Positions 1 through 64,000 of a DNA stretch of 64,000 nucleotides are shown here, one piece after another. The first letter of the stretch is position 1; every line of letters starts with the position of its first letter. The position numbers and the translations under genes are program-made. This DNA is from Bacteroidetes bacterium MED-G17 (lineage in GTDB: Bacteria > Bacteroidota > Bacteroidia > NS11-12g > UBA9320), in contig NTKK01000001.1 of the NCBI GenBank assembly GCA_002457675.1, positions 124,001-188,000 on the forward strand, written 5' to 3'. The notes beneath the pieces are model-generated. The model was not told where the DNA came from, searched no databases, and saw nothing but the letters and a program-made list of their open reading frames with translations.

Positions 1-1
1 C

Positions 2-256
2 CCAAGAGATGAAGATCCTGAACGAATAATTGCTGCAATGAGCGAGGGGGTCCTGCCACAGGATAATAAAAAAACCCTTGCAATAGCAAATCGCAAAGAG
101 GCCATAAAAACTGCCGTAATGCTTTCGAATGCTGGTGATATTATTCTGCTTGCAGGCAAAGGGCATGAAAATTATCAAGAAATAAATGGGGTGAAACATG
201 CATTTAATGATTATCAAGAACTTAACAATCAATTAGAACTTTTGTCAAACCAATGA
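2..256 (+). CDS. murE: UDP-N-acetylmuramoyl-tripeptide synthetase MurE, C-terminal part
   Basis: This is the last 84 codons of MurE, the cytoplasmic ligase that adds the third amino acid (usually meso-diaminopimelate) to UDP-MurNAc-L-Ala-D-Glu. The gene is cut by the left edge, so no start is visible; frame 2 is open from the first base. The reading shows the Mur ligase C-terminal domain: a [10 protein letters not shown] stretch at the very start, which corresponds to the substrate-contacting DNPR..P region, then a conserved DAGD-like turn ([19 protein letters not shown]) with the GKGHE motif. It ends in an ATGA overlap with mraY. Identity is firm; the amino acid specificity cannot be settled from this fragment. 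Confidence 0.93.
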
Positions 257-1515
257 TTTATTATTTATTCAGATATTTAAGCCAACTGTTCGATTTTCCT
301 GGAAGTCAGTTATATCAATTTAGTTCTATTCGAGCTGCGGCTGCTGTGCTTCTATCTCTGGTTATTTCTTTACTATTTGGCAAAAGGTTTATTAGATTGC
401 TTCAACGCAAACAAGTTGGGGAAACTATTAGGGACTTAGGCTTGGCGAATGAAGGAAAAAAGAAAGGTACGCCCACTATGGGAGGTCTCATCATTTTGGC
501 AGCGATTTTAATTCCAACTATTCTTTTTGCCCGATTACGAAATGTCTATATTCTATTGCTTCTTCTTACCACAGTTTGGATGGGCTTAATTGGTTTTTTA
601 GACGACTATATAAAGGTGTTTAAAAAAGATAAGAAGGGGCTAAGGGGAAAGTTTAAAGTATTTGGACAAATTACTTTGGGCTTAATTGTCGGTTTTTCCT
701 TTTACTTGAATAAAGATGTTAGAGTTCGTTCTTATATTAAGGCAAATGAATATCAAAAAATCAGTACTACTCAAAACCTTAGAGATATTCAAGTAAATCA
801 GAATGGAGATAGTATTTATGTAGTAGACCATAGAAGCACATCAACTACAATACCATTTGTTAAAAGTCACCAATTCGACTATGCAGATTTGCTATTTTTT
901 CTACCAAAATCAAAACGTGCAAAATTTGCATGGATACCTTATATTTTACTGGTCATATTTATCATTACTGCGGTATCAAACGGTGCCAATCTTACGGATG
1001 GTATTGACGGATTAGCGGCAGGAACTGCTGCAATTATTGCCGCAACTCTAGGAATTTTTGCTTTTTTATCCGGCAACTTCATTTTCGCAAATTACCTCAA
1101 CATTATGTTCATACCTGAGGTAGGAGAAGTACTCATCTTCGCCGCTGCCCTTACAGGTGCTTGCGTAGGATACCTATGGTACAATGCCTTCCCGGCACAA
1201 ATTTTTATGGGAGATACGGGCAGTTTAGCTATTGGAGGAATCATAGCTACACTGGCTTTGATGATCCGAAAAGAGTTTCTATTACCAATTCTCGCAGGTG
1301 TGTTTTTGGCAGAAAATTTAAGCGTGATTATCCAAGTAGCTTACTTCAAGTACACCAAAAAGAAATACGGTGAAGGAAAACGAATATTTAAGATGTCACC
1401 CCTTCATCACCATTATCAAAAACTAAATTATGCAGAGCCAAAAATAGTGGTTCGCTTTTGGATCATAGGACTTATGCTGGCCATTTTGACTTTTATAACG
1501 TTGAAAATTAGATAA
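253..1515 (+). CDS. mraY: Phospho-MurNAc-pentapeptide translocase MraY
   Basis: MraY is the polytopic inner membrane enzyme that moves phospho-MurNAc-pentapeptide onto undecaprenyl phosphate to form lipid I. The paired aspartates lie near residues 117-118 (LDDYIK), the [10 protein letters not shown] loop near 245-255, and the SPLHHHYQ histidine cluster near 383-388, all hallmarks of the family. At 420 residues it is longer than the usual roughly 360 because of a hydrophilic insert around residues 155-215 (containing SYIKANEYQ and STSTTIPF); I recall such an insert from other Bacteroidota. The ATG overlaps the murE stop, which implies translational coupling in the mur/fts operon. Confidence 0.97.
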
Positions 1516-2853
1516 TTGAACAAAAAAATCTCCATATTGGGCGCAGGAATAAGTGGATTGGGAGCAGCGATGCTCGCATTCACCAAAGGAGATATACCTT
1601 TTGTTTCAGACTATGGTACCATAGACCAACCTACCAAAAATAAATTTTTAAATCAGAAAATTCAATTTGAAGAAGGAGGACATTCGGATAAACTACTTGA
1701 TGCGGATATAATCATCAAAAGCCCAGGTATTTCTCCCAATATTCCCATCCTATTAAAGGCAAGCGAACAAGGATTGGAAGTCATCTCAGAAATCGAATAC
1801 GCAAGTAGATTTACTAAAGCTAAAATTATTGGGGTTACCGGAACAAATGGGAAAACAACAACCGTAAACATAATATATCACATACTAAAAAATGCCGGGT
1901 TAGATGTAGCGCTAGTTGGCAATATTGGCAATAGTATGGCAGCTATGTTGGTGCATAAAGATTATGAATTTTTGGTTGTTGAATTAAGTTCATTTCAAAT
2001 TGATGGACTAAAGAACATTCATATTCCAATTGCCATAATACTAAATATTACGCCAGATCATTTGGATAGATACCAGTCATTTGGAAATTATGTGCAGGCC
2101 AAACTTAACTTACTTAAGTTTCAAAACGAAAATGATTTGACAATTTTTTGTCAAGATGATATTGTACTTTCAGAAAGTATAAGAAATATTGAAAGTAATA
2201 CACAAATTATCCCCATTTCTACCGATAGGTTGCTGACAGAAGGTGCCTGGATTAATGATGGTAGAATGGTGGTTAATCACCCAAGTCTAAAACAACAATT
2301 TAATATGGAAATTAGTCAACTAACTATTGGTGGCAAGCACAACTTGTACAACACCATGGCCGCGGCAATTGTGGCAAATTCATTGCTTATTCGAAAAGAA
2401 AAAATACGTGAAAGCTTATCAAATTTCACTAGTGTAGAGCACCGATTAGAGTGGGTGTTGCGGTTGAAAGGTGTTGAGTTTATCAATGACTCAAAAGCAA
2501 CCAATGTAAATGCCTCTTGGTATGCCTTAGAGTCAGCAAAAGATCCTGTCATTTGGATTATGGGGGGTGTAGATAAAGGCAATGATTATGAATTGCTTAA
2601 GCCACTTGTGAAGGACAAAGTGCGAATTATTATATGCTTAGGTATCGATAATTTAAAAATACATGATGCCTTTGGGCAAGATGTTGAGCTGGTGCTAAAT
2701 ACAACAAGTATGGATGAAGCTGTAAATATGGCCTTTAGACTGTCCAACAAAGAAGAACAAGTACTATTATCTCCGGCATGCGCTAGTTTTGATTTATTCG
2801 AAAACTATGAAGAAAGGGGCAAGAAATTTAAAGAAGCGGTAAGAAATTTATAA
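1516..2853 (+). CDS. murD: UDP-N-acetylmuramoylalanine--D-glutamate ligase MurD
   Basis: MurD is the cytoplasmic ATP-dependent ligase that adds D-glutamate to UDP-MurNAc-L-alanine. The N-terminal dinucleotide-like motif is ILGAGISGLGAA, the ATP loop VTGTNGKTTT is near residues 107-116, the ELSSFQ and NITPDHLDRY motifs of the central domain follow, and NDSKATN marks the start of the C-terminal domain. The length of 445 residues is normal. The start is a TTG directly after the mraY stop codon; no in-frame ATG lies near it, and the homologous N-terminus begins here. It shares one base with ftsW (TAATG). Confidence 0.96.
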   Translation: MNKKISILGAGISGLGAAMLAFTKGDIPFVSDYGTIDQPTKNKFLNQKIQFEEGGHSDKLLDADIIIKSPGISPNIPILLKASEQGLEVISEIEYASRFTKAKIIGVTGTNGKTTTVNIIYHILKNAGLDVALVGNIGNSMAAMLVHKDYEFLVVELSSFQIDGLKNIHIPIAIILNITPDHLDRYQSFGNYVQAKLNLLKFQNENDLTIFCQDDIVLSESIRNIESNTQIIPISTDRLLTEGAWINDGRMVVNHPSLKQQFNMEISQLTIGGKHNLYNTMAAAIVANSLLIRKEKIRESLSNFTSVEHRLEWVLRLKGVEFINDSKATNVNASWYALESAKDPVIWIMGGVDKGNDYELLKPLVKDKVRIIICLGIDNLKIHDAFGQDVELVLNTTSMDEAVNMAFRLSNKEEQVLLSPACASFDLFENYEERGKKFKEAVRNL

Positions 2854-3977
2854 TGCTTGGGATTCGGAAATACTTTAAAGGAGACCCAGTTATTTGGCTA
2901 ATTGCCACTTTACTCACACTGATGGGCTTGTTGGCTGTTTATAGTGCAACAGGTACTTTGGCTTATGCCAATAATCGAAGCCCTCAAACCTACTTATTCA
3001 AGCAATTGTTTCTCGCAGCTTTAGGTTTTGGAATCATGTGGCTTGCTCATCTGGTTAACTTTCAGTATTATTCTAGAGTTTCTCAAATTTTAATTCTTAT
3101 AAGTATTCCATTGTTGCTTTACACGCTTTATCAAACGAAGGAAGTAAATGCGGCAAAAAGATGGATCACCCTTCCGCTAATTGGGCTATCTTTTCAAACA
3201 TCCGATTTTGCAAAATTGGGCTTAATTATGTATGTGGCTCGATTTTTATCCAAACACCAAGAAGAGGATTCAAAGAGTAAATATCTTTACATTTTAGCCA
3301 GTATTTCTGTTGTATGTCTGCTTATTTTCCCTGCTGATTTGTCTACATCAGCGCTATTGTTCTTAACATCTATTGTGTTGTTATTTGTTGGTCGAATTCC
3401 ATTTAAATACTTAGGGGGTATTGCTATTGGAGGTGCATTGTTGTTTTTTATAGGTTACACCATACTTATCAACTCAGACAATACAGGAAGAACCGGTGTT
3501 TGGAAATCTAGAGTGGAAACATTTTTGGGTCAAGAGGATGCTGACCCTGCGAAAACTTTTCAAAACGATCAAGCTAAAATTGCCATCGTACGAGGGGGGC
3601 TATTTGGTGTTGGCCCAGGGAAAAGTGTGCAAAGAAATTTTTTACCATCACCTTATACCGATTTTATATACAGCATAATTATTGAAGAATATGGATTGGT
3701 GTTCGGGGCACTCCCTATTTTATTCTTGTACCTATTGCTGCTATGGCGGTCGATAAAAATTGTTATCAATACCCCTAAAAGTTTTGGTGCTTTTTTAGCA
3801 ATTGGCTTGTGTCTTTTGGTGGTGCTGCAGGCTTTGGTTCATATGGGTGTCAATGTAAATGTATTTCCTGTAACAGGGTTGACCTTACCCATGGTAAGTT
3901 TAGGTGGGACGTCGCTATTATTTACCAGTATGGCTTTTGGGATAATTCTAAGTGTTAGTAGATATGGAAAAGAATAG
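2853..3977 (+). CDS. ftsW: Septal peptidoglycan glycosyltransferase FtsW
   Basis: FtsW is the SEDS-family membrane glycosyltransferase that polymerises lipid II at the division septum together with a class B penicillin-binding protein. The 374-residue product has about ten hydrophobic segments, an early VYSATGT motif, and the SEDS C-terminal signature VNVFPVTGLTLPMVSLGGTS. Its place between murD and murG argues for FtsW rather than the elongation paralogue RodA. The start codon overlaps the murD stop by one base, and the 3' end overlaps murG by 14 bases if murG starts at its ATG. Confidence 0.95.
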   Translation: MLGIRKYFKGDPVIWLIATLLTLMGLLAVYSATGTLAYANNRSPQTYLFKQLFLAALGFGIMWLAHLVNFQYYSRVSQILILISIPLLLYTLYQTKEVNAAKRWITLPLIGLSFQTSDFAKLGLIMYVARFLSKHQEEDSKSKYLYILASISVVCLLIFPADLSTSALLFLTSIVLLFVGRIPFKYLGGIAIGGALLFFIGYTILINSDNTGRTGVWKSRVETFLGQEDADPAKTFQNDQAKIAIVRGGLFGVGPGKSVQRNFLPSPYTDFIYSIIIEEYGLVFGALPILFLYLLLLWRSIKIVINTPKSFGAFLAIGLCLLVVLQALVHMGVNVNVFPVTGLTLPMVSLGGTSLLFTSMAFGIILSVSRYGKE

Positions 3978-5061
3978 CAGAACTATAAAAAGAGTTTTGC
4001 TCTCTGGGGGAGGTACTGGTGGCCATATTTATCCTGCTGTCGCTATTGCAAATGAACTTAATCGGCAGTTTCCTGATATAGAAGTTTTGTTTGTGGGTTC
4101 AAAGGCGCGTATGGAAATGGAGAAAGTTCCCAAGGCCGGCTATCCTATCGAAGGGCTTTGGATTTCTGGTTTTGATAGGAAAAATTGGAAAAAGAATCTC
4201 TTGTTTCCTTTCAAACTTATTCACGCCCTTTGGAAATCACACAAAATCATAAAAAAGTTTAAACCAGATGTTTGCATTGGGACAGGTGGATTTGCCAGTG
4301 GTCCTGTAAACTGGATGGCAACACAAAAAAATATTCCTCTATTGATTCAAGAACAAAATAGCTTTCCGGGCATTACCAATAAATTGTTGGCACAGAGGGC
4401 AAGCAAAGTCTGTATAGCAAATGAAGAAGTTAAAAAGTACTTCCCGAAAGATAACATTGTTGTTACAGGAAATCCCGTGCGAAATGATTTGATTTCTGTT
4501 CACTCTAAAGAGCAAGCAAGAAAAGTATTACAGCTTAAAGAGATGCCAACGCTTTTGATAATTGGCGGGTCTTTGGGTGCCAAAACAATTAACCAAACAA
4601 TTGAAAAAGGATTAAATACTTTTGATGAGGAGAAAATTCAACTTATTTGGCAAACAGGCAAAAATTTTACCACCAACAAGCAATTTAAATATGGACTAAG
4701 AAAAGTATTTATATACGATATGGCCAATGCTTATGCCGCTGCGGATGTAGTCATTTCAAGAGCTGGAGCACTATCCATTTCTGAATTAGCGGCAACGCAC
4801 AAACCTTGTATTTTGGTTCCTTCTCCAAATGTTGCGGAAGACCATCAAACAAAAAATGCTTTGGTTTTGGCACAAAAAAATGCTGCTATTATGGTTTCAG
4901 ACCAAGAAGCGAAATCAAAATTAATTGCTGTGGCCGCACAGCTCTTAAAAAATACTGAACGTCAAAATGCACTATCTGAAGCAATTAAACAATTTAACTT
5001 TCCAAATGCCACCGCGGAAATAGTAAATGCAATTAAGGAAATCTATGCTAGCAAGTCTTAA
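3964..5061 (+). CDS. murG: Lipid II synthase MurG
   Basis: MurG is the membrane-associated GT28 glycosyltransferase that adds GlcNAc to lipid I to give lipid II. The N-terminal glycine loop LLSGGGTGGHIYPA, the acceptor motif EQNSFPGITNK, a second glycine loop IIGGSLGA and the UDP-sugar site SRAGALSISELAA are all present in order. I chose the ATG at 3964, giving 365 residues beginning MEKNSRTIKRV. An in-frame GTG at 3952 would add four residues; neither has a convincing ribosome binding site. It overlaps ftsW at its 5' end and murC at its 3' end, so the three are probably coupled. Confidence 0.95.
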   Translation: MEKNSRTIKRVLLSGGGTGGHIYPAVAIANELNRQFPDIEVLFVGSKARMEMEKVPKAGYPIEGLWISGFDRKNWKKNLLFPFKLIHALWKSHKIIKKFKPDVCIGTGGFASGPVNWMATQKNIPLLIQEQNSFPGITNKLLAQRASKVCIANEEVKKYFPKDNIVVTGNPVRNDLISVHSKEQARKVLQLKEMPTLLIIGGSLGAKTINQTIEKGLNTFDEEKIQLIWQTGKNFTTNKQFKYGLRKVFIYDMANAYAAADVVISRAGALSISELAATHKPCILVPSPNVAEDHQTKNALVLAQKNAAIMVSDQEAKSKLIAVAAQLLKNTERQNALSEAIKQFNFPNATAEIVNAIKEIYASKS

Positions 5062-6406
5062 AAATATTTTCATATTAGGTATCGGCGGCATTGGCACAAG
5101 TGCTTTGGCCAAGTTTTTTAAAAAAAATGGAAAAGAAGTTTTTGGGTATGACATAATCCCAAGTCTTCGAACAAAAGAATTGGAAGACGAAGGAATAATT
5201 ATTTCTTACGAAGACGAGCTAAAAAAAATTCCTCTGAAGATCATGGATGAAAAAGAGCATTCATTGATTGTATATACGCCTGCTATTCCTGATCATTTGA
5301 ACCTATACCAGTATTTCTTACAACACAATTTTAAGGTGAAGAAAAGGGCGGAAGTTTTAGGGATAATTTCAGAAAACACAAAAAATATTTCAGTTGCAGG
5401 AACCCACGGAAAAACCACAACTACGGCAATACTTACCCACCTAATGATGGCAAACGACGCGAATATAGCTGCGTTTGTTGGTGGAATAATGACAAACTAC
5501 AACAGCAACTATGTATTCAAAAAAGGATCGGGAGTAGATATTACCATTACTGAAGCAGATGAATTTGATCGTTCATTCTTGCACCTTTTTCCTTCCATAG
5601 CACTTATCACCTCTGTAGATGCAGATCACCTTGATATTTATAAAAACAAACAAAATTTTGACCTTTCCTTTCAAATATTTGCGCAGCAGGTAAATCAAAA
5701 TAATTTAATTGTCAATTATCGTATCAAAGAACAATTTCCCGGAGCACTTACCTATGGTATAGAGGAAGGGGATTATAAGCCCAAAAATCTTCAATCTACT
5801 GAAGACGGATGGTATTTTGACATACAAACCCCTCAAAATAGTTACCAAAATTTTCAGCTTAATTATGGAGGAAAACACAACTTGGAAAATGCAATTGGTG
5901 CAATTTCACTTGCCCTGCATTTTGGCATGGCTATTAATGATATAAAAGAAAAGCTTGCTACCTTTTCAGGCATAAAAAGAAGGTTTGAAAAAGTTATAGA
6001 TAAACCCAATATATTGTTTATTGACGATTATGCCCACCATCCGCAAGAAATAAAAAGCACCTTGAAATCCTTAAAAGAAAAGTATCCTAAAAGAACAATT
6101 TTGGGTGTTTTCCAACCCCATCTCTATTCTAGGACCCAAGACTTTTTAGATGAATTTGCCCAAGCGCTTTCCCTCCTTGACAAATGTTATCTATTGCCCA
6201 TATATCCAGCTAGAGAAAAACCAATACCTGGTATAACATCTGTTAAAATTGCTCAAAAAATGAAGCCTCAAGCCAAGGTAGTTACCAAAACTGCATTATT
6301 GTCAGCAATAAAAAGAGAAAAATTTGATGTCATCATTACTTTGGGTGCAGGAGATATTGGCTTATTGGTAGAACCTATTAAAAGAATTTTATCTGATGAA
6401 AAATAA
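5045..6406 (+). CDS. murC: UDP-N-acetylmuramate--L-alanine ligase MurC
   Basis: MurC adds the first amino acid, L-alanine, to UDP-MurNAc in the cytoplasm. The Rossmann-like start IFILGIGGIGTSALA, the ATP loop VAGTHGKTTTTA, the EADEFDRSF metal and ligand region, and the C-terminal DDYAHHPQEI motif are all visible. I prefer the ATG at 5045, which places the glycine-rich motif ten residues from the start as in relatives; an in-frame ATG at 5027 would add six residues. The gene overlaps the last 17 bases of murG and its own last 11 bases overlap ftsQ. Confidence 0.95.
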   Translation: MLASLKNIFILGIGGIGTSALAKFFKKNGKEVFGYDIIPSLRTKELEDEGIIISYEDELKKIPLKIMDEKEHSLIVYTPAIPDHLNLYQYFLQHNFKVKKRAEVLGIISENTKNISVAGTHGKTTTTAILTHLMMANDANIAAFVGGIMTNYNSNYVFKKGSGVDITITEADEFDRSFLHLFPSIALITSVDADHLDIYKNKQNFDLSFQIFAQQVNQNNLIVNYRIKEQFPGALTYGIEEGDYKPKNLQSTEDGWYFDIQTPQNSYQNFQLNYGGKHNLENAIGAISLALHFGMAINDIKEKLATFSGIKRRFEKVIDKPNILFIDDYAHHPQEIKSTLKSLKEKYPKRTILGVFQPHLYSRTQDFLDEFAQALSLLDKCYLLPIYPAREKPIPGITSVKIAQKMKPQAKVVTKTALLSAIKREKFDVIITLGAGDIGLLVEPIKRILSDEK

Positions 6407-7127
6407 AGGCAGAAAAATACTATTTATTAGCTTGCTTATTCTTTTAATAATTCCTTTGGTTTTTTACCTCTTTTCGGAAAAACCATATCATACAATTCAA
6501 AGAATTAAAGTTTCTTTTTCTGCAAAACAGAGCAATACAATGATCAGCGAAGAAGATGTCCTCTATAAAATATACTTGACAAAAAAGTTAGAGAAAGGCC
6601 AAAAAATTGAAGTTCATGATCAAGATTTAAAACAGATAAAAGACACCTTATTGTCTCATCCACACATTAAAGATGCACATATAATTGCAAATCTAAATGG
6701 AACATTACAAATTGAAGTGGAGCAGGTTTTACCCATCTTATCAATTATATTATCCAATGGCACGCAGTACATACTTACTCAAGACAGCAATCTGGTGCCC
6801 TTCCCCAAAGAATATTTTCAAAAAGTCCCTGTGGCAACGGGAAATATCAACAAAAATGTGATTAGCAAACTATACACACTAGGGTCCTATGTTCAAGAAA
6901 AGCCCTTTTGGAATGCCTCTTTAGAACAGATTTTTGTAAATAAGAAAGGTGATATTCAATTGATTACCAAATTGGGTTCATTTGAAATACTCCTTGGGGA
7001 TACAAAAAACTTAAATGACAAATTGAACCGAAGCAAAATATTTATAAAAGAAGTCCTTTCAACTAAAGGATGGGATGCTTACAAAGCAGTTGATCTTCGG
7101 TACAAAAAACAAATTATAGCATATTAG
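6396..7127 (+). CDS. ftsQ: Cell division protein FtsQ
   Basis: FtsQ is a bitopic inner membrane protein that links early and late division proteins. The 243-residue product has a short cytoplasmic N-terminus (MKNKGRK), one membrane anchor around residues 8-26, and a periplasmic part that fits a POTRA domain (SEEDVLYKIY to LQIEVEQV) followed by a beta-rich region. Primary sequence conservation in this family is low, so the call rests on topology, length and position between murC and ftsA. Its start codon lies inside murC, 11 bases before the murC stop. Confidence 0.88.
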   Translation: MKNKGRKILFISLLILLIIPLVFYLFSEKPYHTIQRIKVSFSAKQSNTMISEEDVLYKIYLTKKLEKGQKIEVHDQDLKQIKDTLLSHPHIKDAHIIANLNGTLQIEVEQVLPILSIILSNGTQYILTQDSNLVPFPKEYFQKVPVATGNINKNVISKLYTLGSYVQEKPFWNASLEQIFVNKKGDIQLITKLGSFEILLGDTKNLNDKLNRSKIFIKEVLSTKGWDAYKAVDLRYKKQIIAY

Positions 7128-7129
7128 AA

Positions 7130-8464
7130 ATGACAAAAAAAATTGTAGTAGGACTAGACATTGGAACCACGAAAATTTGCTCAATTGTGGGTCGACTAAA
7201 TGAGCACAACAAACTGGAAGTTTTAGGTGTAGGAAAACGCCCTTCTGATGGGGGCGTTACCCGAGGGGTGGTTACAAACATCAATAAAACGGTAGATGCT
7301 ATAATTCACTCCGTCAAACAAGCTGAAGAAATCTCGAACGTAGATATTCAAAATGTGCATGTAGGCATTGCTGGTTCGCATATCAAAAGTTTTCAGCACA
7401 GCGGAATGCTTATCCGTCAAGATGTAGAGTCAGAAATTACGCAAACTGACTTAAACAGACTGGAGGAGGACATGCACCGAACAGCTGTTCAGCCAGGAGA
7501 TAAAATTTTACATGTATTGCCTCAAGATTATACCGTAGATGGTGAACCCAACATTGTAGACCCAATTGGTATGGCAGGAATTCGATTGGAAGGGAATTTT
7601 CATATTATTACCGGACAAATTTCAGCAGTAAAAAATATCAATAGATGCGTTCAGAGATCTGATTTTCAAGTTGCTGGGGTTACCTTAGAACCTTTAGCGA
7701 GTGCATCAGCTGTTTTAAGTCCAGAAGAATTAGAGGCTGGAGTTGCTTTGGTTGATATTGGAGGCGGTACAACCGATGTAGCTATATTTCATGAAAGTAT
7801 TATCAGACATTCCGCAGTAATTCCTTATGGTGGAGATATCATCACTAAAGACATTAAGGAAGGTTGCTCTGTTATGCAATCTCACGCAGAATTGCTTAAA
7901 GTAAAAGCGGGCTCATGCTTAGCAGAATTGACCAATGAAAATGAGATCATTACCATACCCGGCATTAGAGGAAGAGATCCAAAAGAAATTTCAGTTAAAA
8001 ATCTAGCTAAAATTATTGAGGCAAGAATGTCTGAAATACTAAATCTCGTGTATTACCACATAAAAGCAAGCAATATGGAGAAAAAGCTGACCTGCGGAAT
8101 TGTGCTTACCGGTGGTGGGGCAATGATGAAAAACATCCTACAACTTTGCGAGCTTACTACCGGCCTTGATACAAGAATTGGCTATCCCAACGAACATCTT
8201 GCCAACAGCTTTTCAGACGACTTAAAAAGTCCTATATATGCAACAGCAGTGGGTTTAGTTCTTAGAGGTTATCAAGACAATTTGCAATTTGACAACAGCG
8301 AAAAAGTTCTCGAAGAGGTTCAAGTAGAAGATCCAAAAGAAGAAGTTGAGGAATCAAAACAAAAAGAATCAAAAAAGAACTTTTTTAATACGATTGGAAA
8401 TAACCTCAAAGATTGGTTAAAAGATGAAACAGATATGAAAGATTTTGATGATATAAACAAATAA
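7130..8464 (+). CDS. ftsA: Cell division protein FtsA
   Basis: FtsA is the actin-like ATPase that tethers FtsZ to the membrane. Phosphate 1 motif VGLDIGTTKICSIVG is at residues 7-21, the phosphate 2 motif ALVDIGGGTTDVAIF near 205-220, and the adenosine motif GIVLTGGGAMMKN near 322-335. The C-terminus has a charged linker rich in Glu and Lys, then an amphipathic stretch FFNTIGNNLKDWLKD that should be the membrane-targeting helix. The 444-residue length fits Bacteroidota FtsA. Two bases separate it from ftsQ and three from ftsZ. Confidence 0.97.
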   Translation: MTKKIVVGLDIGTTKICSIVGRLNEHNKLEVLGVGKRPSDGGVTRGVVTNINKTVDAIIHSVKQAEEISNVDIQNVHVGIAGSHIKSFQHSGMLIRQDVESEITQTDLNRLEEDMHRTAVQPGDKILHVLPQDYTVDGEPNIVDPIGMAGIRLEGNFHIITGQISAVKNINRCVQRSDFQVAGVTLEPLASASAVLSPEELEAGVALVDIGGGTTDVAIFHESIIRHSAVIPYGGDIITKDIKEGCSVMQSHAELLKVKAGSCLAELTNENEIITIPGIRGRDPKEISVKNLAKIIEARMSEILNLVYYHIKASNMEKKLTCGIVLTGGGAMMKNILQLCELTTGLDTRIGYPNEHLANSFSDDLKSPIYATAVGLVLRGYQDNLQFDNSEKVLEEVQVEDPKEEVEESKQKESKKNFFNTIGNNLKDWLKDETDMKDFDDINK

Positions 8465-8467
8465 GAT

Positions 8468-9838
8468 ATGACCTTTAAAGTAGAATTACCAAAAGAAAAA
8501 TCATCCATTATAAAAGTTTTGGGTGTGGGCCAAGGAGGCTGTAATGCAGTAAATTACATGTTTCAAAATGGAATACAGGGTGTAGACTTTTGCATTTGCA
8601 ATACGGACGCACAAGTATTGGAATCGAGCCCTATCCCCAACAAAATTCAGTTGGGCGCTGAAACCAATGAAGGACTAGGTGCTGGTGCAGATCCAGAAGT
8701 AGGAAAAAAAGCGGCATTAGAAAGCATGAATGAAATCCAGGAAATTTTGGGAGTCAATACCAAAATGCTTTTTATAACAGCTGGCATGGGAGGAGGAACC
8801 GGAACTGGTGCAGCTCCTGTAATTGCAGAAATGGCGAAAGAAGCAGGAATTCTTACTGTAGCTATTGTAACCACGCCTTTTAGTATGGAGGGCTCCCAGA
8901 GAAGTACCACGGCCAACAATGGTGTAGAAGAATTGAAAAAATTTGTAGATTCCATTTTGGTTATTTCTAATGATAGATTAAAGGAAATTTATGGAAAACT
9001 TCCGATAACAAAAGCATTTGCGCATGCAGATGAAATACTAAATACCGCTGCCAAAGGAATTTCAGAAATGATTACCGTTCAAGGTATTATTAATGTCGAT
9101 TTCAGGGACGTTTACAACGTGATGAAAAATGGGGGAAAAGTAATTATGGGAACCGGCACAAGTTCTGGACAGGATCGAGCTACAGAAGCAGCCAAGGCTG
9201 CAATTGCTTCACCGCTTCTTGACGATGACAAACTCTCAGGGGCTAAGAAAATGTTGGTACAAGTTGCTTATGGTTCTGAAGAAGAACTTACACTAGAAGA
9301 ATTTGATACAATTTGCAATTTTGTCAGGGACGAATCAGGCGTTGATACCATATTAAAAGCAAGTTTTAACGAAGACAATAGTTTAACAAACGATATTAAA
9401 GTTACGCTAATCGCAACAGACTTTAGTCCAAAAGAAAATCTACCAAAACAAAGTATTGAAATCACAGAATTGGATCAGCATATTCAAAAAGAGATACATA
9501 CCATGCAAGGTCAATTACTTAATGAAACCAAAACTCAAACCATGCAACTTTTTGAAGAAAATCAGGACCACGAAAAAATAAATCCGGAGTTGCTGGAAAA
9601 CAAACGAAAGCACATTGATCAAGCTAGAAGACTTAAAGAGCTTTCCAAATTACACCAAAAAGCAAGTGATGAAATGGAAGAAATGGAAGGAACGCCAGCA
9701 TACAAAAGAACTGGGGTGAAATTAACTGATGTCAACCACAGTTCGCAAACCGAACTTACTAGATGGAGTCTTTTTGACAAAGATGGGGAACCCATGCCTA
9801 AGTCGAACAACTCTTTCTTACATGATCAGGTAGATTAA
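8468..9838 (+). CDS. ftsZ: Cell division GTPase FtsZ
   Basis: FtsZ is the tubulin-like GTPase that forms the Z ring. The N-terminal GVGQGGCNAVNYM motif and the tubulin signature GMGGGTGTGAAPV (about residues 100-112) are intact, as is NNGVEELK downstream. After the globular domain, which ends near residue 320, there is a long charged linker and a conserved tail ending NSFLHDQVD, which replaces the proteobacterial C-terminal peptide and is the form I know from Bacteroidota. It is the last gene of the mur/fts run and its stop overlaps the stop of the convergent RRM gene by three bases, with no hairpin between. Confidence 0.98.
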   Translation: MTFKVELPKEKSSIIKVLGVGQGGCNAVNYMFQNGIQGVDFCICNTDAQVLESSPIPNKIQLGAETNEGLGAGADPEVGKKAALESMNEIQEILGVNTKMLFITAGMGGGTGTGAAPVIAEMAKEAGILTVAIVTTPFSMEGSQRSTTANNGVEELKKFVDSILVISNDRLKEIYGKLPITKAFAHADEILNTAAKGISEMITVQGIINVDFRDVYNVMKNGGKVIMGTGTSSGQDRATEAAKAAIASPLLDDDKLSGAKKMLVQVAYGSEEELTLEEFDTICNFVRDESGVDTILKASFNEDNSLTNDIKVTLIATDFSPKENLPKQSIEITELDQHIQKEIHTMQGQLLNETKTQTMQLFEENQDHEKINPELLENKRKHIDQARRLKELSKLHQKASDEMEEMEGTPAYKRTGVKLTDVNHSSQTELTRWSLFDKDGEPMPKSNNSFLHDQVD

Positions 9839-10146
9839 TCAAAACGTTTGCGAGGTTTGTGCAAATACTCGCTGGTTTGTTTTTCTTCTTGAAGAAAATC
9901 ACCTTTAGGTTCTGATCGCCTTACGATAATCTCATGGCCCATAAATACGGTCTTGTCCAATTCATCAATAGCCTGTAGCGCCGCACGATCGTGGCTCATT
10001 TCAACAAAACCATAGTTTTTAGAATTACCGGTTTTACCGTCCATTACAACGTTGGCAGAAGTTACACGTCCAAATTCGGAGAATAGCTCTTCTAAATCAG
10101 CAGATTTCGTTTCAGGATTTAATTTGGCGACAAAAAGTTTAATCAT
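9835..10146 (-). CDS. Single-RRM RNA-binding protein
   Basis: The 103-residue product is almost entirely one RNA recognition motif: RNP2 is KLFVAKLN at residues 3-10 and RNP1 is KNYGFVEM near 43-50, separated by the usual alpha-helix EELFSEFG. A basic, disordered tail follows (HKPRKRFD). Such small RRM proteins are common in Bacteroidota and cyanobacteria and are often cold-induced; they are thought to act as RNA chaperones, but the target here is unknown. It lies convergent to ftsZ with overlapping stops. No clear promoter box was seen upstream. Confidence 0.9.
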   Translation of the reverse strand: MIKLFVAKLNPETKSADLEELFSEFGRVTSANVVMDGKTGNSKNYGFVEMSHDRAALQAIDELDKTVFMGHEIIVRRSEPKGDFLQEEKQTSEYLHKPRKRFD

Positions 10147-10249
10147 TTTTCTTGTATTGATGGATGTATAAGACCGAAATGCCTTTTATGAATGAGTCGA
10201 AAATAACATATATTTCCCAAAATAAAAAAACGACTTCTTTGTTATTACC

Positions 10250-10738
10250 ATGATGAAACAATCAATATTTCTCTTTTGTCTTTTGTTTTTGATGGCATGT
10301 AGTAAGACCAACACGAAAAGCAATGCACAGACCAAACATGCCCATCATTCTCCGCAGCAAAGCGAATTAATTTCAGGTGAAGACCCTTTTGAATTGCCTG
10401 ATTCGGCAGCTGTTTTTTTTGCAAATCTTCAGGATGGGCAAGAGGTAAATAGTCCAGTTCATATTCAATTTGGTGTTCGTGCAATGAAAGTACGTCCCTC
10501 AGGCCAAGTTATTAAAGGTACCGGACATCACCACATCATTGTCGATGGTGCGGAATACATCAAACAAAAAAATACGGTTCCTGCTGATGCGCAACATATT
10601 CATTATGGTGGAGGACAAACAGAAACAGAATTGTCATTAAGCCCTGGCAAGCACAAATTGTCTATGCAATTTGCTGATGGCGTTCACCGTTCATACGGCA
10701 AAGCATTGAGCGCTTCAGTAGAAATTTTTGTTAAATAA
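10250..10738 (+). CDS. DUF4399-type lipoprotein
   Basis: The product begins with a lipoprotein signal (hydrophobic FLFCLLFLMAC, cysteine near residue 17) and a Ser/Thr/Lys linker. Residues 45-162 match what I know as DUF4399: FANLQDGQEVNSPV, then GHHHIIVDG, then a Pro-Gly turn in LSPGKHKLSMQF and a C-terminal VEIFVK strand. The histidine-rich turn may bind a metal, which is inference. Two ATG codons are adjacent at the start; either is possible. Function is unknown. It runs convergent to the reductase gene with a two-base gap. Confidence 0.8.
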   Translation: MMKQSIFLFCLLFLMACSKTNTKSNAQTKHAHHSPQQSELISGEDPFELPDSAAVFFANLQDGQEVNSPVHIQFGVRAMKVRPSGQVIKGTGHHHIIVDGAEYIKQKNTVPADAQHIHYGGGQTETELSLSPGKHKLSMQFADGVHRSYGKALSASVEIFVK

Positions 10739-10740
10739 GA

Positions 10741-11646
10741 TTAGGAATAAGCTTCGCGTTGCGCCTCAATAAGAGCAATGCCTTCTTCAAAACTTTTGGC
10801 TTGGTAGCCCAATATTTTTTCTGCCTTACTTAGGTCAAAACCTGTTTTGGGCGGTCTTTTGGCCTTTTGGTTTAGTGTTGTGCTAGATACCCTTTCTACA
10901 TTCTCCATATCTAAATTGTAGGCCTTTGCTACACGTTCAACAAGTTCATAGATACTCATGAAATCTTTACCGGAAATATTGAAAATACCTTGCGCTTTCT
11001 TTTTTTCGGCCAATCGGCAGCCCATGGCCAAATCTTCAGCCAATGTTGGCGTTCTAAATTGGTCATCTACCACTTTGATATGTTGCTTAGCACTTAGCGC
11101 ATTTTTGGCCCACAAAACGATATTGCTGCGGCTCATGTCATGCACCAAACCATATACCAAAACGGTGCGTAAAATGCTCCAGTTTTGACCATATTTTTGT
11201 AGATATTCTTCTGCACGGAGTTTGCTATGTCCATAATAACTCAGCGGATTGGCTTGGTCGGTTTCTTTGTATGGACCTTTTTCACCATCAAAAATGAAGT
11301 CAGTGCTAAGATGAATAAGTTGTGCATCAAGCTTTTGGGCCGCTTTGGATACAAATTTTACTGACTCTACATTCAATAGATCGCAAAGTGCCTTGTTGTC
11401 TTCACAATCATCTACTTGTGTCATAGCAGCTGCATGGATGATGCAATCTGGCTGAAAGGATGCCACCACTTTTTCTACCTGTTCTTCTTGGGTAACGTCC
11501 ATTTCAGTATAGGCCAATTTTTTTGAAGGGTGCCTACTTTTCCCTAGGGCAGTAGCCATGAAGTCCACCTCTGGGATATGCAAATACAAATCGCTAAGCT
11601 TTTGTCCGAGCAGACCATTACTACCTGTTGCCAAAACTTTTTTCAC
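10741..11646 (-). CDS. RmlD-like NAD(P)-dependent sugar-nucleotide reductase
   Basis: A 301-residue extended short-chain dehydrogenase. The nucleotide loop TGSNGLLGQKL lies at residues 7-17, the catalytic YxxxK is YYGHSKLRAEEY near 132-143, and LSTDFIFDG precedes it, a pattern typical of the RmlD group (dTDP-4-dehydrorhamnose reductase). No rmlA, B or C genes are in the window, so the true substrate is open. The start is GTG. A TAATTTTG box ends five bases before it, so the mRNA may have almost no leader. It is divergent from the glycosyltransferase gene. Confidence 0.78.
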   Translation of the reverse strand: MKKVLATGSNGLLGQKLSDLYLHIPEVDFMATALGKSRHPSKKLAYTEMDVTQEEQVEKVVASFQPDCIIHAAAMTQVDDCEDNKALCDLLNVESVKFVSKAAQKLDAQLIHLSTDFIFDGEKGPYKETDQANPLSYYGHSKLRAEEYLQKYGQNWSILRTVLVYGLVHDMSRSNIVLWAKNALSAKQHIKVVDDQFRTPTLAEDLAMGCRLAEKKKAQGIFNISGKDFMSIYELVERVAKAYNLDMENVERVSSTTLNQKAKRPPKTGFDLSKAEKILGYQAKSFEEGIALIEAQREAYS

Positions 11647-11651
11647 AAAAG

Positions 11652-11659
11652 CAAAATTA
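11652..11659 (-). promoter_or_regulatory. -7 box before the RmlD-like gene
   Basis: On the minus strand this reads TAATTTTG, a full match to the Bacteroidota -7 consensus TAnnTTTG. Only five bases separate it from the GTG start. No TTTG is seen at the expected -33 distance, so the assignment rests on one box. Confidence 0.45.
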
Positions 11660-11681
11660 AGGATGTAAACAAGGAATAAAT

Positions 11682-11689
11682 TACCTTTG
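11682..11689 (+). promoter_or_regulatory. -7 box before the family 2 glycosyltransferase
   Basis: TACCTTTG matches TAnnTTTG and lies 13 bases before the GTG start of the glycosyltransferase. No -33 TTG at the right spacing was found. Confidence 0.5.
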
Positions 11690-11702
11690 GTATCCTTTAG
11701 TC

Positions 11703-12443
11703 GTGATTTTTGATTTAAGTCTTGATAGCATAAGCCAGAAGCTCAACTGCGAACTTGCCGTGGTGATACCAGTTTACAACGAGTCAGCGTCTATTCAAAC
11801 GGTTTGTGATGAGTGGGTTGCAAAATTTTCCGAATTGAATATTGATTACCTTTTGATTTTGGTGAACGATGGTTCTAAAGACGATAGCTTGGAAAAAATG
11901 CAAAAAATCAATGGCAATTTGGCCATAGTGCATAAACACAATAGTGGTCATGGTAGAAGTATTCGCTTGGGCTATGATTTTGCTCTTCAAAAAACCAGTG
12001 CTTCTTTCATCATGCAAATAGACAGCGATGGCCAGTGCCGCCCAGAATTCTTTGATTCATTTTGGCAAATAAGAGATCAACATCATTTCATTTTAGGGAA
12101 AAGAGAAACACGTGGCGATGGCGGGGCACGAAAAGTCACTTCACAGCTGTCTGCATTTTTCTCTTCAATGCTTACCGGTATTCGTCTTGCAGACCCGAAT
12201 ACACCCTACAGAATTATACAAAACGAAGCCCTTGAAGATGCGCTGAGTTTTATCCCAGAATCCTTTGATATCCACAATATTGCGCTCAGCTATGTCATGG
12301 CCAAAAAGAAATATCGCATTGCCCGACCGCCCATTGAATTTCCCGAAAGAATTGGTGGTGAAAATTCCATCAATGTTTTGCGTGTGGTACAAATGGGTTT
12401 GGGCTTATTGTTTGACTTATATTTTTTAAAAAAGAGACTTTAA
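11703..12443 (+). CDS. Family 2 glycosyltransferase
   Basis: The 246-residue product has a GT-A fold signature: VVIPVYNESASIQTV near residues 20-34, LVNDGSKDDSL near 57-67, and the metal-binding DSDGQ near 106-110. It resembles the dolichyl-phosphate mannose synthase branch (DPNTPYR follows), and it ends in one weak hydrophobic segment (GLGLLFDLYFL) that may hold it to the membrane. Start is GTG at 11703, nine residues shorter starts are not supported. The gene sits four bases before glf, so it may add a galactofuranose or similar residue to a surface glycan; the acceptor is unknown. Confidence 0.85.
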   Translation: MIFDLSLDSISQKLNCELAVVIPVYNESASIQTVCDEWVAKFSELNIDYLLILVNDGSKDDSLEKMQKINGNLAIVHKHNSGHGRSIRLGYDFALQKTSASFIMQIDSDGQCRPEFFDSFWQIRDQHHFILGKRETRGDGGARKVTSQLSAFFSSMLTGIRLADPNTPYRIIQNEALEDALSFIPESFDIHNIALSYVMAKKKYRIARPPIEFPERIGGENSINVLRVVQMGLGLLFDLYFLKKRL

Positions 12444-12447
12444 CAAT

Positions 12448-13473
12448 ATGGACGAAATTCTAGTGGTTGGTTGCGGTCTTTCAGGTGTAGTGATTGCACG
12501 GCAGTTGGCGCAAGCTGGTTACAAAATTCACATCATTGACAAGCGAAGCCATATTGGTGGAAATGTTTATGATCAAGTAAATGAAAAAGGCATTCGCGTG
12601 CATCACTATGGGCCGCACCTCTTCCATACCAAAAACGAAAAAGTATTTAAATATCTACAACAATTTGGCGAGTGGGTTCCATACAAACACAAAGTAAAGG
12701 CCATGTTACAAGATGGTCGATATGTGACCTTGCCGGTAAACAGAGAAACAAAAGACATTGTTGGTGAAGAAAATATCGTTGAAACCTTCTTTAGACCTTA
12801 TTCGGAAAAAATGTGGGACATGAAGTTGGAAGAACTCAACCCAGATATTTTAAATAGAGTGCCAGTAAGAGATGACGACAATACTTACTACTTCCCCAAT
12901 GATCCTTTTCAGGCCATGCCCAAGGATGGCTACACAGCCATTGTAAAAAACATCATCAATCATCCCAATATCCGGATCAGTTTAGAAAGTCCTTTTCAAA
13001 AATCTATGGAAGAGCATGCTAGGCATATTTTCAATGCCATGCCCATTGATGAATACTACGACTACCGCTACGGTGAATTGCCCTATCGTTCGGTAAAGTT
13101 TCATACCATCAATTTGCCCATGCCCAAATTGTTGCCTGTTACCACGGTCAATTTCACTCACAAGGGGCCGCATACCCGTGTTACCGAATGGAAAAATATT
13201 CCGGCTCATGGCGAAAACAACCAATTTACCACCCTTACCTACGAAGAACCTTGCGATTATAAAGACAACAACAACGAACGTTTCTATCCAGTAAAAGACC
13301 TACAAGGCACCAACCGAGAATTGTACAAAAAATACCAGGCAATTCCCAACGAAAAAACCACCTTCATTGGCCGTTTGGGATTGTACATTTATATTGATAT
13401 GGACCAAGCCGTAAACGCTGCTCTCAAAACCGCAGAACGGTTTTTACAAAAACAAAAAAAGCTTGACCAGTAA
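12448..13473 (+). CDS. glf: UDP-galactopyranose mutase
   Basis: This flavoenzyme interconverts UDP-galactopyranose and UDP-galactofuranose, the donor for galactofuranose in surface polysaccharides. The FAD loop VVGCGLSGVVIARQL is near residues 5-19, followed by DKRSHIGGNVYD; HHYGPHLFHT and the arginine-containing motifs EPCDYKDN and GRLGLY are in family order. At 341 residues it is a little short of the usual 360-390 but starts and ends normally. It is transcribed with the glycosyltransferase four bases upstream. Local GC is visibly higher than in the rest of the window. Confidence 0.93.
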   Translation: MDEILVVGCGLSGVVIARQLAQAGYKIHIIDKRSHIGGNVYDQVNEKGIRVHHYGPHLFHTKNEKVFKYLQQFGEWVPYKHKVKAMLQDGRYVTLPVNRETKDIVGEENIVETFFRPYSEKMWDMKLEELNPDILNRVPVRDDDNTYYFPNDPFQAMPKDGYTAIVKNIINHPNIRISLESPFQKSMEEHARHIFNAMPIDEYYDYRYGELPYRSVKFHTINLPMPKLLPVTTVNFTHKGPHTRVTEWKNIPAHGENNQFTTLTYEEPCDYKDNNNERFYPVKDLQGTNRELYKKYQAIPNEKTTFIGRLGLYIYIDMDQAVNAALKTAERFLQKQKKLDQ

Positions 13474-13490
13474 AATATAGCCAAGCTTTT
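13457..13490. terminator. Hairpin terminator between glf and the small lipoprotein gene
   Basis: AAAAGCTTG at 13457-13465 pairs with CAAGCTTTT at 13482-13490; the 16-base loop contains the glf stop codon. On the minus strand the stem is followed by seven T residues (13454-13460), so it should work best for the lipoprotein gene, and more weakly for glf, which has only four T residues. Confidence 0.6.
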
Positions 13491-13768
13491 AATGGGCGCA
13501 ACAAACGGTATTTAATCCACCAAAATTTCTAAAAAAAATGGGTACATCGCCAAAAGTATCTTTCTCCCCTTGTGCATCGTAGTAGAATGCTACTGTCGCG
13601 CGCGCCATTGTTGGATTGGTACACCCACCAAGAGCCTTTTTGAAACGCGCAATAATCCTTGGCTTCCTGGCTTAAATAGTAGGTAGGCCCAGTATTTACT
13701 CTTGTGATGCAGGCATACAGAAAAGCGAGTAGACAGCATAGCAAGAAGCCAATGGCGGGGTTTTTCAT
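13489..13768 (-). pseudogene. Small lipoprotein gene with an apparent frameshift
   Basis: The 5' part encodes a lipoprotein signal ([12 protein letters not shown]) and then CAFQKGSWWVYQ, a motif I associate with small Bacteroidota lipoproteins. As written, the frame runs to a stop at 13529 with an unconvincing tail. The next frame carries a natural-looking end, VAFYYDAQGEKDTFG and then FRNFGGLNTVCCAH, stopping at 13489. The two join in frame if a (CG) unit is added in the CGCGCGCGC run at 13597-13605, giving about 93 residues. This could be a real mutation or a sequence error. A terminator hairpin overlaps its 3' end. Confidence 0.55.
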
Positions 13769-13796
13769 GTGGGCAAACTACAAAAAATCTGCCATA

Positions 13797-13828
13797 TTGT
13801 CGCAATTTCTTCAATCTTTGTATCTTCG
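13797..13828 (+). promoter_or_regulatory. Promoter of miaB
   Basis: TTG at 13797-13799 is followed after 21 bases by TATCTTCG at 13821-13828, one mismatch from TAnnTTTG. The spacing is right for a Bacteroidota housekeeping promoter and predicts a transcript start about ten bases before the TTG start of miaB. Confidence 0.6.
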
Positions 13829-13843
13829 CAGGCCAATAAAATT

Positions 13844-15223
13844 TTGTCTTTGCCCATAAACAAGAAATTGTACATCGAAAGTTATGGATGTGCCATGAAT
13901 TTTGCAGATAGTGAGGTGGTGGCTACCATCATGAGCGAGCATGGCTATGGCATGACAGACAATGAGTTTGATGCCGATTTGGTGTTTCTTAATACCTGCT
14001 CAATCCGTGACAATGCCGAGCAACGCATACGCCACCGGCTAAATGCCCTAAAAAACAACAAAAAGAAAAACCGCCAACTCAAAGTGGGTATTTTAGGCTG
14101 TATGGCCGAACGGTTAAAAACCCAACTCCTCGAAGAAGAAAAATTGGTGGACATTGTGGCGGGGCCTGATGCCTACCGCGATTTACCCAATCTGGTTTCG
14201 GAACTAGAAGATCAACACAAATCCATCAATGTTTTGCTGAGCTTAGAAGAAACCTATGGTGATATACAACCCACCCGTTTGCATTCAAACGGTGTAACAG
14301 CATTTATATCTATTATGCGGGGTTGCGACAATATGTGCAGCTTTTGTGTAGTGCCTTTTACCCGAGGAAGAGAACGAAGCCGGGATCCCCAAAGCATTGC
14401 CCAAGAAGTGGCAGAATTGCAAAAAAATAACTACAAAGAAATTACTTTACTGGGCCAAAATGTTGACAGCTATCTTTGGTTTGGTGGCGGTCCTAAAAAA
14501 GAATACAACAAACTAAGCCCTGAGGAACAAGCACATTCGGTGAACTTTGCCAAATTATTGGAAAAAATTGCCATTCAAGCCCCTGAAATGCGCATACGAT
14601 TTTCAACCTCACACCCCAAAGACATAACTGATGATGTGCTTTATACCATGAAAAAGTACGACAACCTATGCAATTACATTCATTTTCCAGCGCAATCAGG
14701 AAGTTCAAGAATTTTGGAAAAAATGAACCGTACTTACGACCGCCAGTGGTATATGGACAAAGTAAAACGCATTCGCGAAATACTGCCCAATTGTGGTATT
14801 AGTTGCGACATTATAACGGGTTTCTGTAGCGAAACAGAAGAAGAACATCAAGAAACTCTTTCACTTATGGAATGGGCAGATTTTGATTTTTCCTACATGT
14901 ATTTTTACTCCGAAAGGCCCGGCACACTGGCAGCCAGAAAATACAAAGACGATATTCCCGAAGCGATCAAAAAAAGACGCTTGAGCGAAGTAATAGATGT
15001 ACAAAATCAGATTTCCCAAAAGAAAAACGCCACTAGAGTAGGGCAAACTTTTGAAGTATTGATAGAAAGAAGCGCCAAAAAATCAAAAGGTGATTTTATG
15101 GGCCGCACCGACCAAAACATCACCACAATTTTTCCGAAAGAAAATTACCAAGTGGGAGATCGGGTAAAGGTGCGCATAGAAAGAAGTACCACCACCAGTT
15201 TGATAGGAAAAGTAATAGCATAA
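13844..15223 (+). CDS. miaB: tRNA-2-methylthio-N6-dimethylallyladenosine synthase MiaB
   Basis: MiaB is a radical-SAM methylthiotransferase that adds the 2-methylthio group to i6A37 of tRNAs. The N-terminal UPF0004 domain carries cysteines in SYGCAMN, NTCSIRD and ILGCMAE, which bind the auxiliary iron-sulfur cluster. The radical-SAM motif CDNMCSFC (CxxxCxxC) follows near residue 160, then a C-terminal TRAM domain ([10 protein letters not shown] onward). The frame is open back to 13769, but the -7 box at 13821-13828 and family length favour the TTG at 13844 or the TTG at 13850. No ATG lies nearby. It begins an apparent operon through secG. Confidence 0.95.
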
Positions 15224-15226
15224 AAA

Positions 15227-16510
15227 TTGAACTTACAACAGGTAAAACAGCGATACGGAATCATTGGGAATAGCCCTCGGCTTAACTATGCCCTAGAGAC
15301 TGCCACCAAAGTAGCGCCTACAGAACTTACTGTTTACATCCAAGGAGAAAGTGGGGTAGGAAAAGAATCTTTTTCCAAAATTATACACGACCAAAGTCCG
15401 CGCAAGCACAAACCATTTATCGCCATCAATAGTGGCGCTATTCCCGAAGGAACAATCAACTCGGAGCTATTTGGTCACGAAAAAGGTGCTTTTACTGGTG
15501 CGGTAGATACTAGAAAAGGCTATTTTGAAACCGCCAATGGTGGAACCATTTTTTTAGACGAAATTGGCGAACTTCCTCTAGAAACACAATCAAGACTTCT
15601 GCGCGTGTTGGAATATGGAGAATTCATCAAAGTAGGTTCTTCACAAGTACAAAAAACAGATATCCGCGTCATTGCAGCCACCAACAAAGACCTACTCAAA
15701 GAAGCTGAAAAAGGCAAGTTTAGAGAAGATCTTTATTACCGACTTAGCACCTTGCCCATTTTTGTGCCGCCATTAAGGCAGAGAAAAGAAGACATCATGT
15801 TGCTTTTTAGAAAATTTACTTTTGACTGCCAAGAAAAATACCGCAACCAAGATTTTGAACTCTCCCCGGAAGCTGAAGAATTATTGGTGAATTACGCTTG
15901 GCCAGGTAATATTAGGCAACTTAGAAACATCACTGAGCAAATTTGTATTTTGGAAAATTCACCCTACATAATACCAAAAACTTTGGAAAATTATCTTCCA
16001 AAAACTAGGAGTAGTCTGCCGGCATTACAACAAGAAAAGGGAGAGCAAAAAGAAAATTTTACCGAACGAGACATTTTTTATAAAGTGCTTTTTGGTCTAA
16101 AAAATGACATTTCTGATTTGAAACAAATTGTGTTGGAATTGCTCAAAAACAGTCAAGATAAAGAAGCCATCATACAAAAAAATGAATCGCTATTGCGCAG
16201 GGTAATGGCTGAAGAAGAAAGAAACCTTGAAGAAGAAGGTTTGGTCATTCACAAAGCCCTTGAAGAAAAAGTGCCTGAGGTTCAATATCATCACCCCAAA
16301 ACCACCAGTGAAGACAACAGCTCCATTGTGATAGAGGCCGAGAATGTGGTGTCTGAAAATGAAAATTTGTCGATTGGAGACAAGGAAATAGAGCTCATAA
16401 AAAAAGCCCTTTTGAAAAACAGCGGAAGAAGAAAAAAAGCAGCAGATGATTTAGGTATCTCAGAACGCACCCTATATAGAAAAATAAACCAATATGAGAT
16501 TGATATTTAG
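15227..16510 (+). CDS. Sigma-54 interaction AAA+ transcriptional activator without receiver domain
   Basis: The protein begins directly with the AAA+ domain: Walker [10 protein letters not shown] near residues 43-51, the sigma-54 contact loop GAFTGA near 87-92, Walker [12 protein letters not shown] near 105-115, and an arginine-finger region in FREDLYYRL. There is no receiver, PAS or GAF domain. Residues about 255-385 are an acidic, probably helical linker, and residues 390-427 are a Fis-type helix-turn-helix ([18 protein letters not shown]). The start is TTG, three bases after miaB. Its signal input and targets are unknown; the gene is embedded in a housekeeping operon, which I recall from other Bacteroidota. 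Confidence 0.92.
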
Positions 16511-16997
16511 ATTGGTGATTTTCGTAAGTGTTTTAGGACTTAGTTCTTGCAAGATTTATAGTTTCAAAGGCATTTCAATCCCAGCCGATGTGCAGACAGT
16601 TTCTATTCAATATCTAGATAACAACGCGGATTTAGTCAATCCCATATTGAGTCAAATCACCACAGAAAGACTTAAAGACAAATTTATTCAAGAAACCAAC
16701 TTGAACTTGGTAAGTGAAGAAGGTGATTTTGCTTTTAGCGGTTTCATTACGGAATACCGCGTGGCGCCGGTAACAGCAGAGCAAGATGCACAAACAACCC
16801 TCAACAGTTTGACCATATCACTGCAGATAAAAATGATCTGCGAGAAGCATGAAGAATTAAATTTTGACAAAAGATTCACCAATTTCAAAAACTTTGATGC
16901 AAGCGCCAACTTCTCAGCGGAAGAAGAAAATTTGGTTGACGAAATATTGGAAAATTTAATCAATGAAATTTTTAACAAAGCAGCCATTAATTGGTAA
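16494..16997 (+). CDS. lptE: LPS assembly lipoprotein LptE-like
   Basis: The 167-residue protein has a lipoprotein signal (LVIFVSVLGLSSC, cysteine at 19) and the Bacteroidota LptE pattern: YSFKGISIPADV, then SIQYLDNNADLVNP, and GFITEYRVAPV. In other Gram-negative bacteria LptE sits inside the LptD barrel and helps export lipopolysaccharide to the cell surface. The assignment rests on these motifs and on its usual neighbours (sigma-54 activator before, secG after). The ATG lies inside the activator gene, 17 bases before its stop. Confidence 0.85.
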   Translation: MRLIFRLVIFVSVLGLSSCKIYSFKGISIPADVQTVSIQYLDNNADLVNPILSQITTERLKDKFIQETNLNLVSEEGDFAFSGFITEYRVAPVTAEQDAQTTLNSLTISLQIKMICEKHEELNFDKRFTNFKNFDASANFSAEEENLVDEILENLINEIFNKAAINW

Positions 16998-17000
16998 ATA

Positions 17001-17900
17001 ATGAAACTAACAAATGAGAATATTAGCAAAATTGAGTCGCGACTCGGCGATTTGAAAGACTTGGTAAAAAAGAAACCTTGGTTTGAGGCTGCACATATAT
17101 TATTGGCAAGAAAAGCTATTGTAGAAAAATCCACTCAAGCCAAAGACATATTATTTGAGGCTTCCCTCCATGCTGGTGACCGACGTATTTTAAAACAACT
17201 AATCGATTTACCTAAGGAAGCGAAACCAAAAAAGAAACCGCAAGTTGAAACAAAAAAGAAAGCTGCACCAGCGAAAAAAGAAAACCAAGGCAGAGCTAAA
17301 ATTGAAAAGATAACTGAACCTGTTAAAATTGAAGTCAAAAAAACGGCAAAACCCACTAAAGCAAGACATCCGATAAAACTAGAATCTAAGCCAGAAACAA
17401 ATGAATTGGTGCGCATCGAAATGCCTGCGCAACCCAGCAAGCCAAGAGAAATTATTTTGGGTGAAAAAAAGGAGAAGGGCAAAAACAAAAAGAAAGCCAC
17501 AAAAAGACAAAACAAAAGCTATGACCCAATTGAAGCCTTGGCTAAAAAAATAGATGAGCCAGGTCAAACCACAGACTTTCTTTATTGGTTAAATGATTTA
17601 GATCAGCAAAAAATAGACAGTCAAGTTAAACACACCAATGAAGAAGCCATAATTGAAAAGTTTATTAAAGAACAACCCAAGGTTCGGAAACCTCAAAAAA
17701 ACAAAGAATATAAATTGGTCAATGAAAAAGAACAAAAAGGAGAGAATCAGTGGGTAACAGAAACATTGGCCGAGGTATATATAAGACAAGGACTGATTTC
17801 AAAAGCCATAGACATTTACAAGACCCTCAGTTTGCAAAATCCTTCTAAAAAAACTTATTTCGCGAATCTTATCAAAAAACTGAAAAAACAAAATGTTTAA
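17001..17900 (+). CDS. Lysine-rich linker protein with C-terminal TPR-like motif
   Basis: I do not recognise a named family. The 299-residue product has a short helical N-terminus (residues 1-70), a long lysine-, proline- and alanine-rich low-complexity section (about 73-180, with blocks such as KKKPQVETKKKAAPAKK), and a conserved-looking end containing ETLAEVYIRQGLISKAIDIY, which fits one TPR repeat. No signal peptide or membrane segment is seen. It lies three bases after lptE and its end overlaps secG by eight bases. The position suggests a link to envelope biogenesis, but this is inference. Confidence 0.75.
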   Translation: MKLTNENISKIESRLGDLKDLVKKKPWFEAAHILLARKAIVEKSTQAKDILFEASLHAGDRRILKQLIDLPKEAKPKKKPQVETKKKAAPAKKENQGRAKIEKITEPVKIEVKKTAKPTKARHPIKLESKPETNELVRIEMPAQPSKPREIILGEKKEKGKNKKKATKRQNKSYDPIEALAKKIDEPGQTTDFLYWLNDLDQQKIDSQVKHTNEEAIIEKFIKEQPKVRKPQKNKEYKLVNEKEQKGENQWVTETLAEVYIRQGLISKAIDIYKTLSLQNPSKKTYFANLIKKLKKQNV

Positions 17901-18237
17901 CATACTTATCATACTAGCCATCGTGGCTTCGCTGCTGCTTATACTTTTGGTAGCCATCCAAAATCCAAAAGGTGGTGGATTGGCTTCCAATTTTTCAGGA
18001 GCCAACCAAATGTTGGGCGCAAGAAGAACCAATGAGGAAGTAGAAAGATTTACATGGATATTGTCCGTAGCTTTGCTCATTGTATCATTAAGTACGATGT
18101 TTTTTGTCAACTCTGGTGATTTAGAGGAAAAACAGTCCAGATTTCAAGAAAATATAGACAATGCTGAGTTCATACCGAATGCGGCAGATGGAGGTGCAGC
18201 ACTTCCGCCTCTGGAGCAAGAAAATAATGCACAATAA
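17893..18237 (+). CDS. secG: Preprotein translocase subunit SecG
   Basis: SecG is the small membrane subunit of the SecYEG channel. The N-terminal segment ILIILAIVASLLLILLVAIQ is the first helix, followed by the signature NPKGGGLASNFSG, then a second helix (WILSVALLIVSLSTMFFV). An acidic tail ends the 114-residue protein, longer than the E. coli form's core but usual in this phylum. The ATG lies within the end of the preceding gene. Confidence 0.92.
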   Translation: MFNILIILAIVASLLLILLVAIQNPKGGGLASNFSGANQMLGARRTNEEVERFTWILSVALLIVSLSTMFFVNSGDLEEKQSRFQENIDNAEFIPNAADGGAALPPLEQENNAQ

Positions 18238-18280
18238 TTTTAAATTATAAACCCTTCTGAATGTTGGGTGTTCAAAAACT

Positions 18281-18601
18281 ATGGCAGTTCAGGAATTACA
18301 AGACGATACCTTTGCCCAACTGGCGAAAAACGAAGAAAAAATCATTGTAAAATTTCATGCAAATTGGTGCGGGAGTTGTAAACTTTTCGCGCCCAAGTTT
18401 AAACGTTTGTCAGAGGACGAACAATTCAATGGCATCCATTTTGTAAAAATAAATGCTGAGGAAAATCCTCAAGCTCGTCAATGGGCCAAAGTAGACAATT
18501 TACCTTTTTTCGCCACGGTTAAGAATACTTCCATTCAAAATGCTCTTTCTACCAACAAAGAAGATAAAGTTGTGGAATTTTTAAATGAACTGAAAAAATG
18601 A
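18281..18601 (+). CDS. Thioredoxin-like protein
   Basis: A 106-residue thioredoxin fold with the active site WCGSCK near residues 29-34 and the cis-proline in NLPFFATVKN near 76. It lacks a signal peptide, so it should be cytoplasmic. CGSC instead of CGPC usually shifts redox potential; the partner protein is unknown. The stop codon overlaps the start of the following small gene, which suggests the two act together. Confidence 0.88.
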   Translation: MAVQELQDDTFAQLAKNEEKIIVKFHANWCGSCKLFAPKFKRLSEDEQFNGIHFVKINAEENPQARQWAKVDNLPFFATVKNTSIQNALSTNKEDKVVEFLNELKK

Positions 18602-18837
18602 AGATAGCTTCCATAAAAAAGTTGGTCAACCTATACGATGTAGAAGAATTAAAAAAAGCAGAAGAATCGTTTTATGCAGAAGAAAACCCCAGTATAGAAA
18701 TTGAAGGAGATGACCTTGGGGAAAAATTGACCCATGTTTTGGCTGCAATTGACATTAAACGAGACGTGCAAAATGGAGCAAAACTTAACGAAGCCATTCG
18801 TTCTTTTAGCCAAAGAGTTCGCTCGAGCATAAGCTGA
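18598..18837 (+). CDS. Small conserved protein (DUF6952-like)
   Basis: A 79-residue acidic protein starting MKIASIKKLVNLYDVEEL, with a central IEIEGDDLGEKLTHVL and a C-terminal SFSQRVRSSIS. From memory this pattern belongs to a short Bacteroidota family named DUF6952; I could not check this. It is translationally coupled to the thioredoxin by an ATGA overlap. No catalytic motif or membrane segment is seen, and its function is unknown. Confidence 0.72.
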   Translation: MKIASIKKLVNLYDVEELKKAEESFYAEENPSIEIEGDDLGEKLTHVLAAIDIKRDVQNGAKLNEAIRSFSQRVRSSIS

Positions 18838-18889
18838 AATAGTTTAAGGTATTTTAACTACAAAAAAAGATTCACAAATTGTTGAAAAT

Positions 18890-18938
18890 TACAATCTAAA
18901 GTAGTTCTAAAAAGCAATGTAAAAGGGTGTAGATTGTA
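18890..18938. promoter_or_regulatory. Inverted repeat, candidate operator of the nqr operon
   Basis: TACAATCTA at 18890-18898 and TAGATTGTA at 18930-18938 are perfect reverse complements, with centres 40 bases apart (about four helical turns). The right arm lies where a -33 element would be for the box at 18950-18957, and no normal -33 TTG is present. This fits an activator or looping repressor, but no regulator is identified. Confidence 0.4.
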
Positions 18939-18949
18939 GCACAAATTTT

Positions 18950-18957
18950 TATTTTTG
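18950..18957 (+). promoter_or_regulatory. -7 box of the nqr operon
   Basis: TATTTTTG matches TAnnTTTG and ends 18 bases before the ATG of nqrA. It overlaps an in-frame TTG at 18955, which therefore cannot be the start of translation if this promoter is used. Confidence 0.5.
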
Positions 18958-18975
18958 TACGCAAGTTTAGACTGC

Positions 18976-20319
18976 ATGTCCAAGGTAATAAAAATCAAAA
19001 AAGGAAAAGACCTAAAATTGGCAGGAAAAGCTTCTTTAGAAGTTCAAAGTATTCAATCAAAAACCTATGCGGTTAAACCTCAAGAATACCCATTTGTTTG
19101 GCCAAAATTAAATGTAAAAGTAGGTGATGAAGTCAAAGCAGGAACTTCACTTTTTTATGACAAAGCATTTGACAAAGTGCAGTTTTGCGCACCTGTAAGT
19201 GGCGAAGTTGTTGAAATCAATAGGGGAGAAAGAAGGGTAATAAAAGAAATTGTAATTCTTGCAGACGAAAAAATTAAGTACGAAAAATTCGATACAAAAT
19301 CATTTAAGACTTTCTCAAAAGAACAAATAATAGAAGCACTATTGGCGGCTGGTCTTTGGCCAACCATAACCCAAAGGCCTTTTGGCACATTAGCCAATTA
19401 TAATGAAACGCCCAAAGCCATCTTTGTGGCAGGTTTTGACTCTGCTCCGCTAGCTGCGGATTACGCCTTTGTTCTACATGACCAAAAAGAGCATCTTCAA
19501 GCAGGCATTTCTGCAATAACAAAACTGACTCAAGGCAAAGTGCATCTAAACCTCCATCAAAGCCAACGCACAGATGCATGCTTTGATTTAGAGGGAATCC
19601 AAAAAAATATATTTAATGGCAACCATCCATCAGGTTTGTTGGGGGTGCAAATTAATCATATAGACCCCATCAATAAGGGTGATATCGTGTGGACGCTACA
19701 TGCGACAGATTTGGCCAAGATTGGTCGTTTTTTCTTAACGGGCGAATATCGAGCAGAAAAGAAATTTGCCCTTGCTGGCTCCCAGGTAAATCAGCCGCAG
19801 TATTTTCACGCCATAGAGGGTATTGCCCTTAATGAATTGTTAGGCGAGAGGCTAAAAAAAGGAGAAACCCGATTAATTGAAGGTAATGTTCTTACAGGGA
19901 AGCAAATTAAAAAAGAAAGCTATCTGTCTTCGAGTACAAACGAAATCACTGCTATTCCCGAGGGCAAAGAATATGAATTCTTGGGTTGGTTGTTTCCTAG
20001 CTATGCAAGACCAACGTTATCGAAATCAATGCCCAATTATTGGCTTGAAAGAAAAGAATATCAAGTGAATACCAATACGCATGGAGAAGAACGTGCTTTT
20101 GTGGTATCTGGTGAATACGAAAAAGTTCTTCCGATGGACATAATGCCTGTACAACTGTTAAAAAGCATCTTGGCAAATGACATCGAAGCTATGGAAAATC
20201 TTGGCATCCTAGAAATATTGCCTGAAGATTTGGCCTTATGCGAGTTTGTATGTAGCTCAAAAATAGAGGTCCAAAAAATAGTAAACCAAGGAATTGAACT
20301 TATGTTACAAGAAGGATAA
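18976..20319 (+). CDS. nqrA: Na+-translocating NADH:quinone reductase subunit A
   Basis: NqrA is the peripheral cytoplasmic subunit of the sodium-pumping NADH:quinone reductase and takes part in quinone binding. The 447-residue product begins with a lipoyl-like domain (KKGKDLKLAGKA, then VKVGDEVKAG), followed by the Fe-S-less NqrA core, with TITQRPFGTLANY and HPSGLLGVQINHIDP as recognisable motifs. The ATG at 18976 is chosen over an upstream in-frame TTG because that TTG lies in the -7 box. It starts a seven-gene operon nqrABCDEF-apbE. Confidence 0.96.
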   Translation: MSKVIKIKKGKDLKLAGKASLEVQSIQSKTYAVKPQEYPFVWPKLNVKVGDEVKAGTSLFYDKAFDKVQFCAPVSGEVVEINRGERRVIKEIVILADEKIKYEKFDTKSFKTFSKEQIIEALLAAGLWPTITQRPFGTLANYNETPKAIFVAGFDSAPLAADYAFVLHDQKEHLQAGISAITKLTQGKVHLNLHQSQRTDACFDLEGIQKNIFNGNHPSGLLGVQINHIDPINKGDIVWTLHATDLAKIGRFFLTGEYRAEKKFALAGSQVNQPQYFHAIEGIALNELLGERLKKGETRLIEGNVLTGKQIKKESYLSSSTNEITAIPEGKEYEFLGWLFPSYARPTLSKSMPNYWLERKEYQVNTNTHGEERAFVVSGEYEKVLPMDIMPVQLLKSILANDIEAMENLGILEILPEDLALCEFVCSSKIEVQKIVNQGIELMLQEG

Positions 20320-20321
20320 AA

Positions 20322-21485
20322 ATGAAATTTCTGAGAAATTACGTAGAGAAAATCAAGCCAAACTTTGAAGAAGGAGGTAAGTTACATTTTTTACACTCAA
20401 CCTTTGACGCCTTTGAAACATTTTTGTTTGTGCCCAATCACGTTACCAAAAATGGTGTGCATATTCGCGATGGTATCGATATCAAACGTACCATGTTTAT
20501 GGTTATTGTAGCCCTTATACCTGCCACCCTTTTTGGCATGTGGAATGTTGGCTATCAGCACTTCTTGTCGATGGGTCAAAGTGCAAGTTTTTTTGATGCT
20601 ATGTGGTATGGTACTTTGCAAACATTGCCCATCATTGTGGTGAGTTATGCTGCAGGACTGGGCGTGGAATTTGCATTTGCGCAGGTAAAGAAGCACCCTG
20701 TTTCTGAAGGTTTTTTAGTTAGTGCCTTATTAATACCATTGTGTTTGCCGCCAGACATTCCTCTTTGGATGGTAGCAATAGCCACCATTTTTTCCGTAGT
20801 AGTTGGTAAAGAAGTTTTTGGTGGAACTGGAATGAATATACTTAACCCCGCACTTACAGCCCGAGTTTTTCTATATTTCGCCTATCCGGGCGCCATGAGC
20901 GGAGGATACGATGTTTGGGTTGCCAATGCGTCAGATGGCTATACAGGTGCAACCAATTTGGCGGAAGTATACAATGCAAGTAATGCGGGAGAACACTTCC
21001 ATTCAAACACACTTCAAGCAAGTGCTTGGGACAGCTTTATGGGGTGGATACCGGGCTCGATTGGGGAAACATCGACACTAATGTGTTTATTGGGTGCAGC
21101 ATTCCTCATTTTTATAGGTATTGGTTCTTGGCGAATTATTCTTTCAACATTTATCGGAGGTGCAGTAATGGGCCTTATTTTAAATTTGGTAGGTGGAAAT
21201 GCATACTATGAAATGCCGTTTTATTACCATTTAATTATTGGTGGTTTTGCTTTTGGTGCCATTTTCATGGCCACTGATCCAGTAAGCGCAGCACAGACCA
21301 ATAGAGGAAAAATATTGTACGGATTTCTCATTGGGGTTCTTACCGTTTTAATTCGTGTATTCAATCCCGCATATCCTGAAGGGATTATGATGGCCATTTT
21401 GTTAATGAATGTATTTGCGCCATTGTTTGATTATTATGTTGTAAAAAGTAACATCAAAAAAAGATTATCGCGTGTCAAAGCTTAA
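20322..21485 (+). CDS. nqrB: Na+-translocating NADH:quinone reductase subunit B
   Basis: NqrB is a polytopic membrane subunit that carries covalently bound FMN and riboflavin and is part of the sodium path. The 387-residue protein has about ten hydrophobic segments. The flavinylation site is the TGATN motif with threonine near residue 211, and MNILNPALTARVF lies just before it. Two bases separate it from nqrA, and its end overlaps nqrC by 14 bases. ApbE, needed to attach the FMN, is encoded at the end of the operon. Confidence 0.97.
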   Translation: MKFLRNYVEKIKPNFEEGGKLHFLHSTFDAFETFLFVPNHVTKNGVHIRDGIDIKRTMFMVIVALIPATLFGMWNVGYQHFLSMGQSASFFDAMWYGTLQTLPIIVVSYAAGLGVEFAFAQVKKHPVSEGFLVSALLIPLCLPPDIPLWMVAIATIFSVVVGKEVFGGTGMNILNPALTARVFLYFAYPGAMSGGYDVWVANASDGYTGATNLAEVYNASNAGEHFHSNTLQASAWDSFMGWIPGSIGETSTLMCLLGAAFLIFIGIGSWRIILSTFIGGAVMGLILNLVGGNAYYEMPFYYHLIIGGFAFGAIFMATDPVSAAQTNRGKILYGFLIGVLTVLIRVFNPAYPEGIMMAILLMNVFAPLFDYYVVKSNIKKRLSRVKA

Positions 21486-22197
21486 CAAAAACAGTAATTT
21501 TTACATACTTGGTTATGCGGTTATGCTAACCATTGTTTTAGGAACTTTGTTGCCAACCGTCGCGGGGGCGCTAAAGTCAAAAATTGTAAGCAACAAAGAA
21601 TTTGAAAAAAAGAAATTCATCCTTACCGCAGGCTTGGGTCATGATAAGCTTGCAACAATGACAGATGAAGAAATAAATCTATTGTACGATAACAATGTAG
21701 AAAGTACAGTAATTAATGTGGAGGGCCAAAATATGGATAGAACAGCAGATGCAGTTATTGTTGCAAAAGAGTATAAGCTAGCCAAGGACCAAAGATCTTT
21801 GCCCGTATATATCATTTCATCTGAAAAAGAAAAATCTTATGTTTTTCCAATGCATGGCTATGGTTTATGGGATGAAATTTGGGGTTATGTAGCGCTCGAA
21901 AAAGACGGACAAACCATAAAGGCGGTAGTTTTTGACCACAAAGGGGAGACCCCAGGTCTTGGGGCACGAATTTCTAGTGAGGAGATTCAAAAAAGATTCT
22001 CTGGGAAATCTATTTTCGACGAATCTAATAACTTGGTTTCTGTAGCCATGCAAAAAGGCGAGGGAAATGATTATGCAACTAAAGAAAACCAAGTAGATGG
22101 TATGAGTGGTGCAACCATTACAGGAGTTGGCCTCAACAACATGCTTATAGAATACTTTACATTATACAAAAACTTTATAACTTCAATTGGGCAATAA
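21472..22197 (+). CDS. nqrC: Na+-translocating NADH:quinone reductase subunit C
   Basis: NqrC has one N-terminal membrane anchor (residues about 10-28) and a periplasmic FMN-binding domain. The covalent FMN site is SGATITG with threonine near residue 215. The GLWDEIWGYVAL and DHKGETPGLGARI motifs match the FMN_bind domain. The start is a GTG inside nqrB; the reading MSKLNKNSNFYI fits the family N-terminus. At 241 residues it is near the usual length. Confidence 0.96.
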   Translation: MSKLNKNSNFYILGYAVMLTIVLGTLLPTVAGALKSKIVSNKEFEKKKFILTAGLGHDKLATMTDEEINLLYDNNVESTVINVEGQNMDRTADAVIVAKEYKLAKDQRSLPVYIISSEKEKSYVFPMHGYGLWDEIWGYVALEKDGQTIKAVVFDHKGETPGLGARISSEEIQKRFSGKSIFDESNNLVSVAMQKGEGNDYATKENQVDGMSGATITGVGLNNMLIEYFTLYKNFITSIGQ

Positions 22198-22198
22198 G

Positions 22199-22849
22199 AT
22201 GAGTGAAGCTTTAGTAGAAAAACAAAAACAAGAAAAAGAACCATTATTTTCAAAAAAGAATCGGAAGCTAATCAGCAATCCACTTGATTCTGACAATCCA
22301 ATAACGGTTCAAGTTTTGGGTATTTGCTCAGCACTCGCTGTAACTATTAAGCTAAAACCATCATTTATCATGGGCATTGCCGTATTTTTTGTTATGGTTT
22401 TAAGCAGTTTGGTTATTTCATTGATAAGAAATTCTATTCCCTCAAGAATTAGAATTATAGTTCAGTTAGGCGTCGTAGCAACTTTGGTAGCGATTGTTGA
22501 TCAAATTTTACAGGCGTATGCCTACGATATATCTAAACAGTTGTCTGTTTTTGTTGGCCTAATTATTACCAATTGTATTATTATGGGTCGTATCGAGGCC
22601 TTTGCTTTAGGTAATAAGCCTTGGCCAAGTGTTTTAGACGCAGCAGGCAATGCGCTAGGTTACGCAGCCATCCTATTGATTGTCGCGTTTTTTAGAGAAT
22701 TATTGGGTTCTGGCTCTTTCTTTGATATCAAAGTTTTAGGCGACTGGTACACGCCAAATGGGGTAATGACCAATACAGCTGGAGCCGCCATTATTCTAGG
22801 TTTATTAATTTGGGCACAAAGAGCAAGAAACGGATACGTAGAAGACTAA
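22199..22849 (+). CDS. nqrD: Na+-translocating NADH:quinone reductase subunit D
   Basis: NqrD is one of two homologous membrane subunits (with NqrE) that hold an iron site between them. The 216-residue protein has six hydrophobic segments; [20 protein letters not shown] is the N-terminal motif, and [10 protein letters not shown] contains the conserved cysteine, matched by TNCIIMGR later. I use the ATG at 22199, immediately after the nqrC stop; an in-frame TTG at 22187 would lie within nqrC and adds nothing conserved. Confidence 0.96.
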
Positions 22850-22853
22850 ACAA

Positions 22854-23498
22854 ATGGAAAATCTATTAAATATATTCATCAAATCTATTTTTGTTGAGAA
22901 CATGATTTTTGCCTATTTCCTGGGCATGTGTTCTTATTTAGCTGTTTCAAAAAAAATAGATACTGCGGTGGGTCTTGGCTTTGCCGTAATCTTTGTATTG
23001 GGTATTACAATACCATTAAATTGGTTGGTGTATAATTATGTTTTAAAAGAAGGATCTTTGGCTTGGCTCAATAATATGGGTATTTCCAAAGAAATGGCTG
23101 ACTTTTCAAAAGTAGATTTAGAAGTATTGAAGTACATAGTCTTCATCGCCGTAATTGCTTCCTTTGTTCAGCTAACCGAAATGGTTATTGAAAAAGTTTC
23201 ACCTTCTTTATACAATGCATTAGGAATTTTCTTACCCCTAATTGCTGTAAACTGTTCTATTCTCGGGGGAGCATTGTTTCTTCCCGGAAGAGAATACACC
23301 TTTCCAGAGTCCTTGGCTTTTGGATTTGGGAGTGGAATAGGGTGGCTTATGGCCGTGGTTGCCTTAGCAGCAATAAGAGAAAAAATACAATATAGCAATG
23401 TTCCAAAACCTTTACGAGGTTTAGGCATTACATTTATAACAGTAGGTCTAATGGCCTTTGGGTTTTTAAGTTTTATGGGTTTTAAACTACCATTTTAA
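22854..23498 (+). CDS. nqrE: Na+-translocating NADH:quinone reductase subunit E
   Basis: NqrE pairs with NqrD in the membrane. The 214-residue product shows six hydrophobic segments, the early [14 protein letters not shown] motif with its cysteine, and [11 protein letters not shown] near residue 125, which together supply the cysteines of the intramembrane iron site. Four bases follow nqrD and one base precedes nqrF. Length and motifs are standard. Confidence 0.96.
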
Positions 23499-23499
23499 G

Positions 23500-24825
23500 A
23501 TGCTATTTTTAGAAATAAACACAGCTGTAATTTTAGTAGGAGCTTCTGTCTTTACCATCATTATTTTGATGTTGGTATTGATGCTACAAGTGGCCGCCAA
23601 AAGATTGATTTCTCAAGGCAATGTTCAAATACAAATCAATGGAGAAAAGACAGTCCAAACGGAAGTAGGAGGAACACTCCTTAGTGCCTTGCAAGATAGT
23701 GACTTGTTTTTGCCTTCTGCTTGTGGTGGAGGTGGAACTTGTGCCATGTGCGTTTGTCAAGTTCAAGAAGGTGGCGGAGAGATTTTGGCTACAGAAAAAA
23801 GTCAAATTAAAAGAAAAGACCAAAAAGATCACTTTAGATTGGCTTGCCAAGTCAAGGTGAGAGAGGATATGAAAGTGCAAATACCTGATGAGGTATTTGG
23901 TATTAAAAAATGGGAATGCGAAGTGGTGTCAAACTACAATGTGGCATCGTTTATTAAAGAATTTGTGGTAAAACTGCCTGAAGGCGAAACATTGGATTTT
24001 GAAGCGGGTGGATATATTCAGGTAGATGTACCCAAATGTGAAGTCGCATATAAAAATATTGACATTACGGCACATCCCGAATTGGTGGCTGAAGGAAGAG
24101 ACCCTCAAGATTTTAAGTCAGAATGGGATAAATATGGTTTGTGGGATTTAAAAATGAAAAATCCAGAACCCATTTTCCGAGCGTATTCCATGGCCAATCA
24201 TCCGGCGGAAGGTAATATTATTATGCTCAATATTCGTATTGCTACACCTCCTTGGGATCGAGCCAATAACAGATGGATGGATGTAAACCCAGGAATTTGT
24301 TCTTCTTTTGTATTTGATTGTAAACCAGGTGATAAAGTGACTATATCTGGCCCATACGGTGAGTTTTTTATCAAAGAAACGGAAGCAGAAATGTTGTACA
24401 TTGGTGGTGGGGCAGGAATGGCACCAATGAGAAGTCATTTATTTCATTTATTTCATACGCTCAAAACAGGCAGGAAAGTAACCTATTGGTATGGTGGACG
24501 ATCTAAAAGAGAACTTTTTTACCTAGATCACTTTAAAGAAATAGAGAAGCAGTTTCCTAATTTTCAGTTTCATATAGTCTTGTCAGAACCAAAAGAAGAA
24601 GATAATTGGAAAGCGAAACAAAATGTGGATGACAAAAATGGAGATGGATTTATAGGGTTTGTTCACCAAGCAGTAATAGACCAATATTTGAGCTCGCACG
24701 AAGCACCTGAAGATATTGAATTTTACTTTTGTGGACCACCACTAATGAACCAAGCTGTGCTTAAAATGTGCGACGATTGGGGTATTCCAGAGGAAAACGT
24801 CTCATTCGACGATTTTGGTGGCTAA
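23500..24825 (+). CDS. nqrF: Na+-translocating NADH:quinone reductase subunit F
   Basis: NqrF is the NADH-oxidising subunit. It has an N-terminal membrane helix (residues about 5-30), a 2Fe-2S ferredoxin domain with cysteines at about 75, 81, 84 and 116 ([10 protein letters not shown] and RLACQV), an FAD-binding domain with RAYSMANHP, and a C-terminal NADH domain ([12 protein letters not shown], then [11 protein letters not shown]). The length of 441 residues is slightly above the proteobacterial form. Its last eleven bases overlap apbE. Confidence 0.97.
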
Positions 24826-25816
24826 AATACATGCCCATTACCGAACACTTGTAGTCTTAACAAGCTTGTTTTTTGTGGCCTGCGGTGGTCAATCAGAAAA
24901 GCTGCTTTCTGGTAATACAATGGGTACTAGCTACTCGATAAAATATTTTGGCGAACAAACCATTGAGCAGGAAAAGGTAGATTTTCTTTTGGACTCTTTC
25001 AACCAAGTGCTCTCTACATATTTACCAAAATCGCACATTAGCAAATTCAATCATGATTACAACTTTTTTTTACAATCTTCTACACATCCTTGGTTGTACC
25101 GTGTAGCGATAAAAAGCAAACAAGTATGGTTAAATACTGGTGGTTATTTTGATATTAGCGCAGCTCCACTTTTTAATGCATATGGTTTTGGAGAAGAACA
25201 AAAGCAAGAAATAAATGCCTACCTGAGAGATTCACTACTTCAGCTAGTGGGTATGGATAAATTGATTTTTACAGATAAGACCTTACAAAAAGTAGATGTC
25301 CGAACACAAATCAATGCAAATGCGATTGCCAAGGGATATGGTGTAGATATTTTGGCACAATTTTTAGATGGGCAAGGCGTGCAAAATTATTTGATTGAGA
25401 TTGGGGGAGAATTGAGAGCCAAGGGGAAAAATGCCCATGGTGAATGGTGGTCTATTGGCATCAATAAACCGACAAGTGGTGCGTCAATAAAATCACAAAT
25501 AAAGCAGTTAGAACTCCAAAATCAATCTATTGCAACTTCTGGAAATTATCGCAACTATTACCAAGAAAAAGGTAAAAAGATAGTGCATACCATCAATCCA
25601 AAAACTGGATTGGCTGAAGAAAATAATATGGTAAGTGCAAGTATTTTGGCTAAAAATTGCTTGGAGGCTGATGCTTATGCTACTGCCGTTATGGCTATGG
25701 GATTCCCAAAATGCCTTTCTGTATTTCAACACAAGAAAATCTCGGCGTATTTGATTTATGAAAAAAATGGTTTGATGGTAGATACCACAATTGGTAAACT
25801 CAATATCTTGAAATGA
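24815..25816 (+). CDS. apbE: FAD:protein FMN transferase ApbE
   Basis: ApbE attaches FMN from FAD to threonine in the NqrB and NqrC flavinylation motifs. The 333-residue product has a lipoprotein-like signal ([12 protein letters not shown]), the [13 protein letters not shown] start of the mature domain, [14 protein letters not shown], the [11 protein letters not shown] motif and the C-terminal metal-binding region [12 protein letters not shown]. The start is TTG at 24815 or GTG at 24818, both within nqrF. Its place at the end of the nqr operon fits the role in maturing the pump. Confidence 0.93.
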
Positions 25817-25830
25817 ACAAGCACAATTTT

Positions 25831-26055
25831 TTAATTGCCAATCTTAGGAAACTCGTTTAATTTTTTTCGATCTCCCTGGCAGGCTTCGCCTACTTTACTT
25901 CCACAAAGTCCACATTCCCCTATCTCATTGGCTAGTAGTGGATTTTGACTGGCACAGCCACCCCGAACCTCTCCATCTTTCACAAAAAACAGTCGTATGG
26001 CAAAACCTGCAGTAACAATGCCCACTAGGACTATAGACAAAAGAAGTGTAGTCAT
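25831..26055 (-). CDS. nqrM: NqrM-like maturation factor (DUF539 type)
   Basis: The 74-residue product has one N-terminal membrane helix (LLLSIVLVGIVTAGFAI) and four cysteines in the order GGC, ECGLCG, EAC. This matches NqrM, which in Vibrio is needed to insert the iron between NqrD and NqrE. The gene lies convergent to apbE with a 14-base gap, not within the operon as in proteobacteria. I use the ATG at 26055; the in-frame TTG at 26067 overlaps a TACTTTTG box on this strand. Confidence 0.82.
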   Translation of the reverse strand: MTTLLLSIVLVGIVTAGFAIRLFFVKDGEVRGGCASQNPLLANEIGECGLCGSKVGEACQGDRKKLNEFPKIGN

Positions 26056-26064
26056 TTTGCCATT

Positions 26065-26072
26065 CAAAAGTA
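26065..26072 (-). promoter_or_regulatory. -7 box of nqrM
   Basis: On the minus strand this reads TACTTTTG, matching TAnnTTTG. It ends nine bases before the ATG of nqrM, so the leader should be only a few bases long. No -33 TTG at normal spacing was found. Confidence 0.45.
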
Positions 26073-26129
26073 CTAGAATTTTTGTCTGACTTAAACTATT
26101 TTGGCTTGATTATTGTATTTAAAGGGTAG

Positions 26130-26339
26130 TTGTTTAAAAGTGAAAAAATAAAATCGTTTTCTACCATCCTAGTTTTTCTTCTACTTTTAAATATTTTGGC
26201 TTTTTCTTTAGGGCAAAAGATTCATAGAAATATTCAGGCAAACTTGGCCAAAACAGAAAAAGTTTCTTTTCATTCTTGGGAAGTTTTGAGTTGGTCTTAT
26301 TCGTTTCTCCGTTATATTGCCCCTCAAGGTAAGCAGTAG
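26130..26339 (+). CDS. Small membrane-anchored protein before the sensor kinase
   Basis: No family recognised. The 69-residue product has a basic N-terminus (MFKSEKIKS), one strong hydrophobic stretch (TILVFLLLLNILAFSLG), and a polar 40-residue end with tryptophans and an LAKTEKVSFHSWEVLSW section, expected to face the periplasm. The start is a TTG. Its stop codon is directly followed by the ATG of the LytS-type kinase, which suggests co-translation. It could be an accessory sensor for the kinase; this is inference, and it could also be a chance frame. Confidence 0.5.
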   Translation: MFKSEKIKSFSTILVFLLLLNILAFSLGQKIHRNIQANLAKTEKVSFHSWEVLSWSYSFLRYIAPQGKQ

Positions 26340-27413
26340 ATGGTAAAAAATATATCTCAACAAGATCTTTATGACCGAATTTCTGCCCTAAAGCTGCACC
26401 ATGTTCTTTTTTGGACGCTCTATTTTCTATTTTGGTATTTCCTTAACAAAAATTCAAATGGTGAGACGTTTGCGCTATTTAATGCCATAAAATTGGTTGT
26501 GTATCATGGCGCAGCAAGCTACTTCAACATTTATGTATTGTTGCCTCAATTTTTAAAGAAAAAGCTCTATTTCAGTTATTTCATTTCACTTTTTATGCTT
26601 ATTTCTTTAATTTCTTTTCTGGTTATAATTACCTATTATTTTGTTGATTTTATCCCTGATCAAACCAAATCCTCACTATGGAGTCAGCGCTTTTTTGTAT
26701 TCAATGCAATTAGCGTATCCTATACAGTAGCAGTCACTTCTTCGCTAAAACTGGTTAAAAATTGGTACGACAGAGAGCAACAAGCAAAAAATTTAGAGAA
26801 ACTAAACATAGAGGCAGAATTAAAATACCTAAAAAGTCAAATCAATCCTCATTTTTTATTTAACAGTTTAAACGGTGTTTATGCATTGGCTTTGCAGAAG
26901 GATAGTAAAACACCAGAGATGATATTAAAACTGTCTGAAATGCTTCGTCATTTATTGTATAGTGGAAATCATGAATGGGTAAGCTTAGAGGAAGAGATAG
27001 ACTATCTAAAAAACTACTTATCGTTTGAAAAATTTCGTCTTAAAGATAGGCTAGAGGTGAAATTTTCAATACTTGGAGATATTAGAAATAAAAAAATAGC
27101 TCCGATGCTCTTTTTACCTTTCGTAGAAAATGCTTTTAAACATGGAGTGAATAAGCAAACAAAAGCAAGTTTGATCGAAGGGAAAATAAAAGTGGATGAC
27201 AATAAGTTAAACTTTCAACTAGAAAATAATATTGCTAAAATTCTCACCAAATCAGACAATAACAGTGGAGGAATAGGTCTACAAAACATTCAAAAAAGAC
27301 TTAAATTGATGTATCCTACAAGTTCAACTTTAGAAATTGAAAATCAAAAAGATAAATTTACCGTAAAATTTAGTATTGACTTAAATGAAAATCAAGTGTT
27401 TAGCCGTAGATGA
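26340..27413 (+). CDS. LytS/YpdA-type membrane histidine kinase
   Basis: A 357-residue kinase with four hydrophobic segments in residues 15-140 and no recognisable periplasmic domain. The His_kinase motif SQINPHFLFNSLNG with the phosphoacceptor histidine is near residues 167-180, and the HATPase domain has FVENAFKHGV and GGIGLQNIQKRL. This family passes phosphate to LytTR regulators. The 3' end overlaps the regulator gene by 29 bases, so the two are a coupled pair. The signal is unknown. Confidence 0.92.
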   Translation: MVKNISQQDLYDRISALKLHHVLFWTLYFLFWYFLNKNSNGETFALFNAIKLVVYHGAASYFNIYVLLPQFLKKKLYFSYFISLFMLISLISFLVIITYYFVDFIPDQTKSSLWSQRFFVFNAISVSYTVAVTSSLKLVKNWYDREQQAKNLEKLNIEAELKYLKSQINPHFLFNSLNGVYALALQKDSKTPEMILKLSEMLRHLLYSGNHEWVSLEEEIDYLKNYLSFEKFRLKDRLEVKFSILGDIRNKKIAPMLFLPFVENAFKHGVNKQTKASLIEGKIKVDDNKLNFQLENNIAKILTKSDNNSGGIGLQNIQKRLKLMYPTSSTLEIENQKDKFTVKFSIDLNENQVFSRR

Positions 27414-28098
27414 TGAACCATTGGCTTTGGATATTATCCAGACCTTCGCCAAAAAAAATACAGAGATAGAAAAATTGTGGATAGCGTCGAACGCGGTTTC
27501 TGCTGCTGAAATTCTTCGAAAAAACCCTATTGATGTCATGTTTCTAGACATCCAAATGCCACAGATTACGGGGTTAGAATTTATTCGAAAACTTCAAGAT
27601 CCACCATTGATTATTTTCACTACCGCATATAGCAATTACGCAGTAGAAGGTTTTGAAGTAAATGCGATAGATTACATATTAAAACCTTTTTCTATAGATC
27701 GTTTTGAAAAAGCTGTCAATAAAGCAATGAATCAACTTAAGGCACCAGATCAAAATAATGTCAATAGGGGACAAAATGATTTTTTATACGTAAAAGCCAA
27801 TCATCAGCAAAATAAGGTGTACCTAAAAGACATCAAATATGTAGAGGCTTTTGCAGATTATGTGAAAATATTTGCAGCGGACAAGCGATATGTTACTTTG
27901 CAGACAATGAAAAATATGGAGGCACAACTCCCAAAAAAAACGTTTATTCGAGTTCACCGTTCGTACATAGCTGGGCTTAATCATATAGACTCATTCACCA
28001 ATAATTCTTTGCTAATTGATGGTAAAAAAATACCTGTAGGTAAAAATTATAGAAATATTTTTCTCCAGACGATTCAACAAAATAAATTTTTATCATAA
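27385..28098 (+). CDS. LytTR-family response regulator
   Basis: A 237-residue regulator with a receiver domain (acidic pocket DDEP near 7-10, phosphorylation site DVMFLDIQMP near 52, TTAYSNYAVEGF and the KPF lysine) and a C-terminal LytTR DNA-binding domain (FLYVKANHQQNKVYL through FIRVHRSYIAGL and DGKKIPVG). It partners the kinase whose gene overlaps it. LytTR proteins bind paired 9-12 bp direct repeats; no such pair stands out next to these genes, so the targets may be elsewhere. Confidence 0.94.
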   Translation: MKIKCLAVDDEPLALDIIQTFAKKNTEIEKLWIASNAVSAAEILRKNPIDVMFLDIQMPQITGLEFIRKLQDPPLIIFTTAYSNYAVEGFEVNAIDYILKPFSIDRFEKAVNKAMNQLKAPDQNNVNRGQNDFLYVKANHQQNKVYLKDIKYVEAFADYVKIFAADKRYVTLQTMKNMEAQLPKKTFIRVHRSYIAGLNHIDSFTNNSLLIDGKKIPVGKNYRNIFLQTIQQNKFLS

Positions 28099-28101
28099 CA
28101 T

Positions 28102-28857
28102 ATGGATTCCAAACAAATTGCTTTTCAAAGGTTGCTTGATATAATGGACGAGTTGCGAGAGAAATGTCCTTGGGATAAAAAGCAAACGTTCAAATCACTA
28201 AGACATTTAACAATTGAAGAAACATTTGAACTCTCTGAAGCAATTGTAAATGAGGATTTTGAAGAAATTAAAAAAGAGCTTGGCGATTTATTTTTGCATT
28301 TGGTTTTTTACAGCAAAATTGCTTCCGAACAAAAGAAATTTGATGTAGAAGATGTCCTCAATCAGCTATGTGAAAAACTCATAAGACGTCACCCACATAT
28401 TTATGGTGATATAAAAGTAAAGAATGATGAAGAGGTAAAGCAAAACTGGGAACAGATAAAACTAAAAGAAGGAAACAAGAGTGTTTTGGGTGGCGTACCA
28501 AAAGTTTTACCAAACTTGGTAAAGGCTTTAAGGATGCAAGACAAAGCAGCACAAGTAGGTTTTGACTGGCCTAAGAAAGAACTGGTTTGGGAAAAATACC
28601 ATGAAGAGCTTCAAGAATTTATAGAAAGCAAAAACATCACGGAAAAAGAGGAAGAATTTGGTGATATGTTGTTCAGCTTAGTAAATATTGCAAGATGGGA
28701 AGGAATAAATCCTGACGATGCGCTTGAAAATGCAAACAAAAAATTTCGAAATCGATTTGAATTCATCGAAGCAAAAGCAAAAAAAATGGGTGTATCTCTA
28801 AATGAAATGTCACTTAAAGAAATGGACAAATTGTGGGAAGAAGCAAAAGGAGATTAA
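28102..28857 (+). CDS. mazG: Nucleoside triphosphate pyrophosphohydrolase MazG
   Basis: MazG hydrolyses nucleoside triphosphates to monophosphates and pyrophosphate and cleans aberrant nucleotides. The 251-residue product has two MazG domains, with CPWDKKQTFKSLR and TIEETFELSEAI (metal-binding glutamates) in the first, and a second EEEFGDMLFSLVN in the C-terminal half. It follows the regulator gene by three bases and is likely in the same transcript. The end overlaps the convergent transporter gene by four bases. Confidence 0.95.
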   Translation: MDSKQIAFQRLLDIMDELREKCPWDKKQTFKSLRHLTIEETFELSEAIVNEDFEEIKKELGDLFLHLVFYSKIASEQKKFDVEDVLNQLCEKLIRRHPHIYGDIKVKNDEEVKQNWEQIKLKEGNKSVLGGVPKVLPNLVKALRMQDKAAQVGFDWPKKELVWEKYHEELQEFIESKNITEKEEEFGDMLFSLVNIARWEGINPDDALENANKKFRNRFEFIEAKAKKMGVSLNEMSLKEMDKLWEEAKGD

Positions 28858-30182
28858 AAAAACATACCTGCCACCGCTGCTGTCATCAAACAAGCAAATG
28901 TTCCACCAATAAGTGCGTATAGTGCCATCTGAGATAGCTGGGTTTTCTTATTTGGAGCAATTGAACTAATGCCTCCAATTTGGATTCCTATAGAAGCTAT
29001 ATTGCTAAAACCGCTCAATGCATAGGTTAAAATAATGATACTCCTCTCATTTGAGAAAAGTCCACTATTTTTAAATTCACCTAGATGTATATATGCGAAA
29101 AACTCATTTAAAACAGTTTTTTCACCGATCAATTGTCCGGCAACAAAAATATCTTCTAAAGGAATGCCAATAACAAATGCCAGAGGGGCAAATAGAATAC
29201 CCAATATATACTGTAGCGTTAATTTTTCCTGTCCAAAACTGTTGTTATTTGCTATGTATGCATTGAAATCTCCAATGTTGCCCAACAGGCCAAAAAGGTA
29301 GTTAATCATAGCAACAAATGCAGTGAAAACTAAAAGCATAGCACCTACATTGACAGCCAACTTGACACCTTCGCTTGTCCCGTTTGTGATGGCTTCAAGA
29401 ATATTTTTTCCTATTTTATCTTTTGATATTTCTAAATCGCTGTTTATGGCTTCCGTTTCAGGAATTAATATTTTCGCCATAATTAGTGCGGCTGGCGCAC
29501 TCATGATGCTTGCCGAGAGTAAATGGGTAGCAAAAACTAATTGCTCTGAAGTACTAGCTCCACCTAAAAATTGAATGTAAGCAGCGAGTACGCCGCCCGC
29601 GATGGTTGCCATACCACCAGTCATTAGTGCATTTATTTCTGATTTGGTCATTTTAGGAATGTAAGGTTTAACCAAAAGAGGGGCCTCCGTTTGACCTAAA
29701 AATATATTGCCCGCTGCTGCCAAGCTTTCAGATCCACTTAACTTCATTACTTTCATCATCACCCAAGCGATGCCCTTAACAACTCTTTGCAAGATCCCTA
29801 AATAATAAAGCACAGAGGTAAGTGCTGAAAAGAAAACTATAGTTGGAAGAACCTTAAACACAAAAATATATCCTACTTCTGCAATCTGACCTGTGTTGCT
29901 ATCAACTACATTCACCAAATCAGGCCACGCCCCAAAAACAAAATCTGCTCCCTCAAAAGTAAAAGACAACAAAATGGTAAATCCTTTGGCAAGCGCGTCA
30001 AAAAAACCTTTTACAAAAGGCACCTTAAATATTAAGAATGCGAATAAAAGCTGAAGCCCGAGTCCAGAAAAGACCAAACGCCAATTGATTTGCTTTTTAT
30101 TTTTGCTAAACAAGAAGGAAATCCCCAAAAGGATGAGTAAACCCAAAACCCCTCGTGCAACAGAAATCAATGAAAAATGCAC
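28854..30182 (-). CDS. Concentrative nucleoside transporter (CNT/NupC family)
   Basis: A 442-residue membrane protein with about ten helices and the CNT motifs GQTEAPLLVKPYI near residues 165-177, followed by LMTGGMATIAGGVLAAYI, and GIPLEDIFVAGQLIGEK in the second half, ending in YALSGFSNIASIGIQIGG. These transporters import nucleosides with Na+ or H+; a sodium coupling would fit a host with Na+-NQR, but that is inference. The start is GTG; no clear -7 box precedes it. The 3' end overlaps mazG. Confidence 0.92.
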   Translation of the reverse strand: MHFSLISVARGVLGLLILLGISFLFSKNKKQINWRLVFSGLGLQLLFAFLIFKVPFVKGFFDALAKGFTILLSFTFEGADFVFGAWPDLVNVVDSNTGQIAEVGYIFVFKVLPTIVFFSALTSVLYYLGILQRVVKGIAWVMMKVMKLSGSESLAAAGNIFLGQTEAPLLVKPYIPKMTKSEINALMTGGMATIAGGVLAAYIQFLGGASTSEQLVFATHLLSASIMSAPAALIMAKILIPETEAINSDLEISKDKIGKNILEAITNGTSEGVKLAVNVGAMLLVFTAFVAMINYLFGLLGNIGDFNAYIANNNSFGQEKLTLQYILGILFAPLAFVIGIPLEDIFVAGQLIGEKTVLNEFFAYIHLGEFKNSGLFSNERSIIILTYALSGFSNIASIGIQIGGISSIAPNKKTQLSQMALYALIGGTFACLMTAAVAGMFF

Positions 30183-30287
30183 GCTACAAATAAAAGGATT
30201 CTGTTAATTTAAATGCTAGTTCTAGACCAACGTATTGTATTCATTCTAATTAAACAACCTAACTAGGACAGCAAAAATCATTTAAAG

Positions 30288-30295
30288 TATTTTTG
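30288..30295 (+). promoter_or_regulatory. -7 box of icmF
   Basis: TATTTTTG matches TAnnTTTG and ends 12 bases before the chosen ATG. It overlaps an in-frame TTG at 30293, which supports the later start. Confidence 0.45.
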
Positions 30296-30307
30296 AAGTC
30301 CACTAAT

Positions 30308-33300
30308 ATGTCTAGTGACCAAGTTTATAAGCCCAAAAACAAAGTTCGAATAGTTACTGCTGCATCTCTATTTGATGGCCACGATGCCGCGATAAATGTT
30401 ATGCGGCGAATTATTCAATCTACCGGATGTGAAGTAATTCACCTAGGACATGATAGAAGTGCCGAAGAAGTAGTAAACACGGCAATCCAAGAAGATGCAA
30501 ATGCCATAGCTATGACCAGTTACCAAGGAGGACACATGGAGTATTTTAAGTACATGCGTGACTTATTGGTTGAAAAAGGCGCAAAACATATAAAAATTTT
30601 TGGTGGAGGGGGTGGAACCATTTTACCAAAAGAAATAGAGGAACTTCAGGCTTACGGAATCAACAAAATATATCATCCAGATGATGGACGCTCTATGGGT
30701 TTACAAGGTATGATAAATGATTTGGTGAGTAAATCAGATTTTCCTTCAGGTAAGCATCTAAATGGTGCATTTAAGCAGTTGAATAAAACCAACCATGCAG
30801 CTATTGCTAAGGTAATTTCTGGGGCAGAGAATTTTCCCAGTAACTACCTAGATCAATTAAATTCAATAAGTCAAAAAGCAAAACAATGTAATGTCCCCAT
30901 TCTAGGTATCACTGGGACTGGAGGTGCAGGAAAAAGCAGCTTGGTTGACGAATTAATTCTACGATTTCTAAGATCATTCCCCGAAAAAAATCTTGCAATA
31001 ATTTCAGTAGATCCATCCAAAAGAAAAACAGGTGGAGCCTTGTTGGGAGATAGGATAAGAATGAATAGCATTAAAGACAAGCGAGTATACATGAGATCCC
31101 TAGCAACCCGACAGGCCAATTTAGCTCTTTCAAAACATATAGATACAGCTATTGATATTCTTAAAGTTTCAAATTTTGATTTGATTATTTTGGAAACTTC
31201 TGGAATAGGTCAAAGTGACACAGAAATTGCAGATCATAGTGATCTTAGCTTATATGTGATGACGCCTGAATATGGAGCAGCTACCCAACTTGAAAAAATT
31301 GACATGTTGGATTATGCAGACCTAGTGGCCATTAATAAATTTGATAAAAGGGGAGGCTTAGACGCTTTAAAAGGCGTAAAAAAACAATTTCAACGAAACA
31401 ACAAATTATTTGACCAAGATGTGAGCTCAATGCCTGTTTACGGCACAATTGCAAGTCAATTTAATGATATGGGTGTAAATGAGCTTTTCCAAAAAATAAT
31501 TCAAGTACTCAACGATAAGTGCGGGCAAAATTTTAAATCATCAAATAAAAATGAATTTGGCAAATCTGAAAAACAATATATCATTCCAGCAAAAAGAGTT
31601 CGCTACCTCAGTGAAATTTCTGAAAACAACAGGTCTTATCAAAAATGGCTGGAAGAGCAAAGTGAAATAGCACAAGAACTTTATGCCCTGCAAAAAGCAA
31701 AAAAAACCATAGATCCAGAAAACAATAACGTGGTTGAAGCACTGGAACAAGCTTTTGAAAAAAAGAAAATGCAACTAGATGCATCATGTTGGGACAATAT
31801 AAATAATTGGGAAAATGAATTGGCACGTTATAAAGCAAAAACCTACGCTTACTTGGTAAGGAAAAAAGAAATTAAAGTGGAAACCCATACCAAATCACTT
31901 GCACATCAAAATATCCCAAAAGTAAGTTTGCCAAGCTACCAAGCATGGGGTGATATTTTGAAATGGAAACTCAAAGAAAATGTTCCAGGTAAATTTCCAT
32001 TTTCCGCAGGCATTTATCCTTTTAAAAGACAGGGTGAAGATCCTACCCGAATGTTTGCAGGAGAAGGTGGCCCCGAGAGAACAAATAGAAGATTTCACTA
32101 CCTAAGTAAGGGTATGCCTGCAAAAAGACTAAGTACGGCTTTTGATTCAGTAACTTTATATGGAAATGACCCTGATTACCGACCTGATATTTACGGAAAA
32201 ATAGGTAACGCTGGCGTAAGTATATGCTGTTTAGATGATGCCAAAAAACTTTACTCAGGGTTCAATTTGGCAGAGAACTCTTGTTCAGTTTCGATGACAA
32301 TTAATGGGCCAGCACCCATATTGTTGGCTTATTTCATGAATACTGCAATAGATCAACAATGTGAATTATACATAAAAAAAGAAGGGCTAGAAAAAAAGCT
32401 AAGGCAAAAAATTAAGCAATATTTTGATGAAAGAGGGACCGTGCAACCACAATACAATGGCGAACTTCCTGAAGGAAATAATGGGTTGGGCCTTATGTTA
32501 CTTGGTTTAAGTGGTGAAGATGTGCTGCCGGTAAATATTTATCAAAAAATTAAAAAGGACACGTTAAAAATTGTTCGAGGAACCGTTCAAGCAGATATTC
32601 TCAAAGAAGACCAAGCACAAAATACTTGTATTTTTTCTACAGAATTTGCTTTGAAGATGATGGGTGACGTTCAAGAATATTTTATTGAAAAACAAGTAAG
32701 GAATTTTTACTCAGTATCTATTTCAGGTTATCATATTGCAGAAGCAGGTGCCAACCCAATTACACAATTGGCGTTTACCCTCGCCAATGGATTTACTTAT
32801 GTTGAATATTATTTAAGTCGTGGAATGGATATCAACAAATTTGGGCCTAATCTCAGCTTTTTCTTTAGCAATGGCATAGATCCAGAATATGCTGTAATCG
32901 GCAGGGTGGCAAGACGAATATGGGCCAAAGCAATGAAATTGAAATATGGTGCAGATGAAAGAAGTCAAATGTTGAAATACCATATTCAAACAAGTGGTAG
33001 AAGTTTGCACGCTCAAGAAATAGACTTCAATGACATAAGAACAACTCTACAAGCTTTGTATGCCATCTATGACAATTGTAATTCCCTACATACCAACGCT
33101 TACGACGAAGCCATCACCACACCCACTGAAGACAGTGTTAGGCGGGCTGTTGCTATTCAATTAATTATAAACCGTGAGTTGGGTTTAGCAAAAAACGAAA
33201 ATTCGCTTCAAGGCTCATTTATTATTGAAGAATTAACTGATTTAGTAGAAGAGGCAGTTCTTTTAGAATTTGATAAAATTACAGAAAGGGGAGGTGTTTT

Positions 33301-33676
33301 GGGCGCTATGGAAACGATGTATCAAAGAAGTCAAATTCAGGAAGAAAGTTTATACTACGAAACATTAAAGCATACAGGAGAATACCCCATTGTAGGTGTG
33401 AATACGTTTTTAAATAGTAAAGGAAGTCCTACAATAATACCAAATGAAGTAATCAGAGCAACCAAAGAGGAAAAAGAGCAACAAATAATGTTATTAAATA
33501 CACTTCACACCATTCGAAAAAATGAATCAGAAGATGCCTTAAAAAATATTCAGCAAGTTGCTTTGGACAATAAAAATATATTTGAAAGCCTCATGGAAGT
33601 AACTAAAGTTTGTTCGCTTGGTCAAATCACAGATGCATTATTTAATGTGGGTGGTCAGTACAGACGTAATATGTAA
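30308..33676 (+). CDS. icmF: Fused acyl-CoA mutase IcmF (isobutyryl-CoA mutase type)
   Basis: IcmF is a coenzyme B12-dependent carbon skeleton mutase fused to its G-protein chaperone. The 1122-residue product has an N-terminal B12-binding domain ([11 protein letters not shown] with the cobalt-ligating histidine, then TSYQGGH), a MeaB-like GTPase with P-loop [10 protein letters not shown] near 200-210, ETSGIGQSD and NKFDKRG, and a C-terminal mutase barrel. Phe at about 583 (MFAGEG) and Gln at about 771 (DQAQNT) stand where methylmalonyl-CoA mutase has Tyr and Arg, which favours isobutyryl/butyryl-CoA. The gene is convergent to the TonB receptor gene with a four-base gap. Confidence 0.95.
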
Positions 33677-33680
33677 TTTG

Positions 33681-36062
33681 TTAAAATTTAAAAGAAAAAC
33701 CTCCGTTTATTCCTCTTCCCGGAGATACCAAGCCGCTCGAATAAGTTTTGTATCTTTTGTCTAGTAAGTTTTCAATGTTAAGATGCAGCAAAAAACGCTT
33801 TAATACCAAAAACTGAGAATTGATATGAAAAACTGCCCATGCTGGAGCATAGGGCTTTCCTTCTTTATTTAATGCATATATATGAGGTTTGGCTCTTTCA
33901 GATAAAGAAAGGCGATGATAAGGCATACTTGCATTCCACTGGCAAAGTACTTCCAAACGATGCGAACCAAAATATTTTCTTAATGCCATATGTCCAAAAT
34001 TTGGTGTTACATGCCGAAGCGAGCTCCCATTACTTTGTTTTCCGTTTATAAAAGTAGCTTGTCCATGTAAAACAATCTCATTTTTAAATACACATTTAAA
34101 TTTTGCTTTTACCCCAATTATTTCCCCTGAGGCAATATTTTCTAGACGCTGTACTTGGCTTAATACATTCATATAAAGCATGCTGTCTAACCCGTTGATT
34201 TGACTGTTTTGCCTTGCCATGGCGTCATTTAATTTGGTGTAGAAACCTCCAACATATAGCTGGTTCTTTTTAAAGAAATTTGCTTGCCAGCCCAAATCTA
34301 TATTGTACGTTTTTTCTGGTTTTAGAGTAGGATTGGGAACAATAACTTTTCCTGGTTCACTATCAAAAATTTTTGATAAATCGTCAATATTAGGTGCTCT
34401 AAAGCCTGTTGACAAGTTACTTGATACTTTATGTTTTTTGCTGAACCACTTAACCAATCCAATACTTTGACTTAAATTCCAATTTTCTTGACTAATTGAG
34501 TTGAGTTCATTAGCAATAAAAAAGCGGCCTAGGTTTGCTTTACTTTGAACCCGAGTTAGTCTAGTTCCGTATTCGAAAAACATGGATTTTTGAAACCAGT
34601 GTTTTTTAATTTTGGTGTAAAGACCAAGTGAGGTCCAATAAGAATTATCTGGATATCTACTTTGAATTTTGTTGGATGTATTTTGAACAATATTGTTCTG
34701 AATTCCATTTGAAGTTATGCTGTTTATAAGCCATTCAGCACCATAAAATATTTGCGTGGCACCAAATTTTTTAATGGCATCAAGATTTATAGAATGGGCT
34801 TGAACCTTATCTTTTAAGACATTTTGATAGGTTGAATTTAGTTTTCGGTATACTCTCCCTTCTAAGTTGTACTGATGTGCATAAATGAAATTTGCATGAT
34901 TGAATAGCTTAGTCTTTTCCTTTAGCTTCACTTCAAAGCGATTCATCATCCATTTTTGTGGGCTGTAATCCCATTGGGCATTAACTAGTTGATTTTTGTT
35001 ATCTTCTAAAATTAGGCGGTCATATCGAGGAATCGAACTTGTTTGAGCTAAGTATAGTCCATAATTAAATGAAAGCCGATTGGAGTGCTTGTATGCAACT
35101 TTTTGAATAAAATTTATTTGACTGTATGCTGTGCCAATTTGCTTCTTAGGTTGAAGATTTTTATATATACTATCTTGGCCATTTACTCTTTTTACAAATG
35201 AATTTCTCAAATATATTTCGGGGCCATTATTGCCCATCATTAAAGAACTAAACTTTTGACGGGTAATGGAACTAAGTAAAGAAAAATTATTCTTTCTCAT
35301 GGTAATATCAGCGTGAATAGAATGTCCTTGTGAGGGAGAGAAATACAGAGAGCTTAGCTTGCCTTCAACGTTTTTTTTCCTTACAAAATCATTAGACAAA
35401 AAGTTTGCATGAATAACACCTCCGAGTGCATCAGATCCATAAATTACAGCGTTGGAACCATTGGTAATCTCAATATTTTTTAAAGCGAATGGGTCAATCA
35501 TTAGCGTGTTGTGAAGATTACCTCCTCTAAATAGCGCATGGTTTAGACGAACGCCATCTACCATCAGCAAGATTCGGTTGGCAGCAAAACCCCTTATCAT
35601 AGGACTTCCGCCACCAAGTTGACTTTTTTGAATGTATGCATCTCCTTGTAAGCCCATAGCGTCGGCAGCATTTTTTGGTAATGAAAATGCTATTTGGCGG
35701 GAGTTAACTATAAACACTGGTAACGGACTGCGTGTGCTTAGTTCTGGTTTTCGCTTTGCATTAATTACAAAAGCTTGGAATTCATTAGGTTTTGGAAGTA
35801 GAACTACTTTTTGGGTATCCATACCTAAAATTTTAATTTTCTTTATTCGGTAGCTAGGATGTTGTAAAATAATTAAACTTTCAGCAAATTGTATTTTGAA
35901 CAAGCCTTTTTCGTTTGAAAATCCAAGCAATTTAGTCTGTTTGTAAACGGCCACATTTTGAAAAGGTTCTTGCGTTTCATCTACTATTTTAAGGATGGTA
36001 TTTTGGGCCACCGACAAACATGATGCAAAGAACATCAAAACGCAAATAAATGAAGTTTTCAA
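33681..36062 (-). CDS. TonB-dependent receptor, heme/hemoglobin-type
   Basis: A 793-residue outer membrane receptor. A signal peptide (MFFASCLSVAQ, cleavage near 20) leads to a short carboxypeptidase-D-like domain (residues 20-95), a plug domain (SQLGGGSPMIRGFAANRIL, MVDGVRLNHALFRGGN, YGSDALGGVI) and a beta-barrel ending in phenylalanine (NGGFSFKF). The plug motif RGFAANRxLxxVDGVR is common in receptors classed as hemoglobin/heme or ferric transporters, so iron uptake is plausible but not proven. It lies 33 bases after the aminotransferase and may be cotranscribed with it. Confidence 0.9.
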   Translation of the reverse strand: MKTSFICVLMFFASCLSVAQNTILKIVDETQEPFQNVAVYKQTKLLGFSNEKGLFKIQFAESLIILQHPSYRIKKIKILGMDTQKVVLLPKPNEFQAFVINAKRKPELSTRSPLPVFIVNSRQIAFSLPKNAADAMGLQGDAYIQKSQLGGGSPMIRGFAANRILLMVDGVRLNHALFRGGNLHNTLMIDPFALKNIEITNGSNAVIYGSDALGGVIHANFLSNDFVRKKNVEGKLSSLYFSPSQGHSIHADITMRKNNFSLLSSITRQKFSSLMMGNNGPEIYLRNSFVKRVNGQDSIYKNLQPKKQIGTAYSQINFIQKVAYKHSNRLSFNYGLYLAQTSSIPRYDRLILEDNKNQLVNAQWDYSPQKWMMNRFEVKLKEKTKLFNHANFIYAHQYNLEGRVYRKLNSTYQNVLKDKVQAHSINLDAIKKFGATQIFYGAEWLINSITSNGIQNNIVQNTSNKIQSRYPDNSYWTSLGLYTKIKKHWFQKSMFFEYGTRLTRVQSKANLGRFFIANELNSISQENWNLSQSIGLVKWFSKKHKVSSNLSTGFRAPNIDDLSKIFDSEPGKVIVPNPTLKPEKTYNIDLGWQANFFKKNQLYVGGFYTKLNDAMARQNSQINGLDSMLYMNVLSQVQRLENIASGEIIGVKAKFKCVFKNEIVLHGQATFINGKQSNGSSLRHVTPNFGHMALRKYFGSHRLEVLCQWNASMPYHRLSLSERAKPHIYALNKEGKPYAPAWAVFHINSQFLVLKRFLLHLNIENLLDKRYKTYSSGLVSPGRGINGGFSFKF

Positions 36063-36095
36063 CGTCTGTTTAAGTTTTTAGGGCAAGTAGTATGC

Positions 36096-37295
36096 CTAAT
36101 TCTTTTTTTTAGAAATTTTATCCAACCCTTCTAAAATAGTTCTGCAAGCCATTCGGATTTGTCTCGTACTTATGGTCAATGGCGGAGAAATTCTACAAGC
36201 ACTCAAATCATATAGAAACCAGTCAGTAAATACACCATGTTTGAGGCAATAGTCAATTAAATACTGAGTGATTTTTTCGTTTTTAAGTTTTACTTTCAGC
36301 ATCAAACCTTTACCGGTCACATGTTGAATGAGCGAGTGTTTTAGCAAGTCTTTAAACAGCATTTCTTTCTCTGCCACTTGCTCAACTAGTTTTTCTTTTT
36401 CGAGGGTTTTAAACATTGCAAGAGAAGTTGCGCAGGCCAAAGCATTCCCTCCGAAGGTTGTGATGTGTCCTAAAATTGGATTTTTTGCCAAGCTAAACAT
36501 AACTTTTTTATTGCTAATAAATGCCCCCAAAGGAAGTCCCCCTCCAAAAGCTTTTGACAAGCATAAAACATCAGGCTCAACATTGTAACCTTCAAAGGCA
36601 AATAATTTACCTGTTCTTCCCATACCGGATTGTATTTCATCAAAAATGAGCAAAGCACCATTTTCTGTACAAACTTTTTTTAGCTGGTGAAGAAAAATTG
36701 GATTGGCTTGCAAATAGCCTGCTTCCCCTTGTATTGGCTCTATTATTACTGCTGCAGTTTTTGAAGTAATCTTTTTTAAATCATTTACTTCGTTAAACTC
36801 AACGAAGTCTATATCAGGAAGTAAAGGACTAAATTTATTGCTGAAGTATTTGTTATCCATTAGGCTTAATGCGCCATGAGTACTTCCATGGTAGGCATTT
36901 TTCATGGAGATAATTTGTGTACGATTGGTATGTTTTTTTGCTAGCTTCATTGCACCTTCAATGGCTTCGCTGCCAGAATTAACAAAATATACACTGTTTA
37001 ACGCTTGAGGCAACTTTTCAGAAAGATATTGCGCTAGCCGGGTTTGATTCTTTTGAATAAATTCCCCATACACCATGAGGTGTAAAAATTTGGAGCTCTG
37101 TCTTCTTATAGCTCTTTTGATTGCTTTGTGTTGGTGACCAATATTGTTTACGGAAATTCCACCAATTAGGTCAAGGTACCATTTTTTATTGATGTCTTGA
37201 AGATAGCAGCCCTTGGCTCGTATAATTTCAAGCATAATTGGATTGTCACTAGTAGGAGCAATATGTGCTTGAAAAAGTTGACGTTGGCTAAGCAT
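36096..37295 (-). CDS. Class III pyridoxal-phosphate aminotransferase
   Basis: A 399-residue enzyme of the ornithine/acetylornithine aminotransferase group. VNSGSEAIEGAMKLA near residues 105-118 contacts the cofactor phosphate, FDEIQSGMGRTG holds the cofactor aspartate, and LSKAFGGGLPLGAF carries the Schiff-base lysine. The donor is not clear: no arginine or ornithine genes are nearby. The ATG at 37295 is chosen over an in-frame TTG that lies in the T-run of the upstream terminator. The start is only a few bases past that terminator, so expression likely depends on readthrough from hup. Confidence 0.88.
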   Translation of the reverse strand: MLSQRQLFQAHIAPTSDNPIMLEIIRAKGCYLQDINKKWYLDLIGGISVNNIGHQHKAIKRAIRRQSSKFLHLMVYGEFIQKNQTRLAQYLSEKLPQALNSVYFVNSGSEAIEGAMKLAKKHTNRTQIISMKNAYHGSTHGALSLMDNKYFSNKFSPLLPDIDFVEFNEVNDLKKITSKTAAVIIEPIQGEAGYLQANPIFLHQLKKVCTENGALLIFDEIQSGMGRTGKLFAFEGYNVEPDVLCLSKAFGGGLPLGAFISNKKVMFSLAKNPILGHITTFGGNALACATSLAMFKTLEKEKLVEQVAEKEMLFKDLLKHSLIQHVTGKGLMLKVKLKNEKITQYLIDYCLKHGVFTDWFLYDLSACRISPPLTISTRQIRMACRTILEGLDKISKKKN

Positions 37296-37298
37296 TAG

Positions 37299-37334
37299 CA
37301 AAAAAAAACCCTAGTTGTTCAACTAGGGTTTTTT
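37299..37334. terminator. Strong hairpin terminator after hup
   Basis: AACCCTAGTT at 37307-37316 and AACTAGGGTT at 37321-37330 form a perfect stem with loop GTTC; flanking A and T runs extend it to 14 pairs (37303-37334). On the minus strand it ends in nine T residues (37308-37300). It stops hup transcripts, but the ATG of the aminotransferase begins just four bases after the T-run. Confidence 0.9.
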
Positions 37335-37352
37335 ATTAAATAATAAGATTGA

Positions 37353-37625
37353 TTAAGCAACAGAGTTTGAAAGCTCAGATCCTGGCTTAAATTTTACTAC
37401 ATTTTTTGCTGCAATTTGTATAGTTGCACCAGTTTGTGGATTTCTTCCCTGTCTTGCAGCTCTGTGGCTAACTGAGAAAGTGCCAAAACCTACCAGAGTT
37501 AGTTTGTCACCGCCTTTAAGGGTTTTTTGAGTACAATCGATGAAGCAGTTTAAGGCTTCTTGAGCTTGGCTTTTAGAAATTCCTGCTGTTTGTGCCATCT
37601 CGTTTACAAGTTCTGTTTTGTTCAT
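37353..37625 (-). CDS. hup: HU-family DNA-binding protein
   Basis: A 90-residue HU protein that bends DNA and compacts the nucleoid. MNKTELVNEMAQTAGISKSQAQ opens the helical dimer domain as two close blocks, GFGTFSVSHRAARQGRNPQTG is the turn leading into the DNA-binding arm, and the end KNVVKFKPGSEL is standard. It has its own leader and promoter (boxes at 37666-37697), a small AAGGG/CCCTT stem in the leader at 37641-37656, and a strong terminator after it. Confidence 0.97.
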   Translation of the reverse strand: MNKTELVNEMAQTAGISKSQAQEALNCFIDCTQKTLKGGDKLTLVGFGTFSVSHRAARQGRNPQTGATIQIAAKNVVKFKPGSELSNSVA

Positions 37626-37665
37626 AATATTTAATTGTTGAAGGGCTGTATCCCTTGCTCAGCAA

Positions 37666-37697
37666 CAAGTTTAGTGTTTTTTTGAGAATAAAAGCAA
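37666..37697 (-). promoter_or_regulatory. Promoter of hup
   Basis: On the minus strand TTG (37697-37695) is followed after 21 bases by TAAACTTG (37673-37666), one mismatch from TAnnTTTG. Predicted transcript start near 37660, giving a leader of about 35 bases. Confidence 0.5.
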
Positions 37698-37756
37698 GAT
37701 TTGTTATTCTATTGTGAATAAATGACTAAAAATAAATTTAGGGTCAATACCCCTGG

Positions 37757-38791
37757 TTATGGCTCTATTCTTGGGTCAATAACTCGATAAATATTCTGTA
37801 AAAAAGAATTGATAACAATAAAAAGAGTTGACGTAAGTAAGATACTTCCAATTAATACAGGCAAGTCGGATTTTTCAAGAGCTTCTATTGTAATAAGTCC
37901 TAAACCTCTCCAGTTGAATACAAATTCTACGAAGAATGCCCCCGCCAAAAGTGATGCAAACCAGCCTGATATTGAGGTTAATACTGGGTTGATAGCGTTG
38001 GGTAGCAAATGGTTTTTAATGATATTTCTAGCGTTGAGTCCTTTTGATTTTGCTAAAGTGATATAATCTTTATCCTTCTCCTCTAAGATAGAGTTTCTCA
38101 TAAGCTGTGTAATTATAGATAATGGTCTTATACCTAGCACTAAAGACGGGAGAATAATGTTCTTGATTGCCAAAACGTTGTCACCCGATAGATTTGTTTC
38201 ATAGATATTCCCAACCATTGGTAAATGGGTCAAATCTGAAATAAGGTAGCCGAAAAACCAACTAAATATAATGGCAACAAAAAAGCTGGGTGCTGATATA
38301 CCTATCATAGAAAGTATAACAATGATTTTTGAAAACCAATTTCCTGGATTTAGACCAGAAATAATGCCAAAAAGTATGCCTACAATACTTGCTATGAGTA
38401 TTGAACACAAAGCCAAAATCGCAGTATTCTTAAATCCTTCTAATAGAATGGAGCTAACCAATTCCCTGCTTTGAAAGGAGCGTCTCAAATAAGGAAGTTT
38501 TAGAACGATATTATTATTATTCCATGCAAACAAGGATAAGGTATTGGGTGATGCTTCTTTTTGTATCGAGATAGGACTCAAATCATTTATATAGTATAGG
38601 TATTGTTTGTATAATGGCTTATCTAGACCAAGTTCGTTAACTATCGCTTGTTGCGTTTCTTTGTCCGTATTCTGTCCAATCAACTCTGTACTGGGATCTG
38701 GAAATGATGTTGAGAAGAGAAAAAAAACAACTGAGACTATAGAGAATAGGGTAAATATTTGGAAGCCTAAGTTGGCAAGCCATTTATTCAT
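37757..38791 (-). CDS. DppB/OppB-type ABC transporter permease
   Basis: A 344-residue inner membrane permease of the peptide/nickel importer class, with an N-terminal helix, a periplasmic stretch, and five further helices. The EAA-type loop TLAKSKGLNARNIIKNHLLP near residues 240-260 is the contact for the ATPase. No substrate-binding protein, second permease or ATPase gene is in the window, so it is an orphan here. The ATG at 38791 lies inside the upstream gene by eight bases; an in-frame TTG at 38797 is the alternative. Confidence 0.9.
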   Translation of the reverse strand: MNKWLANLGFQIFTLFSIVSVVFFLFSTSFPDPSTELIGQNTDKETQQAIVNELGLDKPLYKQYLYYINDLSPISIQKEASPNTLSLFAWNNNNIVLKLPYLRRSFQSRELVSSILLEGFKNTAILALCSILIASIVGILFGIISGLNPGNWFSKIIVILSMIGISAPSFFVAIIFSWFFGYLISDLTHLPMVGNIYETNLSGDNVLAIKNIILPSLVLGIRPLSIITQLMRNSILEEKDKDYITLAKSKGLNARNIIKNHLLPNAINPVLTSISGWFASLLAGAFFVEFVFNWRGLGLITIEALEKSDLPVLIGSILLTSTLFIVINSFLQNIYRVIDPRIEP

Positions 38792-40331
38792 TTGCAATAA
38801 GTTTTTCTAAATTTATTGGTTTAGGAAGTCTTGTCGATGGCCAGGTTTTGACAACTGTAGAATTTTTGATTAATAAAACTCCAGGGTTGCTTCTAATTAT
38901 GCTTTTTAAGTTTGTATTGTCGCCAAAATAAAATTTGAAGTTCAAGTGATTTTCATCTTCAAATAACTCAGACTTTTCCACACCATTTGATGTCAGTGCC
39001 CAAAAGCCGAGGTTATTTTTTTCACAGAATTGTGCTAAATCATTTACTCCATCAATAGCTCTATTTCTAAAAAGATCAAGGTCATGGCTTATCAATAAAA
39101 TTTTATAGGTGTTGTCAGCGAAAAATGAGGGTACGTGATTGATTCCATTTTTATCATCTATTCTAAAGTCATGAATTGGTGCTTTATCTGCTTCTGCAAT
39201 AATCTCTTCACCAAGATAGGAAATGTAAGTCCAATTTACATTTTTTTCTGGTATCCACTGATTTGTTTCAGAATCATATGCTATTTCAACTTCTTCGCCT
39301 TGTTCATTATTGTATAGAAATTTTCTTAAAATATGGTCGTTTTGTCTTCCGCCTGCTGGTATTTGCATCAAGGCTTCGATATCATTACCTACTTTAAATT
39401 TTAAGAAATTTAACAAGGGTAAATCATACCAACACCAGATGGAAAATGCAGAACAAAATAAAAAGCTGAGCCCAATTAAATTACGTGCAACACGTTTTGT
39501 AAAAAGAGCATTTATATAACGTTTCCAGAGAAATAGTATGAGGATAAAAAATAAAAGAATGATATCTTTAAAGAAAGACTGAAATGGTTTTAGAGGTATG
39601 GCATCGCCAAAACAACCACAATCGGTTACTTTATTGTAGGCCGCTGAATACCAAGTTAAAAACGTAAACATGATTATAATAATCAGTAGGCTAAATGTGG
39701 TTGTTTTTGGCATAAAACCAATAAGCAGGGCAAGGCCGAGGATGATTTCTAAAACCACCAAAAAGATTGCCAACCAAAGAGCCATTGGCTTTAGACTATT
39801 GAAAAAATCTACAAAAATGGAGTCTGATTTGACAAATCGCTCAAGGTCTAGTGCTACTTTCTTGTCAATTTCTTGAAAGCCAGTAATTAAAATTTCCTCG
39901 TTGCATACAAGGTTGTCTAAAACGCTGGCTTTGAGTATTGCTTGATACAATATGGTGTTGGAATCCCCATTGATAAAGGATTCTTTAAAAATTGGATTTC
40001 CATCTAAACTGACTTCTAAATTACTTACTACATTTACGTCTATTACATCTCCTTTTTCGTTTACGGATTTTGAAGTATCTACGTGAACATGCCAGGAGAG
40101 TTGGTGTTGTGAATTTTGCTTATTTAGTTGAATATTACTGACAGAAAAATCGCTACCCTTACCCATGGCAATTGAGAGAGAATCTTGCTTGGCGGATAAG
40201 TCTGAAGCAAAAACCGAAAAGTACTCGTCTAATTTGTAGCTAAACCCTAGCGGGTCATTTGATTTTATGAAACCAGAAAAAATAAAAAGCAATCCAACAA
40301 GAACTCGTGATATTTGGACTAGGATTTTCAT
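38784..40331 (-). CDS. BT_3928-like membrane protein with DoxX/MauE-type core
   Basis: A 515-residue protein of the Bacteroidota BT_3928 family. An N-terminal helix (VLVGLLFIFSGFIKSNDP) is followed by a periplasmic section (about 35-170), then a group of helices including the CGCFGDAIPL motif typical of MauE/DoxX-like quinone-linked redox proteins, and a C-terminal part (from about 395) that resembles a thioredoxin fold without CxxC (KILLISHDLDLF through NPGVLLIKNSTVVKTW). The role is unknown. Its ATG overlaps the DUF1599 gene by four bases, and its own end overlaps the permease gene. Confidence 0.85.
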   Translation of the reverse strand: MKILVQISRVLVGLLFIFSGFIKSNDPLGFSYKLDEYFSVFASDLSAKQDSLSIAMGKGSDFSVSNIQLNKQNSQHQLSWHVHVDTSKSVNEKGDVIDVNVVSNLEVSLDGNPIFKESFINGDSNTILYQAILKASVLDNLVCNEEILITGFQEIDKKVALDLERFVKSDSIFVDFFNSLKPMALWLAIFLVVLEIILGLALLIGFMPKTTTFSLLIIIIMFTFLTWYSAAYNKVTDCGCFGDAIPLKPFQSFFKDIILLFFILILFLWKRYINALFTKRVARNLIGLSFLFCSAFSIWCWYDLPLLNFLKFKVGNDIEALMQIPAGGRQNDHILRKFLYNNEQGEEVEIAYDSETNQWIPEKNVNWTYISYLGEEIIAEADKAPIHDFRIDDKNGINHVPSFFADNTYKILLISHDLDLFRNRAIDGVNDLAQFCEKNNLGFWALTSNGVEKSELFEDENHLNFKFYFGDNTNLKSIIRSNPGVLLIKNSTVVKTWPSTRLPKPINLEKLIANE

Positions 40332-40864
40332 TTTTCGGAACGTCTGATTAATGCAAAGATAGCATAGTTGACCATATCTTGGTAGTTGGCTTCTATGCCC
40401 TCACTTACTATGGTTTTTCCCTGATTTTCCTCTATTTGTTTGGTACGCTTAATTTTCATCAAAATCAAATCAGTAAAAGTTTTGATACGCATTTTTCGCC
40501 ACACTTCGCCATAATCTGTATTCTTTTTGATCATTAAACTTTTTATTTCACCGTAAATTTTGTTGTGCATCTCAATGACTTGATCCTTCGATAGCTCATG
40601 ATTGGAGGGTTTGTTGAGTTGAATTATACCCATAATAGCGTAATTAATGATGCCTATATATTCATTATCAATACCTTCGCCCACCAATGAATGTCCTTTT
40701 TCTTCAAGTGTTCTTATTCTTTGGGCTTTTATGAATATTTGGTCGGTAATTGAAGATGGACGCATAATTTGCCAAGCAGTACCATAGTCCATGGTTTTTT
40801 GCTCAAATAATGATTTACATTGTTTAAAAACCGCTTCGTGCTGTTGTAGTGTTTTTGGATTCAC
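40328..40864 (-). CDS. Tandem DUF1599 (Nmad1-like) protein
   Basis: A 178-residue protein with two copies of a helical repeat: KTMDYGTAWQIMR then IGIINYAIMGIIQL, and KNTDYGEVWRKMR then QDMVNYAIFALI. This duplicated pattern is DUF1599, called nucleotide modification associated domain 1; its biochemical activity is not established here. I use the GTG at 40864, because an in-frame TTG at 40876 overlaps a -7 box. It starts an overlapping three-gene unit with the BT_3928-like gene and the permease gene, and is divergent from folP. Confidence 0.82.
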   Translation of the reverse strand: MNPKTLQQHEAVFKQCKSLFEQKTMDYGTAWQIMRPSSITDQIFIKAQRIRTLEEKGHSLVGEGIDNEYIGIINYAIMGIIQLNKPSNHELSKDQVIEMHNKIYGEIKSLMIKKNTDYGEVWRKMRIKTFTDLILMKIKRTKQIEENQGKTIVSEGIEANYQDMVNYAIFALIRRSEK

Positions 40865-40866
40865 CT

Positions 40867-40881
40867 TATTTTGCAAAAATA
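40867..40881. promoter_or_regulatory. Bidirectional promoter element between DUF1599 gene and folP
   Basis: The near-palindrome TATTTTGCAAAAATA contains, on the minus strand, TATTTTTG (40881-40874), a full TAnnTTTG match nine bases before the DUF1599 GTG. On the plus strand it gives TATTTTG (40867-40873), one base short of the consensus, before the folP ATG at 40882. Confidence 0.45.
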
Positions 40882-41736
40882 ATGCTCAGATTGGGTAATC
40901 ATCTAGACAATGTGCTTAATACGCCTTCAGGTGTACTAGATTTAAGCACGCCAAAAATTATGGGCATAGTCAATCTTACGCCAGATTCTTTTTATGACGG
41001 GGGCAATTACAATACAATAGATGATGTCTTAAAAAAAGTAAATGCCATGCTAAATGAAGGTGCTGATATACTAGATTTTGGAGGATATAGTACTAGACCA
41101 GGAGCAAAAGATGTTTCCGAAAAAGAGGAAATTAGTCGTGTGTTAGAGCCAATAAAAGAAGCAAAAAAAGCTTTTCCAAAATCAATTATTTCAGTTGATA
41201 CTTTTAGGTTTCGAGTAGCTGAATTGGCTTTGTCTGCAGGAGCAGATATCATTAACGATATCTCCGCGGGTGATGGAAGTAATGAAAAGATTTTTCAACT
41301 AGTAAAAGATAGCAAAACGCCTTACATCATAATGCATAAACAAGGAAGTCCCAAAAACATGCAAACAAATCCACAATACCAAAATGTGACAAACGAAGTT
41401 TTTGGGTACTTGGCAAATAAAGTTTCCAAGTTAAACGAAATGAGCATTTATGACGTAGTCATTGACCCTGGATTTGGTTTTGGTAAAACTGTAAAACACA
41501 ACTATCAATTACTGAAGAATCTTGCGTCATTTCAAACACTTGGTCCAATAATGGTCGGTGTCTCAAGAAAGTCAATGATCAACAAGGTATTAAACTGTAA
41601 TCCTTCTCAATCACTTAATGGTACCTCAGTTTTGCATGCCTTTTCTTTAAATAATGGAGCGAAGGTCCTAAGAGTTCACGATGTGAAACCTGCCTTCGAA
41701 GCCATTCAGTTGTTTGAACAATTTATAGGAAGCTGA
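40882..41736 (+). CDS. folP: Dihydropteroate synthase
   Basis: FolP joins p-aminobenzoate to dihydropterin pyrophosphate in folate synthesis and is the target of sulfonamides. The 284-residue product has MGIVNLTPDSFYDGG near residues 27-41, DFGGYSTRPGA (loop 2), ISVDTFR, NDISAGDG, and VGVSRKSMIN, all in family order. I use the ATG at 40882; an upstream in-frame TTG at 40849 lies within the divergent gene. A pair with DUF1599 and BT_3928 genes is a neighbourhood I recall from other Bacteroidota. Confidence 0.95.
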   Translation: MLRLGNHLDNVLNTPSGVLDLSTPKIMGIVNLTPDSFYDGGNYNTIDDVLKKVNAMLNEGADILDFGGYSTRPGAKDVSEKEEISRVLEPIKEAKKAFPKSIISVDTFRFRVAELALSAGADIINDISAGDGSNEKIFQLVKDSKTPYIIMHKQGSPKNMQTNPQYQNVTNEVFGYLANKVSKLNEMSIYDVVIDPGFGFGKTVKHNYQLLKNLASFQTLGPIMVGVSRKSMINKVLNCNPSQSLNGTSVLHAFSLNNGAKVLRVHDVKPAFEAIQLFEQFIGS

Positions 41737-41809
41737 ACGAAATTTGAAAATTCTTCACTTTTCTATAACCAGTTGAGATTTAAGTGTTAATAATAATAAA
41801 TCAACAGTT

Positions 41810-41849
41810 TGTTAAAGTAAATTTAACATTTAGGATAGATAGATTTAAC
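41810..41849. promoter_or_regulatory. TTTAAC repeat array before the beta-helix lipoprotein
   Basis: The 19-base inverted repeat TGTTAAAGTAAATTTAACA spans 41810-41828. A further TTTAAC lies at 41844-41849, 22 bases after the previous one, and another TGTTAA at 41785-41790. Half-sites spaced by near-multiples of 11 bases suggest a protein binding array; the rest of the 152-base gap before the gene holds no clear TAnnTTTG box. Confidence 0.35.
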
Positions 41850-41888
41850 TTATCAACTAGAAGTTTGCATAAGTAAAATCTAAAAAAT

Positions 41889-43046
41889 ATGTTCAAAACA
41901 TTTAACACAATCATTTTAGCGTCATTGGTATTGGGCGCTGCTTTTCTGACGTCATGTAGTGACGATGAAAACACAACGACAACAATTACCAAAACTGATA
42001 CGGTAACTACAGTAGTGGATGATGTTCACTACGGTTTAATTACTGAAGATGAAACTTGGACTGCAGACAAAATTCACAGATTAGCTGGTTTTGTTGCTGT
42101 CACTAATGGTGCTACTTTAACCATTGAAGCTGGAACAAGAATTGAAGGAAATCCTGGCCAGGCTGCTTTTGCTTCTGCCTTAATCATCGCAAGAGATGGT
42201 AAAATTGATGCGCAAGGAACTGCCGAGTCTCCTATTGTTATGACTTCTTCTTTAGATGATGGCACTTTAGCTGATGATGCTTCCGGTTTATGGGGAGGAT
42301 TAATCATTTTAGGTGACGATTACATTTCTGCTGATTCAACAACAGTGCAAATTGAAGGAATTCCTGCAACAAACACAATTGGTCTTTATGGAGGTTCTAA
42401 TGCCGCACACAACGCGGGAACAATCCGTTACGTTTCATGTAGACATGGGGGATCAAACATTGGTGAAGGAAACGAAATCAACGGAATCACTTTTGGTGGT
42501 GTAGGCGCTGCAACAGTTGTAGAGCATATCGAAGTTGTTGGAACGCAGGATGATGGTCTTGAATTCTTTGGTGGTTCAGTTAGTGTTACAAACGCTGTTG
42601 TTTACTATAATGGTGACGATGCTTTTGATACTGATCAAGCTTGGGCTGGAACGCTCACCAATGCAGTTTCTATGTTCCCGGGAGATTCTCCACTAGAATT
42701 AGACGGTCCAGAAGGTGATTACACAAGCACTGGTCATACATTTAAAAACATTACTTCATGGGGCTGTGCCTCAGGTAATGAGTTGATTGATTTTGATGAT
42801 AACACAGACGTATCTATCGACGGAATCTACTTCCTCGGTTATGCGGATGATGCAAGAATCGGTGGTTACAGCGGATATGCTGCCAACTCAAATGGATATA
42901 CTACGACCAATGTAGAATTCACTGGCGCGAATGTTTTCGGCGATATGGATGCAATGGAAGTAACTTCTCAAACAAAAGGTGCTGACCTTTCTGCTCTAAG
43001 CTGGACTTATACGGCTTCTACAGATGCTTGGAGTAACCTAAATTAG
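41889..43046 (+). CDS. Surface lipoprotein with predicted right-handed beta-helix
   Basis: A 385-residue lipoprotein (signal ASLVLGAAFLTSC) with a threonine-rich linker, followed by about 330 residues in short strand repeats typical of a parallel beta-helix: GATLTIEAGTRIEG, ESPIVMTSSLDD, IRYVSCRHGG, VEHIEVVGTQDDG, TNAVVYYNGDD. The DGxxx acidic turns could bind calcium. It is followed by a TonB receptor gene, so it is likely the surface-exposed ligand-binding partner, in the way SusD-like proteins serve SusC; the ligand is unknown. A terminator separates the two genes. Confidence 0.82.
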   Translation: MFKTFNTIILASLVLGAAFLTSCSDDENTTTTITKTDTVTTVVDDVHYGLITEDETWTADKIHRLAGFVAVTNGATLTIEAGTRIEGNPGQAAFASALIIARDGKIDAQGTAESPIVMTSSLDDGTLADDASGLWGGLIILGDDYISADSTTVQIEGIPATNTIGLYGGSNAAHNAGTIRYVSCRHGGSNIGEGNEINGITFGGVGAATVVEHIEVVGTQDDGLEFFGGSVSVTNAVVYYNGDDAFDTDQAWAGTLTNAVSMFPGDSPLELDGPEGDYTSTGHTFKNITSWGCASGNELIDFDDNTDVSIDGIYFLGYADDARIGGYSGYAANSNGYTTTNVEFTGANVFGDMDAMEVTSQTKGADLSALSWTYTASTDAWSNLN

Positions 43047-43068
43047 TAAATTTTAAAACTTATACCTT

Positions 43069-43103
43069 AAAGCTTGCCCATTTCAGGCAAGCTTTTTTTT
43101 TTT
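43069..43103 (+). terminator. Hairpin terminator before the large TonB receptor gene
   Basis: AAAGCTTGCC (43069-43078) and GGCAAGCTTT (43086-43095) form a perfect ten-pair stem with loop CATTTCA, followed by T residues up to 43103. The receptor ATG is at 43107, only three bases after the T-run, so the hairpin acts as a natural brake between the two genes. Confidence 0.9.
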
Positions 43104-43106
43104 GAT

Positions 43107-46046
43107 ATGAAATTATATAGACTTTTAATAACTATTCCTTTACTATTACCTTTATTATCTTTAGCACAAAATGGTTTTATAAGAGGGACCGTAATAGATG
43201 GTGACTTAGGCGAACCACTATTCGGAGCAAATATTCTGATTGAAAATGGCAGTGGAGGAGCTGTAACGGATTTTGACGGTAAATTTGAGATTAGTATAGC
43301 GCCTGGTACTTATGTTTTGAATGCGTCATTTATAGGACTTGCAGATATAAAAATTACTGATGTTAAAGTATTATCTGAAGAGGTTACTTTAATAGATAAT
43401 GTGATCATGAAAGCTGAGTCAAACCAACTAAATACATTTACTGTTTCTGCCAACGTAATTAGAAACACTGAGGCTGCTATCATTAACATTAAGAAAAAAT
43501 CTGCAAGTGTTATGGATGGAATATCTGCAGCAAAATTTAGACGTATTGGTGATTCTGATGCTGCTTCTGCCATCAAAAGAGTTACCGGAGTTTCAGTAGA
43601 AGCAGGAAAATATGTTTATGTGAGAGGTCTGGGAGATAGATATACAAAAACTATGCTAAATGGATTGGATATACCTGGTCTTGACCCAGATCGAAATAGT
43701 ATTCAAATTGATATTTTTCCAACAAGCTTGATTGGAAATATGACTGTCTTAAAGTCTGCATCAGCTGAATTTCCTGCTGACTTTACCGGGGGAATTGTAA
43801 ATATAGAAACGGTTGATTTCCCGGATAAAAAGATTTTTGATGTATCTATTGGGGTAGGTTTTAATCCTGAAATGCATTTTAATTCAGATTACTTGTCTTA
43901 TCCTGGTGGACGTACAGATTTTTTAGGCTTTGATGACGGTACAAGAGAAATTCCAACCACTGATCCTCTCCAAGCACCTGTTCGGGAATTGTCGAGCTAT
44001 TTCTCAAAAGAAGAAATTAAAAATTTTTCCGATAAGTTCAGTAAAAATTTAGCCGTGGAGAAAAATCCAAGCTTTATGGACTATAACTTTTCTACAACCA
44101 TTGGAAATCAAAAAAAATTGAATGAAAAGTACAGATTGGGCTATTTTGCTTCCATAAATTATCGAAAAGAACAAAGACACTATGATGATTTTGAGGTTGG
44201 CGAATATCAGAAAAATGTTGATCAAACAAAAACTGAGCTCGCTTATGTTACTGTTCAAAGAGGAGCAAAAAGTACGGACAACGTTTTGTTAGGAGCCATT
44301 GGCGGAATTGCACTAAAAACAGCCAATAGTAGCATTAAACTTTCCGTTCTTCACCTGCAAAATGGTGAAAATACTGCCTCACTTTTTAGTGTAGATAATA
44401 ATGGGGGCTCAGAAGTTGCAGGACAATCAGGCTATGTGGGTATTGCCCATAACCTCCAGTACAATCAAAGAAGCATATCTAATTTATTGTTGCATGGCAA
44501 ACACATACTGAAGGACAAGGCTTGGGAAATAAATTGGAAGGTTTCTCCTACACTTTCAAGTCTAGAGGATCCGGATATTAGAAAAGCGGGGTTAACTACG
44601 GGATTGCCTGGAACAGATAGTATAGTAAACGCAGGAGAAACTGGTTTCCCAAAGAGAATTTGGAGAGATTTAGATGAAAGCAGCTTAAATACCAAGATTG
44701 ATTTCACAAGAAATTATAAATACAGAGGTAAATCGGCAAGGTTTAAGTTTGGGTCTTCCATTAGTGTCAAGAATAGAGATTATTCAATTATTGAATATAA
44801 TCTAAATGCGCCGCTTTCGCCAGTTGTAAACGGAGGGGTAAATTCAATGGTTGCCGATTCCAATTTTTGGCCAAACGGCTCATCATTCTTTTACACAAAT
44901 TCAATTTTACCAGTACAAGTTGGAAGTAGTCTAATTGCAAGGCAAAATCCAAATGAGTATAATTCAAGATCAGCCAATATTGGGACATACGTATCTAATG
45001 AATTTAAACCATTTTTTAAGACCAAAGTAATACTTGGCTTAAGGGTAGAAAGTTTTCAACAGTGGCATACCGGAAGAAATCAGACTTATGCAACTACCTC
45101 ACATTTGCCTGAAAATCAGAGGTCAGGTCTTAGTTTAGACGACGATTTGGTTCTTAATGCAATAGATTTATTTCCATCTGCCAATATAATTTATGCCCTT
45201 TCTGATGATCAAAATTTGAGGCTGTCTTATGCGAAGACTATTGCAAGACCCTCATTTAAAGAATTGTCGTACGCGCAAATTTATGATCCGCTCACTGATC
45301 GGATGTTCAATGGCGCGCTATCCCCATCGCAAGATTGGGATGGAAATCTTGTAGAAACTCGAATTGATAATATTGATATTAGGTGGGAGTGGTTTGCAAA
45401 AAAAGCTCAGCTACTTAGCATCAGCGCATTCTTCAAAAATTTCGATGATCCAATTGAATTGACTCAAATTCAACTAAATGCTACTAGCCAGGAATTCCAA
45501 CCTAAAAATGTTGGTCAAGGTAGAGTAATTGGTGCGGAATTTGAGTTTAGAAAAAACTTTGAATTTCTAAATCCCAAACTTGAAAAACTTACTTGGAGTG
45601 GTAATTTGACTTTGGTTCAGTCTCAAATTAACATGACCGAATATGAGTTTCAACTAAGAAAAAGAAATTTACGAGGAGGAGAAACGGTAAAAAATACAAG
45701 AACTATGGCTGGACAAGCGCCATATCTTATCAATAGTGGGTTGACCTATGTTGTGGACAATAAAAATCTAGACTTAGGTCTATTCTATAATGTACAAGGA
45801 CCTTCAATTATTGTAGTTGGTGGTAGTATCTACTCAGATGTTTATTCGGAGCCATTTCATAGTTTAAGATTCAATATCAGCAAAAAATTAGATAAAGAGG
45901 GCAAGAAAAGAGTTAAAATAGGGGTTTCTAATATTTTAAACGACGATAGAGAACAATTTTATAAAGCGTACGAATCAAATGATAAGGTATATACAAAATT
46001 TAGTCCGGGGGTAGCCTTTTCAGCAAGTTTTTCCTATAAACTATAA
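43107..46046 (+). CDS. TonB-dependent receptor with carboxypeptidase-D-like carrier domain
   Basis: A 979-residue outer membrane receptor: signal peptide (LLLPLLSLAQ, cleavage near 20), a CarboxypepD_reg-like domain (GTVIDGDLGEPLFGANI through NASFIGL), a plug (KRVTGVSVEAGKYVYVRGLG, YTKTMLNGLDIPG, ADFTGGIVNIET) and a beta-barrel that ends FSASFSYKL. The frame is open upstream to 43074 but that part lies in the terminator, so the ATG at 43107 is the start. It is paired with the beta-helix lipoprotein gene; the substrate is not evident. Confidence 0.93.
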   Translation: MKLYRLLITIPLLLPLLSLAQNGFIRGTVIDGDLGEPLFGANILIENGSGGAVTDFDGKFEISIAPGTYVLNASFIGLADIKITDVKVLSEEVTLIDNVIMKAESNQLNTFTVSANVIRNTEAAIINIKKKSASVMDGISAAKFRRIGDSDAASAIKRVTGVSVEAGKYVYVRGLGDRYTKTMLNGLDIPGLDPDRNSIQIDIFPTSLIGNMTVLKSASAEFPADFTGGIVNIETVDFPDKKIFDVSIGVGFNPEMHFNSDYLSYPGGRTDFLGFDDGTREIPTTDPLQAPVRELSSYFSKEEIKNFSDKFSKNLAVEKNPSFMDYNFSTTIGNQKKLNEKYRLGYFASINYRKEQRHYDDFEVGEYQKNVDQTKTELAYVTVQRGAKSTDNVLLGAIGGIALKTANSSIKLSVLHLQNGENTASLFSVDNNGGSEVAGQSGYVGIAHNLQYNQRSISNLLLHGKHILKDKAWEINWKVSPTLSSLEDPDIRKAGLTTGLPGTDSIVNAGETGFPKRIWRDLDESSLNTKIDFTRNYKYRGKSARFKFGSSISVKNRDYSIIEYNLNAPLSPVVNGGVNSMVADSNFWPNGSSFFYTNSILPVQVGSSLIARQNPNEYNSRSANIGTYVSNEFKPFFKTKVILGLRVESFQQWHTGRNQTYATTSHLPENQRSGLSLDDDLVLNAIDLFPSANIIYALSDDQNLRLSYAKTIARPSFKELSYAQIYDPLTDRMFNGALSPSQDWDGNLVETRIDNIDIRWEWFAKKAQLLSISAFFKNFDDPIELTQIQLNATSQEFQPKNVGQGRVIGAEFEFRKNFEFLNPKLEKLTWSGNLTLVQSQINMTEYEFQLRKRNLRGGETVKNTRTMAGQAPYLINSGLTYVVDNKNLDLGLFYNVQGPSIIVVGGSIYSDVYSEPFHSLRFNISKKLDKEGKKRVKIGVSNILNDDREQFYKAYESNDKVYTKFSPGVAFSASFSYKL

Positions 46047-46059
46047 TAAATATTTTTTT

Positions 46060-46092
46060 GATTAAAAGGGTTTTTAGAAAGCCCTTTTAATC
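46060..46092. terminator. Bidirectional terminator between TonB receptor and TPR lipoprotein genes
   Basis: GATTAAAAGGG (46060-46070) pairs with CCCTTTTAATC (46082-46092), and inner bases extend the stem to about 15 pairs. T-rich runs flank it on both sides (TATTTTTTT before, ATTTTT after). It overlaps the last codons and stop of the lipoprotein gene. Confidence 0.85.
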
Positions 46093-46866
46093 ATTTTTAA
46101 TTTTTTCAAAAATCTCTTCTGCGCTTAAGCCTACAAGGCCTTTTTTTAGAAGTATACTTACGTCTTTGCTCATAGGATGATTTGGAAATCGCAGAACCAA
46201 ATCATTATACGCGGCTTCAGATTCTTCAATTTTTTCCTCATCTTCTAGAATTTTTGCTTTCAGATAAATTGCCTCTGGCTCTTGTTTAATACCTCTATAA
46301 CGGTTAAGCAAATCATCCAAAATTTCAAGTGCTTTTATTTGTTGTTGAGACTGACTTAAAGCTTTGGAAGCTCTAAGTAAATAATAGCCACCTATGGAAT
46401 CTCCTCTATTTTCAACTTCTTTTTTTATAAATACTAGTGCAAAGTCTTGCAACTCATCAGTGTTTAATGTATTTAGTTGTTCTGCTTTTTCATAAAATGA
46501 TACACTACTATCCAGCTGATTGGTCTTGTAATAACTTTTTGCCAAAACAATCTGAATATTTCTATGGAATGGTGAACTGTCATATTGATTTAAATACTGC
46601 AAACCTTCCTTTATAACTTGTTGGTTTTTTTGTCTATAATAGAGTTCTTGGATGCCATGAAACCAATAAGAAACAGTTTGGTCTGCATAAGGGTATTTAT
46701 GGGCGTATTTAAGATACAAATTTAATAATTGGTTTTGTTGACTAGTGTCCAAAAAAGTGGGACTGTTTTCCAAAGCATGAATTTTTTTGTCCATACTTTC
46801 TTGTGTGTTGCATGATTGAAAGATTAGTAATCCCAATCCGATAATGATTATCAGTTTATTTGTCAT
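46087..46866 (-). CDS. TPR-repeat lipoprotein
   Basis: A 259-residue lipoprotein (IIIIGLGLLIFQSC) made of helical repeats with TPR character, for example LAKSYYKTNQLDSSVSFYEKA and YLKAKILEDEEKIEESEAAY followed by FPNH. No catalytic motif is seen, so it is probably a scaffold in the outer membrane or periplasm. Its start overlaps the purB stop by four bases and is thus in the purB transcript. Confidence 0.82.
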   Translation of the reverse strand: MTNKLIIIIGLGLLIFQSCNTQESMDKKIHALENSPTFLDTSQQNQLLNLYLKYAHKYPYADQTVSYWFHGIQELYYRQKNQQVIKEGLQYLNQYDSSPFHRNIQIVLAKSYYKTNQLDSSVSFYEKAEQLNTLNTDELQDFALVFIKKEVENRGDSIGGYYLLRASKALSQSQQQIKALEILDDLLNRYRGIKQEPEAIYLKAKILEDEEKIEESEAAYNDLVLRFPNHPMSKDVSILLKKGLVGLSAEEIFEKIKND

Positions 46867-48194
46867 TTTCCTAAGTAATTAAATGGGCTTATCGATTTAA
46901 TTTTGATTTTTGTTTCTTCATTAAGTTTCAATGAATCAATGAATTGGTGTAATTCTATTTTTTGAATTTTACCTTTTCCTCGAGTGAGTTCTTTTAGCAA
47001 TTCATAAGGGTTTTTTATTCCTTCGGTTCGCAATATATTTTGTATTCCTTCAGCAACAACTGCCCAATTTTGTTCTAAATCATCGTTTATTTTTTCTTCA
47101 TTCAATTCCAATTTGGATATGCCTTTTATCAATGCTTGATGCGCAATAGATTGATGACCAAAGGGTACACCAATATTTCTTGAAACTGTTGAATCTGTAA
47201 GATCTCGTTGTAAGCGAGAAACCGGTAGTTTGGCACTTAAAAATTGAAGTATGGCATTGGCCATACTCAAATTTCCTTCGGCATTTTCAAAATCGATTGG
47301 ATTTACTTTATGAGGCATTGCTGAAGATCCTACTTCATTTTTGATGGATTTTTGTTTGAAATAATGCATACTAATATATGTCCAGACATCACGGGCAAAA
47401 TCAATTAAAATTGTATTTATCCTTTTGTGCACATCAAAATAGGCAGCTAGATGATCGTAATGTTCTATTTGGGTTGTGGGAAAACTTCTTCGAAGACCCA
47501 ATTCAGCCAGAAAATCTTGTGCCCAATCATGCCAATGAATATTTTCAAAGCAAACGAAATGTGCATTAAAATTGCCCGTAGCACCTCCGAATTTTGCGGA
47601 AAAAGGAATATTTACGAATCCCTTTATTTGTTCATTCAATCGCGTACTAAAAACCTGAATCTCTTTACCTAATCTAGTTGGGGATGCTGGTTGACCATGT
47701 GTATGAGCTAAAAGGGGAACATCTTTCCACTGCTTGCTCAACGCTTCCAAATTTTGCACAACTTTGGATATGCTTGGGATGAATACTTCTTTGTGAAATT
47801 CAAGCAAAGAGAGCGGAATGGCTGTATTGTTGATGTCATTTGAAGTCAAACCAAAATGAACCCACTCGACAACCTCTTCAAAACCATTTTTACGAAGAAT
47901 ATTTTTTATAAAGTACTCAACGGCTTTTACGTCATGATTCGTGACTTTTTCACTTTCTTTTATAAGTATGGTATCAGAAATTGAATACTCATCCTCAATT
48001 TTTTTCAATAAATCTATTAATGATGAAGTCAATAGTTGGGATTTTACCGTTTCAAGTAATTTTTTTAAGTAAGCAAGTTCAACTTTTACGCGATACTTAA
48101 ATAATGCATGTTCAGAAAAATAATTGCCTAGCTTTATTGTTTTAGTTGCATACCTACCATCTATAGGACCAAGAGCCATAAGTCTATTTTCCAT
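46863..48194 (-). CDS. purB: Adenylosuccinate lyase
   Basis: PurB performs two fumarate-releasing steps in purine synthesis. The 443-residue protein starts MALGPIDGRYATKT after a few residues, has the catalytic histidine motif THGQPASPTRLG, and the fumarase/lyase signature GSSAMPHKVNPIDFENAEGN near residue 295. The order and spacing fit the E. coli type rather than the Bacillus type. A TACCTTTG box lies eight bases before the ATG, so the leader should be very short. Confidence 0.96.
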   Translation of the reverse strand: MENRLMALGPIDGRYATKTIKLGNYFSEHALFKYRVKVELAYLKKLLETVKSQLLTSSLIDLLKKIEDEYSISDTILIKESEKVTNHDVKAVEYFIKNILRKNGFEEVVEWVHFGLTSNDINNTAIPLSLLEFHKEVFIPSISKVVQNLEALSKQWKDVPLLAHTHGQPASPTRLGKEIQVFSTRLNEQIKGFVNIPFSAKFGGATGNFNAHFVCFENIHWHDWAQDFLAELGLRRSFPTTQIEHYDHLAAYFDVHKRINTILIDFARDVWTYISMHYFKQKSIKNEVGSSAMPHKVNPIDFENAEGNLSMANAILQFLSAKLPVSRLQRDLTDSTVSRNIGVPFGHQSIAHQALIKGISKLELNEEKINDDLEQNWAVVAEGIQNILRTEGIKNPYELLKELTRGKGKIQKIELHQFIDSLKLNEETKIKIKSISPFNYLGK

Positions 48195-48202
48195 AAGCAG
48201 TG

Positions 48203-48210
48203 CAAAGGTA
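48203..48210 (-). promoter_or_regulatory. -7 box of purB
   Basis: On the minus strand TACCTTTG, a match to TAnnTTTG, eight bases before the ATG. No clear -33 element. Confidence 0.5.
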
Positions 48211-48231
48211 AATTTTCTTGGTTGATAGCTT

Positions 48232-48239
48232 TATCTTTG
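48232..48239 (+). promoter_or_regulatory. -7 box of the T9SS endonuclease gene
   Basis: TATCTTTG matches TAnnTTTG and ends four bases before the GTG start, so transcription would begin at or next to the start codon. Confidence 0.5.
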
Positions 48240-48243
48240 AGCA

Positions 48244-49863
48244 GTGTTTAGAATCTTATACCTTTTTGCTTTAGTTTTAGCAATTTACCAAACGAGCGCC
48301 CAAAATGGAAAAGTAGAAATTATGGGTAATGCCAATTTTGGAAATGTAAAATTGGGGAATACAGATACATTGCATCTTAAAATAAGGCATACATTCTCTT
48401 CTGAATTGCAAATAAAAATAGCACTCGGGATAAAGAGCAATTCTCTTTTCTTATTAGATACATCATTTACTTTAGCAACCAATATCCCTAAAGATATTCA
48501 ATTGGTTTACAAGCCAGTCAGTAATATAATGGAGAAAAATTACCTGTGGGTAAGTTCAGCCAAATTTGGTACAAAAAGCATCGACATAAATGGGCAAGGA
48601 GTTTTTGAAGATGCTTACTATGAAAGTACTAGAAATAAGTTTGAAGAATCACTTAAAACTGCACTATCTCTTTTAATTTCAAATGCGTACAAAAATATGG
48701 GGTACAATTATGCAAGAGATTTAATGTATGGCAATATAGACAATGAAAATGGCCAAGTCATTGATGTTTACACGGGTAGGGAAGCCTCATTTAGTACGAG
48801 AAGTGGTGCAAATGCAAATTCCTTTAACACTGAACATACATGGCCGCAATCAAAGTTTAACAGCAAAGAGCCGGAAAAGGCTGATATGCATCATTTGTTT
48901 CCATGTGATGTGAGCGCCAATAGTAGAAGAGCAAATTATTCTTTTGGAGAGGTTACAAATGCCGAAATGTGGAATGCGGGCGGATCTAAGTTGGGAAGCA
49001 ATCAGCAAAATCAAACTGTTTTTGAAGTTAGAGATCAACATAAAGGAGCAGCTGCCCGTGCGATGTTTTATTTTGCTTTAAGGTATGAGAACTACACCAA
49101 CTTTCTTGATGACCAGGAGAAAGTACTCCGAAAATGGTCAAGTAGTTTTTTGCCATCAAAAAAGGAATTGGATAGAAATGACGCAATCTATAATTACCAA
49201 AAAAATCGAAATCCTTTTGTTGACCATCCCTACTTTTTAAATCGAATTCAGTCGTTATCAACTTTTTCAGAAGCATTGAATAATCCGCAGCATCGAGTTT
49301 CTATTCAAAGCATAATTGGCCCTATTGTTGATGAGAATGGCGCGTTTGAAAGATACCCAATCGCAATTAGTTATGACAATGATCAAGCAATAAATGTTAA
49401 TGTAGAAGTTAAAAGTAGAGCTCAACAAAAAAACCGTAGTGTTTTCGCGAAAATTGACAATGCTGTTAAGGACTTGTCTCCTAAAAACAGTCATACCTTT
49501 GAGTTATCCGCCAGCAAAAATCTTTCATTCAAAGACACCTTGGATGTATATGTTAATGGCAAAATGATGGAAAATTTATCTGTTTTATTGTCTTTAGATT
49601 TCGTAAAAATTGGACAAATAATAGACAAAAAAGCAATAAATTATACAACATTTCCTAACCCATTTCACGACAGTTTTTTTATTTCATGTGCTGCAAAATT
49701 TACGCAGTTAAAATTGACTGATCCCAGTGGGAGAATCGTTTATTTTGGCGGATTAAAAAAGGGTTTAAACGAAATTAATGGTGCACATTTATCTACAGGT
49801 CATTACTTTGGGGTTTTAATTTCTAAGGACATTAAAACCTATTTCAAACTCCACAAAAGATGA
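48244..49863 (+). CDS. Secreted endonuclease I with T9SS sorting domain
   Basis: A 539-residue secreted protein. Signal peptide (LFALVLAIYQTSAQ), then an Ig-like domain (about 24-115), then an EndoI/NucM-type nuclease core with NTEHTWPQSKFN near residue 198 and DMHHLFP near 216, and a C-terminal type A sorting domain (TFPNPFHDSFF, LTDPSGRIVYF, LSTGHYFGVL). It should cut DNA outside the cell, perhaps to gain phosphate and nucleosides. The only start is GTG at 48244, four bases after a -7 box. Its stop overlaps the sppA start by four bases. Confidence 0.92.
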   Translation: MFRILYLFALVLAIYQTSAQNGKVEIMGNANFGNVKLGNTDTLHLKIRHTFSSELQIKIALGIKSNSLFLLDTSFTLATNIPKDIQLVYKPVSNIMEKNYLWVSSAKFGTKSIDINGQGVFEDAYYESTRNKFEESLKTALSLLISNAYKNMGYNYARDLMYGNIDNENGQVIDVYTGREASFSTRSGANANSFNTEHTWPQSKFNSKEPEKADMHHLFPCDVSANSRRANYSFGEVTNAEMWNAGGSKLGSNQQNQTVFEVRDQHKGAAARAMFYFALRYENYTNFLDDQEKVLRKWSSSFLPSKKELDRNDAIYNYQKNRNPFVDHPYFLNRIQSLSTFSEALNNPQHRVSIQSIIGPIVDENGAFERYPIAISYDNDQAINVNVEVKSRAQQKNRSVFAKIDNAVKDLSPKNSHTFELSASKNLSFKDTLDVYVNGKMMENLSVLLSLDFVKIGQIIDKKAINYTTFPNPFHDSFFISCAAKFTQLKLTDPSGRIVYFGGLKKGLNEINGAHLSTGHYFGVLISKDIKTYFKLHKR

Positions 49864-51632
49864 ACAAATTCAAAAATCGAGGCTTCTTTTTTTACGTTTT
49901 CAGCACGTTTACAGGCCTATTTTTATTTTTCACATTGCTTATACTTTTGCTTTCTGGGATTTTTCTCAGTTCTGTTGCAAAAAAATCTTCTCCACCAAGT
50001 TCAAAAAGTCCAGTACTTGAATTAAAATTAAATGGGGAAATAAATGATTACACCCCGGAAAGCGATTTGCAACTGACTGCATATTTGGGTGATGAATTTT
50101 CATCTCCTTTAAGTTTGAATAATATTTTGAAAGCCATTGACTTGGCAAAGTATGATAGCGCAATAAAGTGTATTTACCTAAATGTAAATTTCTTAAATGC
50201 AGGTTATAGCACGCTTACAGAAATTTATTATGCTTTACATGAGTTTAAAAAATCTGGAAAAAAGGTAATCGCTTTTGCAGATTTTTACTACAACAAAAAC
50301 TACTTTTTGGCTAGTGTTGCAGACAGTATTTTTCTTCATCCCAAAGGGGAATTTATTTTAAATGGAATGTCTGCCAATACGCTGTTTATCAAGGATTTAC
50401 TCCAAAAAGTGGGTGTCGAAATGCAAGTAGTCAGGGTAGGTGATTTCAAAGGAGCTGTTGAGCCGCTAGTGAGGAATTCACTAAGTGAAGAAAATAAATC
50501 TCAAATCGCCAGTTTCCTCAACCTAAACTACCAGTATTTTATCAATAGAATTGCTGAGGGCAGAAAAATGAGTAGGGATAACCTAAAGAATATTTGTGAC
50601 AATTTATTGGCAGAATCTCCTACAAAAGCAGAAGAACTTAATCTGATTGATGGCCTAATTTACCCTGATGAATTATTTGAAAAATTGAATGCTTTTGGGA
50701 AACAGAAAGATAACAAATACAAGCAGGTCAGTGCATACATTAAGCAAAAGAACGCAGACCAAGAAGGAAACGATGAAATTGCCCTTGTATTTGCAGAGGG
50801 TAACATTGTTTCAGGAAAGGGAAATACAACCAATATAGGTGGCAAAAAATACGCCGAGATATTAAGAAAAATACGTAAAGGAAAAAATGTGAAGGCGCTT
50901 GTTTTGAGAGTGAACTCAGGAGGCGGCAGCGCTTTTGCAAGCGATGAAATTTTGAGAGAAATTAAGTTAATTAGAGAGAAAAATATCCCAGTTGTGGTAA
51001 GTTTTGGGAACGTGGCAGCTTCAGGAGGTTATTATATATCTTGTTTAGCAGACTCTATTTTCTCTTTGCCCAACACTTTAACGGGCTCAATAGGTGTTTT
51101 TGGGGTATATCCCAATGCCAAAAAGTTGTTGAATGATAAAATTGGCATAAAACAAGAAGTCATAAAAACAGGAAAATTTTCAGATTTTGGAAGAATTGAT
51201 AGACCATTAAATCTGGCAGAGAAGAAATGGATTAACCAGAGATTGCTCAATATTTATGATGATTTTGTTGCCTATGTTGCGGAAGGTAGGGATATGAAAT
51301 TGACCAATGTATATGACTTGGCCCAAGGTAAAATATATTCTGGTTCACACGCTCTTGAGAGCGGCTTAGTAGATAAATTAGGAGGATTACAAATGGCCAT
51401 GGAAAGTGCCATAAAAATGTCCAAATCCACATCGCCAAAAACCATTGTTTATCCCAAAGCTGAAAATGAAATAAGTATTTTATTAGACAAGATAGGGTTG
51501 AAAAGTTATGTATATCAGAAACAATTTTCTGATCTCATGCAAACAAAAAGAACTATCGATAAGTTTTCCAAGGGCAATGCATTGTTAGACAATTGTCAGA
51601 TGGGTCTCCCTTTTGATTTACAAATTGAATAA
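49860..51632 (+). CDS. sppA: Signal peptide peptidase SppA, 67K type
   Basis: SppA is an inner membrane serine protease that degrades cleaved signal peptides. The 590-residue product has one N-terminal helix (residues 8-35) and two tandem protease domains. The catalytic lysine lies in VGDFKGAVEP (about 197-206) and the serine in FGNVAASGGYY (about 380-390), with VNSGGGSA before it. The two-domain length matches the E. coli type. It is coupled by ATGA to the upstream endonuclease gene. Confidence 0.95.
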   Translation: MNKFKNRGFFFYVFSTFTGLFLFFTLLILLLSGIFLSSVAKKSSPPSSKSPVLELKLNGEINDYTPESDLQLTAYLGDEFSSPLSLNNILKAIDLAKYDSAIKCIYLNVNFLNAGYSTLTEIYYALHEFKKSGKKVIAFADFYYNKNYFLASVADSIFLHPKGEFILNGMSANTLFIKDLLQKVGVEMQVVRVGDFKGAVEPLVRNSLSEENKSQIASFLNLNYQYFINRIAEGRKMSRDNLKNICDNLLAESPTKAEELNLIDGLIYPDELFEKLNAFGKQKDNKYKQVSAYIKQKNADQEGNDEIALVFAEGNIVSGKGNTTNIGGKKYAEILRKIRKGKNVKALVLRVNSGGGSAFASDEILREIKLIREKNIPVVVSFGNVAASGGYYISCLADSIFSLPNTLTGSIGVFGVYPNAKKLLNDKIGIKQEVIKTGKFSDFGRIDRPLNLAEKKWINQRLLNIYDDFVAYVAEGRDMKLTNVYDLAQGKIYSGSHALESGLVDKLGGLQMAMESAIKMSKSTSPKTIVYPKAENEISILLDKIGLKSYVYQKQFSDLMQTKRTIDKFSKGNALLDNCQMGLPFDLQIE

Positions 51633-51657
51633 TTTAATGTAAATTGCATTTGAAAAC

Positions 51658-54600
51658 TTGGGCATTTTGAGACAGACATTTCTTTTTATTTTTATTTTCA
51701 TTTGTTTAAATCAGGTATGTGCCCAGAAAGAGGGAAATATTTGGCTGTTTGGAGACAATGCAGGTGTTGATTTTAATAGTGGATCTCCAACTCCATTTTC
51801 AGGCAATGTTTTAGATCAACAAGAGGGGTTTGCAAATATCTGCAACAAAAAAGGTCAACTGCTTTTTTATACAGATGGTGAAAATGTGAAAACCAAAACA
51901 CACAAAGACATGTTCTTTCTCCCGACACTTCCATTTAGTAAATTATTTGGTAGTTGGAGCAGCACCCAATCAGGAGTTATTGTGCCAAGACCTAAGGTGG
52001 GCAATTTATACTTTGTTTTTTCCGTCGGTAGAGAAGGTGCACCACTGCAATATGTCCAGGTAGATACTAACGCTTTCGGAGGTGAAGGAATGGTTTTTAC
52101 AGATACAACAACCCTATTAAATTATTCTACTGAAAAAATTACGGCAGTAAAACATGCAAACGGAGAAGATTTATGGATAATCGGTCATGAATTGGGAAAT
52201 AATAAGTTTTATGCCTGGCAAATGACCGCACTTGGTTTAACAACAAAACCTGTAATCTCTAGCGTAGGCCCAACACACCAATTAGGGAATTCAAGACGTG
52301 GTTTTTCCAAAGGTTACATGAAAGCATCGCCCAAAGGAGACAAAATTGCTGCAGCTATAGTTGGGCAACAAAATACAGGTTGGCGAAGCAGTACAACCGA
52401 TGGAAGAATTGAAATATATGATTTTGACAATGCAACAGGAAAAGTTACCAATCCTGTGGTCTTAACCAATTCGAATAGACCTTCTGGAATTTACGAATAT
52501 GACGGTGCTTACGGTGTTGAATTTTCTCCAAATGGAAAATTTCTATATGTATCTCAATGGGGGGTTTATAGATCAGACAGACAAGTAGTTCAAATAGACT
52601 TACAAGCTGGCAGTAGTAACAACATAATTAATTCTGTTCATCAAATTGCTAGTATATCTGGTCAATCAAACAACACTACAAACAATTTTGGTGCTTTACA
52701 AATAGGTCCAGATGGCAAAATTTATTGTGCAAGAAACAACAGAGCTTATATGTCTGTGATAGAAAAACCCAATTGTCCTAAAGCTGCTGCCTCATGGAAA
52801 GATATTGGTCCATCTATTTCGGGTTCATGCAATTTTGGTTTACCAACATTTATTCAATCGTTTTTTTTCAAGCCAGATTTTTATATCGGGAATAGAAATT
52901 TTAAAAATGATAATGACCCTACTGGATTGTGTTTTTCAGATTCAACTGAGTTTTGGTTGGACGATGTTTCTAATTTAGATAGTGTTAAATGGGATTTTGG
53001 AGACACAGCAAGCAAATCGGCTAACTTTTCGAATAGATTTTCACCAAAACACTATTTTTCAGACACGGGTACTTATGAAATTACCCTCTATTATTTCAGG
53101 AAAAATGTGACCGCTTGTGAACAAAAAACAGATACGGTATCAAGAACAATAAGCATTTTTCCATACCCAAAATCTGCATTGCTCAGTGACACACTTATAT
53201 GTCAAGGGGAGGAATTGAAAGTAAATGTTTCAACAAGTGGAGCAAGCTATACTTGGGAAGGTCCCAATATTTCTGCGCCCAACAAGACAAAGGCTTCTCA
53301 AACACTGAAGACAAAAGGTACCTACCGAGTGGCAGTGTCTGTTGGTGGATGTATCGCACGTGACACTTTTTTGCTAGATATCGTTGACCCAGTTCTTATT
53401 GATCTTGGAAAAGATACTACCATTTGTTCTGCTGATTCTTTCAAAGTTACAATTGATATATCTGCATTTGATTCTGTTAGATGGCATACGCAAAGCTCCC
53501 TTTCCTTTGCATATGGTCAAGCAGACTCTTTTTTGGCAATAAAAGCTTTCACGGCTTCTTGCTTTGATGAAGATACGCTACACTTCGGGAAAAGTATCAA
53601 TCCAATATTTGATGTTCTTGACGATACGACAATTTGTTCATTAGACTCATTTGTTGTTTCACAAAAACGTGAGGTTTCAAGCTGGGATTTCTTATGGTCA
53701 GATGGATCGACTGATACGTTCTTCCAGATTAGCAAACAAGGTAAATATTGGCTAACTATTAGCGATACCCTTTGTTCAACAACAGATTCTATCAACGTTT
53801 ACTCCTCCAATCCTGCCAAAATAAGTTTGGGGTCTGATAGGGTCATCTGTGAGGGTGATAGCACGGTTTTCTTTTTCAACGAAAGTAGTTGGAAATATAA
53901 GTGGCATGATGCAAGTGCTGATTCATTATATGTAAGTAGAAAAGGAGAACAAATAAGAGTTGAGATATTTGATGGTTATTGTTTTGTGAGAGATACGGCA
54001 GAGGTTTCAAGAACAACGCCATACAAAACAGTGATTCCCTCAGATACAACCATTTGTATCGGCGATACAGTTTTTCCTTTACCATCACCTCCTGCGCAAT
54101 ATGACTTGCTCTGGAATGAGACAAATACAAACAACATAAAAATTTCTACTTCCGGTCAGTATAGGCTTAAACTTACCAAATTTCCTCTAGGCGAATGCGT
54201 AATTTTTGATACAATCAATGTAGTCGTAAATCCTAAGCCCATGTTGGATTTGGGACCTGATACAACCTTATGTTTTGGAGAAAACATAATACTTGACGCA
54301 TCAACTGTCCCTAATACAAAAAGTATTTTGTGGCACGATGGCAATGCGAATGATTTTATTCGAGCAAATGAACCAAATGTAGAAATAAATTGGGTTGAAA
54401 TTTTTGATGGAATTTGTAGTGTTTCAGATTCTATTAAAATTACGCAAATTGCTGAAATTTCGTTTGATTTAGGCAGAGATACAACCCTTTGCGACAATCA
54501 AACTTATTACATAGAACAAAATTATCCCAATGCTGACAATTACGCTTGGTACGAGAATGACTTAAATACCAATGTCAGTTCTCAAAATGGATATACCATA

Positions 54601-55380
54601 AATTCGCCTGGCACAAAAATTTTGGAAGTTAAAATAGGCAGATGCTTTGGCTTAGACACTATTGAGGCAATATATAAATCAACTCCTGTATTTGAGTTAG
54701 GGAAAGATACCATTTTGTGCGAGGGAGAAAAGCTTGATATTCCCACAAAAATTTTAGCAGAAAAATATGAATGGAGTTCTGGGGAAAGTGATTCTTTCAT
54801 ATCAGTAAATACTGAGGACAGATATGCGGTTGTTGTAAGTAATGGCCCATGTAAAAGCGCGGACTCCATTAATGTAGGTTTTGCTACTTTCCCTAACGTA
54901 ATATTAATTGATGATACCCTATTATGTTCACCCACTATATTGTCCTTTGACTTAAGTCAGAAGTACACAAAAATCAGGTGGGAGAACGGCTCATTAGATA
55001 ATGAAAGAGCAATTAGTCAAAAAGGTATATATTATGCAGTAGCTTCCAATGTTTGTGGTTCAGATAGTGCTGGTTTTGAAGTTGATGTAGATCCGTTTGG
55101 ATGTGCCGTCCAAATTCCTAATGCATTTAGTCCAAATGGAGACAACCTAAATGAAGTTTTTAGAATTACAGGTTCTGTGGAAGAGTTTAAAGAATTTGTA
55201 ATCTTCAACCGTTGGGGTCAGATAATTTACGAATCTTATGGAAATCCTTCATGGGACGGTAAAATTAATGATAAAACCGCTCAGCAAGGTGCTTATTATT
55301 ATTACATAAGATATTCAAAATATGTAGGTAATTTTATCGAAGAATTCAATAAAAAAGGAGTCATTTATCTAATCAATTGA
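51658..55380 (+). CDS. Large T9SS surface protein with PKD and Ig-like repeats
   Basis: A 1240-residue secreted protein: signal peptide (FIFICLNQVCAQ), a beta-propeller-like N-terminal part (residues 20-400, WLFGDNAGVDF, SPNGKFLYVSQW), a PKD domain (VKWDFGDTAS and HYFSDTGTYEITL), nine repeats of about 70 residues starting LGxDTTxC with a W.DG core (53186-55090), and a gliding-motility type C-terminal domain (IPNAFSPNGDNLNE, FNRWGQIIYES, WDGK). Adhesion is likely. The start is TTG at 51658 or 51667; no ATG fits. Confidence 0.9.
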   Translation: MGILRQTFLFIFIFICLNQVCAQKEGNIWLFGDNAGVDFNSGSPTPFSGNVLDQQEGFANICNKKGQLLFYTDGENVKTKTHKDMFFLPTLPFSKLFGSWSSTQSGVIVPRPKVGNLYFVFSVGREGAPLQYVQVDTNAFGGEGMVFTDTTTLLNYSTEKITAVKHANGEDLWIIGHELGNNKFYAWQMTALGLTTKPVISSVGPTHQLGNSRRGFSKGYMKASPKGDKIAAAIVGQQNTGWRSSTTDGRIEIYDFDNATGKVTNPVVLTNSNRPSGIYEYDGAYGVEFSPNGKFLYVSQWGVYRSDRQVVQIDLQAGSSNNIINSVHQIASISGQSNNTTNNFGALQIGPDGKIYCARNNRAYMSVIEKPNCPKAAASWKDIGPSISGSCNFGLPTFIQSFFFKPDFYIGNRNFKNDNDPTGLCFSDSTEFWLDDVSNLDSVKWDFGDTASKSANFSNRFSPKHYFSDTGTYEITLYYFRKNVTACEQKTDTVSRTISIFPYPKSALLSDTLICQGEELKVNVSTSGASYTWEGPNISAPNKTKASQTLKTKGTYRVAVSVGGCIARDTFLLDIVDPVLIDLGKDTTICSADSFKVTIDISAFDSVRWHTQSSLSFAYGQADSFLAIKAFTASCFDEDTLHFGKSINPIFDVLDDTTICSLDSFVVSQKREVSSWDFLWSDGSTDTFFQISKQGKYWLTISDTLCSTTDSINVYSSNPAKISLGSDRVICEGDSTVFFFNESSWKYKWHDASADSLYVSRKGEQIRVEIFDGYCFVRDTAEVSRTTPYKTVIPSDTTICIGDTVFPLPSPPAQYDLLWNETNTNNIKISTSGQYRLKLTKFPLGECVIFDTINVVVNPKPMLDLGPDTTLCFGENIILDASTVPNTKSILWHDGNANDFIRANEPNVEINWVEIFDGICSVSDSIKITQIAEISFDLGRDTTLCDNQTYYIEQNYPNADNYAWYENDLNTNVSSQNGYTINSPGTKILEVKIGRCFGLDTIEAIYKSTPVFELGKDTILCEGEKLDIPTKILAEKYEWSSGESDSFISVNTEDRYAVVVSNGPCKSADSINVGFATFPNVILIDDTLLCSPTILSFDLSQKYTKIRWENGSLDNERAISQKGIYYAVASNVCGSDSAGFEVDVDPFGCAVQIPNAFSPNGDNLNEVFRITGSVEEFKEFVIFNRWGQIIYESYGNPSWDGKINDKTAQQGAYYYYIRYSKYVGNFIEEFNKKGVIYLIN

Positions 55381-55391
55381 CACAAACTCTC

Positions 55392-55399
55392 TAAATTTG
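55392..55399 (+). promoter_or_regulatory. -7 box of pyrH
   Basis: TAAATTTG matches TAnnTTTG, 40 bases before the ATG. A TTG at 55377-55379 is too close (12 bases) to be a normal -33 element. Confidence 0.4.
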
Positions 55400-55439
55400 A
55401 TTTCGAAATTGCATTACAACTTGTAGTTTCAGAAATTGA

Positions 55440-56150
55440 ATGGCAAAATACAAGAGAGTATTACTTAAACTTAGTGGTGAAGCTTTATTGGGCAAGAATA
55501 GATATGGTATAGATCCAGATATCCTAGAGCAGTATGCTAATGAAATTCAAAAAGTAAGATCTTTAGATATTGAATTGGCAATCGTTATTGGAGGGGGCAA
55601 TATCTTTCGAGGTATCCAAGGTGTTCAAGGTGGTATCGTAGATAGGGCACAAGGTGATTATATGGGCATGCTTGCAACGGTCATAAATGCTATGGCTTTA
55701 CAGGGTGCTTTGGAAAAGAATAGCATTTTCACTAGACTTCTTACTGCCATTAAAATGGAGCAAATTGCTGAGCCGTTTATTCGTAGGAGGGCTGTAAGAC
55801 ATCTAGAAAAAGGTAGGGTGGTCATTTTTGGTGCTGGTACAGGAAATCCCTATTTTACTACAGATACAGCAGCATCATTAAGAGCAGTAGAGATTGAAGC
55901 AAATGTAATTCTTAAAGGAACACGCGTAGATGGTATTTATACTGCAGATCCTGAGAAAGATAAAAATGCAGAAAAGTTTAATCATATTAGCTTTGATGAA
56001 GTATATAAAAGAGGACTTAATGTGATGGACATGACTGCAATAACGCTTTGTCAAGAAAATAATTTACCCATCGTTGTTTTTGATATGAATACGCCCAACA
56101 ACCTCTTTAAACTTCTTAGTGGGGAAAATATTGGCACTTTAGTTAGCTAA
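55440..56150 (+). CDS. pyrH: Uridylate kinase
   Basis: PyrH phosphorylates UMP to UDP and is the entry to pyrimidine nucleotides. The 236-residue protein has the amino acid kinase start [20 protein letters not shown] near 50-58, [15 protein letters not shown] near 140-154 and [15 protein letters not shown]. Length and motifs are standard. The leader (55400-55439) contains the small palindrome ATTTCGAAAT but no strong structure. The last 12 bases overlap the convergent exporter gene. Confidence 0.97.
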
Positions 56151-56693
56151 AACTCCCACACCAGAAAAAATAAAGACCAAACCAGTAACGATATTGATTT
56201 GCCTAATTCTCTTAGTATTGAGGCATCTTTGCAACTTTTGTGCATAAACACTCGCCAAACTATCTGAAAGTATAATAAGTATTGCAATACTGCCTAAGAC
56301 GACTGCAATTAATAGTGTACTAAGGTTGTATCTACTTTTCAAATAAATTGCAAGTGATACCCACCCCATAAAATTGGCTGGGTTTAATGAATTGAGTAAA
56401 AAGCCAAGAGTTATGTTGCTTGAAGATTGTCTCCAGCTAAGGGCTGTATTTTTTTTTTGTGGCTTTTTATTAAATAATAAATTGTAAAGCCCATAAGCAA
56501 TAAGAAAAATGCCACCAAACGCCTTTAGATATCCTGAATAATACTCAACAAAAGGTATAAATCTGCTACCAAAAACAGCTGCACTTATCATAAAAAAATC
56601 ACTGAGTCCAAGGCCTAAAGTGAAGTAAATACCTTGCTTAGATCCTTCATTTATACTTTTGTTTAAAACAGCAAAAAAAACTGTGCCGATCAT
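56139..56693 (-). CDS. LysE-family exporter, apparently short at its N-terminus
   Basis: A 184-residue membrane protein with LysE/RhtB character: [16 protein letters not shown], then a helix-loop region and [14 protein letters not shown] with the conserved NPK/NPA turn near the middle. Relatives begin with about 15-20 residues that complete the first helix before the GPVFF-like motif; here the ATG is directly followed by IGTVFF, and an in-frame TAG lies four codons upstream. The gene may be truncated or start unusually. It exports an unknown amino acid or small solute if active. Confidence 0.75.
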
Positions 56694-56723
56694 CTTTTGG
56701 AATGCCTATCAAAACTAATCTTT

Positions 56724-56731
56724 TATCTTCG
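56724..56731 (+). promoter_or_regulatory. -7 box of rbfA
   Basis: TATCTTCG, one mismatch from TAnnTTTG, ending five bases before the TTG start. TTTG at 56696-56699 lies 24 bases upstream, slightly long for a -33 element. Confidence 0.4.
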
Positions 56732-56736
56732 TAGAC

Positions 56737-57078
56737 TTGCAAGTTTCTCGAAAAAGTAAAGTAGCACAAGTAGTTGGTAAAGAATTAGGCAACATTATGC
56801 TAGAAATGTTTAAACAACAAGGAGAAGGTATTGTATTTACTTTACAGGCATGTACTATTACATCTGATCTTTCGCTTTTAAGAGCTTACTATACATTTTT
56901 TGGGAGCATATCAAGAGAAGAAATGGCAAACTTGCTTGAAAATAACATTCGAGTAATACGCAAAAAATTATCAACAAAAATCAAGAATGAATTTAGAATT
57001 ATGCCTGAAATTAGATTCATTTACGACACAGCTACAGAAGAGCAAAATAGAATAGGTAATATTCTGAAAGGCTTATAA
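56737..57078 (+). CDS. rbfA: Ribosome-binding factor A
   Basis: RbfA is a KH-fold protein needed for late maturation of the 30S subunit. The 113-residue product has the usual N-terminal helix (KSKVAQVVGKELGNIM), the central SDLSLLRAYYTFFGS and the end RIMPEIRFIYDTATEEQNRI. The start is TTG; no ATG exists in frame before the first conserved helix. It is convergent with dnaJ, the two stop codons lying side by side. Confidence 0.92.
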   Translation: MQVSRKSKVAQVVGKELGNIMLEMFKQQGEGIVFTLQACTITSDLSLLRAYYTFFGSISREEMANLLENNIRVIRKKLSTKIKNEFRIMPEIRFIYDTATEEQNRIGNILKGL

Positions 57079-58215
57079 TTATCCCCTAAATATATCTTTT
57101 ACTCTGCCAAAGAGGCTTTTGTCTTTCTCAGATGGATTGGGTAGAAAGTTTGATTTTCCTTCTAATTCATTAATTAGATTTTTCTCTTCAGCAGTGAGTT
57201 GGGTAGGTGTCCAAACATTTACATAAACTAGTTGATCTCCCTTACCATAGCTATTTACAGATGGGAGACCTTTGCCTTTAAGTCTAAGTAATTTTCCTGA
57301 TTGTGTAGAAGAATCAATTTTAAGTCGCACGGTTCCGTTAACTGTTGGAACTTCTACCTGTCCACCTTTTACTGCCATAGGAAAGCTAATAAATAGGTTG
57401 TATAAAATATGCTGGCCGTCTCTTTTTAATTCCTCATGTTCTATTTCTTCAATCAATACCATTAAGTCACCATTTCTGCCGCCAACAGGCGATTCGTTTC
57501 CTTTACCACTGAGAGACAATTGCATTCCGTCTTCAACACCTGCAGGAATATTGATGCTTGTGGTAATTTCCTTTTGAATCATACCTTTTGAGTTGCTATT
57601 TTTCCCTTTTGTATTCACAACTTTGCCGATTCCACCACAGTTGGCGCATGTTGATGTGCTTTGCATCTGGCCCAAAAATGTATTTCTGACTTGGGTTACT
57701 TGGCCTCTACCACCACATACTGTGCAGGGTTTAAATGTTGTTTCTGGGTCAAGGACATTTTTCTTGTATTTTATCTTTTTTTCAACGCCATTGGCAATTT
57801 CTTCAAGGGAGAGCTTGAGCCGAATTCTAATGTTACTTCCAGATGATTGCCTGCTGCGGGTATTCCCACCACCAAAAAAACTATCAAAAGGGCTGCCTCC
57901 TCCTCCGCCAAAGTCACCAAAAATATCCCCAAATCGGCTGAAGATATCATCCATATTCATTCCGCCACCAAATCCTCCCATACCACCACCTAGACCTTGA
58001 TGTCCAAATTGGTCATACTTAGATTTTTTTTCAGGATTACTAAGAACTTCATATGCTTCAGCCGCTTCTTTGAATTTGGATTCAGCTTCGGAATTATCAG
58101 GATTTTTGTCTGGATGATACTTTAGCGCAAGTTTTCGATAAGCCTTTTTTATTTCCGTTTCTGATGCTGACTTACTTACACCCAATATTTCATAATAATC
58201 TCTTTTGTTCGCCAT
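57079..58215 (-). CDS. dnaJ: Chaperone DnaJ with a reduced zinc domain
   Basis: DnaJ stimulates DnaK and presents unfolded proteins. The J domain has HPDKNPDN at about 33-40, then a Gly/Phe region (about 70-120). The zinc domain has only two CxxCxGxG motifs, CTVCGGRG and CANCGGIG, separated by the normal spacer with [10 protein letters not shown]. The first and fourth motifs are absent: [13 protein letters not shown] stands before and [12 protein letters not shown] after. Thus zinc site II remains and site I is lost. I recall similar forms in Flavobacteria. The C-terminal domain is normal. The gene follows grpE by two bases. Confidence 0.95.
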
Positions 58216-58217
58216 AA

Positions 58218-58745
58218 TTATTTGCCAATTACCACTTTGGCATATCGGATTACCTGTTCGTGCAGGGTATATCCTTTTTCAACAACATCAATTATTTTAC
58301 CCTTTTCTTCTTCGCTCGGTGCAGGTATTTGAGTTACCGCCTCATGTATTTCTGCATCAAACTTTTCACCAACTGGATTATAACTTTTCAATCCCTTGCT
58401 TTGCAATGTTTTAAAAAACTTATCTGAAATCAATTCAATACCTTTTTTCAAAGCTTCGATATCTCCCGAGTTGGCCATGGCACTTTGGGCTCTCTCAAAA
58501 TCATCCAAAATAGGTAAAAGATCTGTCATGATTTCTTTTCCAGCACTTCCCATTAAGTCCAATTTTTCTCTAGCGGTTCTCTTTCGAAAGTTTTCAAATT
58601 CAGAGTAAAGTCGAAGGTATTTGTCGTTTATTTCAGAAAGTTGAATTTTTGTATTGTCCAACTCTTTCTGTGCTTTTGATGTCTTTGCAGTTTTGGCTTT
58701 TGGACTAATTTTCTTTTCCTTTTTGGTGGACTTCGTTGTAGCCAT
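58218..58745 (-). CDS. grpE: Nucleotide exchange factor GrpE
   Basis: GrpE releases ADP from DnaK. The 175-residue protein has a lysine-rich N-terminus ([16 protein letters not shown]), a long helix (residues 25-95 with [17 protein letters not shown]), and the C-terminal beta domain ([32 protein letters not shown]). It is followed by dnaJ on the same strand; dnaK is not in the window. No CIRCE element was seen upstream. Confidence 0.95.
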
Positions 58746-58801
58746 TATTTTATGTAGAGCAATTGTTTTGCCATTTTTTTTGATGACATTTTGACTGAAT
58801 A

Positions 58802-60112
58802 TTATTCGTGAATTCTTTGGATGTCGGCACCTATAGATTGAAGCCGAGCTTCAATATCTTGATACCCTCTATCAATTTGTCGAATGTTGTGAATTTCGCT
58901 CGTACCTTCTGCACTTAGTGCTGCAATAAGCAGTGAGACACCAGCTCTAATATCAGGAGAACTCATTTTTATCCCTTTCAATGGAACGCCACGGTTTAGA
59001 CCCATAACGGTTGCTCTATGCGGATCGCATAGAATAATTTGGGCGCCCATATCAATAAGGTTATCTACAAAGAAAAGTCTGCTTTCAAACATTTTTTGAT
59101 GAACTAAAACATTGCCTTTTGCTTGTGTACACATCACCAAAATCACGCTTAATAAATCTGGGCTAAGACCAGGCCACGGGGCATCTGCAAGGGTCATGAT
59201 ACTGCCATCAATAAAATTTTGTATTTCATAACTTGGATGTTCGGGAACCACTAAATCGTCTCCATCAAGAAGTATGTTGAGTCCTAGTTTTCGAAAAGTT
59301 TGAGGAAGTAAACCAAGTTGGTCATATCGAACATTTTTGATTCTAATGTTTGAATTGGTTATTGCAGCCATGGATAAAAAACTCCCAATTTCAATCATAT
59401 CAGGTAATATGGTGTGCTGGCAACCACCCAATTCGTTGACGCCATAAATGGTGAGTAAATTGGAACCGATTCCTTCAATTTTGGCCCCCATGCTATTGAG
59501 CATCTTACTCAATTGTTGGAGGTACGGCTCGCAGGCTGCATTGTAGATGCTTGTTTTTCCTTCAGCCATAGTGGCAGCCATCAGTATGTTTGCTGTGCCT
59601 GTCACAGAAGCTTCAGGCAAGAGCATATCGTTTCCTTTTAGATTTTTGGCGTTTATATGGAAAGATTTTTCCTCGTTATTGTAGGTGAAAATTGCGCCCA
59701 ATTTTTCAAAACCAAAAAAATGCGTATCCATTCTTCTTCGGCCAATTTTGTCTCCCCCAGGACTGGGGATGTATCCTCCACCAAACCTTGACAATAGCGG
59801 GCCTAGAAGCATGACAGATCCTCTAATTTTGGCGCTTTTTGCTCTGTATTCTTCTGAGGCAATAAAATCTAAGTTTATGTCATCTGCTTGGAATGTTTTA
59901 CTACCATTTTTATTTTCAACAACTTTAACCCCTAGGCCCTTTAATAAGTCAATTAAAAGGTTAACATCAATGATGTTAGGTAAATTGTTAATTGTTACTT
60001 TTTCGGCTGTTAAAAGAACCGCACATAAAATTTGTAAGGCTTCATTTTTTGCCCCTTGTGGTACAATTTCTCCTGAAAGTTTGTTTCCACCGTTTATTTT
60101 AAAAAACGACAT
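58802..60112 (-). CDS. murA: UDP-N-acetylglucosamine 1-carboxyvinyltransferase
   Basis: MurA makes the first committed step of peptidoglycan synthesis and is the fosfomycin target. The 436-residue product starts FKINGGNKLSGEIVPQGAKNEA (shown here as its first two conserved blocks, FKINGGNKL and GAKNEA), has RAKSAKIRGSVMLLGPLL and the GGDKIGRRRMD region. The active-site cysteine loop of E. coli MurA (around Cys115) corresponds to the PSPGGDKIGRR turn, where no cysteine is present; an aspartate there is the known fosfomycin-resistant form. The C-terminal MFESRLFFVDNL motif is present. Confidence 0.95.
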   Translation of the reverse strand: MSFFKINGGNKLSGEIVPQGAKNEALQILCAVLLTAEKVTINNLPNIIDVNLLIDLLKGLGVKVVENKNGSKTFQADDINLDFIASEEYRAKSAKIRGSVMLLGPLLSRFGGGYIPSPGGDKIGRRRMDTHFFGFEKLGAIFTYNNEEKSFHINAKNLKGNDMLLPEASVTGTANILMAATMAEGKTSIYNAACEPYLQQLSKMLNSMGAKIEGIGSNLLTIYGVNELGGCQHTILPDMIEIGSFLSMAAITNSNIRIKNVRYDQLGLLPQTFRKLGLNILLDGDDLVVPEHPSYEIQNFIDGSIMTLADAPWPGLSPDLLSVILVMCTQAKGNVLVHQKMFESRLFFVDNLIDMGAQIILCDPHRATVMGLNRGVPLKGIKMSSPDIRAGVSLLIAALSAEGTSEIHNIRQIDRGYQDIEARLQSIGADIQRIHE

Positions 60113-60736
60113 TTATCTTCTCTTTTTTCTTTTCGATTTGTTATTGTATTTACCTGATTTATTTTTGGATATAGGCTTCCTTTTATCGTAAAATAGCTCG
60201 AGTCTACTTGTGTCTACGATTAATTCTCCATTTGATAGTTTAGCAATGTGTTCAATGAGGGCATCTGTCTCAAGAGTTTCTTCATTCCATAATTTGGATG
60301 AATTAACCATGAAACTTGCGATATGATTTATAAAAGCGTCTTTGAATTCTCCATCCTCCATTTTACAGGCGTAATCTACCATTTTTTGTAAGTTTCTACC
60401 ATAAAAGCGGTATTTTATACGGATGTCTTTATAGGGAACTTTTTCAGGTTTTTGAGCCAATTCTTCCCTTGTGGGTGATTCAAATGGCCCGTCTATATCT
60501 AGACTGAAATTGCTGATTATGTGCAAGTGGTCCCAAAGTTTTTGTAAATAGTTTTCTTCCTCTTTTATTTTGGGATTAAGTAAAATCATCAATTCAACTA
60601 CTGATTCACAAAGTCTATTTCTTTCAAATCGGTCTTCATGTTTGGCGATATTGTTTACAATGTCTTGCAAGTTTCTACCATATTCCAAGATTTGAACTTC
60701 TTCGAGATCGGTATTGTACCAAATTCCTTCTGCCAT
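60113..60736 (-). CDS. DUF4290 protein
   Basis: A 207-residue protein of the Bacteroidota-specific family DUF4290. It starts MAEGIWYNTDLE and shows two related stretches, LEYGRNLQDIVNNIAKHED and FYGRNLQKMVDYACKMEDG, and ends in a very basic tail (KNKSGKYNNKSKRKKRR). The frame is open upstream to 60901 but that part overlaps the aldehyde dehydrogenase gene, so the ATG at 60736 is the start. Function is unknown; the tail suggests nucleic acid binding. It directly precedes murA, a constant neighbour in this phylum by my recollection. Confidence 0.85.
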   Translation of the reverse strand: MAEGIWYNTDLEEVQILEYGRNLQDIVNNIAKHEDRFERNRLCESVVELMILLNPKIKEEENYLQKLWDHLHIISNFSLDIDGPFESPTREELAQKPEKVPYKDIRIKYRFYGRNLQKMVDYACKMEDGEFKDAFINHIASFMVNSSKLWNEETLETDALIEHIAKLSNGELIVDTSRLELFYDKRKPISKNKSGKYNNKSKRKKRR

Positions 60737-60768
60737 ATTGGACAAAAATAAGTAAAAGCTTGTCTCGG

Positions 60769-62220
60769 TTACACTTGTGTTGAAACACAGACATTTTTTG
60801 CCTCTGTGAAAAAGCGTATGGCTTCCCAACCTCCCTCTCTTCCTAAACCACTTTGCTTCATGCCACCAAAAGGGGTTCGTAGGTCTCTGACCAACCAACA
60901 ATTAATCCAAACAATACCAACATTCACTTTAGCAGCTACACGATGGGCTTTGGCCAAATTATTTGTCCATATTGAAGTGCTAAGCCCATAGGGAGTTGAG
61001 TTGGCCAATTGGATTACTTCATCTTCGTTTTCAAATGGTTGAATGGTAGCTACAGGGCCAAAAATCTCTTCTTGGTTTGTTCTGCAACTTTCATTTAGGT
61101 TTTCAAAAAGTGTGGGCTCAATATACCAGCCATTCTCAAATCCTTCTGGCTGAACGGTTTTACCGCCGAATAAGAGCTTTCCACCTTCTTGTTTAGCTAG
61201 GTCAATGTGCTCCAGTATTTTTTCGTAATGCTGTTTTGAAACAATTGCACCAATTTTGGAATCCTCGCTCATAGGCTCTCCAACGTGTAATGTTTTCATT
61301 CTTTCTATAAAAGCATTTTTAAACTTTTGATAAATAGATTTTTGCACATAAATCCTCGAACCACATAAGCAAATTTCGCCTTGGTTGGTATAAGCGGCTT
61401 TGACACTTGTCTTTACAGCTTCTTCAATCTGACAATCTTCAAATACGATCGTAGGATTTTTTCCACCGAGTTCCAAGCTTAATTTTTTGAACATGGGTGC
61501 CGTTATTTTGGCAATGTTCTGTCCTGTTTTTGTGCCTCCAGTAAAAGAAATGGTTGGAACATCTGGGTGTGAAACCATTGCATGTCCAGCTTTGGCCCCG
61601 ATGCCATGTACTATATTTAGAACGCCATTTGGTAAACCTACTTTTTGACAAACTTTTGATAGAAGATAAGCTGTGTAAGGAGTAACCTCTGAAGGTTTTG
61701 CCACAACTGTATTGCCAGTAGCTAGGGCTGGAGCAATTTTCCATGAAAAGAGATATAGAGGCAAATTCCATGGCGAAATACAAGCAGCAACACCAATGGG
61801 CTCTCTAAGGGTATAATTAATGAAATCCTGATTTCCCTTGTGGCTTTCTGATGCAAAGTGCAGAACTGCTCCTGCGTAGAATCTGAAGTTGGCTATTGCC
61901 CTGGGTATATCAACATGTTTGCTAAGTTTGAATGGTTTGCCATTATCCTTTGTTTCTGCATGCGCAAATTGGTCGAATTGGTTTTCAATTTCATCCGCTA
62001 TTTTATATAAGTACGAGGATCTTTTTTCAATAGACAGATTTTTCCAAATCGGGAAAGCGTTTTTTGCTGATTCAACAGCTTTCTGAACATCATCTATGTC
62101 ACTATTAGGTATTTTGGCATAAACCTCGCCTGTTGACGGACAAAAATTATCAATATACTGATTAGAATTAGGTGCTACTAATTTTCCGTCTATATAGTTT
62201 TCAATTATTTCCATACTCAT
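60769..62220 (-). CDS. Aldehyde dehydrogenase, 2-aminomuconate semialdehyde type
   Basis: A 483-residue NAD-dependent dehydrogenase of the ALDH8/AMSDH group. Key motifs are ISPWNLPLYLFSWKIAPALA, FTGGTKTGQNIA, LELGGKNP (catalytic glutamate) and NQGEICLCGSRIYVQ with the nucleophile cysteine, followed by EEIFGPVATIQPF and a C-terminal LVRDLRTPFGGMKQSGLGREG. The GEICLC and CWLVRDLRTPFGG signatures match 2-aminomuconate or 2-hydroxymuconate semialdehyde dehydrogenases, steps in tryptophan (kynurenine) breakdown. Other genes of that route are not in the window. The start overlaps the glyS stop by four bases. Confidence 0.88.
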   Translation of the reverse strand: MSMEIIENYIDGKLVAPNSNQYIDNFCPSTGEVYAKIPNSDIDDVQKAVESAKNAFPIWKNLSIEKRSSYLYKIADEIENQFDQFAHAETKDNGKPFKLSKHVDIPRAIANFRFYAGAVLHFASESHKGNQDFINYTLREPIGVAACISPWNLPLYLFSWKIAPALATGNTVVAKPSEVTPYTAYLLSKVCQKVGLPNGVLNIVHGIGAKAGHAMVSHPDVPTISFTGGTKTGQNIAKITAPMFKKLSLELGGKNPTIVFEDCQIEEAVKTSVKAAYTNQGEICLCGSRIYVQKSIYQKFKNAFIERMKTLHVGEPMSEDSKIGAIVSKQHYEKILEHIDLAKQEGGKLLFGGKTVQPEGFENGWYIEPTLFENLNESCRTNQEEIFGPVATIQPFENEDEVIQLANSTPYGLSTSIWTNNLAKAHRVAAKVNVGIVWINCWLVRDLRTPFGGMKQSGLGREGGWEAIRFFTEAKNVCVSTQV

Positions 62221-63752
62221 TCCAATTTTTCTAATAGTTTAGCCAAAGACAACTTGTCTGTAAGTCTTGATTTTAACTCACTTATTGAGATTCTTTCTTG
62301 GTGTAAGGTGTCCCTATCACGAAGTGTAACAGTTTCCTGTTCTATGCTTTCATGATCAATTGTTATACAGTATGGTGTACCAATCGCATCTTGCCTTCGG
62401 TATCTTTTTCCAATGCTGTCTTTGTCCTCAAAATAGCAATTGAATTCAAATTTCAATTCATCAAATATTTTTTTGCCCATTTCTGGCATTCCATCTTTTT
62501 TTAGGAGCGGCAGTATTGCCAATTGATTTGGCGCAAGTGCGGGGGGTAAGCAAAGCACATTTCTTTGTTCCCTGTTTGGAAGGGTTTCAGTCTTCAAGTT
62601 TTCTGAAATTGTGAGCAGGAATAGTCTGTCTAGTCCAATGGAGGTTTCAATTACATATGGAACTTGACTTTTTTCCGAAATACTGTCAAAGTACTGTATT
62701 TTTTTTCCGCTATGACTTTGATGTTGAGAAAGGTCAAAGTCTGTTCTGGAGTGAATACCCTCTACTTCTTTAAAACCAAAGGGAAACTGATATTCTATAT
62801 CCACTGCTGCATCCGCATAGTGAGCCAATTTTGTATGCTCGTGAAATCGGTATTTGTCTTTTGGCGTGCCTAAATTAGTGTGCCAATTTAATCTAGTCTT
62901 TTTCCAATATTCAAACCACTCTTTTTGCTCACCTGGCTTAACAAAGAATTGCATTTCCATTTGCTCAAACTCCTTCATTCTCATTATAAATTGCCTAGCA
63001 ATTATTTCATTTCGAAAAGCTTTACCTGTTTGGGCAATGCCAAAGGGAAGTTTCATTCTTCCAGTTTTTTGAACATTAAGATAATTCAAAAAAATGCCTT
63101 GTGCGGTCTCCGGCCTTAAATATAGCGCTTCATCACTTTCTGTAGCATTCATTTGAGTGCTATACATCAAATTGAACTGTTTTACCTCTGTCCAGTTTTT
63201 TGTTCCTGAAATTGGGCAAGCAATTTCTAGGTCAATTATAAGCTGTCTAACTATTTGTAAATCATTGGTTTCTAGTCCATTTTTCAGTTTCTCATTAATT
63301 GCTTTTTTTTTCTCTTGGTTTCTTAAAACATTTGGATTTGTTCTTAAAAATTCTTCCAAGTCAAAATTTTGACCAAATCGCTTTTTGGCTTTTTCAATTT
63401 CTTTTTGGATTTTCTTTTCAATCTTATTTTCAATATAATCCTCAATAAGTACATCAGCCCGGTATCGTTTTTTGCTATCTTTATTATCGATTAGAGGATC
63501 ATTAAAGCCATCTATATGTCCACTTGCCTTCCATGTTTTTGGGTGCATAAATATTGCAGAGTCTATACCTACAATATTTTGATGTAATTGAACCATACTC
63601 TTCCACCAATATTGGCGCAGATGATTTTTTAGCATTACACCATTTTGACCATAATCATAAACAGCTGCTAAGCCATCATAAATTTCACTGCTCTGAAATA
63701 CAAATCCATACTCCTTGCAGTGTGAAATGATTTTTTTAAACGAATCTTCCAT
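62217..63752 (-). CDS. glyS: Glycyl-tRNA synthetase, dimeric type
   Basis: This enzyme charges tRNA-Gly. The 511-residue product is the alpha2 type: motif 1 region YGFVFQSSEIYDGL with VYDYGQNGVMLKNHL, LRPETAQGIFLNYL, motif 2 IAQTGKAFRNEI, and motif 3 SIGLDRLFLL, then an anticodon-binding domain (GKRYRRQDAIGTPYCI). I use the ATG at 63752; an in-frame TTG at 63764 lies within a -7 box. It heads the minus-strand run glyS-aldehyde dehydrogenase-DUF4290-murA and has a consensus promoter. Confidence 0.96.
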   Translation of the reverse strand: MEDSFKKIISHCKEYGFVFQSSEIYDGLAAVYDYGQNGVMLKNHLRQYWWKSMVQLHQNIVGIDSAIFMHPKTWKASGHIDGFNDPLIDNKDSKKRYRADVLIEDYIENKIEKKIQKEIEKAKKRFGQNFDLEEFLRTNPNVLRNQEKKKAINEKLKNGLETNDLQIVRQLIIDLEIACPISGTKNWTEVKQFNLMYSTQMNATESDEALYLRPETAQGIFLNYLNVQKTGRMKLPFGIAQTGKAFRNEIIARQFIMRMKEFEQMEMQFFVKPGEQKEWFEYWKKTRLNWHTNLGTPKDKYRFHEHTKLAHYADAAVDIEYQFPFGFKEVEGIHSRTDFDLSQHQSHSGKKIQYFDSISEKSQVPYVIETSIGLDRLFLLTISENLKTETLPNREQRNVLCLPPALAPNQLAILPLLKKDGMPEMGKKIFDELKFEFNCYFEDKDSIGKRYRRQDAIGTPYCITIDHESIEQETVTLRDRDTLHQERISISELKSRLTDKLSLAKLLEKLE

Positions 63753-63761
63753 CAAAAAAGG

Positions 63762-63794
63762 CAAAGCTACTGGTATTATTGGGTTTTTTACAAA
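63762..63794 (-). promoter_or_regulatory. Promoter of glyS
   Basis: On the minus strand TTTG (63794-63791) is followed after 21 bases by TAGCTTTG (63769-63762), a full match to the Bacteroidota consensus. The box ends nine bases before the ATG, so the leader is only a few bases. Confidence 0.65.
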
Positions 63795-63813
63795 GTAATT
63801 AAATCAAGTCAAG

Positions 63814-63845
63814 TTTGTATTAATTAAGTTCAAAACTTACTTTTG
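63814..63845 (+). promoter_or_regulatory. Promoter of rpsT
   Basis: TTTG (63814-63817) and TACTTTTG (63838-63845) are 20 bases apart, a full match to the TTTG / TAnnTTTG consensus. The ATG follows 14 bases later. Confidence 0.7.
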
Positions 63846-63859
63846 TCAACCTTTTCAAA

Positions 63860-64000
63860 ATGGCCAACCATAAAAGCGCATTAAAAAGAATAAGAAGCAA
63901 TGAGGTAAAACGCGAGAGAAATAAGTACCAGCATAAAACTACGCGTACTTGGATCAAGCGGCTTAAAGCCTCCGAAAATAAGGAGGAAGCGGAATCATTG
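63860..64000 (+). CDS. rpsT: Ribosomal protein S20, N-terminal part
   Basis: The first 47 codons of S20, cut by the right edge. The reading MANHKSALKRIRSNEVKRER is the family N-terminus (a basic helix that binds 16S rRNA), followed by NKYQHKTTRTWIKRLK and an acidic stretch. It is divergent from glyS, with a consensus promoter just upstream. Confidence 0.95.
   Translation, partial: MANHKSALKRIRSNEVKRERNKYQHKTTRTWIKRLKASENKEEAESL

Follow-up and report, generated by a model that had tools for sequence, protein, structure and literature searches.

Bacteroidota do without Shine-Dalgarno sites, and leaderless translation has been set aside as the reason for this absence, given how seldom it occurs in the few species mapped. 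Leaderless mRNAs as a kind are already known, as is a leaderless minority in Bacteroidota. The available parts of the published transcript maps record 5.5% leaderless in F. psychrophilum (PMC9723704), 87% of transcripts with leaders above 10 nt in F. johnsoniae, i.e. 13% with 10 nt or less by subtraction (PMC6847099), and 3.7% of leaders below 10 nt in B. thetaiotaomicron (PMC7366714). According to the same sources, these three species share the TAnnTTTG promoter encountered here. Box and transcript are 4-5 nt apart, with 4 nt for F. psychrophilum and the full range for F. johnsoniae. Leaderless mRNA is also mentioned, in the accessible portion of another report, for some Flavobacteriia without the anti-Shine-Dalgarno core (PMC10783764).

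Mycobacterial leaderless mRNAs, as described in the available text of PMC4633059, resemble the present case by a promoter directly upstream of the start and by a 5'-terminal ATG or GTG, not TTG. They differ by another sigma factor and promoter motif, and by the fact that leadered translation there needs a Shine-Dalgarno site. Mycobacterial leaderless starts also cluster at +1; here, a spread of predicted leaders of 1-7 nt is common as well. Zheng et al. 2011 (PMC3160421) followed the same logic as this study, a box about 10 bp upstream of a start implying no leader. Yet they sought TANNNT boxes and, in the consulted sections of their paper, reported leaderless genes in one of 37 Bacteroidetes/Chlorobi genomes, with the caution that the method may underestimate Bacteroidetes. 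A search by title and abstract, with subscription journals mostly outside it, found no literature on the order of this genome or on an RNA-mapped leaderless-rich Bacteroidota lineage.

What this analysis adds is of a quantitative and phylogenetic kind: a minor mode appears to be large in one order, where orthologue leaders seem to be shortening. The best explanation, to which we assign a probability of roughly 0.8, is that the boxes described below are ordinary Bacteroidota sigma-A -7 elements, so near their genes that transcripts would start at the codon or 1-5 nt before it. With 4-5 bases between box and start codon the transcript would begin at the codon itself; with 6-9 bases it would begin 1-5 nt ahead. 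Either a 30S or a 70S ribosome would in that case start translation on the 5'-terminal or near-terminal ATG or GTG, without Shine-Dalgarno pairing and without the A-rich Kozak-like leader of the phylum's leadered genes. Where transcripts begin, how ribosomes enter and in which direction leaders changed (see below) are points that we infer from sequence.

Boxes and genes in the window

The window designates the whole 64-kb stretch of DNA that was analysed. The -7 box searched was TAnnTTTG, with TAHHTTTG as refined form; d is the number of bases separating box from start codon, and the predicted leader is d minus 4 or 5. Genes and start codons are predicted throughout, and leaderlessness is read from box spacing.

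48232..48239, + strand, endonuclease -7 box TATCTTTG, d=4 to GTG 48244
48244..49863, + strand, endonuclease I-like gene, GTG start, predicted leader 0 nt
48203..48210, - strand, purB -7 box TACCTTTG, d=8 to ATG 48194
46863..48194, - strand, purB, adenylosuccinate lyase, ATG start, predicted leader 3-4 nt
11652..11659, - strand, RmlD-like -7 box TAATTTTG, d=5 to GTG 11646
10741..11646, - strand, RmlD-like gene, GTG start at conserved N-terminus, predicted leader 0-1 nt
56724..56731, + strand, rbfA -7-like box TATCTTCG with one mismatch, d=5 to TTG 56737
56737..57078, + strand, rbfA, TTG start, predicted leader 0-1 nt
26065..26072, - strand, NqrM-like -7 box TACTTTTG, d=9 to ATG 26055
25831..26055, - strand, NqrM-like small gene, ATG start, predicted leader 4-5 nt
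40874..40881, - strand, DUF1599 -7 box TATTTTTG, d=9 to GTG 40864
40328..40864, - strand, DUF1599 gene, GTG start, predicted leader 4-5 nt
63762..63769, - strand, glyS -7 box TAGCTTTG, d=9 to ATG 63752
62217..63752, - strand, glyS, glycine--tRNA ligase, ATG start, predicted leader 4-5 nt
60743..60750, - strand, DUF4290 -7 box TATTTTTG, d=6 to ATG 60736
60113..60736, - strand, DUF4290 gene, ATG start, predicted leader 1-2 nt

An exact box at d=4-9 was found for seven of the 56 genes called in the window. A previous sequence-only reading had listed seven boxes at 4-9 bases from starts; all seven are present, that of rbfA with one mismatch, and the DUF4290 box was absent from its list. Its gene names were borne out by Pfam or NCBIfam, apart from NqrM, which matched nothing in either and is kept here as that reader's name. 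The 5-7 bases which it assumed between box and transcript are at variance with the published 4-5 nt (PMC6847099 and PMC9723704, available parts). Its leaders of zero to a few bases hold as about 0-1 nt for the endonuclease, RmlD-like and rbfA genes, but amount to 3-5 nt for the other four of the seven. As a whole, its interpretation was partly supported.

The purB and endonuclease genes are divergent and separated by a 49-bp gap with back-to-back promoters, one box each. The endonuclease GTG is the first possible start, since an in-frame TGA sits in the TTTGA of its box; it opens a signal-peptide-like sequence, the next in-frame ATG lying 26 codons downstream. At the C-terminus of the gene product, a sorting-domain match fell slightly below the Pfam cut-off.

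Box position compared with chance

The own-genome sample comprised the window and 793 kb, i.e. 51% of 1.668 Mb, where genes were called by a promoter-blind dicodon model; four of 689 genes were too near stretch ends and were dropped. Exact boxes of the 685 usable genes were distributed as follows: 55 at d=4-9, 16 at 10-15, 31 at 16-27 and 28 at 28-45. The count against shuffled sequence which the sequence-only reading had called for came out as it expected: dinucleotide shuffles of the 60 nt upstream of the 689 genes, repeated 100 times, gave 4.1 +/- 2.1 boxes at d=4-9, with a maximum of 9. A promoter element thus occurs above chance at a short fixed distance before start codons. Two own-genome samples agreed (33/363 and 22/322 genes), the second having been taken after the first had hinted at the pattern. 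The surplus is positional, not general: exact boxes in the window totalled 79 against 97 +/- 10 in shuffles, fewer than expected. Its lower edge was abrupt, the count rising from one gene at d=3 to 16 at d=4 in the own-genome sample, and likewise from three to 16 in a comparison set of 80 named loci across the phylum (purB neighbourhoods only, among them at least two from the order, L024 and L071). Such an edge agrees with the published 4-5 nt spacing; a closer promoter would cut into the start codon.

The gene caller used probably over-called TTG starts, and the TTTG of the box offers false TTG starts of its own, so that chance or start-codon errors had to be considered. This reading is hardly credible in view of the shuffles, the control motifs (see below), the replicate sample, the subset of unambiguous starts and the N-termini conserved in relatives.

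Probable promoter character of the near boxes

Boxes at d=4-9 (near boxes) displayed the TAHHTTTG of sigma-A promoters at -7: G occupied their two free positions at frequencies of 0.08 and 0.02 (n=59), and the same exclusion of G is published for the F. johnsoniae -7 element (PMC6847099, accessible part). The A+T-rich block near -18 was also present. The A+T fraction 4-8 nt upstream of the box was 0.758 for near boxes (n=53) and 0.735 for leadered ones (n=52), compared to 0.546 upstream of the same motif inside genes (n=175). As for the -33 TTTG, neither the near nor the leadered set showed a TTG or TTTG peak 10-29 nt ahead of the box. This element is likewise weak in F. johnsoniae, according to the available text of PMC6847099, and its absence does not separate members from non-members. 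Near boxes were three-fold more frequent at divergent genes (28/216) than at genes located at most 25 nt from a same-strand gene (11/278). Altogether, they look like sigma-A promoters and behave like real -7 elements.

The 11/278 tightly spaced downstream genes with near boxes are above chance, and a purely transcriptional reading must invoke internal promoters there. The near TTTG-containing sequence could instead be a translation signal, contacting the ribosome or S1. Among 18 rearranged or altered control motifs counted at d=4-9 in 363 genes, TTNNTTTG, which is without the A, was somewhat raised (13). Yet the other 17 gave 0-9 each, against 33 for the box, and it is the whole TAHHTTTG with its G exclusion that is favoured. 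Together with the promoter A+T block and the relative scarcity of near boxes at tightly spaced downstream genes, this makes a translation signal very improbable.

A pyrimidine-rich spacer fixing the start at d=4 was rejected, as a hint in 23 own genes was gone in 48 pooled ones and pooled d=4 spacers showed no difference from leadered ones (p>0.08). Where leadered promoters are presumed to start their transcripts, no purine preference was seen by which a shift of the start onto the codon at d=6-9 could be recognised.

Start codons, the -3 base and the ribosome

The sequence-only reading took as usual view that leaderless mRNAs need ATG; according to the available part of PMC4633059, this view had already been refuted in mycobacteria, whose leaderless translation proceeds from ATG and GTG but not from TTG or CTG, while E. 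coli leaderless translation favours ATG. Start codons were pooled over the order set (this genome, seven of its own family and four of the sister family). Genes at d=4-9 comprised 90 ATG, 19 GTG and 4 TTG, against 1143, 86 and 183 for genes without such a box (GTG against ATG, p=5e-4; TTG against ATG, p=0.0065). The GTG enrichment depends on including the sister family in the pool, this genome alone (9/55 GTG at d=4-9) being borderline with p=0.09 (p=0.02 at d=4-10). Exact boxes at d=4-5 preceded only ATG (40) and GTG (14), and TTG was absent (0/54); two TTG starts at d=7-8 were recorded in this genome. GTG is over-represented, but the TTG start of rbfA, outside that count by its one-mismatch box, is an exception and not a pattern. 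The restriction to ATG and GTG at d=4-5 matches the mycobacterial rule and would be expected under leaderless initiation, although TTG starts were probably over-called.

A at -3, a typical feature of leadered genes, occurred in 3/23 genes at d=4-5, compared to 204/464 genes without a box (p=0.004), and was kept at d=6-9 (13/30). Such a contrast is expected if position -3 lies outside the mRNA in the first case and inside it in the second.

The 16S rRNA of this genome ends in GGACCACCTCCTTTCT, i.e. the anti-Shine-Dalgarno sequence is kept, and bS21 is present in this genome and in all 61 genomes searched. In the 16S rRNA 3' end and bS21, the sole features checked for a special ribosome, nothing explanatory was found. 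Wide leaderless use in this lineage, if true, would provide a natural test of initiation without a leader by ribosomes with a kept, apparently idle anti-Shine-Dalgarno. It would also test whether the mycobacterial ATG/GTG rule is general.

Frequency in the genome, order and phylum

A mixture model with a single weight matrix for all groups was applied to divergent genes. In this genome, the fraction of promoters at d=4-9 was estimated at 0.44 (0.37-0.55, n=216); it was 0.40 in the sister family (0.30-0.50, n=108, four genomes), 0.18 in other members of the own family (0.10-0.26, n=138, seven genomes) and 0.11 in the named loci across the phylum (0.07-0.15, n=344). The two highest values, which are predicted only, are in contrast to the leaderless minority described in the available parts of the F. 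psychrophilum, F. johnsoniae and B. thetaiotaomicron reports (PMC9723704, PMC6847099, PMC7366714). With unambiguous ATG starts only, the fractions became 0.34 here (0.22-0.49, n=72), 0.30 in the sister family, 0.11 in the own family and 0.10 in the named loci.

Simple pattern counts covered more genomes, with the reserve that those of TAHHTTTG followed by ATG include ATGs that are not starts: the pattern was more frequent at 4-9 nt than at 16-21 nt in 56 of 58 genomes of the order. The excess over a reversed control amounted to 6119 near and 2890 leadered matches in the sister family (29 genomes) and to 2646 and 1875 in the own family (29 genomes). Genome G044 was the extreme, with 284 near against 79 leadered matches (near control 48). 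When the near pattern alone was counted in 148 genomes across the phylum, high ratios in G100 (318, control 79) and G160 (98, control 20) indicate that the trait is not confined to the order of this genome. Near promoters are taken to be a minor mode in the phylum as a whole and a much larger one in this order. The broader proposal is an even bet: in this one uncultured order, leaderless or near-leaderless mRNA would be the leading expression mode of genes with their own promoter, restricted to ATG and GTG and not TTG, with anti-Shine-Dalgarno and bS21 kept, and orthologue leaders here would have eroded to 0-5 nt.

Short intergenic gaps leave no room for leaders, and a compact genome could therefore force this arrangement. 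The median divergent gap is 89.5 nt here compared to 143 in named loci, and in family f1 the near excess per Mb drops as genome size rises (rho -0.66). However, gaps of at least 120 nt gave the same fraction in this genome (0.46 at d=4-9, 0.32-0.59, n=86), for which reason compaction was rejected as sole cause, and the sister family still reaches 0.40 with larger genomes and gaps. In that family, the near excess per Mb is not significantly tied to size (rho -0.26, p=0.17), but near minus leadered matches per Mb do follow it (rho -0.65). On balance, compaction is an unlikely explanation.

In a purB tree, most of the order was placed near Chitinophagaceae, and the purB of this genome formed a long branch of unsure placement. 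The purB of one own-family genome (G010) is identical to one in Bacteroidia bacterium SJ44 (JADLGN010000030.1), and that of a sister-family genome (G039) is close to one in CANFUB010000017.1.

Conservation in orthologues

The endonuclease spacing was conserved: all 12 homologues, comprising that of this genome and those of 11 family members at 34-47% protein identity, displayed d=4-6, with d=4 in eight, 5 in two and 6 in two. The box was exact in 11 of them, L108 displaying one mismatch. These relatives were retained out of 24 matches among 38, 13 partial-only ones (E 8.9e-19 or weaker) being excluded. Seven begin with ATG and five with GTG, the latter being this genome and four members of genus g3. 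These starts were picked by eye as those opening a signal-peptide-like N-terminus; in L107 and L111, another ATG lies upstream of the chosen start.

A main promoter located further upstream would reduce the near box to a minor second promoter, most mRNA being normally leadered. A second upstream box does exist in some genes (purB of L221 and L241, glyS of this genome). Against this, the 70 nt above the chosen endonuclease start contained no other box scoring at least 6, and this held for all 12 homologues. Near boxes moreover seem to replace leadered ones, since box density at d=4-99 is similar in own genes (168 in 685) and in those of named loci (313 in 1021). We consider such a second-promoter role improbable.

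The divergent purB/endonuclease pair (46863-49863; L101-L112) stays joined in most endonuclease-bearing family members, making the back-to-back promoters comparable across genera. For purB itself, d was 4-10 at 16 of the 30 loci from the order, counting this genome, versus 11 of the 77 usable named loci, of which another 34 displayed d=16-27; three of the 80 named loci were left out as no start was found.

Other genes differed more from their relatives. Among 25 glyS loci with conserved starts, d was 4-10 in four (including this genome) and 11-19 in 20, one having no box. The DUF1599 gene displays d=9 here versus 13-18 in 18/18 relatives. For rbfA, d is 5 here, but 15-18 in the three g3 relatives that start with TTG; other relatives showed d=4 (one), d=12 (one) or no box (two), in an alignment that took in only eight of 25 loci. 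Finally, among 21 RmlD-like loci, GTG with d=5 occurred here, 12 relatives were without box and three displayed d=8-9.

These comparisons suggest two layers, an old leaderless core and ordinary leaders which would have been shortened in this lineage. The glyS, DUF1599 and rbfA genes would have lost most of the leader kept by their relatives, a direction taken from the majority state and not from a reconstructed tree.

The non-ATG start of the DUF1599 gene is conserved in 18 of 19 family loci (15 TTG, 3 GTG; L268-L285 and window 40328-40864).

A mechanical ORF list of the window started four genes (18955, 30293, 40876 and 63764) at a TTG inside a TAnnTTTG box. The boxes whose internal TTG was taken as start are the following:

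18950-18957, box with internal TTG
30288-30295, box with internal TTG
40874-40881, box with internal TTG (DUF1599)
63762-63769, box with internal TTG (glyS)

Gene finders may thus take the TTG within a promoter box for a start codon.
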